NCBI GenBank assembly: GCA_043808325.1 | Contig: JAZDEY010000059.1 | Location: 61,753 to 125,752, forward strand | From: JAZDEY01 sp043808325 [NCBI: Candidatus Eiseniibacteriota bacterium] | GTDB taxonomy: Bacteria > Arandabacterota > Arandabacteria > Arandabacterales | DNA: 64,000 bases | Direction of reading: 5' to 3' | Shown: positions 1 to 64,000 of the stretch, piece by piece | Position numbering within the stretch: position 1 is the stretch's first letter | Layout: each line of letters begins with the position of its first letter | Made by a program: the position numbers and the translations under genes | Notes under the pieces: generated by a model | Seen by the model: only the letters and a program-made list of their open reading frames with translations | The model's database searches: none | What the model was told of the DNA's origin: nothing

Positions 1-500
1 CCGATGTCGGGTGCGACAACCGTCAGGTCCGCAAGCCCGAGGCTTTTAAAGTAATCAATTAGCACCGGGGATGCAAACAGATGATCAAGGGGTATATCAA
101 AGAAACCCTGGATCTGCCCCGCATGAAGATCCATCGTAAGGACCCTGTTGGCGCCGGCCACCGTTATCAGATTGGCGACCAGCTTCGCGGTTATCGGCAC
201 CCGAGGCTGGTCCTTGCGATCCTGCCTGGCGTAACCGTAGTAAGGTAAGACCGCCGAGATTCGGGAAGCGGACGCACGCGAGGCGGCATCTATCATTATC
301 AAGAGCTCCAGCAGATTCTCCGCGGGCGGGAAGGTCGACTGTATGATAAAGACGTCGACCCCTCTGACGTTCTCGTTGAACTTCATGGATATTTCCCCGT
401 CGGAGAACTTCCTTATCTCACTATCACCGAGCTTGGTCCCCAGATACTCGGCAATCTTTTCTGCAAGAGATCTGTTTGCCCTGCCTGCGAATATCTTCAT
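1..500 (-). CDS. prs: Ribose-phosphate pyrophosphokinase, N-terminal part
   Basis: Makes PRPP from ribose 5-phosphate and ATP for nucleotide, histidine, tryptophan and NAD synthesis. About 166 N-terminal residues are visible; the C-terminus lies beyond the window edge. The protein opens [20 protein letters not shown], followed by the family segments [12 protein letters not shown], the ATP-binding loop region [11 protein letters not shown] near residue 95 and [15 protein letters not shown] near residue 125. The ATG at 500 is preceded by a GGGAAGAG ribosome site. It lies downstream of tRNA-Gln, a SpoVG-type gene and ispE, an order recalling the ispE-purR-yabJ-spoVG-glmU-prs run of Bacillus. The identity is clear from the sequence; the truncation is only the window boundary. 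Confidence 0.95.
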
Positions 501-560
501 GGTCGCTCTTCCCTTTCTTACAGCGAACAGTTTCTTACAGTGAACAGTCCGGGGGACCTA

Positions 561-634
561 TGGCTGGGGCGGGAGGATTCGAACCTCCGATGCAGGATCC
601 AAAGTCCTGTGTCTTACCACTTGACGACGCCCCA
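561..634 (-). tRNA. tRNA-Gln (UUG)
   Basis: A 74-nt cloverleaf on the minus strand beginning TGGGGCGTCGTCAAG. The anticodon stem is CAGGA/TCCTG with loop CTTTGGA, giving anticodon TTG. The T arm carries GGTTCGAATCC, and CCA is encoded (TGG on the plus strand at 561-563). The unusual U1 pairs with the A opposite, as in many bacterial tRNA-Gln. It sits between prs and the SpoVG-like gene in the same orientation. Confidence 0.96.
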
Positions 635-653
635 AGGCAGCCTTAAGTTCCGT

Positions 654-1229
654 TCAGTTGCCGTCCGTTCCCTCCAACGCTTTCTTGAATTCCCGAAAGA
701 TCGTCTCTTCAATCAGCTGCCTCGTCTCGGGCTTCGTCGGAAAAGCCAGGTCGCGGAGCTTCCCGCTTTTCCTTCTAACATTAGGCATCTGAACGAAGCT
801 CTTGCGCTCGCCCGCGATTATCTTGATCCCGGTTATCGCAAGAGCATCATCAACCACAAGGGAGGCAAAGCCCCGGAGCTTTACTCCCTCAAAGCACCTG
901 ACGCGGACGTTAGTTATGATGAAATCCGCGCAATTGCTGCCGAGGTAACACAGTCCGTCGGGCCCGCTTGAAACCCCTGCAAGTCTCCGCTCATATTCCT
1001 TTACTATGATTTCTTCCAGTCCGTCCCGTGTCTGCTTGTTGATCGGGTGGAAGACTTCGAAGATCTCTCCCGTCTTCGATTGCCTGATCGGCATAGCCAC
1101 ATACTTCCGCTGGTGGCCGTCGACAAGACGCATCGCCCGCAGAACGAAGCAGTCGCACAGTGTGACGCTGGCAACAGCCAGCAGTCGGTCTTTCCCGACA
1201 GGCGTGACTCTGACAGATGTGACAACCAT
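654..1229 (-). CDS. SpoVG-family protein with two tandem SpoVG domains
   Basis: SpoVG proteins are small nucleic-acid-binding regulators of about 85-100 residues, known in Firmicutes and spirochaetes. This protein has about 191 residues and contains the domain twice. Copy 1 covers roughly residues 1-85 (ITL-like VASVTLCDCFV, VAMPIRQSKTGE, HPINKQTR). Copy 2 covers roughly 100-185 (FASLVVDDALAI, VQMPNVRRKSGK, FPTKPETR). Both keep the strand order and the C-terminal helix ending in EYERR or EFKKAL. I chose the ATG at 1229 because a GGGAGGG site lies six bases upstream and the first copy begins there; a longer frame to 1301 is open but has no domain content. The gene follows ispE directly. Which nucleic acid it binds cannot be told from the sequence. 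Confidence 0.85.
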   Translation of the reverse strand: MVVTSVRVTPVGKDRLLAVASVTLCDCFVLRAMRLVDGHQRKYVAMPIRQSKTGEIFEVFHPINKQTRDGLEEIIVKEYERRLAGVSSGPDGLCYLGSNCADFIITNVRVRCFEGVKLRGFASLVVDDALAITGIKIIAGERKSFVQMPNVRRKSGKLRDLAFPTKPETRQLIEETIFREFKKALEGTDGN

Positions 1230-1297
1230 TGTGCCCTCCCGACGTCTGCCACATGAGGCCCTCTTCGCAAGAGCCTCTCCGTACCAGCGGCAATACC

Positions 1298-2224
1298 TCA
1301 CCTGGGAGTCGTCACGCCCCGCACAGCAAGACTTGCAACAAATACCTTGAGGCCGTGCCGCACCAAGACCTCGCCGGTAGCCTTTGCATCACCTGTCTCT
1401 GAAAATATCCCGTACACGGACGAACCCGATCCCGACATCAGCGCCCCTCGTGCGCCCAGGCCAATCAGTTCGTCCTTGATTCTCTTGACGATCGGGAATC
1501 TTCCGAAAACCAGCCTCTCAAAATCGTTTTCGAGGAGGTCGCACAAGCCGGCGACGTCCTCTTTCCTGAGAGCGTCCGCCATCATAGTAAGATGGGTGTC
1601 CTCTCTTGTCAACTCCATTTTGAGCGACTCATAAGCCCAAGCGGTGCTTATAGTTAACTCGGGCACAACAACCACGATCGGCAAAGGAGGAAGTGCGGGC
1701 AGCCATTCCAGTTCCGCGCCTCTCCCCCGACCGATCGCGCAGCCTCCTCGTACCATGAACTTAACGTCCGATCCGATCGCCTCAGCCAGCCTCTCAAGCT
1801 TCGATGCGGTAAGGCCGAGGCCAAAGAGGCGGTCAACCGCAACCAGGCTCCCTGCCGCGTCGGCACTGCCTCCACCCAGACCCGCCCCCATGGGAACTCG
1901 CTTGGCTATATCTATGTGGAGCCCGCGAACGCCGGCAGCGCCGCTCGGCCCGGCAGCGGCCTGCGGGAGAGCTTCTCCGAGCGCCATCGCCGCCGCTCGA
2001 ACCGCCAGGTTTGAATCGTCTCGAGGCACCGCATGGTCATCACAGGAGACCGAGAGCCCGGTCTTACTGGGGGTCACGGTCACAATGTCGGCCAGGCTTA
2101 TGGAGTGGTAGACAGTCTCGATTTCGTGAAAACCGTCGCTGCGCCTGGCTTTTACCCTGAGGAAGAGGTTTATCTTGGCGTTACACAGAGCGGTAACGGA
2201 TTGAGGTAGGCCGTTAGGTTCCAT
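1298..2224 (-). CDS. ispE: 4-diphosphocytidyl-2-C-methyl-D-erythritol kinase
   Basis: Phosphorylates CDP-ME at the 2-hydroxyl in the MEP isoprenoid pathway. It is a 308-residue GHMP kinase, the usual length. The N-terminus has AKINLFLRV and GFHEIETVYHSIS. The ATP-binding glycine-rich loop PMGAGLGGGSADAA sits near residue 112, and the C-terminal GHMP motif is ALMSGSGSSVYGIF. It starts with ATG at 2224, three bases after the stop of the UbiA-type gene, so the two are probably co-transcribed. It supplies isoprenoid precursors, which suits the prenyltransferase, GGGP synthase and geranylgeranyl reductase found within the next 6 kb. Confidence 0.96.
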   Translation of the reverse strand: MEPNGLPQSVTALCNAKINLFLRVKARRSDGFHEIETVYHSISLADIVTVTPSKTGLSVSCDDHAVPRDDSNLAVRAAAMALGEALPQAAAGPSGAAGVRGLHIDIAKRVPMGAGLGGGSADAAGSLVAVDRLFGLGLTASKLERLAEAIGSDVKFMVRGGCAIGRGRGAELEWLPALPPLPIVVVVPELTISTAWAYESLKMELTREDTHLTMMADALRKEDVAGLCDLLENDFERLVFGRFPIVKRIKDELIGLGARGALMSGSGSSVYGIFSETGDAKATGEVLVRHGLKVFVASLAVRGVTTPR

Positions 2225-2226
2225 CG

Positions 2227-3120
2227 TCAGGACTTATAGAGCACGATGCCGACCGTCGCTATCCACAGGAATATGTCCGCGACTATGGGCAGGTCGGATA
2301 CCAGCACCTCTGAGGGGCTCCCGCCTTTGTTCTTCACTATAACAAGATACATATACCTGAAGAGCCCAAAGACCACGAAGGGCACGGTGTAGATCAGATT
2401 GGAGGAATGGAACTTCGCAACGGTCGCCGGCCATATGGTATATATCGCGTAGGCAATCACGGTTGCGGCAGTCACCACAGCTATCATCGCGTCCAGGAAT
2501 TCCTTCGAATATTCGAGCAGGCTCCTCCTGTGATCACCGGCATTGGCCGCAAGCAGGTCGAGTTCGTGGCGGCGCTTGTTGAAGCCGAGAAAGAGCGCGA
2601 GAAACAGGGTACAAACCAGCAGCCAGGGCGACATCAGGACACCCGCGTCCAGAGGCTTAAGGGCCTCCACACCCGCCATGGCGCGCAAGACGAAACCTAT
2701 CGAGATGATCATTACGTCCAGGACAACGATGTTCTTGAGCTTCAGGGAGTAAAGGCAAATCAGCACGAAGTAGGTGATGCACACGATGAAGAACGACCTG
2801 CCCAGTCCGTGGGCCAGGAAGAGCCCGAGGGCAGCGCTAACCACTCCCAGGACGAGCGCACCCTGTCTTGAGACGCGGCCGCTCGCCACCGGCCGCCTGC
2901 ACTTGACCGGATGGACCCTGTCCTTCTCGAAGTCAATGACGTCATTGAAGACGTAGATCGAGCCCGACAACAGACAGAAGATCGCGAAGGCCTCGAGGCT
3001 CCGCAAGGCCAGACTGCCGACAAACATGTTTCTGGAGAAGATAACGCCTGCTAGCACCACAAGGTTCTTGGTCCATTGCGGGGGGCGCATACATTCGACA
3101 TATGCCGCGACTTTACGCAT
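2227..3120 (-). CDS. UbiA-family prenyltransferase, decaprenyl-phosphate phosphoribosyltransferase-like
   Basis: An integral membrane prenyltransferase of about 297 residues with seven to nine hydrophobic segments. The first Asp-rich motif is NDVIDFEKDRVHPVKCRRP, and the second region contains YSLKLKNIVVLDVM. The HPxKxxRP continuation is typical of the DPPR synthase branch (5-phosphoribose added to polyprenyl phosphate) rather than of the archaeal digeranylgeranylglyceryl phosphate synthase branch, whose motif usually reads NxPxRP. A role in attaching a sugar phosphate to a lipid carrier is therefore the better guess, but the nearby GGGP synthase leaves the second prenyl transfer of ether-lipid synthesis as an alternative. 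The ATG at 3120 has a TGAGGA site nine bases upstream and overlaps the udk stop; a GTG at 3126 is less well spaced. Confidence 0.8.
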   Translation of the reverse strand: MRKVAAYVECMRPPQWTKNLVVLAGVIFSRNMFVGSLALRSLEAFAIFCLLSGSIYVFNDVIDFEKDRVHPVKCRRPVASGRVSRQGALVLGVVSAALGLFLAHGLGRSFFIVCITYFVLICLYSLKLKNIVVLDVMIISIGFVLRAMAGVEALKPLDAGVLMSPWLLVCTLFLALFLGFNKRRHELDLLAANAGDHRRSLLEYSKEFLDAMIAVVTAATVIAYAIYTIWPATVAKFHSSNLIYTVPFVVFGLFRYMYLVIVKNKGGSPSEVLVSDLPIVADIFLWIATVGIVLYKS

Positions 3121-3751
3121 CGCCACTGTTCCTCAGGATGTCACGTATCTTCACCACGAGCAGGTCTATAGCGACCGCGTTGTGCCCTCCGCCGGGAATG
3201 ATTATGTCGGCGTAACGCTTGGTCGGCTCGACGAACTGGAGGTGCATCGGTCTGACGGTTCCGGCATATTGCTCAATCACCGAGTCGGCGTCGCGCCCCC
3301 GCTCCTTCATGTCGCGGAGCAGTCGCCTGATGAACCGCTCGTCGGAGTCGGCCTCGATGAATATCTTGATGTCCATGAGCGACCGGAGCATCTCGTCGGC
3401 AAGCACCAGGATACCTTCCAGAATGATTATCTGGGCGGGCTGGACCGCTCGACGCTGGGCCAGCCGCGTGTGAGTGGCAAAGTCGTAGACCGGCATCTCG
3501 ATCACCCGCCAGTTGATCAGATCGCGCAGATTAGCTACAAGAAGATCATTCTCGAAGGCCGACGGATGGTCGTAGTTCAGTCTCTCCCGATCAGCGAAAC
3601 TCAAGTCGCCCCTGTCACAGTAATATGAATCGTGATGAATGGTAATCACGTTCTCCTGTTTGAAGCGGGACCCGACGATATCGGCGACCGTGGTCTTGCC
3701 CGAACCGGTCCCACCCGCTATGCCTATCAATACCGCCTTGTGCTCGCTCAA
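3113..3751 (-). CDS. udk: Uridine kinase
   Basis: Phosphorylates uridine and cytidine in pyrimidine salvage. The 212-residue product shows the Walker A loop GGTGSGKTTVAD near residue 13, the substrate region HHDSYYCDRGDL, NYDHPSAFE, the base-binding VYDFATHTR and the LEGILVL strand. Length and motif order match bacterial Udk. The start is a TTG at 3751 with TGAGGT eight bases upstream; no ATG fits better. Its stop lies inside the start region of the UbiA-type gene, an 8-nt overlap consistent with coupling. Confidence 0.95.
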   Translation of the reverse strand: MSEHKAVLIGIAGGTGSGKTTVADIVGSRFKQENVITIHHDSYYCDRGDLSFADRERLNYDHPSAFENDLLVANLRDLINWRVIEMPVYDFATHTRLAQRRAVQPAQIIILEGILVLADEMLRSLMDIKIFIEADSDERFIRRLLRDMKERGRDADSVIEQYAGTVRPMHLQFVEPTKRYADIIIPGGGHNAVAIDLLVVKIRDILRNSGDA

Positions 3752-3754
3752 GAC

Positions 3755-4192
3755 TCACGACCTCATCAAGAGAACCACGCCCGCGCAGACCAGCGCCGTT
3801 CCCGCGATTCTGAACGATGTTACCGGCTCGTTGAATATGTACCTGGAAAGCACCACTATCAGTATGTAGCCGATGCTTATCAGCGGATACGCAAGGCTGA
3901 GATCGACTCTCGTGAGGATTATCAGCCAGCTGAGGGCGCTCACCAAATAGAGAATGAAACCCAGGATCACGAACTTGTTGGTTGCGGCGCTTTGGAAGAA
4001 AGCCAGCATCGATTTCGAATCCAGCGACTGGACGATTCTCGAGGAACCTTTGGCAGAGGCGAGGCCGGCCCCGTACTTGAGCGCCAGCTGGCCTCCTACA
4101 CCGAGAACCACGCTGAATATGATCAGCATGAAGTTCTTCATCTTACCGGCGCCCACCAGAACGTTCAGAAAACTCAGGGCAATGCTTTTCAT
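3755..4192 (-). CDS. Small four-helix transporter of the EamA/SMR type (ArnE/ArnF-like)
   Basis: A roughly 145-residue membrane protein with four hydrophobic segments (near residues 20-35, 68-85, 93-112 and 122-140). It resembles half-size EamA or small multidrug resistance proteins, and in particular the ArnE/ArnF type that flips undecaprenyl-linked sugars: GGQLALKYG in helix 1, WLIILTRVDLSLAYPLISIGY across helices 2-3, and FNEPVTSFRIAGTALVCAGV at the end (the P is conserved in the superfamily). I prefer the ATG at 4192 because GGAG lies seven bases upstream; ATG at 4141 is also possible. Its place between udk/UbiA and gmhA suggests lipid-linked sugar or envelope traffic, which is inference. 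Confidence 0.7.
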   Translation of the reverse strand: MKSIALSFLNVLVGAGKMKNFMLIIFSVVLGVGGQLALKYGAGLASAKGSSRIVQSLDSKSMLAFFQSAATNKFVILGFILYLVSALSWLIILTRVDLSLAYPLISIGYILIVVLSRYIFNEPVTSFRIAGTALVCAGVVLLMRS

Positions 4193-4308
4193 ATCAGGTC
4201 TCCATTTCCCCTTGATCGTCACTCTGTCGCCGGAATCTTAACTCGCAGGTGCGATCCGGCGCAACCTACTCCGACGTGTCGAGAAACGCACCACCGCCGG
4301 CCACGGGC

Positions 4309-4902
4309 CTACTCTCCAAAAAGACAAGATTCCGCGTACTCGCAGACGAGGTGGCATACCGCTATGTGGGCCTCCTGTATCCGCTGAGTCTCGTCCGACG
4401 GAATAACGATCGCGATGTCGCTCTTGCGGGCCAGTTTGCCCCCACCGCAACCCGTAAGCCCGATCACCTTTATTGCCATCTTCCTGGCGGCATCTACACC
4501 CGCAAGGACGTTGGGCGACATCCCGCTTGTGCTTATCGCGATAAGCACGTCACCCGCGCGGCCAAGCGATTCGATCTGCCTGGAGAAGACCGTGTCGAAT
4601 CCAAGATCGTTGGCCTGTGCAGTCAGGAGAGAGCTGTTGGTGGTAAGGGCGATCGCGGCCATCGGTGAGCGCACCTTCTTCATCTTGACCGTCATCTCCG
4701 TGGCAATATGCTGGGCATCTGCGGCACTCCCTCCGTTGCCGCAGAGCAGCACTTTGTTGCCGCGCTTTAGGGTCTCGGTCACAGCCTCAGCTGCGGCCTC
4801 AATCCCCTGGTGGCACGAGAGCGCGGTCTTTAGAAAGACGTCGCTGGCCGCCTCAAGGGACTGGCGAATCCAACCATCAGGCTTCACGTCTTGCCCCCCC
4901 AT
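4309..4902 (-). CDS. gmhA: Phosphoheptose isomerase (SIS domain)
   Basis: Converts sedoheptulose 7-phosphate to D-glycero-D-manno-heptose 7-phosphate, the first step of LPS heptose synthesis. The 197-residue product shows LLCGNGGSAADAQHIATE near residue 52, LTTNSSLLTAQANDLGFD, the SIS phosphate loop ISTSGMSPNV near 124, and the metal/substrate helix ETQRIQEAHIAVCH near 172. It matches GmhA in length and in the EXXHXXXXH-like ending. ATG at 4902 shares one base with the rfbD stop (TGATG) and has GGAGAG five bases upstream. It indicates a heptose-containing outer-membrane glycolipid or glycoprotein. Confidence 0.93.
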   Translation of the reverse strand: MGGQDVKPDGWIRQSLEAASDVFLKTALSCHQGIEAAAEAVTETLKRGNKVLLCGNGGSAADAQHIATEMTVKMKKVRSPMAAIALTTNSSLLTAQANDLGFDTVFSRQIESLGRAGDVLIAISTSGMSPNVLAGVDAARKMAIKVIGLTGCGGGKLARKSDIAIVIPSDETQRIQEAHIAVCHLVCEYAESCLFGE

Positions 4903-5762
4903 CAGTGCTCTCCTTGGGCGATCATGCCCTTTCGTCGAAGGTGGTCTCTCACCCCATCGGTCCAGGGCGGCAGCGCCTGGAGGCCGCTTGCCCCCATCAC
5001 GAGGCTCCCCAGGACCGAGTAAGCCGGCCGCTTAGCCCTGGTAGGATAGAGCTCGCTCGGGACAGGGTCAATCTCAGCTTCAATCCCGGCCTGAGCCAGG
5101 GCATACCGCGCCAGATCAAACCAGGTGGCATCTCCGGCGTTGGTCATGTGAAGCAACCCTTCGAGTCTGCCGGCCACAGCCGCCTTGATGCCCCTTGCCA
5201 GATCTCGGGTGTAGGTCGGGCATCCCCGCTGGTCGTTTACCACCTGGAGCCTCGCACCCGAGGAGGCCTTCGCAATGATTGTATCGATGAAGTTCCTGCC
5301 GTTCGGGCCGAAGAGCCAAGACGTCCTTATGATCAGGTGCTTGGTGGTCAACTCCCTTACGTACCGCTCACCATAGAGCTTGGTAACGCCATAGAAATTG
5401 ACCGGCGACGGCTCGTCGATTTCCAGGTAAGGTTCGTGCTTGCGTCCGTCAAAAACATAATCCGTGCTGGTGTACACCAGGTAGGCATCGGCCTGGCGTG
5501 CGCCGGCTGCGACATTCATCGAACCGAGAGCATTGGCCCTGAAAGCTTCCTGCCGCCTGTCCTCGCAGGCCTCCACATCGGTAAAGGCCGCTGCATGAAC
5601 TATCACGTCGGGCCGGGCATCGAGGATCGCCGCCAGCGTCGCATCGTGGTCGGCGATATCGAAATCGTCCATGTCCCGTGCAATCACCTCATGGTCGTCG
5701 CCGAGCACGGTGGCAAGATCGGCTCCCAGCATGCCTTTGGCGCCGGTTATCATCACTCGCAC
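4902..5762 (-). CDS. rfbD: dTDP-4-dehydrorhamnose reductase
   Basis: Final step of dTDP-L-rhamnose synthesis: NAD(P)H-dependent reduction of dTDP-4-keto-L-rhamnose. A 286-residue short-chain dehydrogenase with the Rossmann loop TGAKGMLGADL at the N-terminus, HAAAFTDVEACE, YTSTDYVFDG, the catalytic YGVTKLYGE, RTSWLFGPNGRNF and the C-terminal RPAYSVLGS typical of RfbD. The GTG at 5762 has GGAGG seven bases upstream. It is the middle gene of a sugar-nucleotide run, following the rmlA-like gene by 11 bases. RfbB and RfbC are not in the window. Confidence 0.93.
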   Translation of the reverse strand: MRVMITGAKGMLGADLATVLGDDHEVIARDMDDFDIADHDATLAAILDARPDVIVHAAAFTDVEACEDRRQEAFRANALGSMNVAAGARQADAYLVYTSTDYVFDGRKHEPYLEIDEPSPVNFYGVTKLYGERYVRELTTKHLIIRTSWLFGPNGRNFIDTIIAKASSGARLQVVNDQRGCPTYTRDLARGIKAAVAGRLEGLLHMTNAGDATWFDLARYALAQAGIEAEIDPVPSELYPTRAKRPAYSVLGSLVMGASGLQALPPWTDGVRDHLRRKGMIAQGEH

Positions 5763-5773
5763 GCGGGCCCCTC

Positions 5774-6838
5774 CTACTCCAGTTCAATGCGGCTGTAATC
5801 GCCGACCATGAACCGATTGGCTTTGGGGGGCGCACTGTGTCGCTCGATCGTGACATTCTTGCCGACCAGGCTGCTTTCGATCCGGCCCCGCACATCAATG
5901 ATCCTGCTATTCTCAAGCACGATGCTGTGCTCGATCTCACTGCCCCTGATCTCGACACCATAAGAAATCGACGTGAAGGGCCCGATGTAGGAGTCGGCTA
6001 TCCGGCTGCCTTCCCCGACCACCAGGGGACCACGCAGCACGCTATTGGCCACGGTCGAGCCTTTCTCAATGACCACTTTCCCGTCGACCCGTGACTTACA
6101 GTCGACCTCCCCGTCGATACGGCTCTCAAGCCGCCCCAGGAGCATGCTGTTGGCTTCGAGGATGTCCTCAATCTTGCCGGTGTCCTTCCACCAGCCGCTT
6201 ATCACTTGGAACTGGACGTCGAGACCCTGATCGATCAGATGCTGAATCGCATCGGTGATCTCCAGCTCGTTGCGCTCGGAGGGCTTTATCGCCTCGGTCG
6301 CTCCGAACACGGTCTGGTCGAACATGTAGACCCCGACCAGAGCGAGATCCGTCTTGGGCTGGCTGGGCTTCTCGATCAACCTCACCACCCTGTCACCGCT
6401 CAACTCGGCAACACCGAAATCCTGCGGGTTGGGAACGTGCGCCAGGAGTATCTGGCAGTTGGGTGAATTGGTCTCGAACCTGCGGACAAAATCCTTTATG
6501 CCTTCGATGATAAGGTTGTCACCGAGGTACATCACAAAACGCTCCCCGCCGATAAAGTCCCTGGCGATCTTGACCGCGTGGGCCAGACCCAGGGGAGCTT
6601 CCTGTTTGATGTAGGTCACCTTGACCCCGAACTTGCTCCCGTCTCCGACCGCAGCCTCGATCTCCGCTGCCGTATCACCGACAACTATGCCGATGTCGGT
6701 TATACCCGCATCCCTTATGGCCTCTATGCCGTAAAAGAGGATAGGCCTGTTGGCGATTGGCACCAGCTGCTTGGCGCTGGTGTGGGTTATCGGCCTCAAT
6801 CTTGTGCCCCTGCCGCCGCTCAGGATCAGAGCTTTCGT
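5774..6838 (-). CDS. rmlA: Glucose-1-phosphate thymidylyltransferase, long form; non-canonical start codon
   Basis: Activates glucose 1-phosphate with dTTP to dTDP-glucose. The catalytic part has the GGRGTRLRPIT nucleotide loop, SAKQLVPIANRP, YLGDNLI and GWWKDTGK; residues from about 245 on form a left-handed beta-helix (hexapeptide) domain. The frame upstream of the loop contains no ATG, GTG or TTG: the first ordinary start is the TTG inside TRLRP (6799), which would delete the essential loop. The likely start is an ACG at 6836-6838 in the position where relatives have Met (then KALILSGG), with AAAGGGG nine bases upstream. That gives 354 residues, the length of the long RmlA family. A CTG nine bases further upstream is the alternative. 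Real non-canonical start and sequence error cannot be separated here. Confidence 0.88.
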   Translation of the reverse strand, partial: TKALILSGGRGTRLRPITHTSAKQLVPIANRPILFYGIEAIRDAGITDIGIVVGDTAAEIEAAVGDGSKFGVKVTYIKQEAPLGLAHAVKIARDFIGGERFVMYLGDNLIIEGIKDFVRRFETNSPNCQILLAHVPNPQDFGVAELSGDRVVRLIEKPSQPKTDLALVGVYMFDQTVFGATEAIKPSERNELEITDAIQHLIDQGLDVQFQVISGWWKDTGKIEDILEANSMLLGRLESRIDGEVDCKSRVDGKVVIEKGSTVANSVLRGPLVVGEGSRIADSYIGPFTSISYGVEIRGSEIEHSIVLENSRIIDVRGRIESSLVGKNVTIERHSAPPKANRFMVGDYSRIELE

Positions 6839-6872
6839 TGTGATCAGCCCCTTTCTTCAATCCCGCCGCAAC

Positions 6873-7616
6873 TTACTGCGCATGAATCGCTGCCGCGAAT
6901 TCGCGCAGCAGCTCGATCGAACCATTCTTCTCTATGATATCTCCGGTAACCACCAATGACGCCCCAGCCTGGACCATCTCGCCGGCCAGGCGCGGGTCCC
7001 TTATGCCTCCGCCCACGATGACCGGGATTGAAACGTAGCTCGCAACGGCCTTTATCATTTCAAGCGGCACGGGCTCCCGGGCCCCGCTGCCGGCCTCCAG
7101 AAATACCGATTTCATTCCAAGATACTCCCCCGCAAGCGCGTGCGCCATCGCAATCTCAGGCTTGTTCCTGGGAATCGCGAGCGACTGACTGATGAACTGG
7201 ACCGATGTGGTCTGCCCGGATTCCACCAGCATGTATGCGACCGGGATCACCTCGAGCCCGTGACGCCGAACGATCGGAGCGGCCTTCACATGCTCCCCGA
7301 TCAAGAGGTCGGGATTTCTTGCGCTCACCAGGCTCAGGAAGAGCAGGGCGTCCGCGTGGCCCGAGACCTGTCCGGAATCACCGGGGAAGATCACCACCGG
7401 CACTTCCGAATTCTGCTTGATCGCTCCGACCGCTTGATCGAAGTCATACCTGACACAGATGCTCCCGCCCACGAAGATGAAATCGGCATGCTCGCTCGCG
7501 ATCCGGGCCTCTTCGCCCAGATCATTTGCGGATGACCTGTCGGGATCAAGCAGGACCGCATAGGCCGCGCGGCGCGATCTTATGACCTCGAGCATGCCTT
7601 GATACACACCTGCCAT
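6873..7616 (-). CDS. Geranylgeranylglyceryl phosphate synthase, group II
   Basis: Joins geranylgeranyl diphosphate to sn-glycerol 1-phosphate, the first committed step of archaeal ether lipids; the family also occurs in Bacteroidetes and other FCB bacteria. The 247-residue TIM barrel shows AVLLDPD near residue 21, FVGGSICV, VVIFPGDSGQVS, SLVSARNPDLLIGEHV near 95, YMLVESGQTTSV, the EAGSGAREPV active-site loop near 172, and the phosphate-binding VIVGGGIRDP and VVTGDIIE. The longer form with YMLVESG places it nearer group II GGGP synthases than Firmicute PcrB. ATG at 7616 lies one base after the stop of the geranylgeranyl reductase gene. The prenyl length and the lipid product cannot be read from sequence. 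Confidence 0.9.
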   Translation of the reverse strand: MAGVYQGMLEVIRSRRAAYAVLLDPDRSSANDLGEEARIASEHADFIFVGGSICVRYDFDQAVGAIKQNSEVPVVIFPGDSGQVSGHADALLFLSLVSARNPDLLIGEHVKAAPIVRRHGLEVIPVAYMLVESGQTTSVQFISQSLAIPRNKPEIAMAHALAGEYLGMKSVFLEAGSGAREPVPLEMIKAVASYVSIPVIVGGGIRDPRLAGEMVQAGASLVVTGDIIEKNGSIELLREFAAAIHAQ

Positions 7617-7617
7617 T

Positions 7618-8793
7618 TCAGACCCCTACCAGATACTTGGCCAGCCGGAATGCGGTCGGCATCGACTTGGCCAAGAACTTGAGCAGCGGAAGCGGATCGC
7701 TCCTCACGGCCGCCCCCTTGGAGACAAACTCCCCGATCAGGGAGATCATCCGTGAGAGTTCCTTGTCGGTCATACCAGCGAGTACCCGTTTCAGAGCGAA
7801 CCGCATCTTTCTGTTCTTCAGACTGGAACGCAATGCCTCCGCAAAACGCTTTTCCACTATAGCAGGTTCTTGTTCCCCAGTCGCGTAAAGAAGCGCGTGG
7901 CTTCCGGCGAGAGCTCCGGATTCCATCCCCGGGACTATTCCCGCACCCGACACCGGATCGGCCACCCGGGCCGCGTCGCCGGCCAGAAAAACGCCGCCGC
8001 AGGCCTTGTAGGGCCTCAGCTCCGAAGGCACGCCGCCAACCACAGTTCCGAGGATTCGGGCCCTGGGTGCTCGCGCCTGCTTAAACCTCATGAGATACTC
8101 CATGGGCGTCAGGCCTTGGTGCCCATCAGTTGCGATTCCCACACCCATGTTGGCCACCGAATCACCCTTGGGAAACACCCAGGCATATCCGCCGGGGGCA
8201 ACGTCCCTTCCCAGATAAAACTCAACCCGCGTCGGGTCGAGATCGATCGAGGCTAAAGTGTACTGAGCACAGGAGACCACGTCCTCGCGACTGAGGGCGC
8301 CTTGGAACCCAATCTGCCGCCCGATGCGCGACTCTATGCCATCGGCGGCAACGACCGCACCGCATCGCAGGGAGCGCCCGATCTTCCCGCTCGTGACGTC
8401 GATTGCCAAGCCCCCGCCGGATGTCGGTCTTACGGGGCCTGCCTCAGCACCGAGCCAGATTTCAACACCTTCTGCGGCAGCACGTTCGGCCAGGCCGCGC
8501 AGGAAGATCTCTTTGTTGAGGATGAAACCACAGCTCGGTTCCTTGACCTCTACGCAAGTGTGATCGGGCGCATGAAACCGTATGCCATCGATCGACTGCG
8601 CGATCCACTCGGGCCTGAGGCCGACCAACCTGGCAATTCCCCGCGACCCGATACCTTCAGCGCAAACGATGCGCTCGGCGACTCTGGCAGATCGCTCGAC
8701 AAGGGCAACCCTCCCGCCACCCCGGGCCGCCCCTACTGCAGCCCAGATGCCGGAGCATCCGGCCCCGACTACCACCACGTCAAAATCACGCAA
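7618..8793 (-). CDS. Geranylgeranyl reductase family flavoprotein
   Basis: An FAD-dependent reductase that saturates isoprenoid double bonds, as in archaeal lipid or quinone side chains. The 391-residue product opens with the dinucleotide loop VVVVGAGCSGIWAA, has ERIVCAEGI near residue 40, the family signature GGYAWVFPKGDSVANMGVG near 205, and the second FAD motif FLAGDAARVADPVSGAGI near 290. C-terminal helices (KRVLAGM..) fit the family. TTG at 8793 has GGGGA nine bases upstream and overlaps the ferredoxin gene by 8 nt. Immediate linkage to GGGP synthase and to a ferredoxin suggests a role in saturating the geranylgeranyl chains of an ether lipid, with the ferredoxin as electron donor. The donor role is inferred from methanogen work on such reductases. 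Confidence 0.9.
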   Translation of the reverse strand: MRDFDVVVVGAGCSGIWAAVGAARGGGRVALVERSARVAERIVCAEGIGSRGIARLVGLRPEWIAQSIDGIRFHAPDHTCVEVKEPSCGFILNKEIFLRGLAERAAAEGVEIWLGAEAGPVRPTSGGGLAIDVTSGKIGRSLRCGAVVAADGIESRIGRQIGFQGALSREDVVSCAQYTLASIDLDPTRVEFYLGRDVAPGGYAWVFPKGDSVANMGVGIATDGHQGLTPMEYLMRFKQARAPRARILGTVVGGVPSELRPYKACGGVFLAGDAARVADPVSGAGIVPGMESGALAGSHALLYATGEQEPAIVEKRFAEALRSSLKNRKMRFALKRVLAGMTDKELSRMISLIGEFVSKGAAVRSDPLPLLKFLAKSMPTAFRLAKYLVGV

Positions 8794-8986
8794 GCGCGTC
8801 TTCCCCTATCAAGCCTGCCGGGCATACCCTGACACAGGCCGCGCACTTGGAGCACGTATCCAGGTCTATCCTAACGCCGTCCCCTTCCAGGTTTATCGCC
8901 TGCCCGGCGCACACCGCGCTGCACACGCTACACTTCCAAATGCAGGGTATCTCCAGGTAGGAACCCGGTGCGGCTTCACTTGACAA
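8786..8986 (-). CDS. Small 4Fe-4S ferredoxin-like protein
   Basis: A 66-residue protein with two cysteine groups: C-x3-C-x2-C-x3-C (CIWKCSVCSAVC) near residues 15-26 and a standard CSKCAACVRVCP near 44-55. Two [4Fe-4S] clusters are plausible; the first group is unusual in spacing. The TTG start at 8986 lies inside the end of alaS (11-nt overlap), and the stop lies inside the start of the geranylgeranyl reductase gene (8-nt overlap), so the small gene is wedged between them and probably coupled to the reductase. A dedicated electron donor for that reductase is the natural guess. The start codon is uncertain because there is no strong ribosome site. Confidence 0.8.
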   Translation of the reverse strand: MSSEAAPGSYLEIPCIWKCSVCSAVCAGQAINLEGDGVRIDLDTCSKCAACVRVCPAGLIGEDALA

Positions 8987-11597
8987 GATCGGATATCACC
9001 TCTCCACAGCGCCCGAGAGCCTGGTCCAGCATCTCGGGATTCTTACCGCCCGCCTGGGCAAATACGTCCTTGCCTCCCCCGCGACCGCCTACGATCTCGC
9101 CCAACCTCTTGGCAATCGCCGAAGCCTTGAGGCCCCTCGACTGGACCAGCGAGGGGCAGACGCCGACTATGATTGCCGCCCGGTCGCCGATCGCGCTGCC
9201 CAGGCAGACCACTCCCTCGGGAAGTCGCTCTCCGAGCCGGTCGGCAAGATGCTTCAGAATCTCGGTATCGGGTACTCGGACTTTGGCCGCAATGAACCGT
9301 ATGCCGGCGGCTTCTTCGGCGCCCTTGAGTAGGTCGCCGACTTCCGAGGCGGCGAGACGCTCGCGCAGCTCGACGGTCTCTTTCTCAAAGGCCTTCAACC
9401 TCTCAACCGTCTTGCGAGCGCCGCCTTCAAGGTCATGGACCGATACCTTGAGCAGGCCGGAGATTCTCTCGAGCTCCTTCGACGCTTCGCGGCCGAACTC
9501 AACCGCAACGTAGCCGGTCACGGCCTCAATCCTTCGGGTGCCCGCAGCGATTCCAGATTCCCAGACTATCCTGAAGCTGCCGATGTCGCCGGTTCGCGCA
9601 ACATGGGTGCCCCCGCAGAGTTCACAACTGGCGGCCTCGATATCGACCACGCGGACCTCCTGGCCGTACTTCTCCCCAAAGAGCGCCATCGCGCCGCGGG
9701 CCTTGGCTTTCTCGAACGCTTCCATCACCGTCCTGACAGGGATATTCTCCAGTAGCTTGCCATTTACGATATCTTCAACCGTCCGAATCTCGTTGTCGGA
9801 GACCGGCTCGTAGTGCGTGAAATCGAAGCGCAGTCTGTCGGGCGCCACAAGCGAGCCCGATTGCCGCACATGGCTTCCCAGCACGGATCTCAGGGCGGCA
9901 TGCAGCAGATGAGTCGCGGTGTGGTTCCGCTGAGTCGCCTTGCGCCTCTCGGAATCCACCTTGGCCACCACGCCGTCTCCAAGAGCCAGAAACCCGTGCT
10001 CGACAATCACCCGGTGTGATATCCTGCTGGCGCCAAGCCATCTTACTTCGCTCACGACGCAGGCGCCGGTGTTCCCGATGATCGCCCCCACGTCCCCCAC
10101 CTGGCCGCCACCCTCCGGGTAAAACGGGGTTCGCTCCAATTCGACTTCGGCCTCTTCGCCCTCTTGCACCCTGGATACCTTGCCGCTCTCGGCAGTCAGG
10201 GCGGATATGACGGTGGGGACTTCGAGGGTCTCGTAGCCGACGAAATTATCGGGAACATGGGTCACATCCTCGGCCACCTCGAATTCCTTGCCGATCTTGC
10301 TGGCCTGCCTGGCGCGGTGTCGCTGGTCCTCCATCTCGCGTTCGAAGCCTTCGAGGTCAACCTCAAGGCCATGAGTAACTGCCAGCTCCTGCGTTATCTC
10401 GAGCGGGATACCGTAGGTGTCATAGAGTGCAAAGGCATCCGCCCCGGACACCACCCTGGCGTGCTTGGCAGCGAGCGCGGCTGCGACATCCTTGAAGAGG
10501 GCCATGCCTCGTGAGAGTGTTCGCTCGAAGCGTTCTTCATCGGACCTGATGATTATGGCTATCTTCTCCTTCTTCTCCACCAGCTCGGGGTAGGCATGCC
10601 GCATCACGTCGACGACCGCACCGGCGACCTTGTAAAGAAAAGCCTCCTGGATTCCGAGGTCCAGGGCCTTGACAACCGCGCGCCGCAGGATTCGCCTGAT
10701 CACGTAGCCTCGACCTTCATTGGAGGGCAAGACCCCTTCACTCAGGGCAAAGCACAAGGCTCTCACATGATCGGCAATAACCCGGGCGCTCGTGAGGCCG
10801 GCCCGGTCGTTGATGTCACACCCGGCCGATTCACTTATGAATCGGATGATCGGCGTGAAAAGGTCGGTCTCAAAGGTTGAAGCCACACCCTGGGATACAA
10901 GCGCTAGGCGCTCAAGCCCCATGCCGGTATCGACGCCCCTTCTCTCCAGCGGACGCAGGCTCCCGTCCTCTTCCATGAAGAACTGGGGGAAGACCAGGTT
11001 CCATACCTCTACGAAACGATCGCAGGAACAGGCAGGCGAGCAGTGAGCACCAAGGCAACCGAATTCCTTGCCTCGATCGTAGTGGATCTCCGAGCACGGC
11101 CCACAGGCGCCGGTCTTGCCGGCGGGCCCCCAGAAGTTGTGCTCTTTGCCCAGGCGAAGGATCTTCTCGCCCGGAACGCCCATCTTGCGTTTCCAGATGG
11201 TCTCGCTCTCGTCGTCATCCTGATAGACCGAGACGCACAGCCGCTCTTTGGGAATCGCGAGTACCTGGGTCAGGAATTCCCAGCCCCACTCGATCGCCTC
11301 TTCTTTGAAATAGTCGCCGAAGGAGAAGTTGCCGAGCATCTCGAAGAAGGTATGGTGTTTGATGGTCCTGCCGACCTCTTCGAGGTCGCTGGCTCTCAGG
11401 CATTTTTGAATTGTGACCGCGCGCGTAAACGGTATTGTCCCTCGGGACGCATAGAACTGTTTGAACTGGACCATCCCCGCAATCGTAAAGAGAAGCGTGG
11501 GGTCGGTCTCCGGCACCAGCGAGGAACTGGGCACAATCGTGTGACCCAGCTCGCGGAAGTAGTCAATGAAAGCACGTCTGAGCTGGTCCGATTTCAT
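8976..11597 (-). CDS. alaS: Alanyl-tRNA synthetase
   Basis: Charges tRNA-Ala and edits Ser/Gly mischarging. About 873 residues, the usual bacterial size. Class II motif 1 region VPSSSLVPETDPTLLFTIAGM is near residue 20-45. A zinc-type insertion CGPCSEIHYDRG lies near 165. The editing domain has HTATHLLHAAL near 560 and CELCGGTHVARTGDIG near 660. The C-Ala domain ends GGRGGGKDVFAQAGGKN. ATG at 11597 shares one base with the recX stop (TGATG). Order recA-recX-alaS is common in bacteria. A tRNA-Ala (CGC) lies 11 kb away in the same window. Confidence 0.97.
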   Translation of the reverse strand: MKSDQLRRAFIDYFRELGHTIVPSSSLVPETDPTLLFTIAGMVQFKQFYASRGTIPFTRAVTIQKCLRASDLEEVGRTIKHHTFFEMLGNFSFGDYFKEEAIEWGWEFLTQVLAIPKERLCVSVYQDDDESETIWKRKMGVPGEKILRLGKEHNFWGPAGKTGACGPCSEIHYDRGKEFGCLGAHCSPACSCDRFVEVWNLVFPQFFMEEDGSLRPLERRGVDTGMGLERLALVSQGVASTFETDLFTPIIRFISESAGCDINDRAGLTSARVIADHVRALCFALSEGVLPSNEGRGYVIRRILRRAVVKALDLGIQEAFLYKVAGAVVDVMRHAYPELVEKKEKIAIIIRSDEERFERTLSRGMALFKDVAAALAAKHARVVSGADAFALYDTYGIPLEITQELAVTHGLEVDLEGFEREMEDQRHRARQASKIGKEFEVAEDVTHVPDNFVGYETLEVPTVISALTAESGKVSRVQEGEEAEVELERTPFYPEGGGQVGDVGAIIGNTGACVVSEVRWLGASRISHRVIVEHGFLALGDGVVAKVDSERRKATQRNHTATHLLHAALRSVLGSHVRQSGSLVAPDRLRFDFTHYEPVSDNEIRTVEDIVNGKLLENIPVRTVMEAFEKAKARGAMALFGEKYGQEVRVVDIEAASCELCGGTHVARTGDIGSFRIVWESGIAAGTRRIEAVTGYVAVEFGREASKELERISGLLKVSVHDLEGGARKTVERLKAFEKETVELRERLAASEVGDLLKGAEEAAGIRFIAAKVRVPDTEILKHLADRLGERLPEGVVCLGSAIGDRAAIIVGVCPSLVQSRGLKASAIAKRLGEIVGGRGGGKDVFAQAGGKNPEMLDQALGRCGEVISDLVK

Positions 11598-12259
11598 CAA
11601 GCACCTTTCACGTCAGAGCTCCGCAGCGCATAGTGCACGGCCTGGGCTGCAATGTCCGAGTCAAACCCCCTTCTAAGGAGATGCTCATAGATCCTGTGCC
11701 TCTTCACATCCGCAGGAAGGTGCCCGAGTTTCGCGAGCCTTCTTGAGGCAACCTGCCTGGCGATCTCGGTCTCGTCCTCCCGCGTGTAGACCCGGTCCAG
11801 TTCCTCCGCGGCCGTGGCGGCATCGATTTGCTTGGCCCTCAGCTCCGCGAGGATTCGTCGCCGGCCGCTGGCGCCCTTGCTCAGTTTCTCCATGGTCCAG
11901 AGCCGAGCGAAGAGGCGGTCGTCCACGGCCCCCGAACGCTTGAGCTCCTCCACCACCCTGGCCGAGGCCGCCGGGTCAAGGCCCTTGCGCAGCAGGCCGC
12001 TGCGAAGCTCACCCTCGGTCCTGGGCCTCACCTTCAAGAGCCTCAGCACCGAGGCCTTGGCCCGCGAATACTCATAAGCTCGCGCCAGGTCGCTTACGAG
12101 GTCCCGCCCCAGTTCTGACCCCTGGGCGAGCGAAAACCTCGAGACGTCCTCCTCCGTAACTCTCAGTTCGGTGCCGTCGGAGAGCACGAGCAAGTACTCT
12201 TTCCTACGGGGTATCTTCTCCAGCGAGGATATCGTGGGCGAAGATTCAGACCGAGTCAT
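11597..12259 (-). CDS. recX: Regulatory protein RecX
   Basis: Binds RecA filaments and restrains recombination. The 220-residue product has a non-conserved N-terminal part of about 60 residues, then three-helix RecX repeats: ALRLLKVRPRTEGELRSGL-like motif near 75, GAVDDRLFARLWTMEKLSKG near 110-130, and KLGHLPADVKRHRIYEHLLRRGFDSD near 180-205. It starts at ATG 12259, 27 bases downstream of the recA stop, and ends within the alaS start codon. Co-transcription with recA fits its known role. Confidence 0.92.
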   Translation of the reverse strand: MTRSESSPTISSLEKIPRRKEYLLVLSDGTELRVTEEDVSRFSLAQGSELGRDLVSDLARAYEYSRAKASVLRLLKVRPRTEGELRSGLLRKGLDPAASARVVEELKRSGAVDDRLFARLWTMEKLSKGASGRRRILAELRAKQIDAATAAEELDRVYTREDETEIARQVASRRLAKLGHLPADVKRHRIYEHLLRRGFDSDIAAQAVHYALRSSDVKGA

Positions 12260-12286
12260 GTCATCTCGTCGGCTCTCTGGTCCCGG

Positions 12287-13414
12287 CTAATTCTTGTGCT
12301 CAATCTGCTTCAGCTTCTTGCGGACGGATTCATCTATGGGAGCTGCCCCCTGGGACGGCTCGGCGGGCCGAAGCGGATGCATGCCGTAGGACTCGCGTAT
12401 CCGGGCATCCAGTGCCGCTGCCAGCTCGGGATTGTCCTTGAGGTACTTCTTGGCATTGTCCCTGCCCTGACCCAACCGTTCCTTGCCGAACGTAAACCAT
12501 GTCCCGGCCTTCTCAACCAGATTGAGATTGACGCCCAGATCGATCAACTCCCCATGATAGGAGATGCCCTCACCGTAGATAATGTCGAACTCGGCATCCC
12601 TGAAGGGTGGCGCAACCTTGTTCTTCACGACCTTGACTTTGGTACGGTTGCCGATCGCCTGCTCCCCGTCCTTTATCGAGCCGATCCTTCTTATGTCCAT
12701 CCTGACCGAGGAATAGAACTTGAGCGCCCTGCCGCCGGAGGTGGTCTCGGGATTGCCGAACATCACGCCTATCTTCATCCTGATTTGATTGACGAAAACC
12801 ACACAGCTCCGCGACTTGCTTATGTTACCGGTAAGTTTACGGAGAGCCTGCGACATCAGCCTGGCCTGCAATCCGATCTGGGACTCCCCCATCTCGCCGT
12901 CGATCTCGGCCCGCGGCACAAGCGCTGCGACAGAATCTATCGCGACCAGGTCCAGCGCCCCGCTGCGAACCAGCATGTCGGTGATCTCCAGGGCCTGCTC
13001 GCCGGTGTCGGGTTGAGACACCAGAAGATTGTTCACATCCACGCCGAGCTTCTGCGCATATGCAGGATCGAGTGCATGCTCGGCATCGATGAAGGCGGCC
13101 ATCCCGCCAACCTTTTGCGCGTTGGCGATTATGTGCAGCACCAGCGTGGTCTTCCCCGAGGATTCCGGGCCGAAGACTTCGATAATCCTTCCCCTCGGCA
13201 CACCACCCAGGCCCAGAGCATGGTCCAGCCCTATCGACCCCGTGGAGATCACGCCGATCTGTTCCGACGTGGGTCCTTCGCCCAATCGCATGATCGACCC
13301 TTTCCCGAACTGCCGCTCTATCTGCGTGATCGCAACCTCAAGCGCCTTGTCCTTCGGCTTGGACCTATCAACCATCCTGTCCACCCCACTCCCTGACTTC
13401 TCTTTCAAATCCAT
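12287..13414 (-). CDS. recA: Recombinase RecA
   Basis: Forms filaments on single-stranded DNA, drives strand exchange and activates LexA-type cleavage. The core reads IMRLGEGP, the Walker A loop [10 protein letters not shown] near residue 67, [25 protein letters not shown], the Walker B strand [10 protein letters not shown], loop L1 [10 protein letters not shown] and loop L2 [21 protein letters not shown]. The C-terminal end is charged. I place the start at ATG 13414, preceded by a G-rich ribosome site, rather than at the longer in-frame start at 13450, which would overlap the thpR stop. No SOS box was recognised upstream. Confidence 0.97.
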
Positions 13415-13430
13415 ACCCCCCGCCCCCCTT

Positions 13431-14006
13431 TCAGCTCTGTTCCAGAGCAACCGTCTCCAGAACCGTGTAGGTAGGTCCCTTAGGGCTCAACTCACTTCTC
13501 ATCAGATTAACCCGATCGATTTCCACTTTCAAGGGATTAAATTGGTAGCCCGAAACCCGGGCAGCAAGCTCGGCAAGCTGCCCTGATTCCCGGCGCACCC
13601 GACCGATCGTGAGGTGGGGCGAGAAGGGGCGCTCCTCCCGGGCAAAGCCCAGGCCGGCACAGCCCTCTTCGACAGCGGCCGCAACCTTGACGAGATCCTG
13701 CTTGCCTTCGGTAATCCCGACCCACACCACCCTGACGTGCTTCTTGCCGGAGGGAAAGGTGCCCGTCCCCGAAAGGATGATCTCTAGAGGCTTGACACCG
13801 GATAGCGCACTCCTTAGGGCCGCCTGCAGTTGGTCCAACTGTCCGGTCTCGACGTTGCCCAGAAACTTAAGCGTGATATGGATGTTGCGGGCCTCAACCC
13901 ATTTTACGTCCGCACCGGCGCGCCGTAGATCATCTTCGGCACTGGTGACCGCATCTCTCGCTTGGTCGTTGACCGGAACCGCTACGAAGGTTCTTATTTT
14001 GTCCAC
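13431..14006 (-). CDS. thpR: RNA 2',3'-cyclic phosphodiesterase (2H family)
   Basis: Hydrolyses RNA 2',3'-cyclic phosphate ends; also called 2'-5' RNA ligase. The 191-residue product carries the two catalytic HxT motifs, HITLKFLG near residue 43 and HLTIGRVR near 130, and starts [10 protein letters not shown] as is typical. The GTG start at 14006 has AGGGAG six bases upstream and lies next to the cinA stop. Clustering with cinA, recA and pgpA is common in this kind of genome. Confidence 0.92.
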
Positions 14007-14009
14007 GGT

Positions 14010-15248
14010 TCACTCCCTGCTCGCCAGATAGCACCGCACCATGTCAAGTGCGCGCACGGCGGCGCGCCGCTTCACGAGATCTCGCCCACCTGTCAGCACG
14101 TGACGCGCGATCTCGCAGCCGCCCCGGTATGCAAGCGCCAGATAGACCAGGCCTACAGGCTTGGTCTCGGTGCCGCCGGTGGGGCCGGCTGTGCCGGTAG
14201 TGGCGAGCCCCAGGTCGGTGGCTGCGCGCTCTCTCACGCCCGACGCCATCGCCCGGGCGACCTCCTCGCTCACGGCGCCGTGCTCCGCGATCAGGTCCGA
14301 GCGGACCCCGAGAGTCTCTACCTTGGCTTTGTTACTGTAGGCCACGATGCCTCGCTCGAGAGAGGCCGAGATGCCCGGCACCTCGGTCAAGAGATGAGCA
14401 ACCAGCCCGCCGGTACACGACTCGGCAACCGCAAGGGTTTTGCGGTGTTCGATCAGCATCTCTCCCACTACGGTGTGGATCTCCTCGCCCGTGAGGGAAT
14501 AAACGCGGTCCCTGATCAGGGGCACAATCTCGCTCACGGCGCTCTCAAGCGCGGCCAGGGTCTGGGCTTCGTCGCCGGCCGTCGCCGTCAGGGCTAGGTC
14601 GACACCGGTTGCCTCAGGCAGGAAGGCCAGCCGCACCTTGAGCTCCGGGATCACCTTGGCCAGTTTCTCCGAGATTTCGGATTCCGTGATACCCACGGTC
14701 CTCAAGACGCGGGTCTTTATGAAATCCCGGCCGGATCGGCGCCTGAGCTCGGGGGCCACACTGGTCGAGAAGATTGCCTTGGCCTCAGACGGCACTCCGG
14801 GAAGCACATATATCTCTGTGCCCCGCTCCACCCAGACCAGTCCGGGCGCGGTTCCCACAGGATTGGCAAGGGTCCGAGCGCCTTCGGGCACAAGGGCCAT
14901 TGCTTTGACCGCCTCAGGCGCCTCGAGCCCGCGCGCCCTGAAGCGCTCTTCAATGTAAGCCGCAGTGGGCTTGTCAAGGACGAGCCGGGTTCCAAAAGCC
15001 TCCGCCAAGGCTTGCCGCGTCAGGTCATCATGGGTCGGCCCAAGGCCTCCGGTCACCAAGACAAGGCGGTAGTCCCGGGCAGCCTCGCGCAGCACCCCGG
15101 CCGCCTCCTTGATATCGTCGCCCACGCCGACGATGCGCGCGACGCTTATGCCGATCTCCCCGAGCTCGCGCGCCAGGTAGGATGAGTTAGTATCGATTTT
15201 GCGACCGCTGGTGATCTCATCTCCGATCACGATTATGGCTGCATTCAC
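14010..15248 (-). CDS. cinA: CinA family protein (nicotinamide-nucleotide amidohydrolase type)
   Basis: 412 residues with two domains. The N-terminal molybdopterin-binding-like (COG1058) domain has IGDEITSGRKIDTNSSYLA, VTGGLGPTHDDLT near residue 68 and YVLPGVPSEAKAIF near 150. The C-terminal PncC-type amidase domain has AVAESCTGGLVAHLLT near 270 and TTGTAGPTGGTETKPVG near 350. Such proteins recycle pyridine nucleotides (NMN deamidation and ADP-ribose pyrophosphatase activity in known members). GTG at 15248; the gene is six bases from pgpA. Confidence 0.94.
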   Translation of the reverse strand: MNAAIIVIGDEITSGRKIDTNSSYLARELGEIGISVARIVGVGDDIKEAAGVLREAARDYRLVLVTGGLGPTHDDLTRQALAEAFGTRLVLDKPTAAYIEERFRARGLEAPEAVKAMALVPEGARTLANPVGTAPGLVWVERGTEIYVLPGVPSEAKAIFSTSVAPELRRRSGRDFIKTRVLRTVGITESEISEKLAKVIPELKVRLAFLPEATGVDLALTATAGDEAQTLAALESAVSEIVPLIRDRVYSLTGEEIHTVVGEMLIEHRKTLAVAESCTGGLVAHLLTEVPGISASLERGIVAYSNKAKVETLGVRSDLIAEHGAVSEEVARAMASGVRERAATDLGLATTGTAGPTGGTETKPVGLVYLALAYRGGCEIARHVLTGGRDLVKRRAAVRALDMVRCYLASRE

Positions 15249-15254
15249 GTGCGG

Positions 15255-15731
15255 TTATCCCAGAAGGGCTTTGGCCAGATGGAGCACAATGTTGGCATAG
15301 ACGCCGGCGACGCCGTCATCCAGCATGACGCCGAGGCCGCGGCCGATCTTCTCGGCGCGCCGCCCCGGAAAAGGTTTGACAATGTCGAAGAATCTGAAGG
15401 CGATGAATCCGCCGATCACGTAGATGGGAGTCGCGGGAAGCAGGGCCAGTGAGATCATCATGCCCCAGATCTCATCGATCACAATGCGCTTGTTATCGCG
15501 CCCGAACCTCTGTTCAAGGTGCCAGGCCGCGAGGAACCCTACGACGAAGACTGCGGCCAGCGCACAGAGCCAGCCCGCGGACCACGCGGACCAGGCGACC
15601 CCGAGCCTCACGAGGGCGGCGTAGAACACAACCCACACCACGCTCCCCACGGTTCCCGGGGCAATCGGGAAATACCCGGAGTAAAACCCCGTGCCGATCA
15701 GCTCCGCCAGTCTCCTGGCAAAGATCTTCAT
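15255..15731 (-). CDS. pgpA: Phosphatidylglycerophosphatase A
   Basis: Membrane enzyme that removes the phosphate of phosphatidylglycerophosphate to give phosphatidylglycerol. About 158 residues, with YFPIAPGTVGSVVW near residue 20, the DEIWGMMISL motif near 85, RFFDIVKPFPGRRAEK near 113 and the GLGVMLDDGVAGVYAN catalytic Asp region near 135, all family hallmarks. ATG at 15731 overlaps the porB stop by one base (TGATG). It shows that an ordinary bacterial phosphatidylglycerol pathway exists beside the archaeal-type GGGP synthase. Confidence 0.94.
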   Translation of the reverse strand: MKIFARRLAELIGTGFYSGYFPIAPGTVGSVVWVVFYAALVRLGVAWSAWSAGWLCALAAVFVVGFLAAWHLEQRFGRDNKRIVIDEIWGMMISLALLPATPIYVIGGFIAFRFFDIVKPFPGRRAEKIGRGLGVMLDDGVAGVYANIVLHLAKALLG

Positions 15732-16702
15732 CAAGCTGCGCTCTTACCTTCTTCAGGTACCGTCCGGCAGAGATTGCCTATCCCGGTAAGCGCCTGCAAC
15801 TCGCGCCAGCGCCTGTCGATTTCGGCCTGACCCTCAGCCAGCACTTCCGGAGTATCCTTAAGGTGAGAGAATCTGCCTTGCTTGTCGGTCCATTCGGCGA
15901 GCGGCAGCTTCTCCTTGGGCACATAGGTTGTTCTCCAGGTTCCCTCGTCGACCTCGTAGAGCGGCCAGTAGCACGTCTCGACCGCAAGCCTCGCCATCTC
16001 GATCGTCTTCTCCATCGGATAGCGCCAGCCTCGGTGACAAGGAGAAATAATATTGATGAAACTGGGACCATTCTTGGAGAGCGCTTTCTGGACCTTCTCC
16101 ACGAGATCGGACCAGTGGCTGGGCGATGCCTGAGCCACATAAGGGATCCGATGAGCCACCATGATCTTGGTCATGTCTTTGTGGAATTGGGTCTTGCCGG
16201 GGATCTTGTCGCCCGCCGGGCAGGTTGAGGTCGCCGCCCCGAGTGGGGTCGCGCTCGAACGCTGAATTCCCGTATTCATGTAGGCTTCGTTATCGTAGCA
16301 GATGTAGAGCATCCGATGGCCGCGTTCGGCCGCACCGGAAAGGGCCTGAAGCCCGATGTCATAGGTTCCGCCGTCTCCGCCGAAAGCTATGAATCTCATG
16401 TCCTTCTTGATCTTGCCCTGGCGCTTCAATGATTTGTAGGACGCTTCAACACCGCTGACGGTGGCCGCCACATTCTCGAAAGCATTGTGAATGTAAGGAA
16501 CCCGCCAGGCCGAGTAGGGGAAGATCGTGGTCACAACCTCGAGACATCCGGTCGCGCAGCCCACCACCACGTCCGACCCGGCTGCCAGGAGCACCTGCCT
16601 CACAACGATCGTCGCGGCGCATCCTGCACAGGCTCTATGTCCACTGGACAACAGCTCTTGTCGTTTGGAAAGTTCTTTCAATCCTAGTTTCACGCTTGCC
16701 AC
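15731..16702 (-). CDS. porB: Pyruvate:ferredoxin oxidoreductase, beta subunit
   Basis: Thiamine-diphosphate-binding subunit of the four-subunit enzyme that converts pyruvate and CoA to acetyl-CoA, CO2 and reduced ferredoxin. 323 residues. GHRACAGCAATI near residue 22 carries the first cysteines of its own 4Fe-4S cluster, and SPCHRGWRYP near 222 the last. The ThDP motif is AFGGDGGTYDIGLQAL near 105 followed by YDNEAYMNTGIQRS. The GTG at 16702 has AGGAGGT five bases upstream. It is the last gene of the porG-porD-small ORF-porA-porB operon. Confidence 0.95.
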   Translation of the reverse strand: MASVKLGLKELSKRQELLSSGHRACAGCAATIVVRQVLLAAGSDVVVGCATGCLEVVTTIFPYSAWRVPYIHNAFENVAATVSGVEASYKSLKRQGKIKKDMRFIAFGGDGGTYDIGLQALSGAAERGHRMLYICYDNEAYMNTGIQRSSATPLGAATSTCPAGDKIPGKTQFHKDMTKIMVAHRIPYVAQASPSHWSDLVEKVQKALSKNGPSFINIISPCHRGWRYPMEKTIEMARLAVETCYWPLYEVDEGTWRTTYVPKEKLPLAEWTDKQGRFSHLKDTPEVLAEGQAEIDRRWRELQALTGIGNLCRTVPEEGKSAA

Positions 16703-16712
16703 CTCGGACCTC

Positions 16713-17906
16713 CTATTCCCTCACGCCCAGAAGACCTAGCTCGTCTGGGCTCTTGCCGCTAGCGGCCACGGATTTGAGTTCTTCGAAAGCTTGCTTGACC
16801 TGATCACCCGACATGTCCCGTCCGCCGAGGCCATAGATGTAACTCTTCAGAGGAACCTGGGCGTGGTGATAGAGCGCGGCCCTCGTCTCTATGGATACCG
16901 GCCCGCTCTGGGCTCCGAACGAATGTGACCGATCAAGCACGGCAACTGCCTTGGCACGCCCCAGTGCCTGTCTTACCGCTTCGTAGGGAAAAGGCCTGAA
17001 GGTTCTGATCTTGAGGAGCCCCACCTTCTCACCTCCGGCCCTGAGTTCGTCGACCACTGCCTTGGCGGTCCCGCAGGTCGAGCCCAGAGCCACCACGATT
17101 CGCTCGGCATCGTCGGTCGAATACCTTTCCACATGCTCGTAATGCCTTCCGGATATCTTCTCGAACTCCCTCGCGACGCCGTCGATTACGCCGAAGGCGC
17201 GCTTCATGGCCTGTATCTGAGGAATCTTGTGCTCAAAGTAGTAGTCGTGAAAATCCAGGGGACCGAAGGTGATCGGATTGTCCAGGTCCAAGAGATTATG
17301 AACCGGCCTGAATTCGCCGATGAAATCCCGCACGGTCTTGTCGGCCAGGATCTCGACGGGCTCAATGGTATGACTCAGGATGAAGCCGTCGAGGCATACC
17401 ATTACCGGCAAAAGCACCTGCCGGTCCTCGGCGATCCTCACGGCCATCACCATGTTGTCATAAGCTTCCTGCGAGTTCTCGGAATGAAGGTGTATCCAAC
17501 CCGCGTCCCTCGCCCCCATCGAATCGCTGTGGTCGCAGTGGATATTTATCGGGGCGCTGAGGGCCCGATTGACATCCGCCATCACGATGGGACAACGCGT
17601 CGAGGCCGCAATGTAGAGGATCTCCCACATCAACGCGAGGCCGTTTGCGGAAGTCGCGGTAACGACCCGCGAACCCGCGGCCGAGGCGCCGACCGCCGCG
17701 CTCATGGCGCTGTGCTCCGATTCCACTAGCACAAACTCGGTCTTGACGTCGCCGTCTGCGACATAGTCGGCGAACTTGTGCATCAACTCGGTCTGCGGCG
17801 TTATGGGGTAGGCGGCAACCACATCGGGATTGATTTGCCGCATCGCCTCGGCCACGGCATCATTCCCGGTGAGGGCCATCACGCTTCTTGTCGAAACGCT
17901 TTTCAT
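16713..17906 (-). CDS. porA: Pyruvate:ferredoxin oxidoreductase, alpha subunit
   Basis: Catalytic partner of porB. About 397 residues from ATG 17906: LTGNDAVAEAMRQINPDVV, AAYPITPQTELMH near residue 30, VESEHSAMSAAVGASAAGSR near 60, TSANGLALMWEI and the transketolase C-terminal-like region VVALGSTCGTAKAVVDELR with LDRSHSFGAQSGPVS. A longer open frame to 18176 is only read-through of porD. The start codon overlaps the stop of the 26-codon ORF upstream (TAATG), so translation is probably coupled. Confidence 0.95.
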   Translation of the reverse strand: MKSVSTRSVMALTGNDAVAEAMRQINPDVVAAYPITPQTELMHKFADYVADGDVKTEFVLVESEHSAMSAAVGASAAGSRVVTATSANGLALMWEILYIAASTRCPIVMADVNRALSAPINIHCDHSDSMGARDAGWIHLHSENSQEAYDNMVMAVRIAEDRQVLLPVMVCLDGFILSHTIEPVEILADKTVRDFIGEFRPVHNLLDLDNPITFGPLDFHDYYFEHKIPQIQAMKRAFGVIDGVAREFEKISGRHYEHVERYSTDDAERIVVALGSTCGTAKAVVDELRAGGEKVGLLKIRTFRPFPYEAVRQALGRAKAVAVLDRSHSFGAQSGPVSIETRAALYHHAQVPLKSYIYGLGGRDMSGDQVKQAFEELKSVAASGKSPDELGLLGVRE

Positions 17907-17986
17907 TACTTGCGCTCCTTGATCTTGGGATCGTGCCCGCACGGCTCGAGCCTGCAGCCCATGGGCATCTTGATTGATATATCCAT
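17906..17986 (-). CDS. Possible 26-residue protein inside the por operon
   Basis: A short frame between porD and porA. ATG at 17986 follows the porD stop by three bases and has GAGGAAA about eight bases upstream; the TAA stop shares its last two bases with the porA ATG. The product has 26 residues, begins MDISIKMPMG and contains C-R-L-E-P-C-G-H, a small Cys/His cluster, then a basic end. The spacing to both neighbours is exactly as expected of a translated member of this compact operon, whereas an untranslated spacer would need no such fit. It matches no family I know. It may be a small subunit or assembly factor of the enzyme, or simply a coupling device. Confidence 0.6.
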   Translation of the reverse strand: MDISIKMPMGCRLEPCGHDPKIKERK

Positions 17987-17989
17987 CAC

Positions 17990-18304
17990 TTACTTTCCTC
18001 TTGCCTTGAGCTCGGCTTCCTGCACCATCTGGATTGCTCTCACCTTGGGCGGGCACACTTCGGCGCAAATGCCGCAGCCTTTGCAGTGACTGAGATCGAT
18101 TCCGGTGACCTTGCCGTCCTTGACCTGGATCGCCGAGTCGGGGCAATAGATCCAGCATCTCAGACAGTGATTGCACTTGGCTTCATCCCTGATCGGCCTG
18201 AAGGTTCGCCAGGAGCCGGTCTCATACTCCTGGGCATTGCCTCCCCTTTTTATCCGTCCTCCCGGCGATTCGGTTTCCAGCTCTTTCCAACCCATCTTCT
18301 TCAT
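17990..18304 (-). CDS. porD: Pyruvate:ferredoxin oxidoreductase, delta subunit
   Basis: A 104-residue 2[4Fe-4S] ferredoxin-like subunit that passes electrons from the catalytic core to external ferredoxin. Cluster motifs are CNHCLRCWIYCP near residues 44-55 and CKGCGICAEVCPP near 74-86. The N-terminal extension TGSWRTFRPIRDEAKC is typical of PorD. ATG at 18304 overlaps the porG stop by four bases (ATGA). Confidence 0.95.
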   Translation of the reverse strand: MKKMGWKELETESPGGRIKRGGNAQEYETGSWRTFRPIRDEAKCNHCLRCWIYCPDSAIQVKDGKVTGIDLSHCKGCGICAEVCPPKVRAIQMVQEAELKARGK

Positions 18305-18879
18305 TTCTCGCCTCCGACCTCCTCATATCCTCTGCGCATAGCTCTTATGTTTCCGTCGATCACTTGCTTTGAGAACTTGCCCTCGAACTTCTTCCCCACA
18401 ATCGCCCCCATGCTGTCTATCTGTGAGAGTTCGGGGGCAACCTTGAGCAGCGAACCTATCATCGGGAGATTGGGAATCGGGCGACCGATCTCCTTAAGGG
18501 CTATGCCAGTCGCATCGACCGTATAGACCTTGCCGCCGGCAAGCTTCAGTTCCCGCCTCATCTCCTCTGGAGGCCGCGGAGAGTTGACCAGAACCACTCC
18601 CCCCTCGATCAGTCCCGACGTAATATCGTCCGATCCTATAAGGGTCGGGTCCAGAACCACGACGATGCCGGGTGAGCGCACGTCACAATGGTGTCTCACC
18701 GGTTTATCGCTGATCCTATTGTAACCGCGTATCGGGGCCCCCATCCGCTCGGGTCCATAGTCGGGAAAACCCTGAGCGTACTTGCCCTGATCTATTAGCG
18801 ACTCGGCAAGAAGAAAGGCAGCGGTCTTTGCACCTTGCCCGCCTCTTCCATGCCATCTTATCTCTACCGTCTCAGCCAT
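18301..18879 (-). CDS. porG: Pyruvate:ferredoxin oxidoreductase, gamma subunit
   Basis: The CoA-binding gamma subunit, about 192 residues. It starts ETVEIRWHGRGGQGAKTAAFLLAE, with YAQGFPDYGPERMGAPIRGYNRISD near residue 35 and the typical VLVNSPRP and IPNLPMIGSLLKV segments. First gene of the operon; ATG at 18879 has GAGGAGGA a few bases upstream. Its order gamma-delta-alpha-beta is that of archaeal and thermophilic bacterial POR operons. A 2-oxoacid other than pyruvate (ketoisovalerate) cannot be excluded by sequence alone. Confidence 0.94.
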   Translation of the reverse strand: MAETVEIRWHGRGGQGAKTAAFLLAESLIDQGKYAQGFPDYGPERMGAPIRGYNRISDKPVRHHCDVRSPGIVVVLDPTLIGSDDITSGLIEGGVVLVNSPRPPEEMRRELKLAGGKVYTVDATGIALKEIGRPIPNLPMIGSLLKVAPELSQIDSMGAIVGKKFEGKFSKQVIDGNIRAMRRGYEEVGGEK

Positions 18880-18985
18880 CACTTCCTCCTCGATCTACCG
18901 TCTATGCCATCGCGCCTTGCAACGGGCGCGGTCGCCTTCACGTCTTCCGTAGTCTCCGGTCGCCGTCCCCGGAGCTCCTGCCTGC

Positions 18986-19600
18986 CTATCTGACTTCGCC
19001 ACGTCCCTGGATCGCCCTTGCCAGGGTCACCTCGTCCGCAAGATCGAGATCGCTGCCCATCGGGACGCCCCGGGCGATTGTGGTTATCTTCACGCCCGGC
19101 TGCCTTATGGCGCCGGCGACATAGCTACAGGTTGCCTCGCCTTCCACATTCGGATTGGTGGCGATTATGATCTCTCTGGCGCCGAGGGACTTAATCCGGA
19201 CACTGAGCTCCTCAATCGTCAGATCGTCGGGCCCTATTCCGTCAAGCGGCGAGAGCCTCCCGTGAAGCACATGATAAAGCCCGCGGTACTCGCCGGTCTT
19301 CTCGATCGCCAGGACGTTGCCCGGCTCCTCAACCACACAGATCATCGAACGATCCCGTCTCCGGTCGGAGCAGATCATGCAGGGGTCATCCTCGGTAATC
19401 GCCCCGCACTGCGAGCAATACCTGACCCTCTCCTTCATCTGCACTATGGCATCGACCAGGGCAGTGACTTCCTCCCGAGGAGCCTTCAGGAGGTAGAGAG
19501 CTATGCGCTGAGCGGTGCGCCTGCCGATCGTCGGCATCTTGGCAAGCTCTTGAACGAGCCGTTCTATCCTTTCGGAACTTCCGAGCAAAGCAGACCTCAC
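18986..19600 (-). CDS. recR: Recombination protein RecR
   Basis: Ring-forming DNA-binding protein of the RecFOR gap-repair pathway. 204 residues: helix-hairpin-helix LAKMPTIGRRTAQRIALYLL near residue 20, a zinc finger CSQCGAITEDDPCMIC near 60, and the TOPRIM region ICVVEEPGNVLAIEKTGEYRG with HVLHGRLSPLDGIGP near 112. The GTG start overlaps the TAG of the ybaB gene. The dnaX-ybaB-recR order is a very common bacterial gene string. Confidence 0.96.
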   Translation of the reverse strand: MRSALLGSSERIERLVQELAKMPTIGRRTAQRIALYLLKAPREEVTALVDAIVQMKERVRYCSQCGAITEDDPCMICSDRRRDRSMICVVEEPGNVLAIEKTGEYRGLYHVLHGRLSPLDGIGPDDLTIEELSVRIKSLGAREIIIATNPNVEGEATCSYVAGAIRQPGVKITTIARGVPMGSDLDLADEVTLARAIQGRGEVR

Positions 19601-19914
19601 TACATGAGCCCCGGCAGGTTCATACCACCCGTGATCTTGGAGATCTCGGTCATCATCATCTCCTGGGCCCTCATCCTGGCCTCATTGACGGCGGCAACGA
19701 TAAGGTCCTGGAGCATCTCGACGTCGTCCCTGCTCACGACCTCGGGGTCTATCTTGATACTGACGATCTCCTGTTTGCCGTTGGAGACCACCGTGACCAT
19801 GCCCCCTCCCGCAGAGGCCTCGACGGTCCTATCGGCAAGCTGGTCCTGAGCTCGCTTCAGCTCCGTCTGAAGTTTCTCCGCCTGCCGGAGGAGATCACCG
19901 ATCTTCTTGGACAC
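19600..19914 (-). CDS. YbaB/EbfC family nucleoid-associated protein
   Basis: A 104-residue DNA-binding dimer of the YbaB family. It begins with an amphipathic helix (LLRQAEKLQTELKRAQDQL), then TVEASAGGGMVTVVSNGKQEIVSIKIDPEVV, a C-terminal helix and a Met/Gly-rich tail ending GGMNLPGLM, which matches the family closely. GTG at 19914 with GGAGGT upstream. It lies between dnaX and recR. Confidence 0.94.
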   Translation of the reverse strand: MSKKIGDLLRQAEKLQTELKRAQDQLADRTVEASAGGGMVTVVSNGKQEIVSIKIDPEVVSRDDVEMLQDLIVAAVNEARMRAQEMMMTEISKITGGMNLPGLM

Positions 19915-19928
19915 CCGACCTCACCTCC

Positions 19929-21680
19929 TCAAGAGGTTTGCTCGCTACCCGAGCTCTGCTGCCGGTCACGTCTTACATCGACGATCCTGCCTCCGAGGTT
20001 CTCGACCAGAGCCCGAACGATGGGATGTCTGTCGGCAAGATCGGTAAGATGCGAGGACTTGTCTTCCTGCACACCGACAATCGCGGTCTTCAGGACCACT
20101 GACGTATTGGTAAGCTTCTCGATCACGCCTGTCAATATCTTAAGGTTCTCGCCCTTGTGGACCTGACTCTCATGAAAGGCAGTGGGCAGCCTCAGCCAGA
20201 GCGCACCATCGGACTGTCTGGGAGGCTCACACAGGTCAAGTATGGAAGCAAGCGACGCCTTGGTCTCTCTCAGGCTCTCAACCAGTTCCGGCCATACGCC
20301 GGCCAGGTTGAGCGGGAAGGCGCCCGCGGGGACCGTGGGGGGCTTTCTTGTCTCGCCCGACGGAACGCCATCGGTCGGCTTCGCCCCGGAGGTTCTCTGA
20401 TCCGGAGGCTTGCTGTCTGAAGCCTTGCGATCGGGGGCTTTCGGGCCGGCAGGTTTGTGGTCCGGCGCCCTCTTCTCCTGCGGCCGGCTATCGGAAGCGG
20501 TTCCACCTCGCTCCATCCCCTCAAGCATCCTTATCAGGTCGGAGATCTTCGCGACCGACTTGACCCTGGTCATGCGCAGGATCGTCGCCTCGAGCAGGTA
20601 TCTCTGGTGGCTTGCCCGCTTGAGGTTGTTCTCAGCATCGGTGATCATGGTAAGCAGGCACAGCAGGTGCTCAGCGGTGAGCTCGCGCGCCTGTGCGGTC
20701 AGATCCTTCCTCGCTTCGGGAGTCAGCGAGACCAGCTCTCGAGACTCCGGATCGATTGATGTGATCAACAGGTAACGGACCCATTCAATCAATGAGGAAG
20801 TCAAGTCCGCCGGATCGACTCCGCCGTCGAAGGCCTCCCCAAGAAGCCCCATCACGCCTTTTTCGTCACCGGCTACGATCGCCCGGCCGATCTTGGACAG
20901 GATCTCGCTTCCTCTGAGGCCCATGATCGGTCTTATGTCGGCCTCGGTGGCGGTTCCGCCGCTAAAGGCCAGCACCTGCTCCAGCATGCTCTGGGCGTCC
21001 CGCATGCTCCCCTCGGCCTGCTGCGATATGAGCGCGAGCGCTCCGTCATCGCACTTGTAACCATCGCCCTTGCAGATCTCCTTGAGCCTCGCTGCGATCT
21101 CCACCGTCGAGATTCGCCTAAAATCGAACCGCTGGCATCTTGAGATGATGGTCTGGAGAACCTTGAGAGGCTGAGTGGTCGCGAAAACAAAAACAACATG
21201 GGGCGGGGGCTCTTCAAGCGTCTTCAACAGCGCATTGAAGGCCTCCTGGGTGAGCATGTGGACTTCATCGATGATATAGACCTTCTTCTTCCCGCCGACC
21301 GGCGCATAGCGCACGCTCTCCCGCAGATTCCTGATCTCGTCGATACCCCGGTTCGAGGCCCCGTCTATCTCCAGCACGTCCATGCTTGTGCCCTGTGCGA
21401 TCTCATTGCAGGCCGCACACTTGCTGCAAGGCTTGACCGTGGGCGCCTCGACGCAGTTCAAGGACTTGGCGAGCACCCGCGCCACGGTGGTCTTGCCGAC
21501 CCCCCGCGGACCGGTGAAGAGATAAGCATGCGCCACCCGACCTCCGGTTATGGCATTCTTGAGAGTCCTTGTCACATGATCCTGGCCAACGACATCATCA
21601 AAAGTCGTCGGGCGCCACTTGCGCGCTATTACTATATAGCCTTTGCCATAACCTTCGCCGGACGATCCAGTATTATTCAT
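19929..21680 (-). CDS. dnaX: DNA polymerase III subunits gamma and tau
   Basis: Clamp-loader ATPase. 583 residues. Domain I has IARKWRPTTFDDVVGQDHV near residue 18, the Walker A loop FTGPRGVGKTT near 55, a zinc site CVEAPTVKPCSKCAAC near 74, and IIDEVHMLTQEAFNALLKTLEEPP near 135. Domain III ends near residue 385. A Pro/Lys/Asp-rich linker (about 390-445, repeated APDxKx units) leads to a tau-type C-terminal domain. No slippery A-run typical of programmed gamma frameshifting was noticed. ATG at 21680; the SRP RNA lies just upstream. Confidence 0.95.
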   Translation of the reverse strand: MNNTGSSGEGYGKGYIVIARKWRPTTFDDVVGQDHVTRTLKNAITGGRVAHAYLFTGPRGVGKTTVARVLAKSLNCVEAPTVKPCSKCAACNEIAQGTSMDVLEIDGASNRGIDEIRNLRESVRYAPVGGKKKVYIIDEVHMLTQEAFNALLKTLEEPPPHVVFVFATTQPLKVLQTIISRCQRFDFRRISTVEIAARLKEICKGDGYKCDDGALALISQQAEGSMRDAQSMLEQVLAFSGGTATEADIRPIMGLRGSEILSKIGRAIVAGDEKGVMGLLGEAFDGGVDPADLTSSLIEWVRYLLITSIDPESRELVSLTPEARKDLTAQARELTAEHLLCLLTMITDAENNLKRASHQRYLLEATILRMTRVKSVAKISDLIRMLEGMERGGTASDSRPQEKRAPDHKPAGPKAPDRKASDSKPPDQRTSGAKPTDGVPSGETRKPPTVPAGAFPLNLAGVWPELVESLRETKASLASILDLCEPPRQSDGALWLRLPTAFHESQVHKGENLKILTGVIEKLTNTSVVLKTAIVGVQEDKSSHLTDLADRHPIVRALVENLGGRIVDVRRDRQQSSGSEQTS

Positions 21681-21801
21681 ATGCTCTGTGCCCTCGCTTC
21701 CACACTAAGCCTCGCCAGCCGACGCCGATCAATATCGCTAAGGGCCGTGCACCCTGCTTCGATCTTGCTTCCCAGGTGCCTGCCGGACAGCCAGCTCCGA
21801 C

Positions 21802-21892
21802 CAGGTGACCCTGCGGCACATGAAGGTTCTTGTTTACCGCTGCTACCTTCCGGTCCTGACGGGGTTCACAAGTCTTCATTGCGCAGGACCTG
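21802..21892 (-). ncRNA. ffs: Signal recognition particle RNA, small bacterial type
   Basis: The minus strand carries the SRP domain core GTCAGGACCGGAAGGTAGCAGC (20-nt parts of it are visible on both sides of the GGAA tetraloop), the most conserved part of bacterial 4.5S RNA. The flanks pair into one long hairpin: CAGGTCCTGCG with CGCAGGGTCACCTG, ATGAAG with CTTCAT, and CTTGT with ACAAG. This gives about 91 nt without an Alu domain. Exact ends are uncertain by some bases, and a longer form extending to the 3' side is possible. It sits between dnaX and tRNA-Ala, in the same orientation; ffs next to dnaX is a frequent arrangement. Confidence 0.88.
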
Positions 21893-22224
21893 ATTTTCAA
21901 CGCCGCTTATCCGGCCGCTTCCCCAAAAAGACAAGACCTCGGAAGGGAATTCAACCCCGCTATAGCGGGTTGCGGGTTACAGGGCACCGCTACCTCCCCG
22001 TCTAGCACGGCCCAGTTGCAGACCTGCAAACCTCGGGCATCTCACCTTAGCGCTCAGTCGCGCTATGCGGGCTCGATCCCACGAACTTTGGTCTTTGCGT
22101 GTACCATATCAGCAAGCCCGGTGAGGGTCAAGCTCGAACGCGGCTCGCCGGCCAGAGCAAGCTGCCTCACGTGCGTCCGTTCGAGGAAATTGTCCAGGAG
22201 ATTGTTGAATTCAACCAGAATAAG
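21893..22224. other. Gene-free stretch upstream of SRP RNA
   Basis: I see no protein gene here. It contains a 14-bp perfect palindrome CCCGCTATAGCGGG around 21957-21970 and presumably the promoter of the SRP RNA, but no convincing -35/-10 pair could be assigned. Open frames in this stretch overlap tRNA or RNA sequence and have no family likeness. Confidence 0.5.
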
Positions 22225-22248
22225 GCGGCGGGCCCGAAGGCCCGCTGC
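22225..22248 (-). terminator. Stem-loop terminator after tRNA-Ala
   Basis: On the minus strand GCAGCGGGCC-TTCG-GGCCCGCCGC forms a ten-pair GC-rich stem with a TTCG loop (one G-T pair), followed by CTTATT. It begins six bases after the CCA of tRNA-Ala. The T-tract is short, so efficiency is uncertain. Confidence 0.65.
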
Positions 22249-22253
22249 CCGTA

Positions 22254-22329
22254 TGGTGGAGATGATCGGATTCGAACCGACGACCCCCTCGTTGCGAACG
22301 AGGTGCTCTCCCAACTGAGCTACATCCCC
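22254..22329 (-). tRNA. tRNA-Ala (CGC)
   Basis: A 76-nt cloverleaf: acceptor GGGGATG/CATCTCC, D arm AGCTCAGTTGGGAGAGC, anticodon stem CCTCG/CGAGG with loop TTCGCAA giving CGC, T arm GTCGGTTCGAATCCGAT, and encoded CCA at 22254-22256. It reads GCG codons, which are expected to be common in this GC-rich genome. Confidence 0.95.
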
Positions 22330-22376
22330 TCTTAAGCTATCCGTCCGAACTATCCGCCTGCCAGCTCTGGCCGCCT

Positions 22377-22748
22377 CTACTCGTGCGCCTCTACCCTGAC
22401 CGTGCCGGGGTCGCGAATGCCCTTGAGAATCGAGACATCCGACGTGATGCGCCCGATCACATTGACCGGACTTGCCGGTATGATATCATCATTGCCGCTC
22501 GCGGGCGTCTTGCCATAGAATATACAAAATGCGCTCCCAGGAGGCCAGTAGCCGATATCCCCAACCGCGACAATCGCCTTGGGGTCTTCCGGCTCGGCTG
22601 CAACCGGTATTCGGAAATAGATTTCATCTCCCCAGGTAAGACCCCGTGCTTCAAACGGCAGCGCTTCCCCAACAAGCCGTGCCGTTGCCGAGTCATTGAG
22701 CTCGGCCTCGAAGGCCTTCTCGCCGATCGTGATTACTATCGGTTTCAC
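22377..22748 (-). CDS. Cyclophilin-like fold protein (TM1367 type)
   Basis: A 123-residue protein resembling the TM1367-like cyclophilin-fold family: a strand with KPIVITIGEKAFEAELND, ATARLVGEALPFEARGLTWGDEIYFRIPV, then VAVGDIGYWPPGSAFCIFYGKTP and SPVNVIGRITSDVSILK. Family members have a cyclophilin barrel but lack proven isomerase activity, and their role is unknown. GTG at 22748 with AGGTGG upstream. It stands alone between tRNA-Ala and malic enzyme. Confidence 0.8.
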   Translation of the reverse strand: MKPIVITIGEKAFEAELNDSATARLVGEALPFEARGLTWGDEIYFRIPVAAEPEDPKAIVAVGDIGYWPPGSAFCIFYGKTPASGNDDIIPASPVNVIGRITSDVSILKGIRDPGTVRVEAHE

Positions 22749-22773
22749 GCCCCACCTTCGCCCGGCAAGGGAG

Positions 22774-22800
22774 TCCGGACTCCGGACTCCGGACTCCGAA
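22774..22800. repeat. Heptamer tandem repeat TCCGGAC
   Basis: Nearly four uninterrupted copies of TCCGGAC fill the gap between the cyclophilin-like gene and the malic enzyme stop. Because TCCGGA is palindromic, the array can fold on either strand. It may be slippage-prone or a weak terminator for malic enzyme. No U-tract follows. Confidence 0.7.
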
Positions 22801-22810
22801 TCAGGGCCTC

Positions 22811-24157
22811 CTAATCGGAGTGCGGAATCAAACCCTTTTCCATCAGGACCTCGGTCTCTTGCCGGGCCCGCTTAATCATCTGAGAAGCCTTGTCCAGCAG
22901 CTGCTGCCTGGTGAGTATCACTCGCGCGACACCCTGCTCGATCGCCTTCAGGCCGACCGCCATGGCCTCGCGGGGAAAGACCTCCCACTCATCCATTCGA
23001 GGAATGATGTAGTCTTCCCGGAGGCCCTTGTCCTCGGCGCACTTGGCGAGTTCCTCAGCCGCAGCGATGCACATCTCGTCGGTAATCGTCCTAGCAGAGA
23101 CGTCCAGGGCCCCGCGGAAGATTCCCGGGAACCCGAGGGAGTTATTGACCTGGTTAGGAAAGTCCGACCGCCCCGTCGCTACGATTCTCGCACCGGCTTC
23201 CTCGGCCTCCCACGGCCAGATCTCGGGAATGGGATTGGCACAGACAAAGACGATGGCGTCCTTGGCCATCCCGGAGATCCACTCAGGCTTGATGGTGCCG
23301 GGACCGGGCTTGGAGAGCGCCACGCAAACGTCGGCTCCCTTCAGAGCCTCGGCGATCCCGCCCTTACGCATGCCCTTGTTGGTGACCTCGGAGAGCTTGA
23401 TCTTCTCCTCATCCTCGACCGGCTCCAGGTCGGGCCTGCCCTTGTAGATGATCCCCTTGGTATCGACCATCATGAGGTTCTCCGCGGGGAAGCCACCGGC
23501 ACGCATCACTCTTGAGATGGCGACGTTGGAGGCGCCCGCACCGATCATGGCCACGGTCACGTCGGTCTTCTTCTTGCCCACCACCTTTATGGCATTTATC
23601 AGCCCGGCATAGGTGATGGCGGCCGTGCCCTGCTGATCGTCGTGCCAGACGGGAATGTTCATTTCCTTGCGCAGCCTATCCAGAATGCGGAAACACTTGG
23701 GTTTCGCGATGTCTTCGAGGTTGATACCGCCGAAGGCGGGCTCGATCCACTTGCACGCCTGGATGATGTCTTCCTCTTTAGTCGTGGCAAGTGCGATCGG
23801 GAAGGCATCCACACCACCCAGGTACTTGAAGAGAATGCCCTTGCCCTCCATAACCGGAAGAGACGCATGAGGACCTATGTCACCAAGACCGAGGACCCTG
23901 GTGCCATCGGTCACGATCGCTACGAAATTGCCCTTGTTGGTGTGTTCGAATACCTTCTCCGGGTTCTTCTGGATATCCTTGCAGGGCTCGGCAACGCCGG
24001 GTGTGTACCAGATGGCGAAGTCATTGAAGTCTCGGATCCTGCACTTGGGTGTGACCGCCAGCTTGCCCTTGTAAAACGGGTGCAACCTCATGGCGTCTAT
24101 TGCCGGCTGTTTGGCCTTGGCAAGAAGCTCGTCAACATTGACCTTTTTGCCCTTCAA
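22811..24157 (-). CDS. NAD(P)-dependent malic enzyme
   Basis: Decarboxylates malate to pyruvate and CO2. 448 residues, the short bacterial/archaeal form. YTPGVAEPCKDIQ near residue 51, VTDGTRVLGLGDIGPHASLPVMEGKG near 83, GINLEDI..PKCF near 145, NIPVWHDDQQGTA near 170, the nucleotide loop VAMIGAGASNVAISR near 203 and FVCANPIPEIWPWEA near 308. The TTG at 24157 has GGAGGAG upstream; the start is supported by the well-spaced ribosome site. Pyruvate made here could feed the POR complex or pyruvate kinase-linked metabolism found elsewhere in the window. Confidence 0.94.
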   Translation of the reverse strand: MKGKKVNVDELLAKAKQPAIDAMRLHPFYKGKLAVTPKCRIRDFNDFAIWYTPGVAEPCKDIQKNPEKVFEHTNKGNFVAIVTDGTRVLGLGDIGPHASLPVMEGKGILFKYLGGVDAFPIALATTKEEDIIQACKWIEPAFGGINLEDIAKPKCFRILDRLRKEMNIPVWHDDQQGTAAITYAGLINAIKVVGKKKTDVTVAMIGAGASNVAISRVMRAGGFPAENLMMVDTKGIIYKGRPDLEPVEDEEKIKLSEVTNKGMRKGGIAEALKGADVCVALSKPGPGTIKPEWISGMAKDAIVFVCANPIPEIWPWEAEEAGARIVATGRSDFPNQVNNSLGFPGIFRGALDVSARTITDEMCIAAAEELAKCAEDKGLREDYIIPRMDEWEVFPREAMAVGLKAIEQGVARVILTRQQLLDKASQMIKRARQETEVLMEKGLIPHSD

Positions 24158-24372
24158 TTCGCTCCTCCTTTGCTGACAGCACGTCTATCTTGACCCCGGC
24201 ATCCGCCGGGATTGGCATCGTCGGGCACTCGAATGGTTAGGATAACACTCGGGCCAGGCTTATGCAAGAGCAGGCTGCCACGCGCTGGGCGATGACTTTC
24301 TCAAGTATTTCCAGAATAATTGCTTAGAGCAAGCCACGTGTGCTGCCACTATCCACGGAGGCAACCCGGTAT

Positions 24373-24906
24373 TCATGAGACCACTCTCAGCCCCAGCCAG
24401 ATAAGAAAGCCAACGACTGATAGAAGCACCGCGGCCACACCGAGGCAACCAGACCGCCCGGGCTTTCTTGTGGTCTGCGGCGGGGCAGCGGTCGGAGAGG
24501 GAGATTCAAGCCTCACGTGAGCCTCCGGCGCCCATGATTCGGGATTCACAAGAGACTTGGTCACAACGCTGAACTTCATCCCATGTTGCCGACAGAAGGT
24601 GTCACCGGCTTTCAGTTTTCTGGAGGTGTTGGGATCTCCGAAGAGGTGCTCTCCCTTGACCTCCCGGATTTCCCTTTCCCCGCCCGCAATCTCAACGAGA
24701 AAGTCGGGCTTATAGTGTCCTTGTCCGCCCCACCATTTCCGATAGGGAATCTGTAAGCCGTGATGTCGTGTCCACTTCAAGACCAACGGGTCGCGGTCGA
24801 GCTCATCCATGTACTGGACTTCCCAGTACGAATCGAACCATTCCCCTGCCACGCCGCGCGTGCTCTTCTTCCAGCCTCTGGACCAGCCCTGACGGTATCG
24901 TCTCAT
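24373..24906 (-). CDS. TnsA-like PD-(D/E)XK nuclease with C-terminal membrane segment
   Basis: The last gene of the accessory cassette, 177 residues. The N-terminal two thirds match the TnsA N-terminal endonuclease fold: an early Glu in SYWEVQYMDEL near residue 28, GHYKPDFLVE near 63 with the catalytic Asp, and REIREVKGEHL near 81 with the E-x-K pair. It is a paralogue of the preceding gene. After a Pro/Thr/Ser-rich linker (about 135-150) comes a hydrophobic stretch CLGVAAVLLSVVGFLIWLGL near 153-172, then three residues. A nuclease tethered to the membrane by its tail would be unusual. ATG follows the upstream stop directly (TAAATG). It could serve as the nuclease of the adjacent helicase; that is inference. 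Confidence 0.75.
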   Translation of the reverse strand: MRRYRQGWSRGWKKSTRGVAGEWFDSYWEVQYMDELDRDPLVLKWTRHHGLQIPYRKWWGGQGHYKPDFLVEIAGGEREIREVKGEHLFGDPNTSRKLKAGDTFCRQHGMKFSVVTKSLVNPESWAPEAHVRLESPSPTAAPPQTTRKPGRSGCLGVAAVLLSVVGFLIWLGLRVVS

Positions 24907-25254
24907 TTAGTGCCGCCTGGCGATTACCTTAAAGACCATACCGCGCTTGCGGCAGAATTCCTCCCCCGCCGCAAGTTTCCGTTGGGTGTCCGCGTCAGCC
25001 AGCAAATGACCGCCCTTGACCTCGTGGAGTTCCTTTTGTCCGTCCTCTCGTTCGACGATAAAATCAGGTCTGTAGTGGCCTCGCTTCCCATCGGCCCTCA
25101 TGTACGGGATCCTCAGCGAACGGCAACGCTCCCAGCGTTTGACTGCCCGGTCAGAGTCGAGAAGCAGCATGTAGTCGCGTTCCCATGAGGAATCGTAGGG
25201 TTCGCTCTCCCGCGTCCCACGTTTGATATCGTGCAGCACGCCTTTCTTGCTCAT
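24907..25254 (-). CDS. TnsA-like PD-(D/E)XK nuclease
   Basis: A 115-residue single-domain nuclease of the TnsA N-terminal type. Visible active-site elements are the Glu of SSWERDYMLLLDSD near residue 24, GHYRPDFIVE near 61, and KELHEVKGGHLL near 73. The end GEEFCRKRGMVFKVI is shared with the following gene (GDTFCRQHGMKFSVV), so the two arose by duplication. ATG at 25254 overlaps the helicase stop by four bases (ATGA). The helicase next door lacks a recognisable nuclease domain, so this protein probably cuts DNA in trans as part of the same complex. Other possibilities are a transposon-type nuclease or a Vsr-like repair enzyme. Confidence 0.8.
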   Translation of the reverse strand: MSKKGVLHDIKRGTRESEPYDSSWERDYMLLLDSDRAVKRWERCRSLRIPYMRADGKRGHYRPDFIVEREDGQKELHEVKGGHLLADADTQRKLAAGEEFCRKRGMVFKVIARRH

Positions 25255-27395
25255 GTTTCCGGCGGCCTGGCGAGGATCGCTTTCAGCAGTTCGCGCCGGT
25301 CGAAGACCCGGCGCACATAGTGCAGGGTGTCTTGCAGGAAAAGCAGTTGCGATTCCGTTTCGCATTGCCCTATGGTCTGGCCACCAAGGAACTTATCGCT
25401 GATATGAGTCAGCAGTACCCTGTACATGACGGCCCGCCCGCTCATCGGCAGGCCGTTATTGAATAGGACTTCCACAGTCAAATCAAATAGTTGATCGCAC
25501 AGCTCCTTCTGCCGCTCGCCAACGGGTATGGTCTCCTTCGGGGGAACAAACTCCGCCGCTACCTGCTTTTCGGTTTCCGAATACGCCACCGTCGTCACAA
25601 AACCTGTCCCGGTAAGATCGCGCTCACTCTCACCCACTCGTTCCTCGCGCGTCACCGCGACTTGTTCCCGGGGGTACCGAGCGTCGGCAAGATATTCGGT
25701 CCAGTCCTGCCCCAAGGGTTTCTCATCGAGTCCTTCGGGCTCAGGCAGTTCGATTTCTTCACCCTCGTCCTGCGGTTCGGGAATCTCGATTTCGTCTTTT
25801 GAGAGGTCTATCTCCTCTGGTCCTCTAAGGCCTTCATCGAGGTCAAGTTCATCTTGAAGGCCGACATCCGTTTTCACGTAGGCGTCAATCATCTGCCAAA
25901 GCCATTCGTGGTCCAGTTTGGGGTGGTCAACTACGATCAGCCGTTCTTTCTCATCACGCTTGCATGGGAACACGCGCCGGAGCCCGCGTCCGATGACCTG
26001 TTGCCCGTATACCTTCGACGAGAACTTGCGGAGCAGGGCAATCACGGAAACCGGCTTTACGTCCCAACCCTCGCGCAACATAAGCACGCTCACGACCGCG
26101 CTATGTCGTTCCTTGTCGGCGTCCGTGCCGATAGTCATGGCGACTTCGAGCTCCGTTTTCCGCTGCTCCGGGCTGATGTCCGTCTCTTCCTCGTCCTTCG
26201 AGGCAATAACGAAGGTCTTAAGGCCGAGTTCCTCTTCAAGAACACGCTTCGCGTTATACGCATCCTTGATGCTCACCGCCACGACAAACAGAATGGGTCG
26301 GTAATGGCCGCCCTCTTGTCTTTGATGGCGCCGCCATTTCGCCTGCCCGCCGAGTTTCATACTTTCCGCCGATCCGACAATCTTGCCACCGGCCCGCTTG
26401 ACCTGCTCAATCCAGCGGCGCTTTGCCATTTCCAACTGTTGGCGCAAGGGCTTGGGGCTCGTGACCCACTTGGTCGCAGGAATTTGCTTCGCGTCGATTT
26501 CTTCCCACGGCACTTCCTCTACTCGGGCAATCTGGCCGGTCTCCGTGTCCGTGTAGGTGAGTTCCACCGTCTTGATGTTCGGCTGACATACGTAAACCGT
26601 CTTTATGATCCCGTCTTTGACCGCCTCCTTGATTCCGTAAAAGCAGATCATCCGGCTTCGCGGACTTTCACCGTCCGCGCGATCGGGCGTCGCGGTCGTG
26701 TCCACGCGCATGACCGTCTTGCCGGACTGCGATAACAGGTCAAGAATCTCGTCGTACTTCGGCGCGACTGTGTTGTGGGCTTCATCGTTGAACACTGCAA
26801 TCCGGCCAAGGTGATTCAGGATCACACCGAGATTTTCTGCCCCTTGTGTGCTCGACGGGTAAAGCTGGTGGATGTTGCCTAGCGTCACCGCTGCGCTTCG
26901 AATTCCCGCACTTCCGGCCCCCGGCTGAAGCACATGCAGGGTCATGTCATGCACGTAGTGCGCGAACTCGGGCGGAAACAGGTTGAACCGCCGCCAAACG
27001 GAATCGTCGCGGCTCGGTTTCTCGAAGTCGGTCTTCAACCGCTCGCGCACAATGGTATTGGGCGACAACAGCAGGAAAGATCGGACCTCGTGACAAACCC
27101 GCAGATAGGCCATGATCGCGGCAATGATCGTTGTCTTGCCTCCGCCCGTGACGACGTTGGGGAGCAGATCTTTCCATCCGGCATCGTGGGGCTTCAAGAT
27201 CTCATTGACGAAGATCGAACGGAGAATGGCATCGCGCTGGTGCGGCCATAGGGTCTGATACTTCCCCGCCGGGGATTCGACGGCAAGATGCAGAAGATAG
27301 TCCCGCACTCGGTCGGGCACCGCCGGGGTCCGGAACGAATCGGCAAGCCAACCCCTGTAAGCTCTCAGTGTTTCGCCATAGAACGAGTTGAACAT
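25251..27395 (-). CDS. Type III restriction Res-like SF2 helicase, nuclease domain absent
   Basis: 714 residues with the ATPase core of type III restriction subunits: QHRDAI-type Q-motif region WPHQRDAILRSI near 50, Walker A VVTGGGKTTI near 82-90, FLLLSPNTIVRERL near 107, DEAH box VFNDEAHN at 201-208, TATPDR near 234, motif V LREGWDVK near 440 and motif VI QQVIGRGLRRVF near 465. A strongly acidic segment (about 505-550) leads to a C-terminal region of about 150 residues that shows no PD...E-x-K. Typical Res proteins are 900-1000 residues with the nuclease at the C-terminus, so this one appears shortened, with two separate nucleases encoded immediately downstream. ATG at 27395, three bases after the radical SAM gene. 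Confidence 0.88.
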   Translation of the reverse strand: MFNSFYGETLRAYRGWLADSFRTPAVPDRVRDYLLHLAVESPAGKYQTLWPHQRDAILRSIFVNEILKPHDAGWKDLLPNVVTGGGKTTIIAAIMAYLRVCHEVRSFLLLSPNTIVRERLKTDFEKPSRDDSVWRRFNLFPPEFAHYVHDMTLHVLQPGAGSAGIRSAAVTLGNIHQLYPSSTQGAENLGVILNHLGRIAVFNDEAHNTVAPKYDEILDLLSQSGKTVMRVDTTATPDRADGESPRSRMICFYGIKEAVKDGIIKTVYVCQPNIKTVELTYTDTETGQIARVEEVPWEEIDAKQIPATKWVTSPKPLRQQLEMAKRRWIEQVKRAGGKIVGSAESMKLGGQAKWRRHQRQEGGHYRPILFVVAVSIKDAYNAKRVLEEELGLKTFVIASKDEEETDISPEQRKTELEVAMTIGTDADKERHSAVVSVLMLREGWDVKPVSVIALLRKFSSKVYGQQVIGRGLRRVFPCKRDEKERLIVVDHPKLDHEWLWQMIDAYVKTDVGLQDELDLDEGLRGPEEIDLSKDEIEIPEPQDEGEEIELPEPEGLDEKPLGQDWTEYLADARYPREQVAVTREERVGESERDLTGTGFVTTVAYSETEKQVAAEFVPPKETIPVGERQKELCDQLFDLTVEVLFNNGLPMSGRAVMYRVLLTHISDKFLGGQTIGQCETESQLLFLQDTLHYVRRVFDRRELLKAILARPPET

Positions 27396-27398
27396 GGG

Positions 27399-28526
27399 CT
27401 ATCCCAAGCAATTACAGCAAAGACCCGCGCCACCCAGGCCCGTGCTTTTCCAGACCTCTCGATGCTCCTTACAGAGCGCGATCTTCACGTTCCGATCACG
27501 CTTCCGAATGGCACCAACAATCGCCCTGAACATCATGAGTCTTGTTTTCTTCGGGTAACGCAGTTTCCCAGCTTCAGCAATCAGGCTTCCGTTGATTCTG
27601 ATGAGCCGCGTATCTGGGAACCGTTCCTCAATGTGCCGGATCAGGCCCGCCGCTGGTCTGTACTCGCCAATCGTGATACGCGATGGCGTCACAAAGGCGA
27701 ATATCTGATCAACCAACTCCGGGTAGTCCTTACGCCAGCTCGAGTACTCGAAAACCGGGTCTATCCGGAGCCGGACTTCATATCCCGCTTCCTGGACTTG
27801 TTGTGCAGCCTGCAGGCGAGCGGTCGGCGTTGGCGTTCTGTGCTCGAGATGCTGATGCACCTTTGCCGTGTTTACACTGAAGGAGATGATCGTGCGGCCT
27901 CCATGCTTCAAGTCCAGCAGGTTGCGCACACAATCGCTTTTCGTCACGAAGAGGAGTCTCACGCCAGGAGCGTGGAGTGGAACAAAGGGAACGATCTGCC
28001 TGCTGAACCCGGTAATGTCGTCCACGGCCAGAGGATCGCCAAGCTCCCCAAGATTCAGCACCCGCAACGCCGGAGACACCCGTGATCTCCCGAATGCCTC
28101 GATTTCTGCGAGCACGCGATCATAATTTACGAAATGCGTTGAAACTGGCGCGTTACGGAAGGTCAGATAAAGGTAGCAGTATTCGCAGGAGAAATTGCAG
28201 TTGTTGTAGGCCGAGAGCTTGTAGAACTTCGCACAGCTCCCGAGCGGGTGCTGGAATTGGTCAATGAATGGACTCTTTCGATCGCGCAATAGCAACACAT
28301 TCCTCTGGCTCTCTAAGGCAGCGGCTCCGCTACGCCCATTCCCGTTCGGCAGAGATCTGACCCATTTCAGCGGTAGCCCCGACTCCTCGGCAATCCGCCG
28401 CACTTGACCACGATCGGCTCCTCCCGCCAATGCCCACAATTCCTGCACAAGCGGATGCGATTGTCCTCGTGTCACCATTGCACGCCTTGTAATCACAGGC
28501 TTTACGTCTGACCGCGGAGTTGTCAC
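27399..28526 (-). CDS. Radical SAM protein, spore photoproduct lyase-like
   Basis: 375 residues. The SAM-cluster motif is C-x3-C-x2-C in YNNCNFSCEYCYLYL at 110-117, followed by LNLGELGDPLAVDDITGFS near 157, LLFVTKSDCVRNLL near 190, SFSVNTAKVHQHLEHRTP near 213 and RLRIDPVFEYSSWRKDY near 253, all as in the SPL family that contains spore photoproduct lyase. The C-terminus ends in a cysteine cluster (GLCCNCLG). SPL reverses thymine photodimers; relatives outside spore formers have unproven functions. The GTG start overlaps the TcmP stop by four bases (GTGA). Placed inside a restriction-type operon beside TcmP, it may modify or repair DNA or tRNA; this is inference. Confidence 0.82.
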   Translation of the reverse strand: MTTPRSDVKPVITRRAMVTRGQSHPLVQELWALAGGADRGQVRRIAEESGLPLKWVRSLPNGNGRSGAAALESQRNVLLLRDRKSPFIDQFQHPLGSCAKFYKLSAYNNCNFSCEYCYLYLTFRNAPVSTHFVNYDRVLAEIEAFGRSRVSPALRVLNLGELGDPLAVDDITGFSRQIVPFVPLHAPGVRLLFVTKSDCVRNLLDLKHGGRTIISFSVNTAKVHQHLEHRTPTPTARLQAAQQVQEAGYEVRLRIDPVFEYSSWRKDYPELVDQIFAFVTPSRITIGEYRPAAGLIRHIEERFPDTRLIRINGSLIAEAGKLRYPKKTRLMMFRAIVGAIRKRDRNVKIALCKEHREVWKSTGLGGAGLCCNCLG

Positions 28527-29344
28527 GTTCTGCTCCTGTACTTGTTGAAGATGTCCCCCACAATCTCTTGGGCAACCGGTTGGTGAGACGCAAAGAAGAG
28601 GTAATACAGTTCTCCGCCCTTGGTGTTCCTCATCAGAATCGGCTCAGGGACAAACTCGAAACGTGCAACATCGCACAACCGCTCTCGAAAGGCTATCGCC
28701 AACGATCGATTCGTCCCAACCTTGCCGAGCTCACCGAACAAGTCAGTTTGATACATTCTGCTCTTCCAGTCTTCGCCACCCCAGAACTCCGTGAACGCCA
28801 CAATATCTGGCATCGCGACGGAGTCTAAGTGCTTCCGAAGTGTGTTGCGGTTGATGTCCATGAGCGGGAAATTTAGGAACATATCGAACGTCCGAGCCTG
28901 GGCGATTCGCTGGATTGTCGGCCATCGTAGCGTCTTGCCGTGAATCCCGTATGGATCAAGCACGCACAAGGCCCGGCGATATGATTCGTACTGCAAGGTC
29001 GGCAAGACCACGGAGAGTAGCACTTCGTTGCAGTCACCTGTCTTAACCTCAACTCGACTGTCACTGCCACAGATCTCGTGCAGTGACTCAACCTTCCTCG
29101 AGTCCACGTCAATCAGCACGATCCGGTCGAAAGGTGGTTGCACGTAGAGTGCATTCAGGGGAGATCCAGGGATCATCTTGCCGGTGGCCTTGGAAACGTG
29201 GATCCCGGCACCCGCAAAGGCATCCACATAGGTCAAGCCCCTGCACCACGTCTTCGCCTTGAGCAGGCGAGTATATGCGCTAGCATATTCGTTAAGAATC
29301 GCCAGTTTGATCTCCGACCAAACGCCTACCTCATCCAACTTCAC
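28523..29344 (-). CDS. tcmP: Three-Cys-motif partner protein, TcmP-like
   Basis: 273 residues resembling TcmP, a family named for occurring beside proteins with a three-cysteine (radical-SAM-like) motif. The order of motifs looks like a Rossmann methyltransferase-type fold: YVDAFAGAGIHV near residue 39-50, PGSPLNAL near 59-66, VLIDVDSRKVESL near 77, GDCNEVL near 102 and CVLDPYGIHGKTLRW near 127, where the DPYG corresponds in position to the catalytic DPPY of amino-methyltransferases. The C-terminal YYLFFASHQPVAQEIVGDIFNKY is typical. GTG at 29344 with GGAGA upstream; eight bases separate it from the methyltransferase gene. The radical SAM gene next door fits the expected partner. Its biochemical role is not known to me. 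Confidence 0.82.
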   Translation of the reverse strand: MKLDEVGVWSEIKLAILNEYASAYTRLLKAKTWCRGLTYVDAFAGAGIHVSKATGKMIPGSPLNALYVQPPFDRIVLIDVDSRKVESLHEICGSDSRVEVKTGDCNEVLLSVVLPTLQYESYRRALCVLDPYGIHGKTLRWPTIQRIAQARTFDMFLNFPLMDINRNTLRKHLDSVAMPDIVAFTEFWGGEDWKSRMYQTDLFGELGKVGTNRSLAIAFRERLCDVARFEFVPEPILMRNTKGGELYYLFFASHQPVAQEIVGDIFNKYRSRT

Positions 29345-29352
29345 GGGCTCTC

Positions 29353-31494
29353 CTATTCAATCTTCAGCTTCATGGCCTTCATGCCTTCGCCGCCGAGGTC
29401 GTCTTGGACCCGGCAGGCGATGGTGGCCTCCGTTGCCGGCGCGACGTCCTCGAAGGTGTATTCAACCGTCACGTCGCCTTCGAAACCGCTCTCACCTTTG
29501 CCTTTCCGCTCCTTCCGGCAAAGTTGGTAGCCTTGCGTCGCGGAGAAGATGCCGTCTCGGTAGTCAAAGTCCCATTGCACGTTTACGATCGCGCCGCCGG
29601 TGTTCATCGAGCGGGCTTCTGATACGTCGAACCGGTAACTCAATGCGCCAAGTCGAGTGACCCCGATACGCGGAATGTCGGGTGGTAGGATGAACATGAA
29701 GAAATCCTGATACTTGTTGTGTTTCCTGGTCACGTGCGCCTTGAACTCGTCCCCGGCCAGTGGCCACAGGCGCAGCTTAATGAACTGAATTGGCCTTGAC
29801 TCGCCCAGGTCAGTAACCCGCTCGGCATAGGATCTGGCCTTCGGGTCAACGCCCCACCCAATCATGGTTGCCTGACGTTCCTCCGGCTTCCGACTTTTCA
29901 TCACGGCCTGCGCAAAGAGCCTGACGTCACCTGCCGTAATCAAATCGATTTCCTTCGGACCGGCGACCCAAAGCAGTTCATTTGCCTTCACCCCGTGAAT
30001 ATTCCCATCAGCCCCGGTCCACTTGCGAGCGCCGTAGCAGGCCAGCACGAAAGCCCGGAACTCCTCGGCAGACAGTTTTGTCAACCCGTTGATTTCGTAA
30101 ATGCCCCAGTGTTCCACCGTGTAGCCGGTCAACGGCATAGGCGAATCTTCTATGGTCTTCTTCTTCGACTCCTCAACACTGGTCAGTGTCCTGTCTTCGA
30201 TGACGTCACCGAAATCCAATTCGCTTGCTGACTTTTCCTTCTTGGCCTTCTTCGCTGCCCGTTTCATATCCTGCAGGTTCGGCGCGAGAATCCGGGCAAT
30301 CCGGTCCGCCGTCAGCGCCACAGCGACGCGGGAGATGTCGCAACCGATCCAACAGCGCCCGAGTTTCTGCGCCACCGCCATAGTGGTCCCGCCCCCCGAG
30401 AAGAAGTCAGCGACGACATCCCCCTTGGCACTCGACGCCTCTATAATCCGTTGCAGTAGCCCTTCCGATTTCTGAGTTGGATACCCGATCCCTTCCTTGG
30501 TCCAAGAGACAACGTATTGGACTGCCTTGTCAGGCCAGATACTTTGCGCTGGCATCCCAGGCATCTCATCAAGGTACCTCTTCAACCGCGGGAAGTTATT
30601 CTTCGTCCAGAACACCTTCCCTTGCTTGTCGAGCTCATCCAGTCTTTCGCGCGGGAATCTCCAAGGGCGCTTGATTCCTCGCCAGATGTACTCAGGATTT
30701 ACCCCAGTGTGCCCGACCAAGTCGCCGGACATAAACCTGCGACCGTCTGGGTCTTTGTACCTGTAGTATTGGTCAATGTACTCTTGCTCATAGGGAACAT
30801 ATTGTGTGTTGAAAGGCGTTTTCGGGCCGTTTCGATAGAACAGGATCGTCTGGTGAATTGAACCATAGGTTCTGTTATTCGCGTGTGCCGATGTAGATTT
30901 CCAGATGATCTCTGTATCAAAATTGTCATATCCGAAAATCCGATCCATCTCGCACTTTACGTAGTGCACTGCGTGCCAGTCGAGGTGCACGTAGATACTA
31001 CCGCTCGGTTTGAGCAACCGTTTCATCTCGTACAGGCGGGCGTTAAGCCAGATGAGATAGCCGGGCATGCCACCTTCCCAGATGTCGGTGAAGGACCGGA
31101 CTTCGTTCTTGTCGCCGAAGATGATGTTGTAGTTCCGGCCGGAGAAGAACGGCGGGTCAATGTAGATCAGGTCAACGCACTCGCTCGGCAGCATCCGCAT
31201 CACGTGCAGGCAGTCGCCGAAGAAAAGCCGGTTCAGACCGTTGGGGAAAAGCTCGTCGCGCTTGTAACGTCGCTTGACGCCGGTTTCCACCGTATCCACC
31301 AATTGAAACGGCAATTCGATCCGCGGGTAGTGCTGCTCGAACCGCCGCTCGTGGTCATACCCCAGCGGCTCTTCCGCCACCGGCACATGTCCAAATCGCG
31401 CAGGGATCTTGAAGAAAGCCTTCTGCTCCGGCAGACCTATTGCGCCGTAATTCCCACGTGGCTCCTCGACCTGCATTTCGTCCTTCTCGTTCAT
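29353..31494 (-). CDS. Type III-like DNA methyltransferase (Mod), beta class
   Basis: 713 residues. The catalytic motif YIDPPFFSGRNYN (IV) at 111-123 precedes the SAM-binding motif VADFFSGGGTT (I) at 361-371, the order of beta-class N6-adenine or N4-cytosine methyltransferases and of type III Mod proteins; the GDCLHVMRMLP start near 93 and YPTQKSEGLLQRII near 338 are typical. Residues 125-335 hold the target-recognition region. A long C-terminal extension of about 330 residues (LTGYTVEHWGIYEINGLTKLS and later beta-rich parts) is common in Mod proteins of helicase-linked systems. ATG at 31494 overlaps the stop of the ORF6N gene (ATGA). It probably protects host DNA at the site attacked by the helicase/nuclease genes downstream. 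Confidence 0.9.
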   Translation of the reverse strand: MNEKDEMQVEEPRGNYGAIGLPEQKAFFKIPARFGHVPVAEEPLGYDHERRFEQHYPRIELPFQLVDTVETGVKRRYKRDELFPNGLNRLFFGDCLHVMRMLPSECVDLIYIDPPFFSGRNYNIIFGDKNEVRSFTDIWEGGMPGYLIWLNARLYEMKRLLKPSGSIYVHLDWHAVHYVKCEMDRIFGYDNFDTEIIWKSTSAHANNRTYGSIHQTILFYRNGPKTPFNTQYVPYEQEYIDQYYRYKDPDGRRFMSGDLVGHTGVNPEYIWRGIKRPWRFPRERLDELDKQGKVFWTKNNFPRLKRYLDEMPGMPAQSIWPDKAVQYVVSWTKEGIGYPTQKSEGLLQRIIEASSAKGDVVADFFSGGGTTMAVAQKLGRCWIGCDISRVAVALTADRIARILAPNLQDMKRAAKKAKKEKSASELDFGDVIEDRTLTSVEESKKKTIEDSPMPLTGYTVEHWGIYEINGLTKLSAEEFRAFVLACYGARKWTGADGNIHGVKANELLWVAGPKEIDLITAGDVRLFAQAVMKSRKPEERQATMIGWGVDPKARSYAERVTDLGESRPIQFIKLRLWPLAGDEFKAHVTRKHNKYQDFFMFILPPDIPRIGVTRLGALSYRFDVSEARSMNTGGAIVNVQWDFDYRDGIFSATQGYQLCRKERKGKGESGFEGDVTVEYTFEDVAPATEATIACRVQDDLGGEGMKAMKLKIE

Positions 31495-31895
31495 CCCTGC
31501 CGCCCCCTTCGACCCGTGCGGAATGCGGCCCGCGCTTCCTTGACCCGATTCCCCGCTTCGGGCTTCGAATCGGAGGCACTGAACCCAATCTGTTTCCTGG
31601 GCGGTTGGGGCAGGGCAGGCGGGTCAATAATCTCCATGATTCGCTGCAACCGGATAGGCTTATCGTTTGAGGTCACAATTTGTGACCTCAAAGCCGCAAC
31701 CTCTTGCAGCGTAAGCCGAAAGATGAAATCCGCAGGGAACTTCTTCCGGTTGCGTTTGACTGCCTGATTCAATGCCTTGGTGGGCACTCCGTAGATGCGG
31801 GCAAGATCCGCGTCCAAGATCACTTTCTGTCCGCGTACGGTGACGATCTGAGCCAAAGGATCATCGAGCGAATGGACCACGCCTTTCCCAGTCAC
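31491..31895 (-). CDS. ORF6N (KilA-N related) DNA-binding domain protein
   Basis: 134 residues. The ORF6N domain spans about residues 14-90: VTVRGQKVILDADLARIYGVPTKALNQAVKRN, then RKKFPADFIFRLTLQEVAALRSQIVTSND. The domain is found in phage antirepressors and in putative regulators next to restriction systems. The C-terminal 45 residues are Pro- and basic-rich and look disordered. The GTG at 31895 has GGAGG nine bases upstream and overlaps the stop of the small ORF before it (GTGA). As the second gene of the cassette it may control its expression. Confidence 0.8.
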   Translation of the reverse strand: MTGKGVVHSLDDPLAQIVTVRGQKVILDADLARIYGVPTKALNQAVKRNRKKFPADFIFRLTLQEVAALRSQIVTSNDKPIRLQRIMEIIDPPALPQPPRKQIGFSASDSKPEAGNRVKEARAAFRTGRRGRQG

Positions 31896-32047
31896 GGCGC
31901 TTGCCCTCCTTGACTCCGGCGGAGAATCTCCCCGACAAACGCCAGCACTGAAACACCCAGGAATGCTGCCTTCGCCAGCAAGTGTTGTCGAACGGCCGCC
32001 AACACGTCCGGGCGCATCTTCGCTTGCGTTATCTTGGCTCTTGTCAT
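31892..32047 (-). CDS. Small 51-residue protein heading the accessory cassette
   Basis: A short frame upstream of the ORF6N gene: ATG at 32047, GGGG about eight bases upstream, and a TGA that overlaps the following GTG start by four bases. The product begins MTRAKITQAKMRPDVLAAV, has a hydrophobic segment AAFLGVSVLAFVGEIL near residues 27-42 and a basic tail. It could be a single-pass membrane peptide. I recognise no family. The GTGA junction, like those between the other genes of the cassette, is the main reason to believe it is translated. Confidence 0.6.
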   Translation of the reverse strand: MTRAKITQAKMRPDVLAAVRQHLLAKAAFLGVSVLAFVGEILRRSQGGQAP

Positions 32048-32252
32048 CCGTTACGCCCCATAATCGCAATTGGCGGTCTCCGACTGCCGGTAGATTTGTA
32101 CCACACTGTAGCGTTTTGAACAAGCATTTCTCCCGGCAAAGACGATTCGCAGATGGAATCGGTCCTGCCTCGCAAGTACAGGTTGCCGGCCGTTGGACGA
32201 ACGGAAGAGGATCGCCCGGAGCACCCAGTGTGGCGGGATCCAGTTAGTATGA

Positions 32253-32342
32253 TGGCGGAGAGAGAGGGATTTGAACCCTCGGAACGGTTACCCGTTCACG
32301 TGATTTCCAGTCACGCCGATTCAGCCGCTCTCGCATCTCTCC
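32253..32342 (-). tRNA. tRNA-Ser (GGA)
   Basis: A 90-nt class II tRNA with acceptor GGAGAGA/TCTCTCC, anticodon stem CGTGA/TCACG and loop CTGGAAA (GGA), a variable arm around GAACGGGTAACCGTTC, T arm GGGTTCAAATCCC and encoded CCA at 32253-32255. It lies 205 bases from the start of the accessory cassette. No second copy of its 3' end was found near 24.2 kb, so integration at this tRNA is unproven. Confidence 0.95.
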
Positions 32343-32412
32343 GCTTATTCGACCTGCTACGTATGTGTGTCGGCCGGTCCACCGCAGCGAGTGCGGCCCG
32401 GACCTAATCATC

Positions 32413-32502
32413 TGGCGGAGAGAGAGGGATTCGAACCCCCGGGGCAGTTGCCTGCCCAGCGGTTTTCGAGACCGCCCCATTCAACCGCTCTGGCATCTCT
32501 CC
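32413..32502 (-). tRNA. tRNA-Ser (CGA)
   Basis: A 90-nt class II tRNA with acceptor GGAGAGA/TCTCTCC, anticodon stem GCGGT/ACCGC and loop CTCGAAA (CGA), a long variable arm CTGGGCAGGCAACTGCCCCG, T arm GGGTTCGAATCCC and encoded CCA at 32413-32415. It shares acceptor and T-arm sequence with tRNA-Ser (GGA) next to it, suggesting duplication. Confidence 0.95.
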
Positions 32503-32590
32503 GCATCTTATGGTTATTGATCAACCTGAGGCGATCCACAGCCTCAAGCCGGAGACTCAAGATCTGCTTGCTCTCCAGCCGACCGGCGCG

Positions 32591-33061
32591 TCAGGCCTTA
32601 CCAGACTGCCTTACTTTCGAGAAGAACTCAAGCAGCAACTCCTGGCATCCGCTCTCCAGAACGCCACCTGAGACACTAAGCTCGCGATCCATATATTTCG
32701 AGCTGCCCAGCGGGATCGCCCCACCACAGGCACCGGCCCGCTTGTCATAAGTCCCGAAGACCAGCCGCGACACCCGCGACAAGAAGATGGCTCCGAGGCA
32801 CATCATGCAGGGCTCCACGGTCACGTAGAGAGTGGCGCCCTCGAGCCGCCAGTCCCCGCGGGCGGCCGAAGCGGCCCCGATCGCAATGATCTCCGCGTGG
32901 GCCGTCGCATCCTTCAGGTTCTCAATCCGGTTGTGGCCGCGACCTATGAGTCTCCCCTGGTCGACCACCACGGCCCCAACGGGAACCTCCCCCTCCTCGA
33001 ACGCCAACTGCGCTTCCCTCAAGGCCTCCCGCATCCACTCGGCATCGTTCTTGGCTTCCAT
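32591..33061 (-). CDS. tadA: tRNA-specific adenosine deaminase
   Basis: Deaminates A34 of tRNA-Arg (ACG) to inosine. 156 residues with the zinc deaminase signature: HAEIIAIGAA near residue 56 (His and catalytic Glu) and PCMMCLGAI near 84 (two Cys). EGEVPVGAVVV and FGTYDKRAGACG complete the family pattern. ATG at 33061. Its substrate, a tRNA-Arg with anticodon ACG, is encoded at 45.0 kb in this window. Next to the tRNA-Ser pair in the same orientation. Confidence 0.95.
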   Translation of the reverse strand: MEAKNDAEWMREALREAQLAFEEGEVPVGAVVVDQGRLIGRGHNRIENLKDATAHAEIIAIGAASAARGDWRLEGATLYVTVEPCMMCLGAIFLSRVSRLVFGTYDKRAGACGGAIPLGSSKYMDRELSVSGGVLESGCQELLLEFFSKVRQSGKA

Positions 33062-33408
33062 AGCAGTATCAAACTATCAGACCGATCGGCCTACGTCAAG
33101 GAGGGCAAGGGCACGGAGCGGGGCTAGGCATAGATGGGCACAGACGAAAACGCTTGTATCTGCTCGGGCGGGCATTCCGGAATGGCAGGCCTCGTTGGAC
33201 GACTTTCGCAACTTTCTTAGGTCAGAAGAGTGCCAAGAGATTAGCCAGTTGGTGGCCTCCCTCCCATGAGAACCCCACACCCGAGTCTCCATCATCTGCA
33301 GCCCCCGAGTTTGCTGTGCCCTGGCTGGCAATGTGGCTCATGGGCCAGATTGAATGTGGCAAGTCGCTGCTTGTGGCGGGAGTAGCATGACAGCACGGAG
33401 GTGTTGGG
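33062..33408. other. Gene-free or degenerate stretch
   Basis: No intact gene recognised. Plus-strand frames run through parts of it (one ends in a plausible peptide around EWQASLDDFRNFLRSEECQEI near 33178-33269), but they have no start signal of their own and no family likeness. Given the transposon-end relic at 33541-33582, this may be worn-down mobile DNA. Confidence 0.4.
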
Positions 33409-33549
33409 ATGGCAAGGCCTACGGGCTCAACGAAGATCCATGAGTATGGCCTGGACGGTGAAGTGAAGGAATTATTCCTATGCAGGCATAGCCCTTCATG
33501 GATAAGGAAGTACCTGCAGCTCCGCTATGCTCCGACTACTGGTCAATAA
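33409..33549 (+). CDS. Possible 46-residue protein or gene fragment
   Basis: ATG at 33409 has GGAGG seven bases upstream, a good ribosome site. The frame begins MARPTGSTKIHEYGLDGEV and continues KELFLCRHSPSWIRKYL, which looks like the first helices of a small helix-turn-helix protein, then stops in sequence that belongs to the IS21-like repeat relic. It could be a gene cut short by that insertion. I recognise no family. Confidence 0.4.
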   Translation: MARPTGSTKIHEYGLDGEVKELFLCRHSPSWIRKYLQLRYAPTTGQ

Positions 33550-33582
33550 AGTCCGAAATGCCCGGTCATTTATTCCGAAATC
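33541..33582 (-). repeat. Two inverted copies of the IS21-like terminal unit
   Basis: Read on the minus strand, GATTTCGGAATAAATGACC and CATTTCGGACTTTATTGACC lie 23 bases apart. They match the unit ATTTCGG-n5-10-TGACC repeated at 63867-63957 in sequence and in period, in the opposite orientation. They look like the remnant of the end of an element of the same family; no transposase gene is nearby. Confidence 0.6.
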
Positions 33583-33707
33583 AGCACCCAGGGGCCCCCA
33601 GGCTCGATATACAAGGGCTTGACCTGCAGAATTGCCAATAGGGTCTTAGGAAGTTTCACGGAACGTCCTCCTTTCTGTCTTCAGTGAAGCACAAGGATGT
33701 CGGATCC

Positions 33708-35165
33708 CTACCTCAGAAGCAGGATCTTCTGCGTCTCGACACTGCCGAGAGCCTCAAACCGACACAAGTAGACGCCACTCGCTAGATTCTCACCCAGATC
33801 GTTCTTCCCGTCCCAAATGACGTCAAGTGAGCCGACCATCTGGGGACTGCTAGCCAGTTTCCTGACGATTTTCCCAGAGACGTCGTAGATCCCGATCTTG
33901 GGAACGCATTCCTGTTGCAACCAGCATGAAATCCTCGTAGCCCCCGGAGCTGGGTTGGGGGACACCGCCACCAACATGGTAGGTTCTCCGGGTTCGTCAG
34001 CCAGCGGTAGGGCCGCAGGAGATACTTTTTCGAACCAAACAGAAGCAACATCATAGTTCTCTTGGACGTCTCGGACAGCAACTAGGACCTGGTACTTCAT
34101 GAACGAGTCCAGAAGAGTGATGTCAAGATAGCTGTCACTTCCTCCTTCGTCGTACTTGTACTTGTTGGTCACCCAGTAGTAGTACTGGCTGTTCGTGGAA
34201 ACTGTTCTGTCGTAGACCCATCCCAACCCTTGGCTCGCGTACCGAAGTGCGTCTGGAACCGTGGGCCACTCTACGGGGCCGAGCCAGTTGAAGCCATACA
34301 CATGCGCGTATCCCGGCAGCTCTTGTCCATACTCGTCGAACAACTGGTACTGCAGTGCCCAGAGTGCGACGTTGCGGGAGGAGTAGTAGGTAACCACATC
34401 GTGTGCGTGTACTCTCACATCCAAGCCAGTTGTGGTTTCGTCCACCAAATACGGATCCGCAAACGTTCCACTTCCGTAGATTATCGGCGCGCTCTCGCCT
34501 TGCACATAGAGCAAGGCCTCTTCAATGGCGGGATCATCATAGTCCGCAAACGGGCTGAGCTCATACAGCGGGTTGTACTTGTATCTCCCGATCGTACAGC
34601 CCGGGAATGGATAGTCGTCCTCAAACCCATTGTGATACTCTTCTTCGAAGTGCAGATGGGGAGCTTGGGGGTAGTATATGTATGCGATGTAAAGGTGACG
34701 AGGGTATTCCCACCAGCCAGTCCCGGGGTTGTATTCCCTCCCCTCAAGTTCCAGGTTGTTCACGATGAGATCTTGGTACTCGACCTGAAGCGAGCCGATG
34801 TGTACATACCAATGGGTCAGCCATTCATCCCCTTGACCGTCCATCGCCTCAAGCCATGTCACTCCCGTTATGACATACCATTCCCTGATAGCAACTCGGT
34901 CCTGGAAGCCCTCACTCACAACGTAGTTGTAGTCGCCTCGGACACTGTAGGCGTCCGTGAAATCTGGCTCGGCAATGTCAACCCCGCCGTGGAAATGCCC
35001 CGATTCCCTGTATTCACCCAACACTCCTGACACGTCGTGCTGCACCGACGAGTTTCCTGGATAGATCAGCGGCGAATCGACAGGCCAGATATGGCCCGCG
35101 CTCAAGGTGCCAAAGGAACCCAATACAAAGGACAATACGCCGCTAAGTACTAGTCTCGACCTCAT
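33708..35165 (-). CDS. Secreted M23-like peptidase-domain protein with FlgD/T9SS-type C-terminal domain
   Basis: 485 residues. A signal peptide (RSRLVLSGVLSFVLGSFGTLSAG) opens it. GHFHGGVDIAEP near residue 57 and PHLHFEEEYHNG near 168 match the HxxxD and HxH metal sites of LytM/M23 endopeptidases, but the surrounding barrel is larger and more divergent than in typical M23 enzymes. The last 90 residues, from VSPNPAPGATRISCWL through IGIYDVSGKIVRKL and WDGKNDLGENLASGVYLCRF to KILLLR, form the FlgD-like sorting domain common in FCB bacteria. It may act on peptidoglycan or on proteins outside the cell. Whether the metal site is complete needs structural comparison. Confidence 0.75.
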   Translation of the reverse strand: MRSRLVLSGVLSFVLGSFGTLSAGHIWPVDSPLIYPGNSSVQHDVSGVLGEYRESGHFHGGVDIAEPDFTDAYSVRGDYNYVVSEGFQDRVAIREWYVITGVTWLEAMDGQGDEWLTHWYVHIGSLQVEYQDLIVNNLELEGREYNPGTGWWEYPRHLYIAYIYYPQAPHLHFEEEYHNGFEDDYPFPGCTIGRYKYNPLYELSPFADYDDPAIEEALLYVQGESAPIIYGSGTFADPYLVDETTTGLDVRVHAHDVVTYYSSRNVALWALQYQLFDEYGQELPGYAHVYGFNWLGPVEWPTVPDALRYASQGLGWVYDRTVSTNSQYYYWVTNKYKYDEGGSDSYLDITLLDSFMKYQVLVAVRDVQENYDVASVWFEKVSPAALPLADEPGEPTMLVAVSPNPAPGATRISCWLQQECVPKIGIYDVSGKIVRKLASSPQMVGSLDVIWDGKNDLGENLASGVYLCRFEALGSVETQKILLLR

Positions 35166-35209
35166 GCCAACCCCCTCGAGAATCTCGCTACTCGAAACCT
35201 ACTCTGCCT

Positions 35210-36544
35210 CTAGCGGTTGATCCTGACTCTCAACAGTCGGAGACCCCCTGGGGCTAGACCAATGCGGCGGCCACCCTCGAAGATGCTTCTAGGTGGCTCT
35301 TGGCAAACCACGTATCGGCCATCCTCTGAGAAAGCAGGTGTCCCAAGTTCATCCACCTCCATCTCCATTTTCATGTCACCCTGCAGATCCCACAGCTCAT
35401 ACCGATGCGCCCTGGTGCGCGATGGACCTGTCGTCGTTGGGTACCTTGTTACTGAGGCGACCAAGTATCGCCCATCGGGCGAGAACGCCACTTTCGCGAT
35501 GTCGTCCCACGGAGGTCCTACTGCAATTCTCTTGAGAAGTGCTCCAGAATCCGATTCAAACAGGAGGAACTCGTTGGTTCCTACCACAGCGAATTGCTTG
35601 CCATCGTCCGCGAAGGTGACTTCGTCGATGCGGTAGAGGTGGCTATCGTACACGGATTGAACGTCCCCGTTGTTCGCAAACACTGTGATTGGATTGGTCG
35701 ACCGCTGAGGAACGTGGACGCGCTGGCGCTCAGGGAGCTTAAACGTGCCTGGCTCTTGATCCCGCTCTTCCTGCCGGTGCGCTTGCTCCACATTCCGATA
35801 ATCGATCACCTTGGGGCCTGGATCAGCCGACTCTCCATGCTCTGTTCTCACCGGAGGCGGTTCGTCTCCCCTTGCAGGACGCCCGTTGGACAGAACCACG
35901 CACCCCCCGTCCGGAGAGATGAACACCATCCCACCGCCCTCAGTACCTCTCCTCCAAAGCAACTCCCCTTCCGCGGTGAAGAGAGCAATCCCGGCAGAAA
36001 GTGCGACGAAGAACCTCCCATCATCCGAGAATTGCCCGTCACCAATGTGCCACTTGAAGCTACTGATTGGCTCCATGTGGTCTCGATCGTAGAAGTCAAA
36101 TGCAGTTCCCCACGTCATCTCGGCCGCCACGAGGTTGCGGCCGGTGTTCGATACGAAGACGTTCTTGTACATGCGGGGCCAGCGAGCGATCTCCCTCCCG
36201 TCCTCGTCGAAGAGTACACCCCTGACGAAGCCGATTTCGTCTTTGATGCTCGCAGGTAACGGTGTCTTGTCAAGCCGGTACCTGCCATTCTTCGAGTAAG
36301 AGACCTCCCAATCGCCGCCATGCATCTTGGCACTCGCAATAGCCTTGGCCGCTGCCGATCGGATCTCCTGCTGATGCTCCTCTGGTACGAGCAGCATCAG
36401 CCCGTCGAGATCATCCGCCTCCCCGACAAGTACCAACTCAAGTGCAGAACTATTCTCACTCGCTGAATCCCCAGCCGTACTGCAGGCGGCAACTGACAAG
36501 AGCACCAACCAGGTGGCGACGCACATAATCGATAAGCATCTCAT
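35210..36544 (-). CDS. Lipoprotein with WD40-like beta-propeller
   Basis: 444 residues. The N-terminus is a lipoprotein signal (CVATWLVLLSVAAC, Cys near residue 21). After an N-terminal region come repeated blade-like segments: GQFSDDGRFFVALSAG, MVFISPDGGCVVLSNG, VTFADDGKQFAVVGTNEF, VAFSPDGRYLVASVTRY and PAFSEDGRYVVCQEPP. These F-S-x-D-G-R-Y signatures are WD40/PD40-type propeller blades. A charged, variable insert separates blades near residues 230-280. Function unknown; probably an envelope-bound sensor or scaffold. Confidence 0.7.
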   Translation of the reverse strand: MRCLSIMCVATWLVLLSVAACSTAGDSASENSSALELVLVGEADDLDGLMLLVPEEHQQEIRSAAAKAIASAKMHGGDWEVSYSKNGRYRLDKTPLPASIKDEIGFVRGVLFDEDGREIARWPRMYKNVFVSNTGRNLVAAEMTWGTAFDFYDRDHMEPISSFKWHIGDGQFSDDGRFFVALSAGIALFTAEGELLWRRGTEGGGMVFISPDGGCVVLSNGRPARGDEPPPVRTEHGESADPGPKVIDYRNVEQAHRQEERDQEPGTFKLPERQRVHVPQRSTNPITVFANNGDVQSVYDSHLYRIDEVTFADDGKQFAVVGTNEFLLFESDSGALLKRIAVGPPWDDIAKVAFSPDGRYLVASVTRYPTTTGPSRTRAHRYELWDLQGDMKMEMEVDELGTPAFSEDGRYVVCQEPPRSIFEGGRRIGLAPGGLRLLRVRINR

Positions 36545-36803
36545 CGCAATTCTCCTTCAAGCGCTCGGTCCGGTTGCTCCCGAACAGCCATCTATTAAAG
36601 GGGCGGAATGCCGCTGTTCACGAGTCCATAATCTCATTTGTGATCCCCTGATGTCAAGGTGATCCCGGTTCGGCTGTGGGGTGGGAAAGGACATCGTGAC
36701 CCCTGGGGGTGGGTTCGGGGATGGGCGTGGTGGCCACCGACGGCGCGAACCACCGGCTCGTACCGAGTGCAATGAGGAGACGAAGGGAAGGACGCTGGCA
36801 GGG

Positions 36804-39800
36804 CTATCGCACCAGAATCGCTTTTCGTGACGAGCTCGAGCCCTGAGTTACTATCGAGAAGAAATACATGCCCGGGCTGACCCGAGCCCCGTCCTCATCC
36901 CTGCCGTCCCAAGAGACGCGATAGTAGCCGGGAATCAGGGTCCCGCTCTTTATGGTTCGCACCAGCTGCCCAGCGACCGAGTAGACTTTCACCTCGATCG
37001 GACTGGTCTCCGGAGCCGGGTCGGGCCAGGAGGCATTGCGAGGGCGCTCGATCCGCCGGGGTAGCCCGAAAGCAATCTCCGCATCGCGCATGAAGGGATT
37101 GGGGAACGGATTCCCAACCAGGAACCTCGCGGGGGAGCGCCGGAAAGCTTGCCCGCTCACGGGGCCATGGAAGGTCTCTTCACCGTAGCCGTCGATTACA
37201 CCGAGGCTATAATAGTAAGGTCTGCGCTCGGCGACCACCGTGTCCTCGAAGGCGTGAAGGGAGTCGCCCTGGAGCGTGAAGAATTCCCTCACGTTGGCGT
37301 CTCGGTCGCTGCGCACCGGCGCCTTCTCCGTGGACCGATAGAGCCTGAAGCTCACGGCATCTTCGCGTTCGCTGATCTTGAGCACCACCCTTATCAAGGC
37401 GTCCTGGGACAGCGCTTCAAACTCGCGAACGTCGGCGACGCTGCGCGTGCCGCCGAACTTGAGGCCCTTTAAGCGTTCGTGGGCCCTCTTGTCGATCCAG
37501 AGCACCGTGCTATCGCTGACGCAGGGGGCAACCTGGTTACCCGCTTGCCTCGATACAGGGAATTCCTCCCCGGTGGTGAGGCTGTATCCGAATATGTCCC
37601 AGTTGCCATCGCGGAAATCCTGCCACACGATAAGCTCGCCGAAGATGTCCGGATGCTGCTGTAAGCCGGGCTTCTCGGCGACGAAGACAATCTGGCGTGA
37701 GGCCGTATCCATCGCATAGATATCGCCGCCATCCCGGGAGCGGTCTTCCCATACCACCATACTCCCCCATGCCGCCGGACTCACCTGGTCGCCCGCAACC
37801 GTCGAGACTGCAAATATGCTGTCCGTGTCCAGGTCGCAAGCCCAGATGTCGTAACCGGTCGCAGTCGGAGCCACATGTCTTGCTTCCCAGACCACGATAT
37901 CGTGGGAGATATCAGGTGCACTTATCGTGCCCCCCCACACGGTCCTCAGCCTCTCGACGGCTCCCGAACCCCGCTTGAGCCTGAGGCTGGTCGATTCAGA
38001 AGCCTCAGAAACCCAGACCACATTTTCTCCCCAGATGGCCGGTTGGGTCTCGGTCTCCTGGCTCGCACTGACAACGAAGGGAGAACCTGTCTTCAGGTCA
38101 AACCCGGCGATGTCTCCTTGAGATGAGAAAACAACCGAGTTCCTTGAGATGTCCGGATCCGACCCCGGGGCCTCATACAGGTCGCGAAAAGGCTCGCCGG
38201 CTTCGGTCACCAGGATGCAGGTACAGGAGGTCGGTTCGATAGCAAGCCCGGTCCTCGAGGCCCCGAAATTCCTCGGTGGAACAAGGAGCGACGGAGCAAT
38301 GATCTCCCCGTCAATACCCGAGTTGACCTTACGCTGGGCGACATTGTTGCTGCGGTAGTATTCCAATACGCCTTCGGTGGGATCGGCCGCACACCACAGG
38401 ACCATGAAGTCATCCTGGAACGGACCCACCCTGTAGCGTACCGATAGATCGACATGGCCGCCCGGAGCAATTGAGTCCACCTGAAGGGTCGCAAAGCGCC
38501 GGGAATCGGTGACCGCGCTGTCGTAGAACGAGACAGCGAAGGCTCTCGCTACATCGGCCCCCATGTTTCTGACGGTGGCATGGATCGCGAGCGAGTCCCC
38601 GATCACCACCGGGAAGGGCTCGAGACCGGAGATCTCGGCCTCAAGATCCGGCACCGAAAGGTAGAAGCGTTGCCGTGCCGTGTTGTTGAGCTCGAAGCGT
38701 TCCAGAACGACGTCGTCGGGATCAAGCTGCGCTATCACCAGTCGCGTTGGAGCCTGTCCCGGGACCCGCCAGGCAAAAGTGACCGAGGTATCATCCTTCG
38801 CTGCAAGCGATGGGATGACGACCGAGCCGATCAAGAGTGAATCGGCGACCTCATCATGATAGACACTGATTCTGAAATTGTCGGCGCTCGCATGGCCCGT
38901 ATTGAACGCGTGAATTCCAATTGCGAGATTCTGACCCTGCTTCGGTATGTCGGGCCCGAAGGAGACGCTGCTTGAGGTTATGACAAGGTCGGCCAGCGGG
39001 ATATTGTCGCGCGGAGTGAACCCGTAATAACCCGTATTCCATAGATCGCCCCGCGACTGTGACCACTCGTGCCGGCCCGCCGGCTTTGCGCCGATGAACC
39101 GCCAGACCTGGACCTGCCCGGAAGTGGTCGCAACGACTATCTCATCATAGCCGTCCCCTTCCAGATCGGCCACGCTGGGAGTGGCCCACACGCTGCCGGC
39201 AACCTCCACCGGGAAACCGACAGTCCGGCCGTCTTTGCCAAACGCATAGATCCGGCTGGTTGCCCCGCTTGCCGTTCCGAAGAGACCCTCGACGTAGCCG
39301 TTGCCGTCCAGATCGCCGAAGATCGGCTCGCAGTACTCCACGAATTCCTGCGTCACACCCTCGATCGCCGTACACGGCGTGCCGTCGGCATTCCAGGCAA
39401 CCATCGTCCCGCAGGAAGTGGTCACCGCGACCTCGGGCAGCCCGTCATTGTCCATATCCACCGGCGCCGGCGAGCTCAGGGCCTCGCAATTGTATGCCCA
39501 CCTCGGCCACCCTTTCCTGACCTTGCCGTCAACCCCGACCATGTAGATCGAGTTTGAGAAGAGCCCCGACACCACGATCTCCACTGCGCCGTCACCGTCG
39601 AAGTCGGCGATTGCGGGCGAGCCGCCGCCACAGCCCCATCCGAACAAAACCGGCCAGCCGCTTAAGATCGTACCGTCGCCATCTATAATGTAGAGCTTTC
39701 CGCCATAGCCACCGACCACTACCTCCGGGACGTAGTCGTCGTCGAAATCGCAAATCCCGGGTGACATCCAGATTTCATATCCCGCCATCGCCACCGGCCA

Positions 39801-41942
39801 ACCCTTGACCGGGCTGCCGTCATCATTCCACGCATACACCTTGCCGTCCTTTGAGCCACAGATGATTTCAACAACGCCGTCGTCGTCGATGTCGCCCAGT
39901 GCGGCCGACGACGTGATCGTTCCCCCGGTCGCCTGAGGCCAACCACTAAGCAGGCTTCCACGATTGCTGAACACATAGACCTTTCCGTTCTGCGAGCCGA
40001 CCACCACGTCGGGGCTACCGTCGATATCCACATCACATATCGCAGGTTTCGAGGTGGTCCTGCCGCCGACCGCGACCGGCCAGTCGGCGAGCAGCGTACC
40101 GTCGGGCCTCCATGCATAGACCGAGCCGCTGTAATCGCCGAGCACAATCTCCTTGACGCCATCGCCGTCGAGATCGCCGATTGAGGGAGACGAGAAGATC
40201 ACGCTACCGGTCTCGCGAGGCCATCCGGCAAGCCGTCTGATGGGAACGGCAAGCAGAAACCGATCACTGGAGGAGTAGCTGCCGCTCGAGGACGTGCCTG
40301 TGATCTCGATATCGAACTCCGTGCTGTGGGGCTGCGGCGTTGCTTGATCGATCTTCATCCTGAAGGCCAGATACCGCGAGAGCCCGTGCCCCGGGATCAG
40401 GTCCACCGTGGCAACCGGATCTTCCAGGGTAATCAGCGGATCGGCAGTTCGGATGCGCGCCAGAACACCGGAGCAGCCCGTGCCGTAGTTCCTCAGCCTG
40501 AGGTTGAGCGTCACGTCCTCGCCGGGGTCGGCTTCACCATCCCCGTCTCCCGCGGTATCATCGATTCCCAAGCTCTCGAAGAGGATCACCGGAGAGGCGA
40601 CCTCAATGTCCACGGTGACCGTATCCCCGGGGCCGGTGATGTTGCGGAGGCTGACTTCGGTCGGCAGGTCTTCGTTGGAGTAATTGCTCGGGGTTGTCCA
40701 CCACGAGAAGGTTCTTGCGCCGGTCGAGCCAGGAAAAGGGTCGCCCCGATCTGAACCGAAACCGAACAGGCGTTCCTGGTCAAGATCGAACCTGCCGTCG
40801 GCCTGTTCAAGGGACACCAGGTGCCGGCCTTCGGTGGAGTTCCCCCTGGCCCTCTCGTCGACGTGGTATACGAGGAGACCCTCCCCGAGGTTGGAAAGGT
40901 AGGAATCATAGGATTTGGCCCGCCGGTTCTCCACCAGGAAGTACTGAGGCCCGCCCTCGCCCTCGCTCCATAACCTCAGGACCGAGGGCACATCCTCCAC
41001 GCAGGGCAGCCGCCAGCCGGGCGCATTCGTCTCGATCTCAATCGGCGTGACGAAACCGAGCCTTGTCTTGCTCCAGGCATCGAGGCCCACCGGATGAGAG
41101 CCATCGCCGCCTCCCCATGACCCATATGACATAAGGGACCACATACCCAGCCCAAAGGAGTTGAGGCTGAGATCATAGAGGTCGGGTAGGCCCAGCAGGT
41201 GACCGAGCTCGTGGGCGAAGGTTCCAACCTGGCCTTCCTCGGGCTCGGTCGCGAAGTCAAGCACCTTGACCCCGTCCACAGGCTTGTCCCTGATTGCACT
41301 TGCGTAAGATTGAATGTCCTGGACATTCATGGTCCATTCATAACCCTGGCCGGCATGGACAACCAGCAGGAAGTCCACCAGACCGTCGTCGTCTCCGCTG
41401 TTCGGAATGCCGTCGGGTCCGTCGTTGTCAAACTGCGAAAAATCGACCCGGCTATCGGCGGCGTCGATTGCATCTTCGATCATCTTCTGGGTGTTCCGGG
41501 GATAGTTGCCCAGGCCCCGCCGGCCCGCGGCGTAGTAGGACATCTTCTCCTTCACTCTGAACCAGCCAAAGACTTCGCCAGTAACGTTCAGTTTGCCGTA
41601 GGAGTTGGCAAAGTAGTAGTTCCTCATGCTGTTCTGATTTGCAGGGTCGAAGAGCATGCCTCGGGCCCACTCGCGGCCGTGAAGGATGGTATCCGCAGGC
41701 ACATCCGAAAAATCAACCAACAGGACAAGCACTCTTATAGTACCGAGATGGGGGCCTGCGGCGAGATGGGAAGCGAGGCTCTGGCTTGCCGACACCTCAT
41801 CTTCCATGGCCTCTCGCGCTTCATCCAGCCGGTTTTCCTCGTAGAGCCTCTGGAGCAGATCCGGCCGGAGCGGCATCGAGAGCGCCGCAGAAATGGGAAG
41901 AAAGATCAGGAGCAGAACCAGAAGACTCGTCGCTGGTCTCAC
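36804..41942 (-). CDS. Large secreted M6-family metalloprotease with FG-GAP repeats and sorting domain
   Basis: 1712 residues. A signal peptide is followed by an immune-inhibitor-A/M6 peptidase domain (about 60-430) with GTIRVLVLLVDFSDVP, the zinc motif FAHELGHLLGLPDLYD near 243 and SYGSWGGGDGSHPVGLDAWSK. From about 575 to 975 come seven or more FG-GAP/VCBS-type repeats (GDLDGDGVKEIVLGDYSG, DVDIDGSPDVVVGS and others), each with acidic metal-binding loops. Two CARDB-like domains follow (about 1000-1230, DLVITSSSVSFGP and DLEAEISGLEPFPV), then TolB/propeller-like strands (VVWVSEAS, VVWEARHVA, VVWEDRSRDG, IVWQDFRDGNWDIFGY), and finally a FlgD-like end (VYSVAGQLVRTI, WDGRDEDGARVSPGMYFF). GTG start at 41942. 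Probably a surface or released protease. Confidence 0.88.
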   Translation of the reverse strand: MRPATSLLVLLLIFLPISAALSMPLRPDLLQRLYEENRLDEAREAMEDEVSASQSLASHLAAGPHLGTIRVLVLLVDFSDVPADTILHGREWARGMLFDPANQNSMRNYYFANSYGKLNVTGEVFGWFRVKEKMSYYAAGRRGLGNYPRNTQKMIEDAIDAADSRVDFSQFDNDGPDGIPNSGDDDGLVDFLLVVHAGQGYEWTMNVQDIQSYASAIRDKPVDGVKVLDFATEPEEGQVGTFAHELGHLLGLPDLYDLSLNSFGLGMWSLMSYGSWGGGDGSHPVGLDAWSKTRLGFVTPIEIETNAPGWRLPCVEDVPSVLRLWSEGEGGPQYFLVENRRAKSYDSYLSNLGEGLLVYHVDERARGNSTEGRHLVSLEQADGRFDLDQERLFGFGSDRGDPFPGSTGARTFSWWTTPSNYSNEDLPTEVSLRNITGPGDTVTVDIEVASPVILFESLGIDDTAGDGDGEADPGEDVTLNLRLRNYGTGCSGVLARIRTADPLITLEDPVATVDLIPGHGLSRYLAFRMKIDQATPQPHSTEFDIEITGTSSSGSYSSSDRFLLAVPIRRLAGWPRETGSVIFSSPSIGDLDGDGVKEIVLGDYSGSVYAWRPDGTLLADWPVAVGGRTTSKPAICDVDIDGSPDVVVGSQNGKVYVFSNRGSLLSGWPQATGGTITSSAALGDIDDDGVVEIICGSKDGKVYAWNDDGSPVKGWPVAMAGYEIWMSPGICDFDDDYVPEVVVGGYGGKLYIIDGDGTILSGWPVLFGWGCGGGSPAIADFDGDGAVEIVVSGLFSNSIYMVGVDGKVRKGWPRWAYNCEALSSPAPVDMDNDGLPEVAVTTSCGTMVAWNADGTPCTAIEGVTQEFVEYCEPIFGDLDGNGYVEGLFGTASGATSRIYAFGKDGRTVGFPVEVAGSVWATPSVADLEGDGYDEIVVATTSGQVQVWRFIGAKPAGRHEWSQSRGDLWNTGYYGFTPRDNIPLADLVITSSSVSFGPDIPKQGQNLAIGIHAFNTGHASADNFRISVYHDEVADSLLIGSVVIPSLAAKDDTSVTFAWRVPGQAPTRLVIAQLDPDDVVLERFELNNTARQRFYLSVPDLEAEISGLEPFPVVIGDSLAIHATVRNMGADVARAFAVSFYDSAVTDSRRFATLQVDSIAPGGHVDLSVRYRVGPFQDDFMVLWCAADPTEGVLEYYRSNNVAQRKVNSGIDGEIIAPSLLVPPRNFGASRTGLAIEPTSCTCILVTEAGEPFRDLYEAPGSDPDISRNSVVFSSQGDIAGFDLKTGSPFVVSASQETETQPAIWGENVVWVSEASESTSLRLKRGSGAVERLRTVWGGTISAPDISHDIVVWEARHVAPTATGYDIWACDLDTDSIFAVSTVAGDQVSPAAWGSMVVWEDRSRDGGDIYAMDTASRQIVFVAEKPGLQQHPDIFGELIVWQDFRDGNWDIFGYSLTTGEEFPVSRQAGNQVAPCVSDSTVLWIDKRAHERLKGLKFGGTRSVADVREFEALSQDALIRVVLKISEREDAVSFRLYRSTEKAPVRSDRDANVREFFTLQGDSLHAFEDTVVAERRPYYYSLGVIDGYGEETFHGPVSGQAFRRSPARFLVGNPFPNPFMRDAEIAFGLPRRIERPRNASWPDPAPETSPIEVKVYSVAGQLVRTIKSGTLIPGYYRVSWDGRDEDGARVSPGMYFFSIVTQGSSSSRKAILVR

Positions 41943-41945
41943 GTT

Positions 41946-43988
41946 TCATCTCTTGAGTAAGCGGGCCCGGAGATCGATCACCTTCTGCCTTGCGTCGGCA
42001 GCATCCGGCATGTATTTGAGAGCCGTTTCATACTGCACCACGGCCTCGGCGAGCCTACCCTGCCTCTCGAGAGCAAGCCCGAGAGTGAAGTACGCTCTCC
42101 CGTTGCGGGGCTCCCGCGCCAGAACCGATTGGGCCATAGCGACACCTCTCTCGATTTTACCCATGTCCATCAGGATGCCGGCGCTCGAAATGATCACCTC
42201 GGAATCGCCCTTGGCCAACCGCTCTGCTTGATAAAGCGCTTCCTCGGCCTCAGCATATCTCCGTAAGTTGAAAAGGCATGCACCCAGGTTGTAATAACCC
42301 CGTGCAAATGTGGGGTCCGCTGCGACCGCCTGCTTGAAGTATCCGGACGCGGCAGCGAAATCCCCTTGTTTGACTGCCAGGATCCCCACCGAGAGCAGCG
42401 CAAACGGCCTGAAGTTGGGGTTCACTGCCGCCGCCTTCTCCAGCGCTGCCTTGGCTTGCGGAATGAGACCCGCCAGCGCGTAGGCCTTGCCCAGATAGTA
42501 GTACGGGGTCGCATCCTTGGGGTCGGCGGCAATCGCTTCTTTGTAGACCTCGATCGCCTGCTCCGCTTTGCCTTCGTGCAAGAGCAAGGCGCCTTCATTG
42601 GCGATGTAGGTTGCTGCCTGGCTCTCGGTCTTGATTCCCCAGAAATTGGTGGCCGAGAAGAGGCCTAGCGCCACCACACAACCCAAGATCAGCAGGAACG
42701 GCCTCCAGGTCCTCGACCGTCCCAGCCTGACCAATTCGCTCACGGTGTAGCCGCCGAGGATCAGGAGGAAAGGAACTGCGGGCAGACGAAACCTCCAGAC
42801 CACGAAGAACATTACGGTGATCACGGCGCAGCCCAAGAATGCGGCGCTCACGAGCCACGCGGCCCTGATTCGCCGTGCCGCGGCAAGCGTGAGCCCCACA
42901 AGCCCCAGGGGCATTGCCACCATGTAGCCGACCAGCGGAAGCCCGAGAACCCGCGAGTACCGCTCTATGAACCGCGGTATCAGCTTGATGTCGCTTGATT
43001 CATAGGAATTGAGAAAGTAGTAGGTCTTCCGCACCATCAACCCAAGCCATCTGGAAAAGTCGCCGCCGACCTCCGCCAGCGTCCGATGCGTGTAATAGGT
43101 CGATAGCTCCCGATCGCTCAACTCCCGGCCGACGTCCTCCAGAGCCGCTTGCTTGCAGGCCACGATCATCGCATCTTCACTGGGGTCGGCCGTGACCGCG
43201 TAGGGAAATCTGGTGGGCGGCGCCAGCACCGATCTGCCGTCGGCGAAGCGGCCGTTGCCTATGTAGAGGTTGACCGCGCCCTGAGGAGAGAACAGATAGA
43301 ATTCTCCAAACGCTGCGAGGTTTCTAAGCCCTAGACATACCGTCATCATCACAAGCACTATACCCATGCCCGCGACAAGCCGGAAGCCCCTTTTTCCCTT
43401 GAGTGTCAGGACCACCAGGCCGAGGGCCGCCGCATAGATCAAGACCTCCGGCCGGGTCAGGAGAGCAAGCCCGAGGAAGAGCCCGGCAAGCAAACTGTCG
43501 CGCACACGCTCGCGCTCGAAGAGATTGAGCAGATAGTACACCGCAGCTACGATAAAGAGGATAAAGAGCGTGGTGGGCAGAATCTCGGCATCCGAATAGA
43601 TGGCCATTCGGTAGACTGCAAGGCCAAAACCTGCGAACGCTCCCGCCAGACGGCCGAAAATCCGTTTCCCGATCACATAGACCAGGCCGCACGTAAGGGC
43701 TCCCAGGATCACCTGAATTATCGCCGGCGGCGCGAGTGAGCGGCCGAAGATCAGATAGCAACCCGCGAGAAAATAGGTGTACAGAGGGACTCTGAAGGAA
43801 CCGCCGCGGGAAAGCAGGTCGCCCTCCACCACCGCGTTTGCCTTGTCATCGTACCAATACGAGTCGAGCAGAGGCTCCTTGGCGTAGGGTGAATCTCGGA
43901 CGTCAATGAGGTATGCGACCCTGATCACTAAGGCGACTGCGACTACCGCTAAGAAGATCCCGCGATCCCTTGCTGAAAGATCAAGCAA
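41946..43988 (-). CDS. Membrane glycosyltransferase (GT39-like) with C-terminal TPR domain
   Basis: 680 residues. Residues 1-450 hold about twelve hydrophobic segments with the features of lipid-linked-sugar GT-C transferases: RDRGIFLAVVAVALVIRVAYLI at the start, an acidic motif after helix 1 (LLDSYWYDDKANAV), and ALLTRPEVLIYAAAL near 175. Residues 470-675 carry five or six TPR units (EGALLLHEGKAEQAIEVYKEAIAADP and similar). Such fusions are frequent in FCB and delta-type bacteria and probably glycosylate secreted proteins. TTG at 43988 with GGAG eight bases upstream. Confidence 0.8.
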   Translation of the reverse strand: MLDLSARDRGIFLAVVAVALVIRVAYLIDVRDSPYAKEPLLDSYWYDDKANAVVEGDLLSRGGSFRVPLYTYFLAGCYLIFGRSLAPPAIIQVILGALTCGLVYVIGKRIFGRLAGAFAGFGLAVYRMAIYSDAEILPTTLFILFIVAAVYYLLNLFERERVRDSLLAGLFLGLALLTRPEVLIYAAALGLVVLTLKGKRGFRLVAGMGIVLVMMTVCLGLRNLAAFGEFYLFSPQGAVNLYIGNGRFADGRSVLAPPTRFPYAVTADPSEDAMIVACKQAALEDVGRELSDRELSTYYTHRTLAEVGGDFSRWLGLMVRKTYYFLNSYESSDIKLIPRFIERYSRVLGLPLVGYMVAMPLGLVGLTLAAARRIRAAWLVSAAFLGCAVITVMFFVVWRFRLPAVPFLLILGGYTVSELVRLGRSRTWRPFLLILGCVVALGLFSATNFWGIKTESQAATYIANEGALLLHEGKAEQAIEVYKEAIAADPKDATPYYYLGKAYALAGLIPQAKAALEKAAAVNPNFRPFALLSVGILAVKQGDFAAASGYFKQAVAADPTFARGYYNLGACLFNLRRYAEAEEALYQAERLAKGDSEVIISSAGILMDMGKIERGVAMAQSVLAREPRNGRAYFTLGLALERQGRLAEAVVQYETALKYMPDAADARQKVIDLRARLLKR

Positions 43989-44053
43989 TCTCTAGTCTCC
44001 AGGCGGACGTCAATATGCGGGCAGACCTTACCGGCATCACCTGGCCGACCGCC

Positions 44054-44932
44054 CTATTGTGATCCACCCGGGGGCGCAGGCGCTGCCGCCGGACACTCGC
44101 GATAGACCGAGTCATGTTCGGCATTGGCCCAGGGAGTGTAGACGACGTCACCCCTGAACTTGCCCTTGTCGGGACACAGGCTGCCCCAGTAGTTGTATGT
44201 CGCCACAGCCACTTCTCGCTGGTCGGTGTAGAGGCTGCCTTCAATGCGGCGTCCCTCATTATAAAGCGCATATCCGTTGTCGAAGATATCGTTGGCCGCA
44301 GAGAGGCTGCCGCCCACGGTCGGATAGGAGTATCCCGCCAGGAAAATCGCCCGGCTGTTTTTTACTATGCTGCAACGCGCTATCACGGGGGAGGACGAAA
44401 AGAGGTATATTCCTTCCCCGTTCCTGGTGATCGTGTTCTCCACCAGCTCCGGATTGGCCTGAGTTACCGCGATCCCGCGGTTACAGCCTTCTACGGTGTT
44501 GCCTTTGACAAAGGCATTGCTGCCCTCGAGAGATATGCCGTCCCAAGAAGCCCGGATAACGTTTCCCACTATCGAAGGTGCGCCTGAGGTGCAGGCGACC
44601 GCTATGTTGCAACCCTTGCCGTCAAAAGTGAATCCGGAGACTCTGGTTTCAAGGTCACAATCTTCGAGTCTGACAATGTACCACCGTTTGTTCCACAGGA
44701 TCGTCGAGTCCGGTCCCCGGGCGGAGAGAAGCTTCACCCCACTCTTGACTTTCGACTGAAGATGATACTTTCCCGGGTAGACCAGCACCGTATCCCCATA
44801 GCGAGCCTCTCTCAGGGCCTGAGTCAGGTCCTTCTGCTCGATGGGCACCCTGCAGGTCTGGGCATCCGGGCGGGCCGCGACCACGAGAACGGCCAAGACC
44901 AGTGCAATCGAAACGACAGCAAGCGCCTTCAT
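44054..44932 (-). CDS. Secreted right-handed beta-helix repeat protein
   Basis: 292 residues from ATG 44932, which has GGAGGT five bases upstream. A signal peptide precedes DLTQALREARYGDTVLVYPGKYHL, a segment typical of the start of DUF1565/NosD-like beta-helix proteins. Parallel beta-helix rungs follow: VSGFTFDGKGCNIAV, PSIVGNVIRASWDGISLEGS, AFVKGNTVEGCNRGIAV, PELVENTITRNGEGIYLFSS, PVIARCSIVKNSRAIFLAGY. The end has YNYWGSLCPDKGKF. A carbohydrate-binding or -cleaving role is possible but no catalytic residues can be assigned. Spacing puts it directly upstream of the glycosyltransferase gene. Confidence 0.75.
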   Translation of the reverse strand: MKALAVVSIALVLAVLVVAARPDAQTCRVPIEQKDLTQALREARYGDTVLVYPGKYHLQSKVKSGVKLLSARGPDSTILWNKRWYIVRLEDCDLETRVSGFTFDGKGCNIAVACTSGAPSIVGNVIRASWDGISLEGSNAFVKGNTVEGCNRGIAVTQANPELVENTITRNGEGIYLFSSSPVIARCSIVKNSRAIFLAGYSYPTVGGSLSAANDIFDNGYALYNEGRRIEGSLYTDQREVAVATYNYWGSLCPDKGKFRGDVVYTPWANAEHDSVYRECPAAAPAPPGGSQ

Positions 44933-44966
44933 CTCTCTTACCTCCAAAGTGTGTCAAGACTAAGAG

Positions 44967-45040
44967 CGCGCCTGGCAGGAGTTGAACCCGCAACCTCGTG
45001 GTCCGTAGCCACGCGCTCTATCCAATTGAGCTACAGGCGC
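44967..45040 (-). tRNA. tRNA-Arg (ACG), CCA not encoded
   Basis: A 74-nt cloverleaf: acceptor GCGCCTG/CAGGCGC, D arm AGCTCAATTGGATAGAGC, anticodon stem CGTGG/CCACG with loop CTACGGA (ACG), T arm TGCGGGTTCAACTCCTG. Three bases after the discriminator read CTC, so CCA must be added enzymatically, unlike the other tRNAs of the window. The stop codon of the following membrane-protein gene lies within its first ten bases. It is the expected substrate of TadA at 32.6 kb. Confidence 0.94.
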
Positions 45041-45402
45041 ATTTCGGACTGGTTAATTGAACCGCCCACCGGAGTCTCGGTTCCCTCACCCTGCAAGGTA
45101 AGCTTCACCCCACCCAGTGCTTTCGCAATAAGATTATAGACCAGGGCAAAGATCAGACCGGCCATGGCTCCGATACAGCCGTAGAATAGGGCAAAAACGG
45201 GAACGAGCAGTATGCCGAACCCGGTCGCGGCAATCCTGAGGAGCGGGTTTTCACCGAGGACCTCGCCGTAGGCCGCAAGACTGCCGATGGCCAGTGCAAT
45301 GAAGACATAGACGAGACCGATCACGATACCCAGAATCGCGCAGATCACGAAACTGATCTTCACTACACTCGCGACATCGAATCGCTTGATTTCAAACTGC
45401 AT
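45031..45402 (-). CDS. Small membrane protein, DUF3566-like
   Basis: 123 residues with two or three membrane segments: RFDVASVVKISFVICAILGIVIGLVYVFIAL near residues 7-40 and LLVPVFALFYGCIGAMAGLIFALVYNLIAKALGGVKLTL near 70-105 (each quoted in part by its ends). The start FEIKRFDV and the end LVYNLIA..GG form a pattern I associate with small DUF3566-type membrane proteins of unknown function; the link is tentative. Its stop codon overlaps the first ten bases of tRNA-Arg. Confidence 0.65.
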   Translation of the reverse strand: MQFEIKRFDVASVVKISFVICAILGIVIGLVYVFIALAIGSLAAYGEVLGENPLLRIAATGFGILLVPVFALFYGCIGAMAGLIFALVYNLIAKALGGVKLTLQGEGTETPVGGSINQSEMRL

Positions 45403-45418
45403 CAGAGAGACCTTTGCG

Positions 45419-45513
<95 letters not shown>

Positions 45514-45534
45514 TCGCTATCGCTTCAGCTCACA

Positions 45535-45621
45535 TGGCGGAGGGAGTAGGATTCGAACCCACGGACCTCATCGGTCAACGGTTTTCAAGACCGCCGCCAT
45601 AGACCGCTCGGCCATCCCTCC
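45535..45621 (-). tRNA. tRNA-Ser (UGA)
   Basis: An 87-nt class II tRNA: acceptor GGAGGGA/TCCCTCC, anticodon stem GCGGT/ACCGT with loop CTTGAAA (TGA), variable arm around GACCGATGAGGTC, T arm GGGTTCGAATCC and encoded CCA at 45535-45537. With the genes at 32.25, 32.41 and 45.42 kb it completes the set of serine anticodons. Confidence 0.95.
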
Positions 45622-45639
45622 ACGAACTCAATGACTACT

Positions 45640-46743
45640 CTATTTTCCTAGGAGCTTATTCTGGCGCTCGATTCCCTTGGTGGCGTAAGGGCTCCACGCC
45701 GGATCGCCGCAGGCCAGAGCTCTCTTATACTTGTCGGCGGCTTCTTGATAAAGCCCCTGTTTCTCGAGAGCATCTCCCCATACGCAGTAAGCGCCGGCAC
45801 TGTTAGGCCTGACGGCCAGCCCCTTCTCCACCGCCCGTATGGCATCGTCGTACCGTTGGCCTCGGTTCAGAATGTCGCCGAGGTACCAATAGAGATCCTG
45901 GTTTTTCGGGTCAAGATCGATCGCCTTTTCAATATTGAAAACCGCACTATCAGTATTGCCGAGCTTGTCATATGAGAACGCAAGCCAGTATCTCAGCTGA
46001 GAGTCCTCCGGCTTCATCGTAACCGCTTTGTCGTAAAACTCCGCGGAAGCCTTATAGCTCTCGGTCTTCAGATGGAGATCCGCCAGCGCCTTGGTCACAT
46101 TGAAATCACCGGGCGAGAGGCCAAGCGCCAGATCGTATACGCTTATGGCATCCGGATACATCTGGTTCTCATAGAGGATTCCGGCAAGCCTCAGTACCAC
46201 CTCCGCATCCCTCGGGGCGAGTTCAACCGCCCTACGATAAGCCTCGATGGCCTCCGTGAGCAGACCCTGTCTGTCGAACGCATCACCGAGATTGACGTAG
46301 TTTGCGGCGACCGTCGGGACCAGATCGGTCACAATCCTGAACTCGCCGGTCGCTTCGGGCACCTTGCCGGCTGCCATATAGGCCAAGCCGAGACCCGTAT
46401 GCGCCTCGGCATCGTTGGATGCCAGTCCGGCCGCCTTGAGGTATGCCTGGATCGACTCACTCGGTTTTCCCTGCTTGAGATAAACCAGGCCGAGACCCTT
46501 GAAGGCCCTCGCCCGGCTCGGATCGGCCTTGATGACGGCCTCAAACTCCACCGCCGCCTCGTCGAGCATCCCTTTGTTCAGGTACTCCAGACCCAGGCCA
46601 TAATGCCTGTCCTGCTCGCTCAAGCCCGGCCGTTTGCCTTCGGGGGTTGCCTGAGGCCCGGAAACGGCCTGCCGGCCCGCACAGCCTGCCACGAGTGCCA
46701 GGGCTGCGATCAAGGAGCAAACAGCAGCAATCTTCAGTGCCAT
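45640..46743 (-). CDS. TPR-repeat lipoprotein
   Basis: 367 residues. A lipoprotein signal ends LALVAGC (Cys near residue 21). Nine or so tetratricopeptide units follow from about residue 47 (YGLGLEYLNKGMLDEAAVEFEAVIKADP, then repeats about every 34 residues, such as AKLGDAF-type YVNLGDAFDRQGLLTEAIEAYRR in part) to the end. TPR arrays mediate protein-protein contacts; here probably at the inner face of the outer membrane. ATG at 46743 with AGGAGT six bases upstream. Confidence 0.8.
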   Translation of the reverse strand: MALKIAAVCSLIAALALVAGCAGRQAVSGPQATPEGKRPGLSEQDRHYGLGLEYLNKGMLDEAAVEFEAVIKADPSRARAFKGLGLVYLKQGKPSESIQAYLKAAGLASNDAEAHTGLGLAYMAAGKVPEATGEFRIVTDLVPTVAANYVNLGDAFDRQGLLTEAIEAYRRAVELAPRDAEVVLRLAGILYENQMYPDAISVYDLALGLSPGDFNVTKALADLHLKTESYKASAEFYDKAVTMKPEDSQLRYWLAFSYDKLGNTDSAVFNIEKAIDLDPKNQDLYWYLGDILNRGQRYDDAIRAVEKGLAVRPNSAGAYCVWGDALEKQGLYQEAADKYKRALACGDPAWSPYATKGIERQNKLLGK

Positions 46744-46920
46744 TGTCCCACTCCTTTCGTGACTTCGACGCGCGCATGCATCAAGCTTTTGCCGTCACAC
46801 CTTAACAAAATCGGCATGCTCTGTCAAATGATTACGACGCCCCGCAAGGTGGGGCAAGGCGCACAGATCATGGGATGGCGAGCGGTCCCTCGGCGGCACC
46901 GCGAGGCTCGGGATCTCAGC

Positions 46921-47571
46921 TCACTTGGGCATCAATCCCTGGGCGCGGTCAAGCGCAAGCTGCGCGCGTTGAGCGGTATCGCCTTCCTTGACGAGATCCA
47001 GCACGGTCCGCCATTCCCTTATGGCTTCAAGCAGCAACCCCGTCTCGGCGAACGCGACTCCCAGGTCATAATGAGCCTCTGCGTTTTTGGGATCGATCGC
47101 TATCGCCCTGGAATAGTGTTTTACGGCGCTGTCCACGTCCTTCAGGTTGTAGTAGATCATTCCGAGATTGGTCATCGCCTTGGAATCTTTGGGGTCCTTG
47201 GCAACGATATCTTCCAGCATTATCCTCGCGCTATCCGGCTCTCCCGACTCCCCAATCAGCATCGCGAGATTGACCCGTGCCTTGGCCATCCTGGGATCAA
47301 GACCGATCGCCTTCTCGTAGTTGAGCCTTGCCTGGTCGGGAATCGCCTGATCGTAGTAAGCGTTGCCAAGCGCGAAGAAGAGTTCGGCATCCTGGGCGTA
47401 TTCCTTGCCCATATTCTCAAGTGCCTCGGTCCTTGAGTCCGGGTCAAGACTGTCCGGCAAAGAGCTAAGGGGCGCCCGCTTGGGGCCAAAACCCGCGCAG
47501 CCCGAGATCACGAGAGCCGCGCCGAGGGCCACGAGGATACAGGCCGTAGCAAGTCGAAGTAGCACTGACAT
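46921..47571 (-). CDS. TPR-repeat lipoprotein
   Basis: About 216 residues from ATG 47571, which has GGAGG five bases upstream; the longer frame lacks such a site. The signal ends in the lipobox VISGCAG near residue 25. Four TPR units occupy residues 60-200 (AELFFALGNAYYDQAIPDQA, KAMTNLGMIYYNLKDVDSA, AEAHYDLGVAFAETGLLLEA). It resembles the preceding TPR lipoprotein gene in design but not closely in sequence. Divergent from lysC across a 96-base gap. Confidence 0.8.
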   Translation of the reverse strand: MSVLLRLATACILVALGAALVISGCAGFGPKRAPLSSLPDSLDPDSRTEALENMGKEYAQDAELFFALGNAYYDQAIPDQARLNYEKAIGLDPRMAKARVNLAMLIGESGEPDSARIMLEDIVAKDPKDSKAMTNLGMIYYNLKDVDSAVKHYSRAIAIDPKNAEAHYDLGVAFAETGLLLEAIREWRTVLDLVKEGDTAQRAQLALDRAQGLMPK

Positions 47572-47604
47572 ACCAACCTCCTTAACGGATGAACGCTTTA
47601 ATGC

Positions 47605-47634
47605 TTGCAAATCGGTGATGGCGCATTCTAACAT
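47605..47634 (+). promoter_or_regulatory. Possible promoter of lysC
   Basis: TTGCAA and TAACAT are separated by 18 bases, 33 bases upstream of the lysC ATG. Each box matches the sigma-70 consensus at four positions. It is the best pair in the divergent gap but weak. Confidence 0.3.
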
Positions 47635-47667
47635 AAGTGCCATCCTATGTAAAGTGAGTGATCGGTG

Positions 47668-48909
47668 ATGATTGCGCAAGAATCAAAAGCGGTAGTCGTG
47701 CAGAAATTCGGCGGGACCTCAATTGCCACACCCGAGTTGATCAGGAGTGTCGCCCGCAGAGTGGTCGAGGAGAAGAAGGCAGGAAAAGATGTGATAGTGG
47801 TGGTGTCCGCAATGGGAGATACCACCGACCAGCTGATAACCCTTGCCAAGACCGTGACCTCGAATCCTCCCAAACGCGAGCTGGACATGCTGCTCACAGC
47901 CGGGGAGAGAATCTCCATGGCCCTCTTGTCGATGGCGATAAGCGACCTCGGCTACGAGGCAATATCGTTTACGGGCTCCCAGAGCGGGATCGTCACCGAC
48001 ACCAGTCACACTCGGGCCAAGATCCTCGACGTCAGAGCCCATCGGGTCAGGGAAGAGCTGGAGCGGGGAAGGATTGTGATCGTTGCGGGCTTCCAGGGCG
48101 TCAGTTCTGCCAAGGAGGTGACGACCCTCGGGCGGGGCGGGTCTGATACCACCTGCGTCGTACTGGCTGCTGCGTTCTCCGCCAAGGAGTGTCACATATT
48201 CAAGGATGTCGACGGTGTATTCACCGCCGATCCGCGGATAGTCCCGTGGGCGCGGAAAATCGACAGGATATCCTACGATGAAATGCAGGAACTTGCTTTC
48301 TGCGGGGCCGGAGTTCTTCACTGGAGAAGTGTGGACGTTGCCAGACGCTTCGGAGTCAAAGTCCATGTGCGATCTTCGCTCGGGAAGGAGATGGGAACAA
48401 TCGTGACCGGCAAAGAAGAGATCGAAGCAGCCGAGATACGTGCGATCACTCAAGACTCTAACCTTGTGAGAATACGCTCCGGGCCCTCAGACCGCACCGG
48501 GGAGATTGCGGGCCGTCTGCTGGAGGTCTTGGAGCGCGACGGTGTAGACGTGAGATTCTTTCACTTGTCCTCCGCACCCCGGGGTGGCGGCACCGTATCG
48601 ATCATGATACCGCTCGAGGAAAAGGACGCAGCTATCCGGGCGGTGGCCTCCGCTCTGCCTGGGGATGCTTTCGGCGTAGACGTCGACATAGCCACGATCT
48701 CAATCGTCGGTCAGGGTCTCTCCGGCATACCGGGGATCGCACGCAAGGCGCTGGCATCGCTCCTCTCGATCGGGATCGACCCCGAGATCATTTCCACCTC
48801 GGGCATAAGTCTGACGATTGCCTTGGCAAAAGACCGGGTGACTGAAGCCGTGCGGAAGTTGCACGGTGACCTGGGGCTTGGCCTTCCTACTCGTGGTGAA
48901 GCGCCGTGA
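47668..48909 (+). CDS. lysC: Aspartate kinase
   Basis: Phosphorylates aspartate, the entry step to lysine, threonine and methionine. 413 residues: [16 protein letters not shown] near residue 10, [15 protein letters not shown] near 78, [25 protein letters not shown] near 150, [13 protein letters not shown] near 178, and two C-terminal ACT domains from about 260 ([18 protein letters not shown] and [21 protein letters not shown]), the feedback-inhibitor sites. ATG at 47668; a GTG one codon earlier is equally open. First plus-strand gene of the window; its 3' end overlaps the opposing exporter permease gene by 23 bases. Confidence 0.94.
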
Positions 48910-50104
48910 TCGGGTCGAGCATGGATGCTCTCCTGGCAGGATAGATGCCGAAGAAGACTCCCACGCCGACCGAGAAGGCAAATGCCAGACCGATTCCCAC
49001 CAGAGAGACCGCGGTGTTCCAGCCGGCAAACAGCGACAGCAGCCTGGAACCGATGATACCTATGGCGATGCCCACGAGGCCGCCTGCCAAACTGATCACC
49101 ACCGACTCGAGCATGAACTGGCTGAGGATGTCCGTCCGCCGCGCACCGACCGCTATCCGCGTGCCTATCTCCCGTGTCCGCTCGGCGACAGAGACCAGCA
49201 TGATATTCATGATGCCGATACCGCCCACAAGCAGAGAGACACAGGCGATTCCCGCCAGCAGAAAAGTCATGGTCTTGGTGGTCTGGGTGAAAACCGACAT
49301 CAGATCGGCCTGGTTTCTTATCATGAAATCATTCTCTTGCTGATCGGCAAGGCGATGCCTCCGGCGCATCACGTCCTCGACCTCTACCACGGCCTGGCTC
49401 ATCTGGCCCTCGCTCCGGACTTTCACGCTTATGGACGAGAGATCGTCGGTACCGAGGAGCCGTCCCTCAGCGGTGGCGAGCGGCACGATCACCACATCGT
49501 CGGGGTCGTCAAAGCCTGTCCCGCCCCGTTTCTTTATCGTACCTATCACCGTAAAGGCGACTCGACTCACCCGTATCACTTTGCCTATGGGATCCTCGTC
49601 GCCGAAGATGTTCTCAATCACCGTGGTCCCGACGACTGCTACCCGTGCGCGGGCTCTGTCGGCGGCCTCGTCAAAGAAGACCCCGTTCTCCACGGGGAGA
49701 CTGCTGACGAATTCGTAGACGGGGGTCACTCCTATCACATTGGTGGACCAGTTCTTGTTGCCGAATTCCACCTGGGCATGACTGCGGACCTGGGGGGCCA
49801 CCGCCTCCACCGAGGGGCATTCGTTTGCGATCGCGTTGGCATCCTCGATCTTGAGGCTCCGGACTGCCGTGCCGGTGCCGAACCACACTCCACCCCTCTG
49901 CGCCGAGCCGGCCCTCACGTAGAGCAGGTTGGTGCCGAGGGACGTCATGTTCTTTCTTACCTGGCGCCTCGCCCCTTCACCAAGGGAGATCATTGTGATC
50001 ACCGCAGCGACCCCGACGATTATCCCCAGCATGGTGAGGAATGAGCGCATCTTGTGGGATCTGATCGCGTCGAGTGCTACGTATATGCCTTCAGCCGGAT
50101 CCAT
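48887..50104 (-). CDS. MacB-like ABC exporter permease
   Basis: 405 residues with the FtsX/MacB layout: one N-terminal membrane segment ([26 protein letters not shown] near 18-43), a large periplasmic MacB-type domain (about 50-270), and three C-terminal segments ([28 protein letters not shown] near 275-305, then near 330 and 365) with [19 protein letters not shown], a family hallmark. Works with the ATPase and adaptor genes that precede it. Substrate unknown: peptides, lipids or macrolide-like compounds are typical. Confidence 0.9.
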
Positions 50105-50122
50105 GGTCTGGGCCTCGATCCC

Positions 50123-50812
50123 CTATCGCAGAATTCCCACGTCTTCAATTACCACTTTGCCGTCGCGAAGAGTGATGATGCGGTTGGAGTAGTCTGCAAT
50201 GTAACGTTCGTGGGTCACAAGCACTATGGTCTTTCCTTCCTTGTTAAGCTGGGTAAACAGGGCCATTATCTCCGTGCCGGTGCGGCTGTCCAGGTTGCCG
50301 GTAGGTTCGTCGGCCAGCACTATCGCGGGATCGTTGACGAGCGCCCGAGCGATCGCGACTCTCTGTCTCTCTCCGCCCGAGAGCTCATTGGGGTTGTGAT
50401 GCACGCGCTCCCCCAGCCCGACCCGTGTCAACATATCCAACGCCCTCTTCTCCCTCTCCTTGCGGGGTACGTTCGAGTAGAGCAGGGGCAGCTCGACGTT
50501 GTGAAGGCAGTTGGTTCTCGGCAGGAGATTGAAGGTTTGGAAAACGAACCCAATCTTCTTGTTCCTTATGTGAGCAAGCTCGTCGTCATTGAGCTCGCTT
50601 ACCTTCTCACCGTCGAGATAGTACTCGCCCTCGCTGGGCCGATCCAGACACCCTATCAGATTCATCAGGGTCGACTTGCCGGAACCCGACGGCCCGACGA
50701 TCGACATGAATTCCCCCTTCTCAACCTCCAGGTCTAGCCCCCTCAGGGCATGGACCATAGCATCGCCCATCTCATAATTCTTACTTATTCCCTTCATGCT
50801 TATCATCGACAT
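50123..50812 (-). CDS. ABC transporter ATP-binding protein, MacB/LolD type
   Basis: 229 residues with Walker [16 protein letters not shown] near 40, Q-loop [10 protein letters not shown], signature [15 protein letters not shown] near 143, Walker [14 protein letters not shown] and switch His [15 protein letters not shown] is typical of the LolD/MacB/FtsE group. It pairs with the permease gene 18 bases downstream. Confidence 0.94.
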
Positions 50813-50842
50813 GTTGCGGCTGTCCCCCTGTGTGGTTCCTGT

Positions 50843-52147
50843 CTAGTGCCCGCCCCCGGCAGACCCGCTCTTGCTGAGCCCGGGTATCCCCATCCCTCTC
50901 CTTCGCTCCACGAACTCTCTCGATTGGTCCAGGGCCCTGCTTGTCAAGAACACAACAACCTCGTCCCCTTCCCTGAGGCCCTGCGTCACCTCGTACTGGT
51001 CATAATCGGATAGGCCCACGGTCACCCTCTCAAACCTGTAACCCTCAGACGTTTTCACACATACCACTTTGGCGCCGCCGTTCCCGCTCACGCTGCCATT
51101 ACCGGGCCTGGATGCGGGTGCCGTACCCGGCTCGACCGGACGCGACCCTTTCTCGCCGGGCTCTCTCGTGGCGAGCTGCTTCGCCTCCGGAGGCTTTATG
51201 CCCAGAATGGCGGCAAGCGCGGGGATCTCACCCACGGATCTGACCGCTCGCCTGGGCACGGTGAGGGCTTCGTCCTTACCGGCCACCAGAATATCGACCG
51301 TCATATTCATGCCGGCCTTGAGCAGGCCCTCGCTGTTATCAAGCGCGGTCACCACCTCAAAGGTGGTCACGCTCTGGACGATCTGCGACTGCGGGCTTAT
51401 CCTCTCAACGATGCCGGTGAACTTGCTGTCCGGGAATGCATCGGGCACCGCCTCGACCCGCTGGCCCTTCTTGACCCGCCCGATGTCACTCTCGTCGACC
51501 TCCGCTTTGACGTAGACTCTGTCGAGGTTGGCGAGCACCGCAATGGCCGTCCCGCCGGTATAGCTTGATACTCCGGATGAAATTACCTGACCGATCTCCA
51601 CGCGTTTCTCAAGTACGATCCCGTCGATCGGAGAGCGCAGCACCGTATCCGCAAGTTTGTCCTCCCAGTTGGCCACGGCGAGCTTCTCACTGACCTCTTG
51701 AGATTTGGCCTTCTCGAGTTCCAGCCTGGCATTCTCGAGGTCCTGTTCGGACACCAATCCCGATTTCCAAAGCTCCTCGGTCCTCCGAACGTCCTGCTCC
51801 CTGACGCGCACCGTCTGGGACGCTACTGCAAGCGCGGCCTTTTCCTGGTCCAGCTGGTTCTGGATCTCGACGGGGTCGAGCTCCGCTATGATCTGGCCCA
51901 CCCTGACCGGATCGCCCATCTCTATCGGCAGGCGCTCCACGATTCCACTGGCCTTGGACTTGACCTCCACCTGCACGATCGGCTCGACCAGGCCCGTGGC
52001 CGAGACCTTGATCCACATAGGCTGCTTCTCAACGAGCGCAAGCTCGTAGCCCGGGCTATTCCCGCCATTGCTCTTCTTCATGAACTTGAGACCGACCACC
52101 GCCCCTGCCGCCACCACAATCACGATAACCACCAGCAATCGCTTCAT
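50843..52147 (-). CDS. MacA/HlyD-type periplasmic adaptor
   Basis: 434 residues. A signal-anchor (RLLVVIVIVVAAGAVVGL) leads to a biotinyl-lipoyl-like half (VEVKSKASGIVERLPIEMGDPVRVGQIIAELDP near 60-95, in part), a helical hairpin (about 95-165), the second lipoyl half (TVLRSPIDGIVLEKRVEIGQ near 185), and beta-barrel domains (VYVKAEVDESDIGRVKKGQ). A Pro/Gly-rich insert lies near 345-370. It links the inner-membrane MacB-like pump to an outer-membrane channel that is not in the window. Confidence 0.9.
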   Translation of the reverse strand: MKRLLVVIVIVVAAGAVVGLKFMKKSNGGNSPGYELALVEKQPMWIKVSATGLVEPIVQVEVKSKASGIVERLPIEMGDPVRVGQIIAELDPVEIQNQLDQEKAALAVASQTVRVREQDVRRTEELWKSGLVSEQDLENARLELEKAKSQEVSEKLAVANWEDKLADTVLRSPIDGIVLEKRVEIGQVISSGVSSYTGGTAIAVLANLDRVYVKAEVDESDIGRVKKGQRVEAVPDAFPDSKFTGIVERISPQSQIVQSVTTFEVVTALDNSEGLLKAGMNMTVDILVAGKDEALTVPRRAVRSVGEIPALAAILGIKPPEAKQLATREPGEKGSRPVEPGTAPASRPGNGSVSGNGGAKVVCVKTSEGYRFERVTVGLSDYDQYEVTQGLREGDEVVVFLTSRALDQSREFVERRRGMGIPGLSKSGSAGGGH

Positions 52148-52151
52148 CGAT

Positions 52152-53267
52152 TCACCACCTCAGTATGGCCCCTACCGAGCCCTGGCTCTCGATGCCTGAG
52201 CCGGGCTTTACATATTTCACTTCTGCATCGCGCTCAACGGCCAGCACTGCAAGATGCTCGGATATGTCCTCGACCCTGGTCAGTTGCTTCTTGCAGAGAT
52301 CGCAATCTTTTGCGGCCAGCACGTCTATATCCCCACAGTCGCCGCAGAGGCACCCCTCGAGGCGCGAATTATCGACCAGCACAAGAGTGTGGACACGTCC
52401 CTCCTTGAGAGCCTTGACCGTGTTGTCGAGTCCCGTGACCGCGAGATGACCCTGACCCGGGCTGGCAAGCAAGGCCCTGGCAATATCCTGGGATCGCTTC
52501 TCCTCCATCTCAGATTCGATCTTCCGCGTCGCCTTAAGAATTTCGTCGCCACTCGAGGTCACATCCATGGTTATGTAACCGGCCACGATCCTCTGAAGGT
52601 AGGAGTGCAGGATCTGATAGAACCGCATCCTCACCTCCTGGGATCCCCCAATCACCAGATGCCCGAAGCCTTCCGCCTTGTGAAATTCGAAGATCGTATC
52701 AGCCACGTGCTTGAGATGTCTGTTGACGTGATCCTCTATGTGCCGCTGGTACCGTGCCTGGGACCAGCCGCCCTGCTTGTGCCAGCCCGGCACGACGTCG
52801 AAGATGTCGGTCCTCTCGATTATCTCCCCCAGATAAACCGTAAAGAGCCTTGCCTTCTCGGTGTCAGTCACAGCCACGCAGAACCTGCGGCTTTCATCGA
52901 CGATCTTAAGCATCGGCAGCACAAAAGGCGAATGGTTTATCTCGCACCTGTCGGGCATGGTTACCGGCAGCCGGTAGACCTGCCACAGACCGGCCTTCTT
53001 GGATGAGAATATGGCGAGGCCTTTGGCGGTTCCCTTGAAATCCATCTTGAGGTAATTGATGATCTTCTGGATATCCTCTTCCGCGTCCTTCTTGGCTTCG
53101 CCTGCAAGCCCGGCCCCGGCTATCGCGTGCTTGGTTATGTCCTTGGCCTCCAGCTCATAGGCCTTCTTCTTAGTCCGATAGATTCCAATGCCCATGTAGA
53201 AGCTGACGATCCAATTGGATCCGGCGTCCAAATGAAGCAGATCGATCACTTGTTTGCGGCTTATCAT
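52152..53267 (-). CDS. Bacterial archaeo-eukaryotic release factor (baeRF)-like protein
   Basis: 371 residues. The middle part resembles the eRF1/Vms1-type superfamily found in bacteria: FTVYLGEIIERTDIFDVVPG near residue 142, the signature GGWSQARYQRHIEDHVNRHL near 167 (a glutamine in the place of the GGQ-like catalytic loop), FEFHKAEGFGHLVIGG near 193 and a third domain with ALKEGRVHTLVLVDNS near 285. A zinc-ribbon-like insertion CLCGDCGDIDV...CDLCKK follows near 305-325. Known relatives (eRF1, Pelota, Vms1) release peptides or rescue stalled ribosomes; the bacterial families are largely untested. ATG at 53267, five bases before the MacA-like gene. Confidence 0.75.
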   Translation of the reverse strand: MISRKQVIDLLHLDAGSNWIVSFYMGIGIYRTKKKAYELEAKDITKHAIAGAGLAGEAKKDAEEDIQKIINYLKMDFKGTAKGLAIFSSKKAGLWQVYRLPVTMPDRCEINHSPFVLPMLKIVDESRRFCVAVTDTEKARLFTVYLGEIIERTDIFDVVPGWHKQGGWSQARYQRHIEDHVNRHLKHVADTIFEFHKAEGFGHLVIGGSQEVRMRFYQILHSYLQRIVAGYITMDVTSSGDEILKATRKIESEMEEKRSQDIARALLASPGQGHLAVTGLDNTVKALKEGRVHTLVLVDNSRLEGCLCGDCGDIDVLAAKDCDLCKKQLTRVEDISEHLAVLAVERDAEVKYVKPGSGIESQGSVGAILRW

Positions 53268-53309
53268 TCCCTGCGTCTCCCTTCTATGGCGCGCGCCTAC
53301 GGCGCCTGT

Positions 53310-53978
53310 TCACGGAGCAAGTCGATCGTCATCTTGCCAGCCGTATTCACCGATCAGAGGCACGAACACGCATCCCTCCAATCGCTCCGATTTGTGGGCT
53401 CTGCCCTGCCTGGTCACCCTGGTAAGCGTCTGCTGGAAGCTGTTGCCGACCGGGATCACCAGCCTGCCACCTTCACTGAGCTGTTGAAGCAGTGTTTCCG
53501 GGACCTCAGGAGCACCCGCCGTTACGAGGATGCCGTCATACGGCGCCCCGGACGGATAGCCCCCGGACCCATCACCCACCGCAAACTCCACATTGATATA
53601 GCCGAGTTCACGCAAGGCCTGCTCGGCGGCCCCGGAGAGCTCGGGCTTACGTTCTATCGTGACCACTCGGTCGACGATCTCCGCAAGTATTGCCGTCTGG
53701 TATCCCGAGCCGGTGCCTACCTCTAGAACCTTCTCACCGCCCCTTAGTTCCAGGGCCTCAGTCATTACGGCCACCATGTAAGGTTGCGAGATTGTCTGGC
53801 CCAAACCGATGGGCAGGGGCCGGTCCTGGTACGCCGAATCGGCATGATCCGTCGGCACGAAAACGTGCCTCGGCACCTTGCTCATGGCCTGAAGCACCAG
53901 CGGGTCCTTTATGCCGCGAGCCTTGATCTGATATTCGACCATCTCAAGGCGCTTGCCCTCAAGGTTAAGCCCGCTCAC
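53310..53978 (-). CDS. pcm: Protein-L-isoaspartate O-methyltransferase
   Basis: Repairs isoaspartyl residues in aged proteins with SAM. 222 residues: MVEYQIKARGIKDPLVL, VPRHVFVPTDHADSAYQDRPLPIG, the TISQPYMVAVMTEAL motif near residue 59, the SAM loop VLEVGTGSGYQTAIL near 80, and APYDGILVTAGAPEVP near 130. GTG at 53978 overlaps the galT stop (GTGA). Confidence 0.95.
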   Translation of the reverse strand: MSGLNLEGKRLEMVEYQIKARGIKDPLVLQAMSKVPRHVFVPTDHADSAYQDRPLPIGLGQTISQPYMVAVMTEALELRGGEKVLEVGTGSGYQTAILAEIVDRVVTIERKPELSGAAEQALRELGYINVEFAVGDGSGGYPSGAPYDGILVTAGAPEVPETLLQQLSEGGRLVIPVGNSFQQTLTRVTRQGRAHKSERLEGCVFVPLIGEYGWQDDDRLAP

Positions 53979-55012
53979 GAGACGGCGCCCTCCCTGGATA
54001 CCCCTCTCAATTGCGCCGCTGCGGCCTCGGGAGCGACGACGTTCACATTCATGCCCGAGCCGATCTCAAAGCCGGCGCGTGTGGCGAGCCTGGGCTGAAT
54101 CTCCAGATACCAGTGGAAGTGAGGTTCGCCCGCAGACTGGTGCGGCGAAGACCGGATCACGTAGTTATAGTCCGGATTGGAGAGCAAGAGATAGAGCCTC
54201 CGGAGCGTATCTCTCAAGATCCTTGCCAGGAGGTCGGCTTCCTCCTCGGTAAGCACACCGAAGGACGAGGCGTGCCGACGCGGCACAATCCAGATCTCGT
54301 AAGGGACTGCCGCCGCAAATGGGCAAAAGGCAACGAACCCGGCATTAGACGCAACCACTCTCGTGCCCTCGCTCAATTCAGCGTCGAGCACGTCGCAGAG
54401 CACGCAGGTCCCGTTGTCGTCGAAATATCTCTGGGCTTCGTCCAGCCGGCATCTTATGTCCTGCGGCACTATCGGAGTGCCGACTATCTGGGAATGAGGA
54501 TGAAGGAGCGACGTACCCGCGACCTCGCCCTGGTTTCGGAATATGATTATCAGCTGATTCCAATCGAACCGATCCAGCTCCAGGAACCGAGCGCGGTAAG
54601 TGCACACCACGCGGACCACCTGTTCAAGGCTCATGGTCGCGATCGTCCTGGAATGATCGGGGCTCTCGATCACAACCTCATGCTGACCGCAGCCGTCCAT
54701 CTCGAGATAACGACCGACGTGCCTACGTTTTCTCGCCTCCGAGTCGTGCTGGGGCACAACCAGGGCCGGAAACTTGTTGGGAACAACACGCACGCTCCAG
54801 CCTTTGCCGTCCTTGGAAGCCGGATCAGGAACCAGGTAGACCGGCTGCGGGGTCATGTGTTCGTTACCGACGCAGAACGGGCAGGTCGGAACGTGGGCGG
54901 GGGCTTCCCTCGGCTCGCCGGCCTGCTTGATGAAATCATCGGGCCGCTTTGCCCTCTCGGTGGCGATGATGGTCCACCTTCGCGTTGCCAGGTCCTGTCT
55001 CAGTAAAGGCAC
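53975..55012 (-). CDS. galT: Galactose-1-phosphate uridylyltransferase
   Basis: Swaps UMP between UDP-glucose and galactose 1-phosphate (Leloir pathway). 345 residues: CPFCVGNEHMTP near residue 44 (zinc Cys pair), VRVVPNKFPAL, the catalytic HPHSQIVGTP near 168 (uridylylated His), FCPFAAAVPYEIWIVPRRH near 228 and PHFHWYLEIQPR near 298. Some family members act on ADP or other nucleotides; the motifs do not settle this. GTG start at 55012. Confidence 0.93.
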   Translation of the reverse strand: MPLLRQDLATRRWTIIATERAKRPDDFIKQAGEPREAPAHVPTCPFCVGNEHMTPQPVYLVPDPASKDGKGWSVRVVPNKFPALVVPQHDSEARKRRHVGRYLEMDGCGQHEVVIESPDHSRTIATMSLEQVVRVVCTYRARFLELDRFDWNQLIIIFRNQGEVAGTSLLHPHSQIVGTPIVPQDIRCRLDEAQRYFDDNGTCVLCDVLDAELSEGTRVVASNAGFVAFCPFAAAVPYEIWIVPRRHASSFGVLTEEEADLLARILRDTLRRLYLLLSNPDYNYVIRSSPHQSAGEPHFHWYLEIQPRLATRAGFEIGSGMNVNVVAPEAAAAQLRGVSREGAVS

Positions 55013-55049
55013 ACAACCCTCCTCGGGCCGCGGTTCTCACACGATCATG

Positions 55050-56468
55050 TCAGGTGACTACTACCTCAATCTTGAGGAGATTGGTCTTGCCACTGGCATA
55101 CGGCGGCACGCCCGCAGTAATTGCCACGGTGTCGCCCCTGCGTATAATCCGCCTCTTGCGGGCAGCGGCGATCGCCATCCCTATCATGGTGTCGGTGTCC
55201 CGCGCTTCACCGATCTCTTCACAGATGGTTCCATAGGAGAGCCCCAGCCTCAGCCTCGTCTTCGCGGAAGGCGTTACTGCAAAGATGGGAACGGTGGGGC
55301 GGAATTTCGCAACCCTGAGCGCCGTGCTGCCGCTCACGGTGAAGGTTATGATGGCTGCAGCATTGAGACTCCGGGCCGCGTTGACCGCAAGGTAGGCGAT
55401 CGTCTCATCGATCTCGGGCTCGGGCATGTGCATCGGTTTGCGTGTGAGCCAGGCCTCATCATGTGCCCGCTCGGCGGCCTCTATCACCGAGGCCATCATC
55501 CGCACGGTCTCCACAGGGTACTTGCCCACAGCGGTCTCACCACTCAGCATCAGCGCGTCCGATCCGTCAAGCACGGCATTGGCGACGTCGCTGGCCTCCG
55601 CCCTCGTGGGCTGCGGATTGGAGATCATCGACTCGAGCATCTGGGTAGCGGTCACGACCGGCTTCGCCCGAAGATTGCTTTGTTCGATCAGGAACTTCTG
55701 GAGAACCGGGACATCGCTGATCGATATCTCGCTCGCAAGATCGCCCCTGGCGACCAGGATCGCATCTGAGACATCGATGATCCGCTGGATTTCGCGGACG
55801 GCCTCCTTGGTCTCTATCTTTGCTATGAGGCCGATGTCGGCCCCATGAAGTCTCCGCCTGAGGTCTCCGATGTCCGAAGCGGATCGCACGAACGACAGGG
55901 CGATGAAGTCGACGCCCTGGGCGATGCCGAACTTGAGATCATCCAGGTCCTTTGCGGTAAGCGTGGGAAGCGTGGATCTGGCATGCGGAAAACTGACTCC
56001 CTGCTGGGAGCGGATTCTGCCGCCCCTTATCACCCGGCACGCGATCTTTCCCCTTCGGACCGTCCGGACCCTGAGCGCAATCCCTGAGTCTCCTATGATC
56101 ACGGTATGACCGGGTCTTGCGCCGCTGAAGGCGGGCCAGATCGGGATCAGGCCCGGCGCGGCTGGCCCGGTCCCCAGGGTGACTCTCTGGCCGGGCTCAA
56201 GGTCAAGATGGTCCTCTTGGAGTCGCCCCAGCCTGAAACGCGGGCCTTGAAGATCCTGGATGATGGGAACGGCTTTGCCGATGCGCCTGGATGCCCTGCG
56301 GACGTTTGCAAGCAGACGGGCATGGCCGCCATGATCGCCGTGAGAGAAGTTGAGGCGAACGGCATCCACGCCGGCATCAAGCATCGCTGCGATGGTGCCG
56401 GGTGATGCCGAGGCAGGTCCGAGCGTCGCGACTATCTTGGTTCGTCTTAAAGAAGGGCCTTTTGCCAA
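55050..56468 (-). CDS. pyk: Pyruvate kinase
   Basis: Converts PEP and ADP to pyruvate and ATP. 472 residues: RTKIVATLGPASASPG at the start, VRLNFSHGDHGGH near 36, IQDLQGPRFRLG near 68, FIALSFVRSASDIGDLRRR near 190, LIAKIETKEAVREI near 213, DAILVARGDLASEI near 235, ATQMLESMISNPQPTRAEASDVANAV near 272 and the allosteric C domain after 340. The TTG at 56468 has GGGGAG eight bases upstream. The glutamine QDLQGPRFRLG form differs slightly from the common DLKGPEIR. Confidence 0.94.
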   Translation of the reverse strand: MAKGPSLRRTKIVATLGPASASPGTIAAMLDAGVDAVRLNFSHGDHGGHARLLANVRRASRRIGKAVPIIQDLQGPRFRLGRLQEDHLDLEPGQRVTLGTGPAAPGLIPIWPAFSGARPGHTVIIGDSGIALRVRTVRRGKIACRVIRGGRIRSQQGVSFPHARSTLPTLTAKDLDDLKFGIAQGVDFIALSFVRSASDIGDLRRRLHGADIGLIAKIETKEAVREIQRIIDVSDAILVARGDLASEISISDVPVLQKFLIEQSNLRAKPVVTATQMLESMISNPQPTRAEASDVANAVLDGSDALMLSGETAVGKYPVETVRMMASVIEAAERAHDEAWLTRKPMHMPEPEIDETIAYLAVNAARSLNAAAIITFTVSGSTALRVAKFRPTVPIFAVTPSAKTRLRLGLSYGTICEEIGEARDTDTMIGMAIAAARKRRIIRRGDTVAITAGVPPYASGKTNLLKIEVVVT

Positions 56469-56564
56469 ATCGGATAGCTCCCCTCAACCCTGTTTCACCT
56501 AAGGAGCTACCATATCGGTCTAGCCGTGTCAAGGCACGCTGTCCGAGGCCGAGTCGGGCCCAAG

Positions 56565-57980
56565 TTACCTCAAGAGAACCATCTTGCCTCGGGCAATCTC
56601 AGTGCCCGAGCGGATCTCGTAGAAGTAGATACCGGACGACATGCCCGTGAGGCCCGATACTTGGCCCAGCGGTAGAGAATGTGATCCTTGCCCCAAGAGC
56701 CCGGCGTCCTGCTCGGCCACGCGCCTGCCGGATGCATCGTAGACGCTTACCACGATGCGCGAGGCCTTTGTCAGATTGAACACCAGGCTGGGGAAACCTC
56801 TCGAAGGCACCTGGGACACCACGACCCTAAGACCGCTCTCATGGTAGGACTTCGATGCCGGAGCCCCGGCGCTCGCGAACATCCTATCCATGCACATGAA
56901 GCCCAGGTAGCTGGTGACCCATGACTGGTCATAGTTGTCGGGATCGGAATCCAGGACCGGGATGCCGCCGTCGTTGTCGCCATCATTGGCAACCAAGGTA
57001 TCCGCAAGATGCTTAAAGTAGCCAGCATAGGTCGGACTATCGAGGACGTCGGCGGCGGTCGACTGGCCAAGCGCCGCCCAGGCACGCCAGGCATTCTGAT
57101 AGTTGCCGGCGGTGGGATCCACTTCGGTATCCAGATACGACGCGTAGGACCCGGCCCAGGTCTCAAGTCCCGTAGGGTCGTCGGCAAAGACCGAGTGAAC
57201 AATACCCCACATTACGACGCCGCCGTCCATCGCCCATTCCTTCCAGTGGAACTTGTTGGGATTGAACTCCGCCCAGTCCTTTACGGAATCCGCAATGGCG
57301 AGCGCCTTCGAAGTATAGGTAGGATTGGACACGTACTGGCCGTATTCGTAGAGATTGCCGACCGCCCAGGCCATGATCATGCCGTTAAGCCTCTTGGCCG
57401 CGCCTGCCGAGACATTGATGATCATTGGATTATGGCAGAGATAGGAAGCGCAGGAGTCCCCGTAAGTGGCATAGGTCGGGTCGCCATAGACATCGCTGTA
57501 TTCCATCACGGCCCGCAGGGCCCAAGCGCAGTTGTAGCGTCGATAGTAGCCTGCTAAAGGGTCATCGTTACCCTCTTCATTATAGGCCTTGTGGCTCATC
57601 ACATACTGCCACGCCGCATTGACGTAGCTGCCATAGAGGTCGCTCCCTGAGAGCCTGTAGAAATGCGACCACATCCAGATCGATTCGCTGGTGTTGTCGG
57701 TCTGAATAACGTTGAGCATATGCTCGGCCTCGCGCATGCCGCCATAGTCGGGGGAAAGCGGGTCGGAGACCTGCAACGTGGATATGAACTGGCAGCACAT
57801 CCCGAACCTCTGGTAGGGATCGTAGGCTAGCGCCGTTGCGGTAGGATGTGCCTGAGGTGGGAGCCATTCCTCACTTCCCTGGGAAGCCTGGCTGGCCATA
57901 TCAGGCGGAACATAAGGAGTCGCAGCGACGGAGAGCGGGACGAACAGACAGATCAAAGCAACCAATAGCCCTGCCTTCAT
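56565..57980 (-). CDS. Secreted alpha-helical-hairpin protein with FlgD/T9SS-type C-terminal domain
   Basis: 471 residues. A signal peptide (LLVALICLFVPLSVAA) precedes a repeated aromatic helical part, about 60-370, with WMWSHFYRLSGSDLYGSYVNAAWQYVMSH-type segments (shown by parts) and YYRRYNCAWALRAVMEYSDVYG, AWAVGNLYEYGQYV and WRAWAALGQSTAADVL. This layout recalls six-hairpin glycosidase-like folds, but I cannot name a family or catalytic residues. The end (SRIVVSVYDASGRRVAEQDAG, SSGIYFYEI, KMVLLR) is the FlgD-like sorting domain. The ATG has AGGAGG seven bases upstream and is preceded by four tandem repeats and a clear promoter. Confidence 0.7.
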   Translation of the reverse strand: MKAGLLVALICLFVPLSVAATPYVPPDMASQASQGSEEWLPPQAHPTATALAYDPYQRFGMCCQFISTLQVSDPLSPDYGGMREAEHMLNVIQTDNTSESIWMWSHFYRLSGSDLYGSYVNAAWQYVMSHKAYNEEGNDDPLAGYYRRYNCAWALRAVMEYSDVYGDPTYATYGDSCASYLCHNPMIINVSAGAAKRLNGMIMAWAVGNLYEYGQYVSNPTYTSKALAIADSVKDWAEFNPNKFHWKEWAMDGGVVMWGIVHSVFADDPTGLETWAGSYASYLDTEVDPTAGNYQNAWRAWAALGQSTAADVLDSPTYAGYFKHLADTLVANDGDNDGGIPVLDSDPDNYDQSWVTSYLGFMCMDRMFASAGAPASKSYHESGLRVVVSQVPSRGFPSLVFNLTKASRIVVSVYDASGRRVAEQDAGLLGQGSHSLPLGQVSGLTGMSSGIYFYEIRSGTEIARGKMVLLR

Positions 57981-57994
57981 ACGTACACCTCCTG

Positions 57995-58066
57995 TAAGTG
58001 TGGTTCACTCGTCTAAGTGTGCTTCACTTAATCTAAGCATGCTTCACCTCTTTAAGCATGCTTCAC
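57995..58066 (-). repeat. Four tandem repeats of GTGAAGCATGCTTA in the leader of the downstream gene
   Basis: On the minus strand the units (58066-58053, 58047-58034, 58027-58014, 58008-57995) read GTGAAGCATGCTTA twice, GTGAAGCACACTTA and GTGAACCACACTTA, at intervals of 19, 20 and 19 bases. The core AAGCATGCTT is palindromic. They lie between a probable promoter at 58082-58110 and the ribosome site of the secreted-protein gene, inside its expected 5' leader. Spacing near two helical turns suits DNA-bound repressor sites; short hairpins such as TAAGTG/CACTTA also suit an RNA role. Confidence 0.75.
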
Positions 58067-58081
58067 TCATTCGCGGTTATG

Positions 58082-58110
58082 ATTATACACCCCGCTCGAC
58101 CCGTATTCAA
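58082..58110 (-). promoter_or_regulatory. Sigma-70-type promoter of the secreted alpha-hairpin gene
   Basis: TTGAAT (58110-58105) and TATAAT (58087-58082) are separated by exactly 17 bases on the minus strand. The -10 box is perfect. The expected transcription start lies near 58075, immediately before the tandem repeats. The -35 box overlaps the stop of the upstream transporter gene. Confidence 0.7.
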
Positions 58111-58985
58111 CCCGTTTTACGAGCCCCGGTCTTCTCCGACATCGCGAGGTAGACGCCGTAAAGAATGAGGGCTCCCCCGACCAAGAGACTGACGCCGGGG
58201 ACCTCTTTGAAAATGGCCCAGGCGAGCAGAGCCGATCCGATCGGCTCGCCCAGGATTGAGATCGCCACCTTGGGAGCGGGCAGATAGCCCAGCGCCCAGT
58301 TGAGCGACGAATGGCCGAACACCTGGGGGCCGAGCGCAAGCAGGAAAAGCCAGAGATAATTCATTGGCGCAAAGCCGACGAGGTGCTTGCCCGAGATCGC
58401 GCCCCACGCAAGCAGCATCACTGCGGAGGCCGAATAGGCCACAAACACATAGGGTAGGAAACTGACATGTCGTCTGACGAAGCGCCCCGTGACGAAGTAA
58501 CCACCGAAGGCGGCTGCTCCTCCAAGAGCGTAGAGGTCTCCCGTGAGCATCTTCCCCCCCAGATGGATGTCTCCACGGCCGATTGCAAAGCCGCCGAGTA
58601 TGCAAAAGAGGATTGCTAGAAGCGTGCGTCTGCCAAGGCGCTCCTTGAGAACCAACCATGCGAACACGGCGGCAAAGACCGGGCTGGTGGTCACAAGGAC
58701 CACGGAACTCGCGACCGTAGTGAGCCTAAGGGATTCAATCCAGAGGAGAAAGTGAAATGACAGAAACAGCCCGGAGAGGACACCCAATGATAGGTGCCGA
58801 CGGGACATGCCCCGGAGGCCGGTGCCTCTCGCAGCCAAGGGCAGGAGCATGAGGGACGCCAGCGAAAGTCTCCAGGCAGCGATCACGGCGGTCGGCACGG
58901 TGCATAACCTTATCAGGATCGCCGCAAAGGACACCACCACGATCGCGAAGCCGACGACCACCAGAGCCTTGCTTTCACTTGTCAA
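58107..58985 (-). CDS. EamA-family (DMT) transporter
   Basis: 292 residues with ten hydrophobic segments in two EamA halves (about 10-140 and 150-285). The first half has VVVSFAAILIRLCTVPTAVIAAWRL near 17 and VFAWLVLKERLGRRTLLAILFCILGG near 110-135; the second has NWALGYLPAPKVAISILGEPIGSALLAWAIFKEVP near 230-265 (parts quoted). The Glu/Pro pattern in EPIGSALLA is typical of drug/metabolite exporters. Substrate unknown. TTG at 58985, within the end of the DUF4416 gene. Confidence 0.85.
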   Translation of the reverse strand: MTSESKALVVVGFAIVVVSFAAILIRLCTVPTAVIAAWRLSLASLMLLPLAARGTGLRGMSRRHLSLGVLSGLFLSFHFLLWIESLRLTTVASSVVLVTTSPVFAAVFAWLVLKERLGRRTLLAILFCILGGFAIGRGDIHLGGKMLTGDLYALGGAAAFGGYFVTGRFVRRHVSFLPYVFVAYSASAVMLLAWGAISGKHLVGFAPMNYLWLFLLALGPQVFGHSSLNWALGYLPAPKVAISILGEPIGSALLAWAIFKEVPGVSLLVGGALILYGVYLAMSEKTGARKTG

Positions 58986-59517
58986 GGTGGTGCCTCACCT
59001 GGTTGAGATATGCGCTTCGGGCTTCGTCAAAGAAGCCGAGAGCCTCCGGAGTCCGGTAATCGGGATAGGTCCATTCAAGGAACTTGAAGGCCTTGTGCTC
59101 ATAGACGAGCGTCACCTCAGCATAGTACCCCGAACCTATGTAGATGCGGTGAGAGAAGTTCTTCGCCGTCGAGAGCACCACCTGGGCGCCATCGACGTAG
59201 CCCGGATCGATATTGACCTGTCTGCGGCCGTCTTTGGAGAGCTCCCGTTCAAGCGCGACCGCAGCATGCTTGGCAAGTGAGAGGTAGGCTCGCTCCCTGA
59301 GCGCTCTGAAGGATATCCACTTGCGGACAAGGTGCTCCCCCATCTCCTCGGCATAGTAACCTGTGAAAGCGAAAGGCACTGTGGCGCTCTCGCAATCGAT
59401 CTCGCCGAAGCGCTGGGCCACGAGATCGCTTGCCGCCGCGACGGCCGCCTCGTGTCCGATCAGACCACAAAAGACCTTTATCACTTCGGGCTTGTCTCTC
59501 CGCGGTCGCTCGACCAT
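58975..59517 (-). CDS. DUF4416 family protein
   Basis: About 180 residues with the family pattern: VIKVFCGLIGHEAAV, FGEIDCESATVPFAFTGYYAEEMG near residue 40, RKWISFRALRERAYLSLAKHAA, VNIDPGYVDGAQVVLSTAKNFSHRIYIGSGYYAEVTLVYE near 100-140 (by parts) and LEWTYPDYRTPEALGFF. The role of the family is unknown. I give the ATG at 59517; an ATG at 59547 has AGGGG close upstream and would add ten residues. Both starts lie inside the end of the upstream radical SAM gene. Confidence 0.85.
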   Translation of the reverse strand: MVERPRRDKPEVIKVFCGLIGHEAAVAAASDLVAQRFGEIDCESATVPFAFTGYYAEEMGEHLVRKWISFRALRERAYLSLAKHAAVALERELSKDGRRQVNIDPGYVDGAQVVLSTAKNFSHRIYIGSGYYAEVTLVYEHKAFKFLEWTYPDYRTPEALGFFDEARSAYLNQVRHHLDK

Positions 59518-60737
59518 TGTCTTGCCAGTTCCTCCTGATGACGCCATCTTCCCCTAACAAGGCCCTCTTGCGCAAGCCTGTCGAGCAGGGCGTGCTCGCT
59601 TTCCGAAAGAAACCTCGGCAACGTGCCGGCAAGCGGCGTGCCCGGCAGTGGCATAAAGAAGTGCAGATTGAAGGTCGCGCCAACGCGCCTCAGCCGCTCC
59701 ATCAGCGCGAAGGTCGCTTGCCGATCTTCGCTCTCTTCCTCCGGGAAGCCCAACACGAGATCGACCGCAGGTTCCAGGCCCGCAGCCGCCACGACCCTTG
59801 AGGCCCGCTCAATGGCCTCCACGGTGTGACCCCTCGCCACGAGATCCAGGATTCGCTCGCTCCCCGACTGCCCCCCGATCACAAGCTTACGATTGGAAAC
59901 GTACTTCTTGAGAACCGCTACGGCCTCCGGGGTCACGTAGTCCGGCCGTATTTCCGAAGGAAAAGAACCCAGAAAGATCCTGCCGCCATCGGCAGCCAGG
60001 CTCGCCCGCCTCAAGAGCTCTTCCAGTGCCTCGCAGTTGGGCACGGCCGGGGCCTCCGATCGGTAACCCAGAGCATTTGGGAGCAGGAGCCTTATGTCCT
60101 TCATACCGCGGCGGGCATAGATCGAGACAATCTCTTCGATCGCCGCTGGAGTCCTGAATCTCTCCCGGTGGCCGAAGATCCTCGGGGTCTGGCAGTAAGT
60201 GCACCTCCAGCGGCACCCTCTGCCGATCTCAAGGTGTGCCCGGAAGGTAAAGCGCCGAGGCAAAGGCGGAAAGTCGCTGAGCTCCGTCGGCCCCGGCCCG
60301 CGCAATACTCGCTCTGCGTGTGGCCCGACCACGCCGTCCGCGATTGCTCCGTCGGCGATCGCTCGAATTACTTCCTCCCCCTCACCGACGCAGCAGTAGT
60401 CGAACCCTGCCGCGAGCGTACCCACGGGATCAGCCGTGGGGTGCGGTCCTCCACAGATGCTCCGGAAGGCGCCCGATCGCCGCATGTGCGCGAGCGTCTT
60501 TGAAGTATGCAGCATGCCCTCGGTCATCGAAGACATGCAGACCCATTCGGTCGCCACGTGCGGTGAGTCAAAATCCAACTTGCGAGCCTCGGCCGGGCGC
60601 ACTACGCGCAGTGAGATTCCGCGCTCCTCGATCCGGTCTTCGAGCGCGGCAATCAGGGACGCGGTCGCAGTGCGGTTCAAGCGGTCGGCGACGAAGGTGA
60701 ATCTCAGTTTTGGTTTCACGCGATTAACATGCCGCAC
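59481..60737 (-). CDS. B12-binding-domain radical SAM protein (TIGR04013/MJ_1487 type)
   Basis: 418 residues. An N-terminal cobalamin-binding-like domain (about 1-140) is followed by the radical SAM motif C-x3-C-x2-C in LEIGRGCRWRCTYCQTPRIFGH near 172. Further motifs are RRGMKDIRLLLPNALGYRS near 210, FLGSFPSEIRPDYVTPEAV near 255, VIGGQSGSERIL near 287 and DLVLGFPEEESEDRQ near 327. The family typically sits beside DUF4416, as here, where the genes overlap. The product is unknown. GTG at 60737; a GTG six codons later is also possible. Confidence 0.88.
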   Translation of the reverse strand: MRHVNRVKPKLRFTFVADRLNRTATASLIAALEDRIEERGISLRVVRPAEARKLDFDSPHVATEWVCMSSMTEGMLHTSKTLAHMRRSGAFRSICGGPHPTADPVGTLAAGFDYCCVGEGEEVIRAIADGAIADGVVGPHAERVLRGPGPTELSDFPPLPRRFTFRAHLEIGRGCRWRCTYCQTPRIFGHRERFRTPAAIEEIVSIYARRGMKDIRLLLPNALGYRSEAPAVPNCEALEELLRRASLAADGGRIFLGSFPSEIRPDYVTPEAVAVLKKYVSNRKLVIGGQSGSERILDLVARGHTVEAIERASRVVAAAGLEPAVDLVLGFPEEESEDRQATFALMERLRRVGATFNLHFFMPLPGTPLAGTLPRFLSESEHALLDRLAQEGLVRGRWRHQEELARQWSSDRGETSPK

Positions 60738-60809
60738 TCCGTTTGATACTGTAGCAGGCGAGACCTCCAGGCGTCAATGCGCTTAAGCGTGCAACTGCCG
60801 GTCGAAGGC

Positions 60810-60838
60810 TTGACTCGCGGCCGGGTCTGAGATAGTAT
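60810..60838 (+). promoter_or_regulatory. Sigma-70-type promoter of the acyl-CoA dehydrogenase gene
   Basis: TTGACT and TAGTAT are separated by exactly 17 bases, 46 bases upstream of the ATG. Each box matches the consensus at five of six positions. It lies in the divergent gap between two genes, where a promoter is needed. Confidence 0.65.
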
Positions 60839-60884
60839 TTGTCCACTCTGAGTTTCGGCACACTCCGGAATCGAAGCAGGGGGA

Positions 60885-62048
60885 ATGACTTTGGACTACA
60901 ATCTCACTGAGGCGCAAAGGGAGCTGGCGGCAACGGCGAGAAAGATCGCGGAAGAGCATATGAAGCCGGTCCGACAGCAGTACGACGAAGAAGAAACCTT
61001 CCCGTGGGATATCGTTAAGGTGCTCGGCGCTAGCGGCCTTTGCGGTGCTTATATCCCAAGAGAATACGGCGGCGGCGGCATGGGAGTGTTCGAGCTGGTC
61101 CTTATCGTCGAGGAACTCTCAAGGGTGGACGGCGGGATCGCGCTCTGCCTCGCCGGATCGGCACTCGGGGCCTACCCCATTCTGCTGGGGGGAAGCAGCG
61201 ATCAGAAGGCAAGGTACCTGCCGCCGATCGCGCGGGGCGAGAAACTGGCTGCCTTCGCGCTTACCGAGCATGAGGCCGGAAGCGACGCGACAGCCTTGAG
61301 GACCTCGGCCGAGAAACAAGGTGACTCATACGTCCTGAACGGCACCAAGTGCTTTATCACCAATGGCGGCGAGGCTGAGATCTACTCCGTTATGGTGGTG
61401 ACCGACAAGACCAAGGGCGCGCGCGGTATATCCGCCTTCGTGGTAGAGAAGGGAACGCCCGGTTTTACCTTCGGCAAGAAAGAGAGAAAACTTGGAATCA
61501 GGGCGTCGGCCACCCGGGAATTGATCTTTGAGAACTGCCGTGTCCCTGCGGCCAACCTGATCGGCAAGGAGGGCATGGGCCTCATCTGGGCCCTGAGGAC
61601 CTTCGACTCGACACGGCCGGGAGTTGCCGCACAGGCCTTGGGGATCGCAACGGGCGCTCTTGAGGAAGCTGTATCCTATGCCAGGACGCGGATCCAGTTT
61701 GGAGAGGCGATCACCTCAAAACAGGCAATCCAGCATATGCTCGCCGATATGGCCACCGAAGTTGAGGCTGCCCGCGCTCTGCTCTATGCGACGGCGCGGA
61801 TGATCGACAGCACCAAGCAGAGGACCACAAGGGAATCCGCGATGGCCAAGCTCTACGCTTCAGACGTGGCCGTGCGCGTTACCACCAAGGCAATCCAGAT
61901 CTTCGGCGGCAGAGGCTATATGCACGACTACCCCGTCGAGAAGATGATGCGGGATGCCAAGATAACGCAGATCTATGAAGGCACCAGTGAGATTCAGCGG
62001 AACGAGATCGCCCTGGCCCTGATCAAGGAGGCCGCAGCGAGAGCCTAG
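60885..62048 (+). CDS. Acyl-CoA dehydrogenase
   Basis: FAD-dependent oxidation of acyl-CoA, feeding electrons to ETF. 387 residues: the signature AFALTEHEAGSDATALRTSA near 122, YVLNGTKCFITNGGEAEIYSVM near 150, LGIRASATRELIFENCRVP near 205, RIQFGEAITSKQAIQHMLADMA near 265 and the C-terminal catalytic IYEGTSEIQRNEIA near 363 with the active-site Glu. It is a short-chain/butyryl-type enzyme by length. ATG at 60885 with CAGGGGG upstream. Confidence 0.94.
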   Translation: MTLDYNLTEAQRELAATARKIAEEHMKPVRQQYDEEETFPWDIVKVLGASGLCGAYIPREYGGGGMGVFELVLIVEELSRVDGGIALCLAGSALGAYPILLGGSSDQKARYLPPIARGEKLAAFALTEHEAGSDATALRTSAEKQGDSYVLNGTKCFITNGGEAEIYSVMVVTDKTKGARGISAFVVEKGTPGFTFGKKERKLGIRASATRELIFENCRVPAANLIGKEGMGLIWALRTFDSTRPGVAAQALGIATGALEEAVSYARTRIQFGEAITSKQAIQHMLADMATEVEAARALLYATARMIDSTKQRTTRESAMAKLYASDVAVRVTTKAIQIFGGRGYMHDYPVEKMMRDAKITQIYEGTSEIQRNEIALALIKEAAARA

Positions 62049-62548
62049 CGTTGCTTCCCGTTCAGGATGACTTCACGCCGCTTGATGGAGTTCTTCAGGT
62101 CGTCCAGGAGGTCGCACACCGAGTCCAAATCCTCGGAAGAAATCCCCGCTCCTCCCTCGATATCGATCGCAGCAAGCGCCTGATTGACGTGACCGACCCG
62201 CTCCAGGATCGCTGCGTCCAGAATCACCACCTGGCCGCTGACGCCGTGTTGGACGGTTCGCGAAGGCATTCGCTCATCGAAGGCGGTCTCCGCAATGTCC
62301 TGGGCAAGGCTTTCCGCCTTCTCCTCGATCACGTCCAGCCCGGACATGATGTCCGGCTCGAACTCGCCGCCGGCGACGCGTCTGATTCTCGAGACCGTTG
62401 CAACCGCCTCGCTCAGTTTGGCGAGTACTTCCTCGGAGAAGATTCTGTCGGTTCGGTGAGCCGCCTTCGAGCAGGAATAGCCTCGGTAGCCCGGCATCGC
62501 CTGCGCCAGATGGGATGCGCCGCGAGGCGCCTGCTTCACGTGAGTCAT
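62045..62548 (-). CDS. Hypothetical helical protein
   Basis: 167 residues, convergent with the acyl-CoA dehydrogenase gene (4-base overlap). The N-terminus carries MPGYRGYSCSKAAHRTDR, after which the protein is mostly alpha-helical with heptad-like stretches (VLAKLSEAVATVSRI, GLDVIEEKAESLAQDIAETA, SEDLDSVCDLLDDLKNSIKRRE), so a coiled-coil or four-helix bundle is likely. I recognise no family. It is divergent from the DNA methyltransferase gene. Confidence 0.65.
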   Translation of the reverse strand: MTHVKQAPRGASHLAQAMPGYRGYSCSKAAHRTDRIFSEEVLAKLSEAVATVSRIRRVAGGEFEPDIMSGLDVIEEKAESLAQDIAETAFDERMPSRTVQHGVSGQVVILDAAILERVGHVNQALAAIDIEGGAGISSEDLDSVCDLLDDLKNSIKRREVILNGKQR

Positions 62549-62672
62549 GCCATCCTCCTTCGTGTCCTTAGGACAGCATAGCTATCGGGACAGCGAAGCC
62601 AGACTTAAGAGAAAATTGCGGGTTGCAGGGTCGGCGGCCAAGAAGGTAAGATTAGCCGGGCGGATACCAAAC

Positions 62673-63452
62673 ATGGACCCGATCGAACTCGGCAGAATCT
62701 ACAACATGGACTGTGTGAAGGGGATGCAGCGCGTTCCCGACGCAACGATTGATCTTGTCGTGACCGATCCTCCCTTCGCGATCAAGTTTAAGGCCAAGCG
62801 GGCCAACTACCATAGGACGGCGTCTCGTGTGCTCGAAGGCTATAACGAGATCTCAGGCGCAGATTACTACGCGTTCACTATTTCCTGGATGAGCGAGGTC
62901 TTCCGGATACTCAAGGAATCCGGCAGCATGTACGTCTTCTCGGGATGGAACAATCTTAAGGATATCCTGAATGCCCTCGATGCCGCGGGGTTCACCACCG
63001 TCAATCACATCGTCTGGAAGTATCAGTTTGGAGTTGTGACCAAGCGCAGATTCGTGTGCTCTCATTACCACTGCCTCTATGTCTGCAAGAATGAGAAGCG
63101 GCGCAGGTTCTTTCCCTACGCACGGTACGGAAAGCAAGAGAGAGACGCCGAAGGCCGAAGCTTGCATTACCGGGACAAGGAAGATGTCTGGACCATAAAG
63201 CGTGAATACTGGCACGGAGACGAGAAAACCCCCACCAAGCTCCCCTTGGAGATCATTGAGAAGATCCTCAAGTACTCAAGCGAGGAAGGCGATGTCGTCC
63301 TCGATCCCTTCCTCGGCTCGGGGCAGGTTGCTGTGGTGAGCAAGATGCTGAAGAGGCAGTATATCGGCTTCGAGATCGTGAAGGAGTACTTCGAATTCGC
63401 CCGCGAAAGGCTCGAGAGCGGCCGCTACCGCATCCCGGTATCCCGTGGTTGA
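62673..63452 (+). CDS. Orphan site-specific DNA methyltransferase, beta class
   Basis: About 259 residues from ATG 62673: IYNMDCVKGMQRVPDATIDLVVTDPPFAIKF with the DPPF motif near 33, then YYAFTISWMSEVFRILKESGSMYVFSGW, a short central recognition part, KTPTKLPLEIIEKILKYSSEEGDVVLDPFLGSGQVAVVSKMLKRQYIGFEI near 192-240 (by parts) with the SAM motif PFLGSG. Motif order DPPF before FLGSG is the beta class, giving N6-adenine or N4-cytosine methylation. No restriction gene is beside it, so it is an orphan regulator-type or relic methyltransferase. The start is inferred from homology; the longer frame upstream lacks a good ribosome site. Confidence 0.85.
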   Translation: MDPIELGRIYNMDCVKGMQRVPDATIDLVVTDPPFAIKFKAKRANYHRTASRVLEGYNEISGADYYAFTISWMSEVFRILKESGSMYVFSGWNNLKDILNALDAAGFTTVNHIVWKYQFGVVTKRRFVCSHYHCLYVCKNEKRRRFFPYARYGKQERDAEGRSLHYRDKEDVWTIKREYWHGDEKTPTKLPLEIIEKILKYSSEEGDVVLDPFLGSGQVAVVSKMLKRQYIGFEIVKEYFEFARERLESGRYRIPVSRG

Positions 63453-63866
63453 GCCGCCTCCTGGAAATCGGATCGAAACCGGGTGACACAATCCCGATTT
63501 ATTCACCTGTGGTCTTGGCTGCGGTCTTCGAGCGGCCGCCGCGCGATCATGGTCTTGCCGGTTCCTTGAGGACCAGTCATCAGTGTGTCGTGGACGCAAT
63601 GCGGTATCCTTTGAGTGTGAACCGGTGGCGACCCTCTTATGAGAGAACACTACCCCACCCTTCGCTTTCCTATATCTCGGAAGACGAACAGGGGAACCCG
63701 GGATCATGCGCACCCCGAGGAACCCCAAGGGCAAAGTCACCCACCCGGCCTGTCGTTGGGCACTAGCTATCTATACGTCTGCGCTAGCGAGAGGAAAGTG
63801 ATCTCATATTCAGAGGACTATCGACTTGTTTGTCTAAGATGCGCCTCAGGAGAATCCGGAAGTGCG
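63453..63866. other. Gene-free, degenerate stretch after the orphan methyltransferase
   Basis: No intact gene. It holds the short ATPase relic described separately (63503-63604). The rest shows only overlapping open frames without start signals or family likeness, as expected for decayed or mobile DNA next to the repeat array. Confidence 0.45.
63503..63604 (-). pseudogene. Relic of a ComM/YifB-like ATPase
   Basis: In one minus-strand frame, 34 codons read PHCVHDTLMTGPQGTGKTMI, then ARRPLE before a stop. HDTLMTGPQGTGKTM closely resembles the Walker A region of the Mg-chelatase-like ComM family (GHNLLMIGPPGTGKTM). Nothing else of the gene can be followed on either side, so it is a fragment. 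Confidence 0.35.
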
Positions 63867-63957
63867 GATTTCGGAGATAATTGACCACCGATTTCGGAAA
63901 TAATTGACCACTGATTTCGGAGCAAAATGACCAGTGATTTCGGTTTTAATTGACCAC
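63867..63957 (+). mobile_element. Four 23-bp direct repeats, probable end of an IS21-family element
   Basis: Four units starting GATTTCGG and ending TGACCAC or TGACCAG begin at 63867, 63890, 63913 and 63936, a 23-base period. After them TTTTGGGGGGAGTCC leads to GGTGGTCACTTTGGACCGAAAC, a partial inverted copy. Multiple terminal repeats of this kind, with TGACCACTTT, are typical of IS21-family elements. The transposase genes (istA, istB) would lie beyond position 64000. The assignment rests on the pattern only. Confidence 0.6.
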
Positions 63958-64000
63958 TTTTGGGGGGAGTCCGAAACAGGTGGTCACTTTGGACCGAAAC

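What the first reader, a model, noticed from the sequence alone, without database searches (positions are those of the whole stretch)
24373..32047. Eight-gene, fully coupled cassette: a split type III-like restriction system carrying a TcmP/radical-SAM pair
Seen in the sequence: a 51-aa ORF, ORF6N protein, beta-class Mod methyltransferase, TcmP-like protein, SPL-like radical SAM enzyme, Res-like helicase and two TnsA-like nucleases run in one direction with junctions of GTGA, ATGA, 8 nt, GTGA, 3 nt, ATGA and TAAATG. Established: Mod plus Res-type helicase form type III restriction systems, and TcmP occurs with three-Cys-motif proteins. Inference: the whole operon is one defence system in which the methyltransferase marks self DNA, helicase and trans-acting nucleases attack, and TcmP/radical SAM add a second modification or repair step. 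I know of no described system with this gene set.
Basis: partly seen in the sequence, partly recalled or inferred. Interest (0 to 1): 0.92.

Follow-up and report, generated by a model that had tools for sequence, protein, structure and literature searches.

The report
Restriction operon with swappable cargo slot
A bacterial DNA-cutting defence operon carries, between its marking gene and its cutting genes, a pair of enzymes of unknown chemistry; a close relative of the operon carries different genes at exactly that place, so the pair looks like exchangeable cargo rather than an essential part of the machine.

Summary
The eight-gene, tightly coupled cassette is real. It is best read as two modules in one operon. 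Chassis: split type III-like restriction-modification (Mod, Res-type helicase without nuclease, separate TnsA-like nucleases). Cargo, between the mod stop and the res start: TcmP plus a spore-photoproduct-lyase-like (SPL) radical SAM protein. One relative (L202) has the same chassis (helicase 86%, Mod 74%, nuclease 68% identical), a different recognition region, and other cargo in the slot (AAA ATPase, Schlafen-AlbA_2 protein) with a 107-nt relic of the res start. The SPL-type pair recurs with other R-M types: an R-M methylase lies within 8 kb in 11 of 14 genomes. In 80 TcmP loci, 76 have a radical-SAM-type neighbour; in the other four the contig ends. TcmP resembles the rRNA adenine-N6 methylase RlmJ; the radical SAM protein lacks the SPL catalytic cysteine. 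TcmP with DUF5131 is already PADLOC candidate PDC-M41; the SPL-type copies tested have no PADLOC match. The pair's substrate and role are unknown.

The parts
31892..32047 (-). 51-aa ORF, first of the run; no family match; coding status unproven
31491..31895 (-). ORF6N-domain protein, 134 aa (GTG start overlapping the previous stop); probable DNA-binding regulator (inference)
   Evidence: PF10543 3e-24; PADLOC PDC-S05 3.6e-26
29353..31494 (-). Mod: beta-class N6/N4 DNA methyltransferase, 713 aa, recognition region about residues 200-330
   Evidence: PF01555 5.8e-43; 74.5% to L202 Mod over 660 aligned residues but 24-39% in residues 201-320
28523..29344 (-). TcmP, 273 aa: RlmJ-like class I methyltransferase fold, motifs YVDAFAGAG and DPYG
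   Evidence: TIGR04474 172.5 bits; PDC-M41A 1.8e-47; AF2 pLDDT 93.2; RlmJ Z 14.9, 215 residues, 3.5 A
27399..28526 (-). SPL-like radical SAM protein, 375 aa: CxxxCxxC at C110/C114/C117; SPL catalytic Cys position is E161; further conserved C98, C352, C371, C373
   Evidence: PF20903 1.1e-28; residue table
25251..27395 (-). Res-type superfamily 2 helicase, 714 aa, without its own nuclease domain
   Evidence: PF04851 5.3e-12; 86% to L202
24907..25254 (-). TnsA-like nuclease 1, 115 aa, E...PDF...EVKG pattern present; L202 has only one TnsA-like gene
   Evidence: PF08722 1.7e-12; alignment
24373..24906 (-). TnsA-like nuclease 2, 177 aa, same pattern, hydrophobic C-terminal tail (also in the L202 protein)
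   Evidence: PF08722 5.5e-11; 46% to nuclease 1; sequences
27396..29352 (-). Cargo slot: nucleotide homology to L202 ends two bases past the mod stop and resumes one base before the res start
   Evidence: slot comparison

Best explanation
Two modules share one operon. (1) A split type III-like restriction-modification chassis: Mod methylates a site chosen by its exchangeable recognition region; the Res-type helicase, with separately encoded TnsA-like nucleases in place of the usual fused nuclease, cuts DNA that lacks the mark. (2) A swappable cargo in the slot between the mod stop and the res start: TcmP, an RlmJ-like SAM-dependent amino-methyltransferase, acting with an SPL-like radical SAM enzyme as a two-enzyme base-modification module. 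The cargo is co-expressed with the R-M genes and most likely gives an independent or reinforcing layer of defence rather than an obligate step of restriction. Shown: gene order, families, the slot, other cargo in one relative, recurrent pairing. Inferred: cutting, co-expression, that the pair modifies a nucleic acid, and that it defends.
For: Slot with clean borders, other cargo and a 107-nt res relic (93 of 107 identical to the res start) in L202. Chassis under purifying selection (Res dN 0.08, dS 1.9, so dS near saturation) with a swapped recognition region. The L202 genome has no TcmP match. Helicase plus free TnsA-like gene recur in L204, L205 and L201. The same radical SAM family has an R-M methylase within 8 kb in 11 of 14 genomes: 9 Eco57I, 1 Mod/Res, 1 HsdM/HsdR; a 12th has an Eco57I-like fragment; chance of 9 or more Eco57I within 8.5 kb about 1e-14 under even spacing. 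Radical SAM tree does not follow the chassis. A radical-SAM-type gene lies within 1.5 kb of TcmP in 76 of 80 loci. TcmP fold and motifs. [quoted passage not shown]
Against: No activity is shown. Only one near chassis relative was found: 5 of 245 genomes had helicase matches, one at 86% and the rest at 32-47%; 1 of 246 (43%); 0 of 132 and 0 of 297 at a stricter limit. So 'swappable' rests on one pair of operons plus other R-M types. Even spacing is too easy a null, as R-M genes cluster in islands; no control with other defence genes was run. RlmJ acts on rRNA, so the substrate may be RNA. 57 of 63 DUF5131-type loci show no same-strand R-M gene with my six seed families (54 of 63 on either strand; many contigs short). 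The radical SAM model is poor (pLDDT 61.2). Glu at position 161 is also present in one of three SPL-family controls.
Confidence: 0.6

Rival explanations
1. One integrated system: TcmP and the radical SAM enzyme add a second modification that the helicase-nuclease complex reads, so that all genes are needed.
For: Tight coupling including 4-nt overlaps; SPL-type pairs have same-strand R-M genes within 6 kb more often than DUF5131-type ones (6 of 8 against 6 of 63, Fisher p 0.00015); the pair sits inside the operon, and a DUF5131 pair sits inside a type I operon in L112.
Against: L202 chassis has other cargo and no TcmP match in its genome; the pair joins unrelated R-M types and the radical SAM tree does not follow the chassis.
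Confidence: 0.17
2. The pair is an RNA modifier: TcmP methylates an adenine in tRNA or rRNA and the radical SAM enzyme makes a second change, blocking phage translation or marking the ribosome; it only shares the operon.
For: Best structural matches of TcmP are RlmJ (23S rRNA A2030 N6) and Trm1 (tRNA), Z 14.4-14.9; TcmP pairs also occur without detected R-M genes.
Against: The radical SAM partner is of the SPL family, whose known member acts on DNA (recalled); a shared methyltransferase fold does not give the substrate.
Confidence: 0.13
3. The radical SAM enzyme, with TcmP, removes bulky or hypermodified bases from phage DNA (SPL-like bond cleavage) so that the R-M nuclease can cut it.
For: SPL homology that extends to the N-terminal region; frequent company of R-M genes.
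Against: No direct evidence; Glu161 stands at the hydrogen-donating Cys of SPL; the methyltransferase partner is unexplained.
Confidence: 0.05
4. Chance neighbours in a decaying defence island.
For: The radical SAM family is rare: 7 of 297 and 3 of 245 genomes, query genomes included.
Against: Open frames, conserved motifs, recurrent association above the even-spacing expectation.
Confidence: 0.03
5. DNA repair: the radical SAM enzyme repairs spore photoproduct-like lesions.
For: PF20903 SPL match 1.1e-28.
Against: The SPL catalytic Cys is Glu in 15 of 15 family members (but also in one of three SPL-family controls, the Deinococcus protein), and four further conserved Cys are absent from the three controls; 131.8 bits against the SPL equivalog cut-off of 400.
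Confidence: 0.02

Closest known systems
Type III restriction-modification (Mod/Res, e.g. EcoP15I)
   Same: Beta-class Mod with variable recognition region; Res-type helicase encoded in the same operon
   Different: Res lacks a nuclease domain; nucleases are separate TnsA-like proteins, two in this operon; two foreign genes between mod and res
BPTD_3080 family restriction endonuclease (NF046055)
   Same: The helicase and the TnsA-like nucleases match different pieces of this profile; longer Res proteins with a TnsA-like C-terminus are in L024, L139, L124 and L096
   Different: 72 bits against a cut-off of 800; here split into helicase and nucleases
PDC-M41 / PDC-M30 (PADLOC candidates: TcmP + DUF5131)
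   Same: TcmP is PDC-M41A (1.8e-47); a radical-SAM-type partner follows; embedding in immune operons
   Different: Partner is SPL-like: no PADLOC match at 0.001 for the L089 and L096 copies; only weak viperin and DUF1848 hits (0.0037-0.028) for the window copy
DarTG2 embedded in a type I R-M operon (RptR island, PMC12255303)
   Same: A second defence module inside an R-M operon, with a small regulator as first gene (passages)
   Different: Cargo and R-M type unrelated; activity there is tested, here not
RlmJ, 23S rRNA A2030-N6 methyltransferase
   Same: Whole-length fold match of TcmP, Z 14.9, 19% identity; Foldseek TM about 0.5
   Different: TcmP has DPYG where RlmJ has a DPPY-type motif (RlmJ motif recalled); substrate unknown

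Membership tests
Type III restriction-modification | Beta-class Mod methyltransferase with recognition domain | tested here: met
   PF01555 5.8e-43; divergent central region between the window and L202
Type III restriction-modification | Res-type helicase encoded with Mod | tested here: met
   PF04851 5.3e-12; same operon, same strand
Type III restriction-modification | Nuclease domain fused to the Res C-terminus | tested here: not met
   P0006 has no nuclease match at E 0.1; TnsA-like nucleases are separate genes
Type III restriction-modification | ATP-dependent cleavage requiring Mod and Res and two inversely oriented sites | not testable with these tools
   needs biochemistry
BPTD_3080 restriction endonuclease (NF046055) | Whole-protein score above the curated cut-off | tested here: not met
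   72.2 bits against 800
TcmP (TIGR04474) | Score above the curated cut-off | tested here: met
   172.5 bits against 53
PDC-M41 (TcmP + DUF5131) | TcmP component (PDC-M41A) | tested here: met
   1.8e-47
PDC-M41 (TcmP + DUF5131) | DUF5131 component (PDC-M41B) | tested here: not met
   P0005 has no DUF5131 or PDC-M41B match at E 0.1; partner is SPL-like
Spore photoproduct lyase | SPL domain and CxxxCxxC | tested here: met
   PF20903 100.6 bits against 27; C110, C114, C117
Spore photoproduct lyase | Catalytic hydrogen-donor Cys (role recalled) | tested here: not met
   E161 aligns with the Cys of B. velezensis SplB in 15 of 15 family members; the Deinococcus SPL-family control also has Glu
Spore photoproduct lyase | Equivalog score TIGR04070 | tested here: not met
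   131.8 bits against 400

The most novel reading that the evidence does not exclude
TcmP and the SPL-like radical SAM enzyme write a base modification other than plain methylation (radical chemistry plus N-methylation, perhaps with a second iron-sulfur cluster on C98/C352/C371/C373) on DNA, giving R-M operons of several types an exchangeable second self mark or anti-phage mark: a radical-SAM-made DNA modification used in bacterial defence.
Probability: 0.2. Interest if true: 0.88.

Novelty: new variant of a known kind. Interest (0 to 1): 0.58.

Why it matters
It shows a gene-precise cargo slot inside a type III-like R-M operon, with two different loads seen in two near relatives, and a radical SAM / methyltransferase pair found with unrelated R-M types. 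TcmP pairs were already listed as unexplained defence candidates; the SPL-type version, usually beside R-M genes, gives a sharper handle: a short list of candidate catalytic residues, a chassis with and without this cargo, and a direct nucleoside assay could reveal a new nucleic-acid modification used in immunity.

Tried and rejected
Led nowhere: single-protein scans of viral contigs for P0006, P0005, P0003 confirmed no relative; SPL alignment A1 in viral contigs gave six distant relatives (23-38%). P0006 found nothing at 1e-60 in 132 and 297 genomes; the tool warns that such an empty answer shows nothing. Solved-structure sequence searches gave nothing for TcmP, P0006 and P0007. No direct repeat typical of tRNA integration was seen among the 20 of 25 repeat families shown: the repeats shared by 22254 and 32253/32413 are the tRNA genes themselves. 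The promoter scan was at shuffle level (4 found, mean 3.5). The radical SAM model was too poor for a fold search, so the second cluster rests on residue conservation alone.

Considered and rejected: accidental grouping; spore photoproduct repair; full type III membership (fused nuclease not met). The ORF picker showed no partner for the TcmP of L023; six-frame search found DUF5131 directly after it.

Literature: searches (open-licence PMC only, no bioRxiv). Nothing that I saw in their listings assigns a function to TcmP; of the 40 listed of 214 papers, two hold 'three-Cys-motif partner'. From PMC12988326, PMC12445080 and PMC12255303 I saw only find passages, and PMC13092281 had no hit for five terms. 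The Payne et al. 2024 preprint was seen only as a citation.

Rows left out of counts: the Fisher test leaves out the divergent L140, four loci with other radical SAM partners and four cut off after TcmP. The 14-genome count takes one main locus per genome and leaves out partial second copies in G003, G005 and G007, weaker matches, and the divergent G015, whose bases are still in the density. The distances and the figures 9, 14, 32 and 44.5 Mb were read by me and entered by hand. One search kept the best 80 of 358 relatives.

Full report
Observation. Seven of eight proteins match curated families; the 51-aa ORF matches nothing. No whole genome is held for the window. Twenty other window ORFs were scanned with Pfam: those nearest are a DNA polymerase III gamma/tau-type gene and a malic enzyme on one side; on the other are two tRNA-Ser genes and a short ORF that I read as a probable tadA. 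None of the twenty is an integrase, and no integration repeat was seen.

Anatomy of the chassis. Mod is a beta-class N6/N4 methyltransferase. The helicase P0006 matches ResIII but no nuclease family. P0007 and P0008 (46% identical) are TnsA-like; both keep the E...PDF...EVKG pattern and align with the C-terminal part of longer Res proteins in L024, L139, L096 and L124. In NCBIfam terms the helicase and the nucleases match different pieces of one profile, NF046055, so what is usually one protein is split here. A Mod-helicase run followed by a gene with a similar nuclease-like pattern also exists on a Citricoccus plasmid, and helicase plus free TnsA-like gene occur in L204, L205 and L201. P0008 ends in a hydrophobic tail, also present in its L202 counterpart, which may anchor it to the membrane (inference; no predictor was run).

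The slot. P0006 was searched in 245 genomes of the phylum of L095's genome (L095 is titled Nitrospirae): five had matches, one of them, G495, at 86%. Its locus L202 has the same order Mod - slot - helicase - TnsA2, with Mod 74.5%, helicase 86.0% and nuclease 68.2% identical over aligned residues. Nucleotide homology ends two bases past the mod stop and resumes one base before the res start. In the window the slot holds TcmP and the radical SAM gene; in L202 it holds a 408-aa AAA-type ATPase and a Schlafen AlbA_2 / HATPase protein. Between those two lies a 107-nt copy of the res 5' end, 93 of 107 bases identical, covering the first 35 codons of Res: most simply the mark of an insertion at the start of res. 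The L202 genome has no TcmP match; of four other genomes with more distant helicase relatives, one has a TcmP, on another contig. L202 has one TnsA-like gene, and no match to ORF6N or the 51-aa ORF was found there. Its flanks differ from the window's. The two Mods are 62-98% identical in 40-residue steps outside residues 1-40 (55%) and 201-320 (24-39%), the expected place of the recognition region, and the chassis genes change mostly at silent positions. So the chassis looks functional, changes its recognition region, and carries other cargo.

The cargo elsewhere. An alignment of TcmP relatives gave 80 loci, the best of 358. A radical-SAM-type gene lies within 1.5 kb of TcmP in 76 of 80: DUF5131 in 63, the SPL-type family in 8, another radical SAM type in 4, and a divergent SPL-like one in L140; in the other four the contig ends within 96 nt. 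Counting DUF5131 as radical-SAM-type rests on recall and on L092 and L136 partners that match both PF04055 and, weakly, DUF5131. The SPL-type pairs most like the window's (67%) are in L089 and L090, between an Eco57I methylase and a PLD-SNF2 helicase. Searching with the SPL-type alignment gave 7 of 297 genomes in one phylum and 3 of 245 in another, query genomes included. Over 14 genomes with the family, an Eco57I methylase lies within 8 kb in 9, Mod/Res in 1 (L096), HsdM/HsdR in 1 (L099), an Eco57I-like fragment in 1 (L187); in the last 2 none was found: L093 ends about 0.6 kb after the gene (10 kb upstream without R-M seeds), L189 ends 1.8 kb upstream of it. With 32 Eco57I hits in about 44.5 Mb, 9 of 14 within 8.5 kb has a probability near 1e-14 under even spacing; R-M genes cluster, so this null is too easy, and no control with other defence genes was run. 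For DUF5131-type pairs, 6 of 63 had same-strand R-M seeds within 6 kb (9 of 63 on either strand; 4 of the 21 with 5 kb of sequence on both sides), so that type is not tied to R-M. On two plasmids such pairs stand among other genes; one stretch has a DNA methyltransferase at its very edge. Even so, several DUF5131 pairs lie inside R-M operons: Res-TcmP-DUF5131-Mod in L139 and L024, HsdR-TcmP-DUF5131-HsdM-(probable HsdS) in L112 (the HsdS label is inferred from its place).

Modularity. In a tree of 16 radical SAM proteins the window's groups with the Eco57I-associated ones (98/100), not with the other Mod/Res-associated one, L096; holding those two together is rejected (p-AU 0.00016). The window's end branch is long, which the tool flags as a caution.

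What the pair might do. The TcmP model is confident (pLDDT 93.2, 46 sequences). D129, P130, Y131 and the FxGxG loop are invariant in the 46 aligned sequences (numbered without the first residue). The radical SAM protein is homologous to spore photoproduct lyase, but the catalytic Cys of SPL is Glu in 15 of 15 family members; that Glu is also in one of three SPL-family controls, from Deinococcus. Four further cysteines (C98, C352, C371, C373) are invariant wherever the sequence is complete (C98 15 of 15, the others 14 of 14), are also in L140, and are absent from all three controls. That suggests a second iron-sulfur site and chemistry other than photoproduct repair (inference). A radical SAM enzyme of a family known for acting on DNA (recalled) next to an adenine-type methyltransferase fold points to base modification; whether in DNA or RNA is open.

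Comparison with the known. PADLOC lists TcmP as PDC-M41A and DUF5131 as PDC-M41B/PDC-M30B. PADLOC's candidate systems are described as coming from a guilt-by-embedding study, known to me here only through citing papers (PMC12988326 and PMC12255303 passages). The SPL-type copies of L089 and L096 match no PADLOC model at 0.001. Embedding of one defence system in another operon is established: PMC12255303 reports DarTG2 between hsdS and hsdR and calls the site a potential recombination hotspot (passages). PMC12445080 lists TcmP (SMa2243) next to the Hna helicase (SMa2245) in an expression table (passage). The window cassette is thus a new variant of a known kind: a split type III-like R-M operon with a clean slot, carrying a new-partner version of a known candidate pair.

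Verdict. The single-system reading is weaker than a two-module reading. The function of the pair is unknown and directly testable.

Noticed in passing
L202:7234-7340 (minus strand): 107-nt relic of the res 5' end between two cargo genes, most simply explained by an insertion at the start of res.
   Followed up: yes
L023:2532-9525: In a viral-collection contig, a Druantia DruE-like protein is followed directly by TcmP and DUF5131.
   Followed up: partly
L185:9603-11895 and L186:8497-10741: The SPL-type radical SAM gene is preceded by a longer TcmP-like protein; the L186 copy matches PDC-M30A, so the family may pair with a second TcmP kind.
   Followed up: partly
L140:9989-15239: TcmP plus a divergent SPL-like radical SAM protein directly upstream of a 1110-aa protein that looks like a DnaE polymerase (my reading); no R-M seed match within 6 kb.
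   Followed up: no
L204:400-3908; L203:965-4094: Split helicase (with a TnsA-like gene in L204) preceded in L204 by a ClpP-like SDH-type protease gene and in L203 by a similar-looking ORF: perhaps a separate small system.
   Followed up: no
L124:10001-17634: Between Mod and Res lie two small genes (102 and 125 aa) that look like a nucleotidyltransferase/HEPN toxin-antitoxin pair (my reading): another load in the same interval.
   Followed up: no
L183:2552-9019: A 2155-aa NACHT-type ATPase between an Eco57I methylase and the SPL-type radical SAM gene, with no TcmP found in that stretch.
   Followed up: partly
window 24373-24460 (minus strand): Hydrophobic C-terminal tail of the second TnsA-like nuclease, also in the L202 protein: possible membrane anchor.
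   Followed up: no
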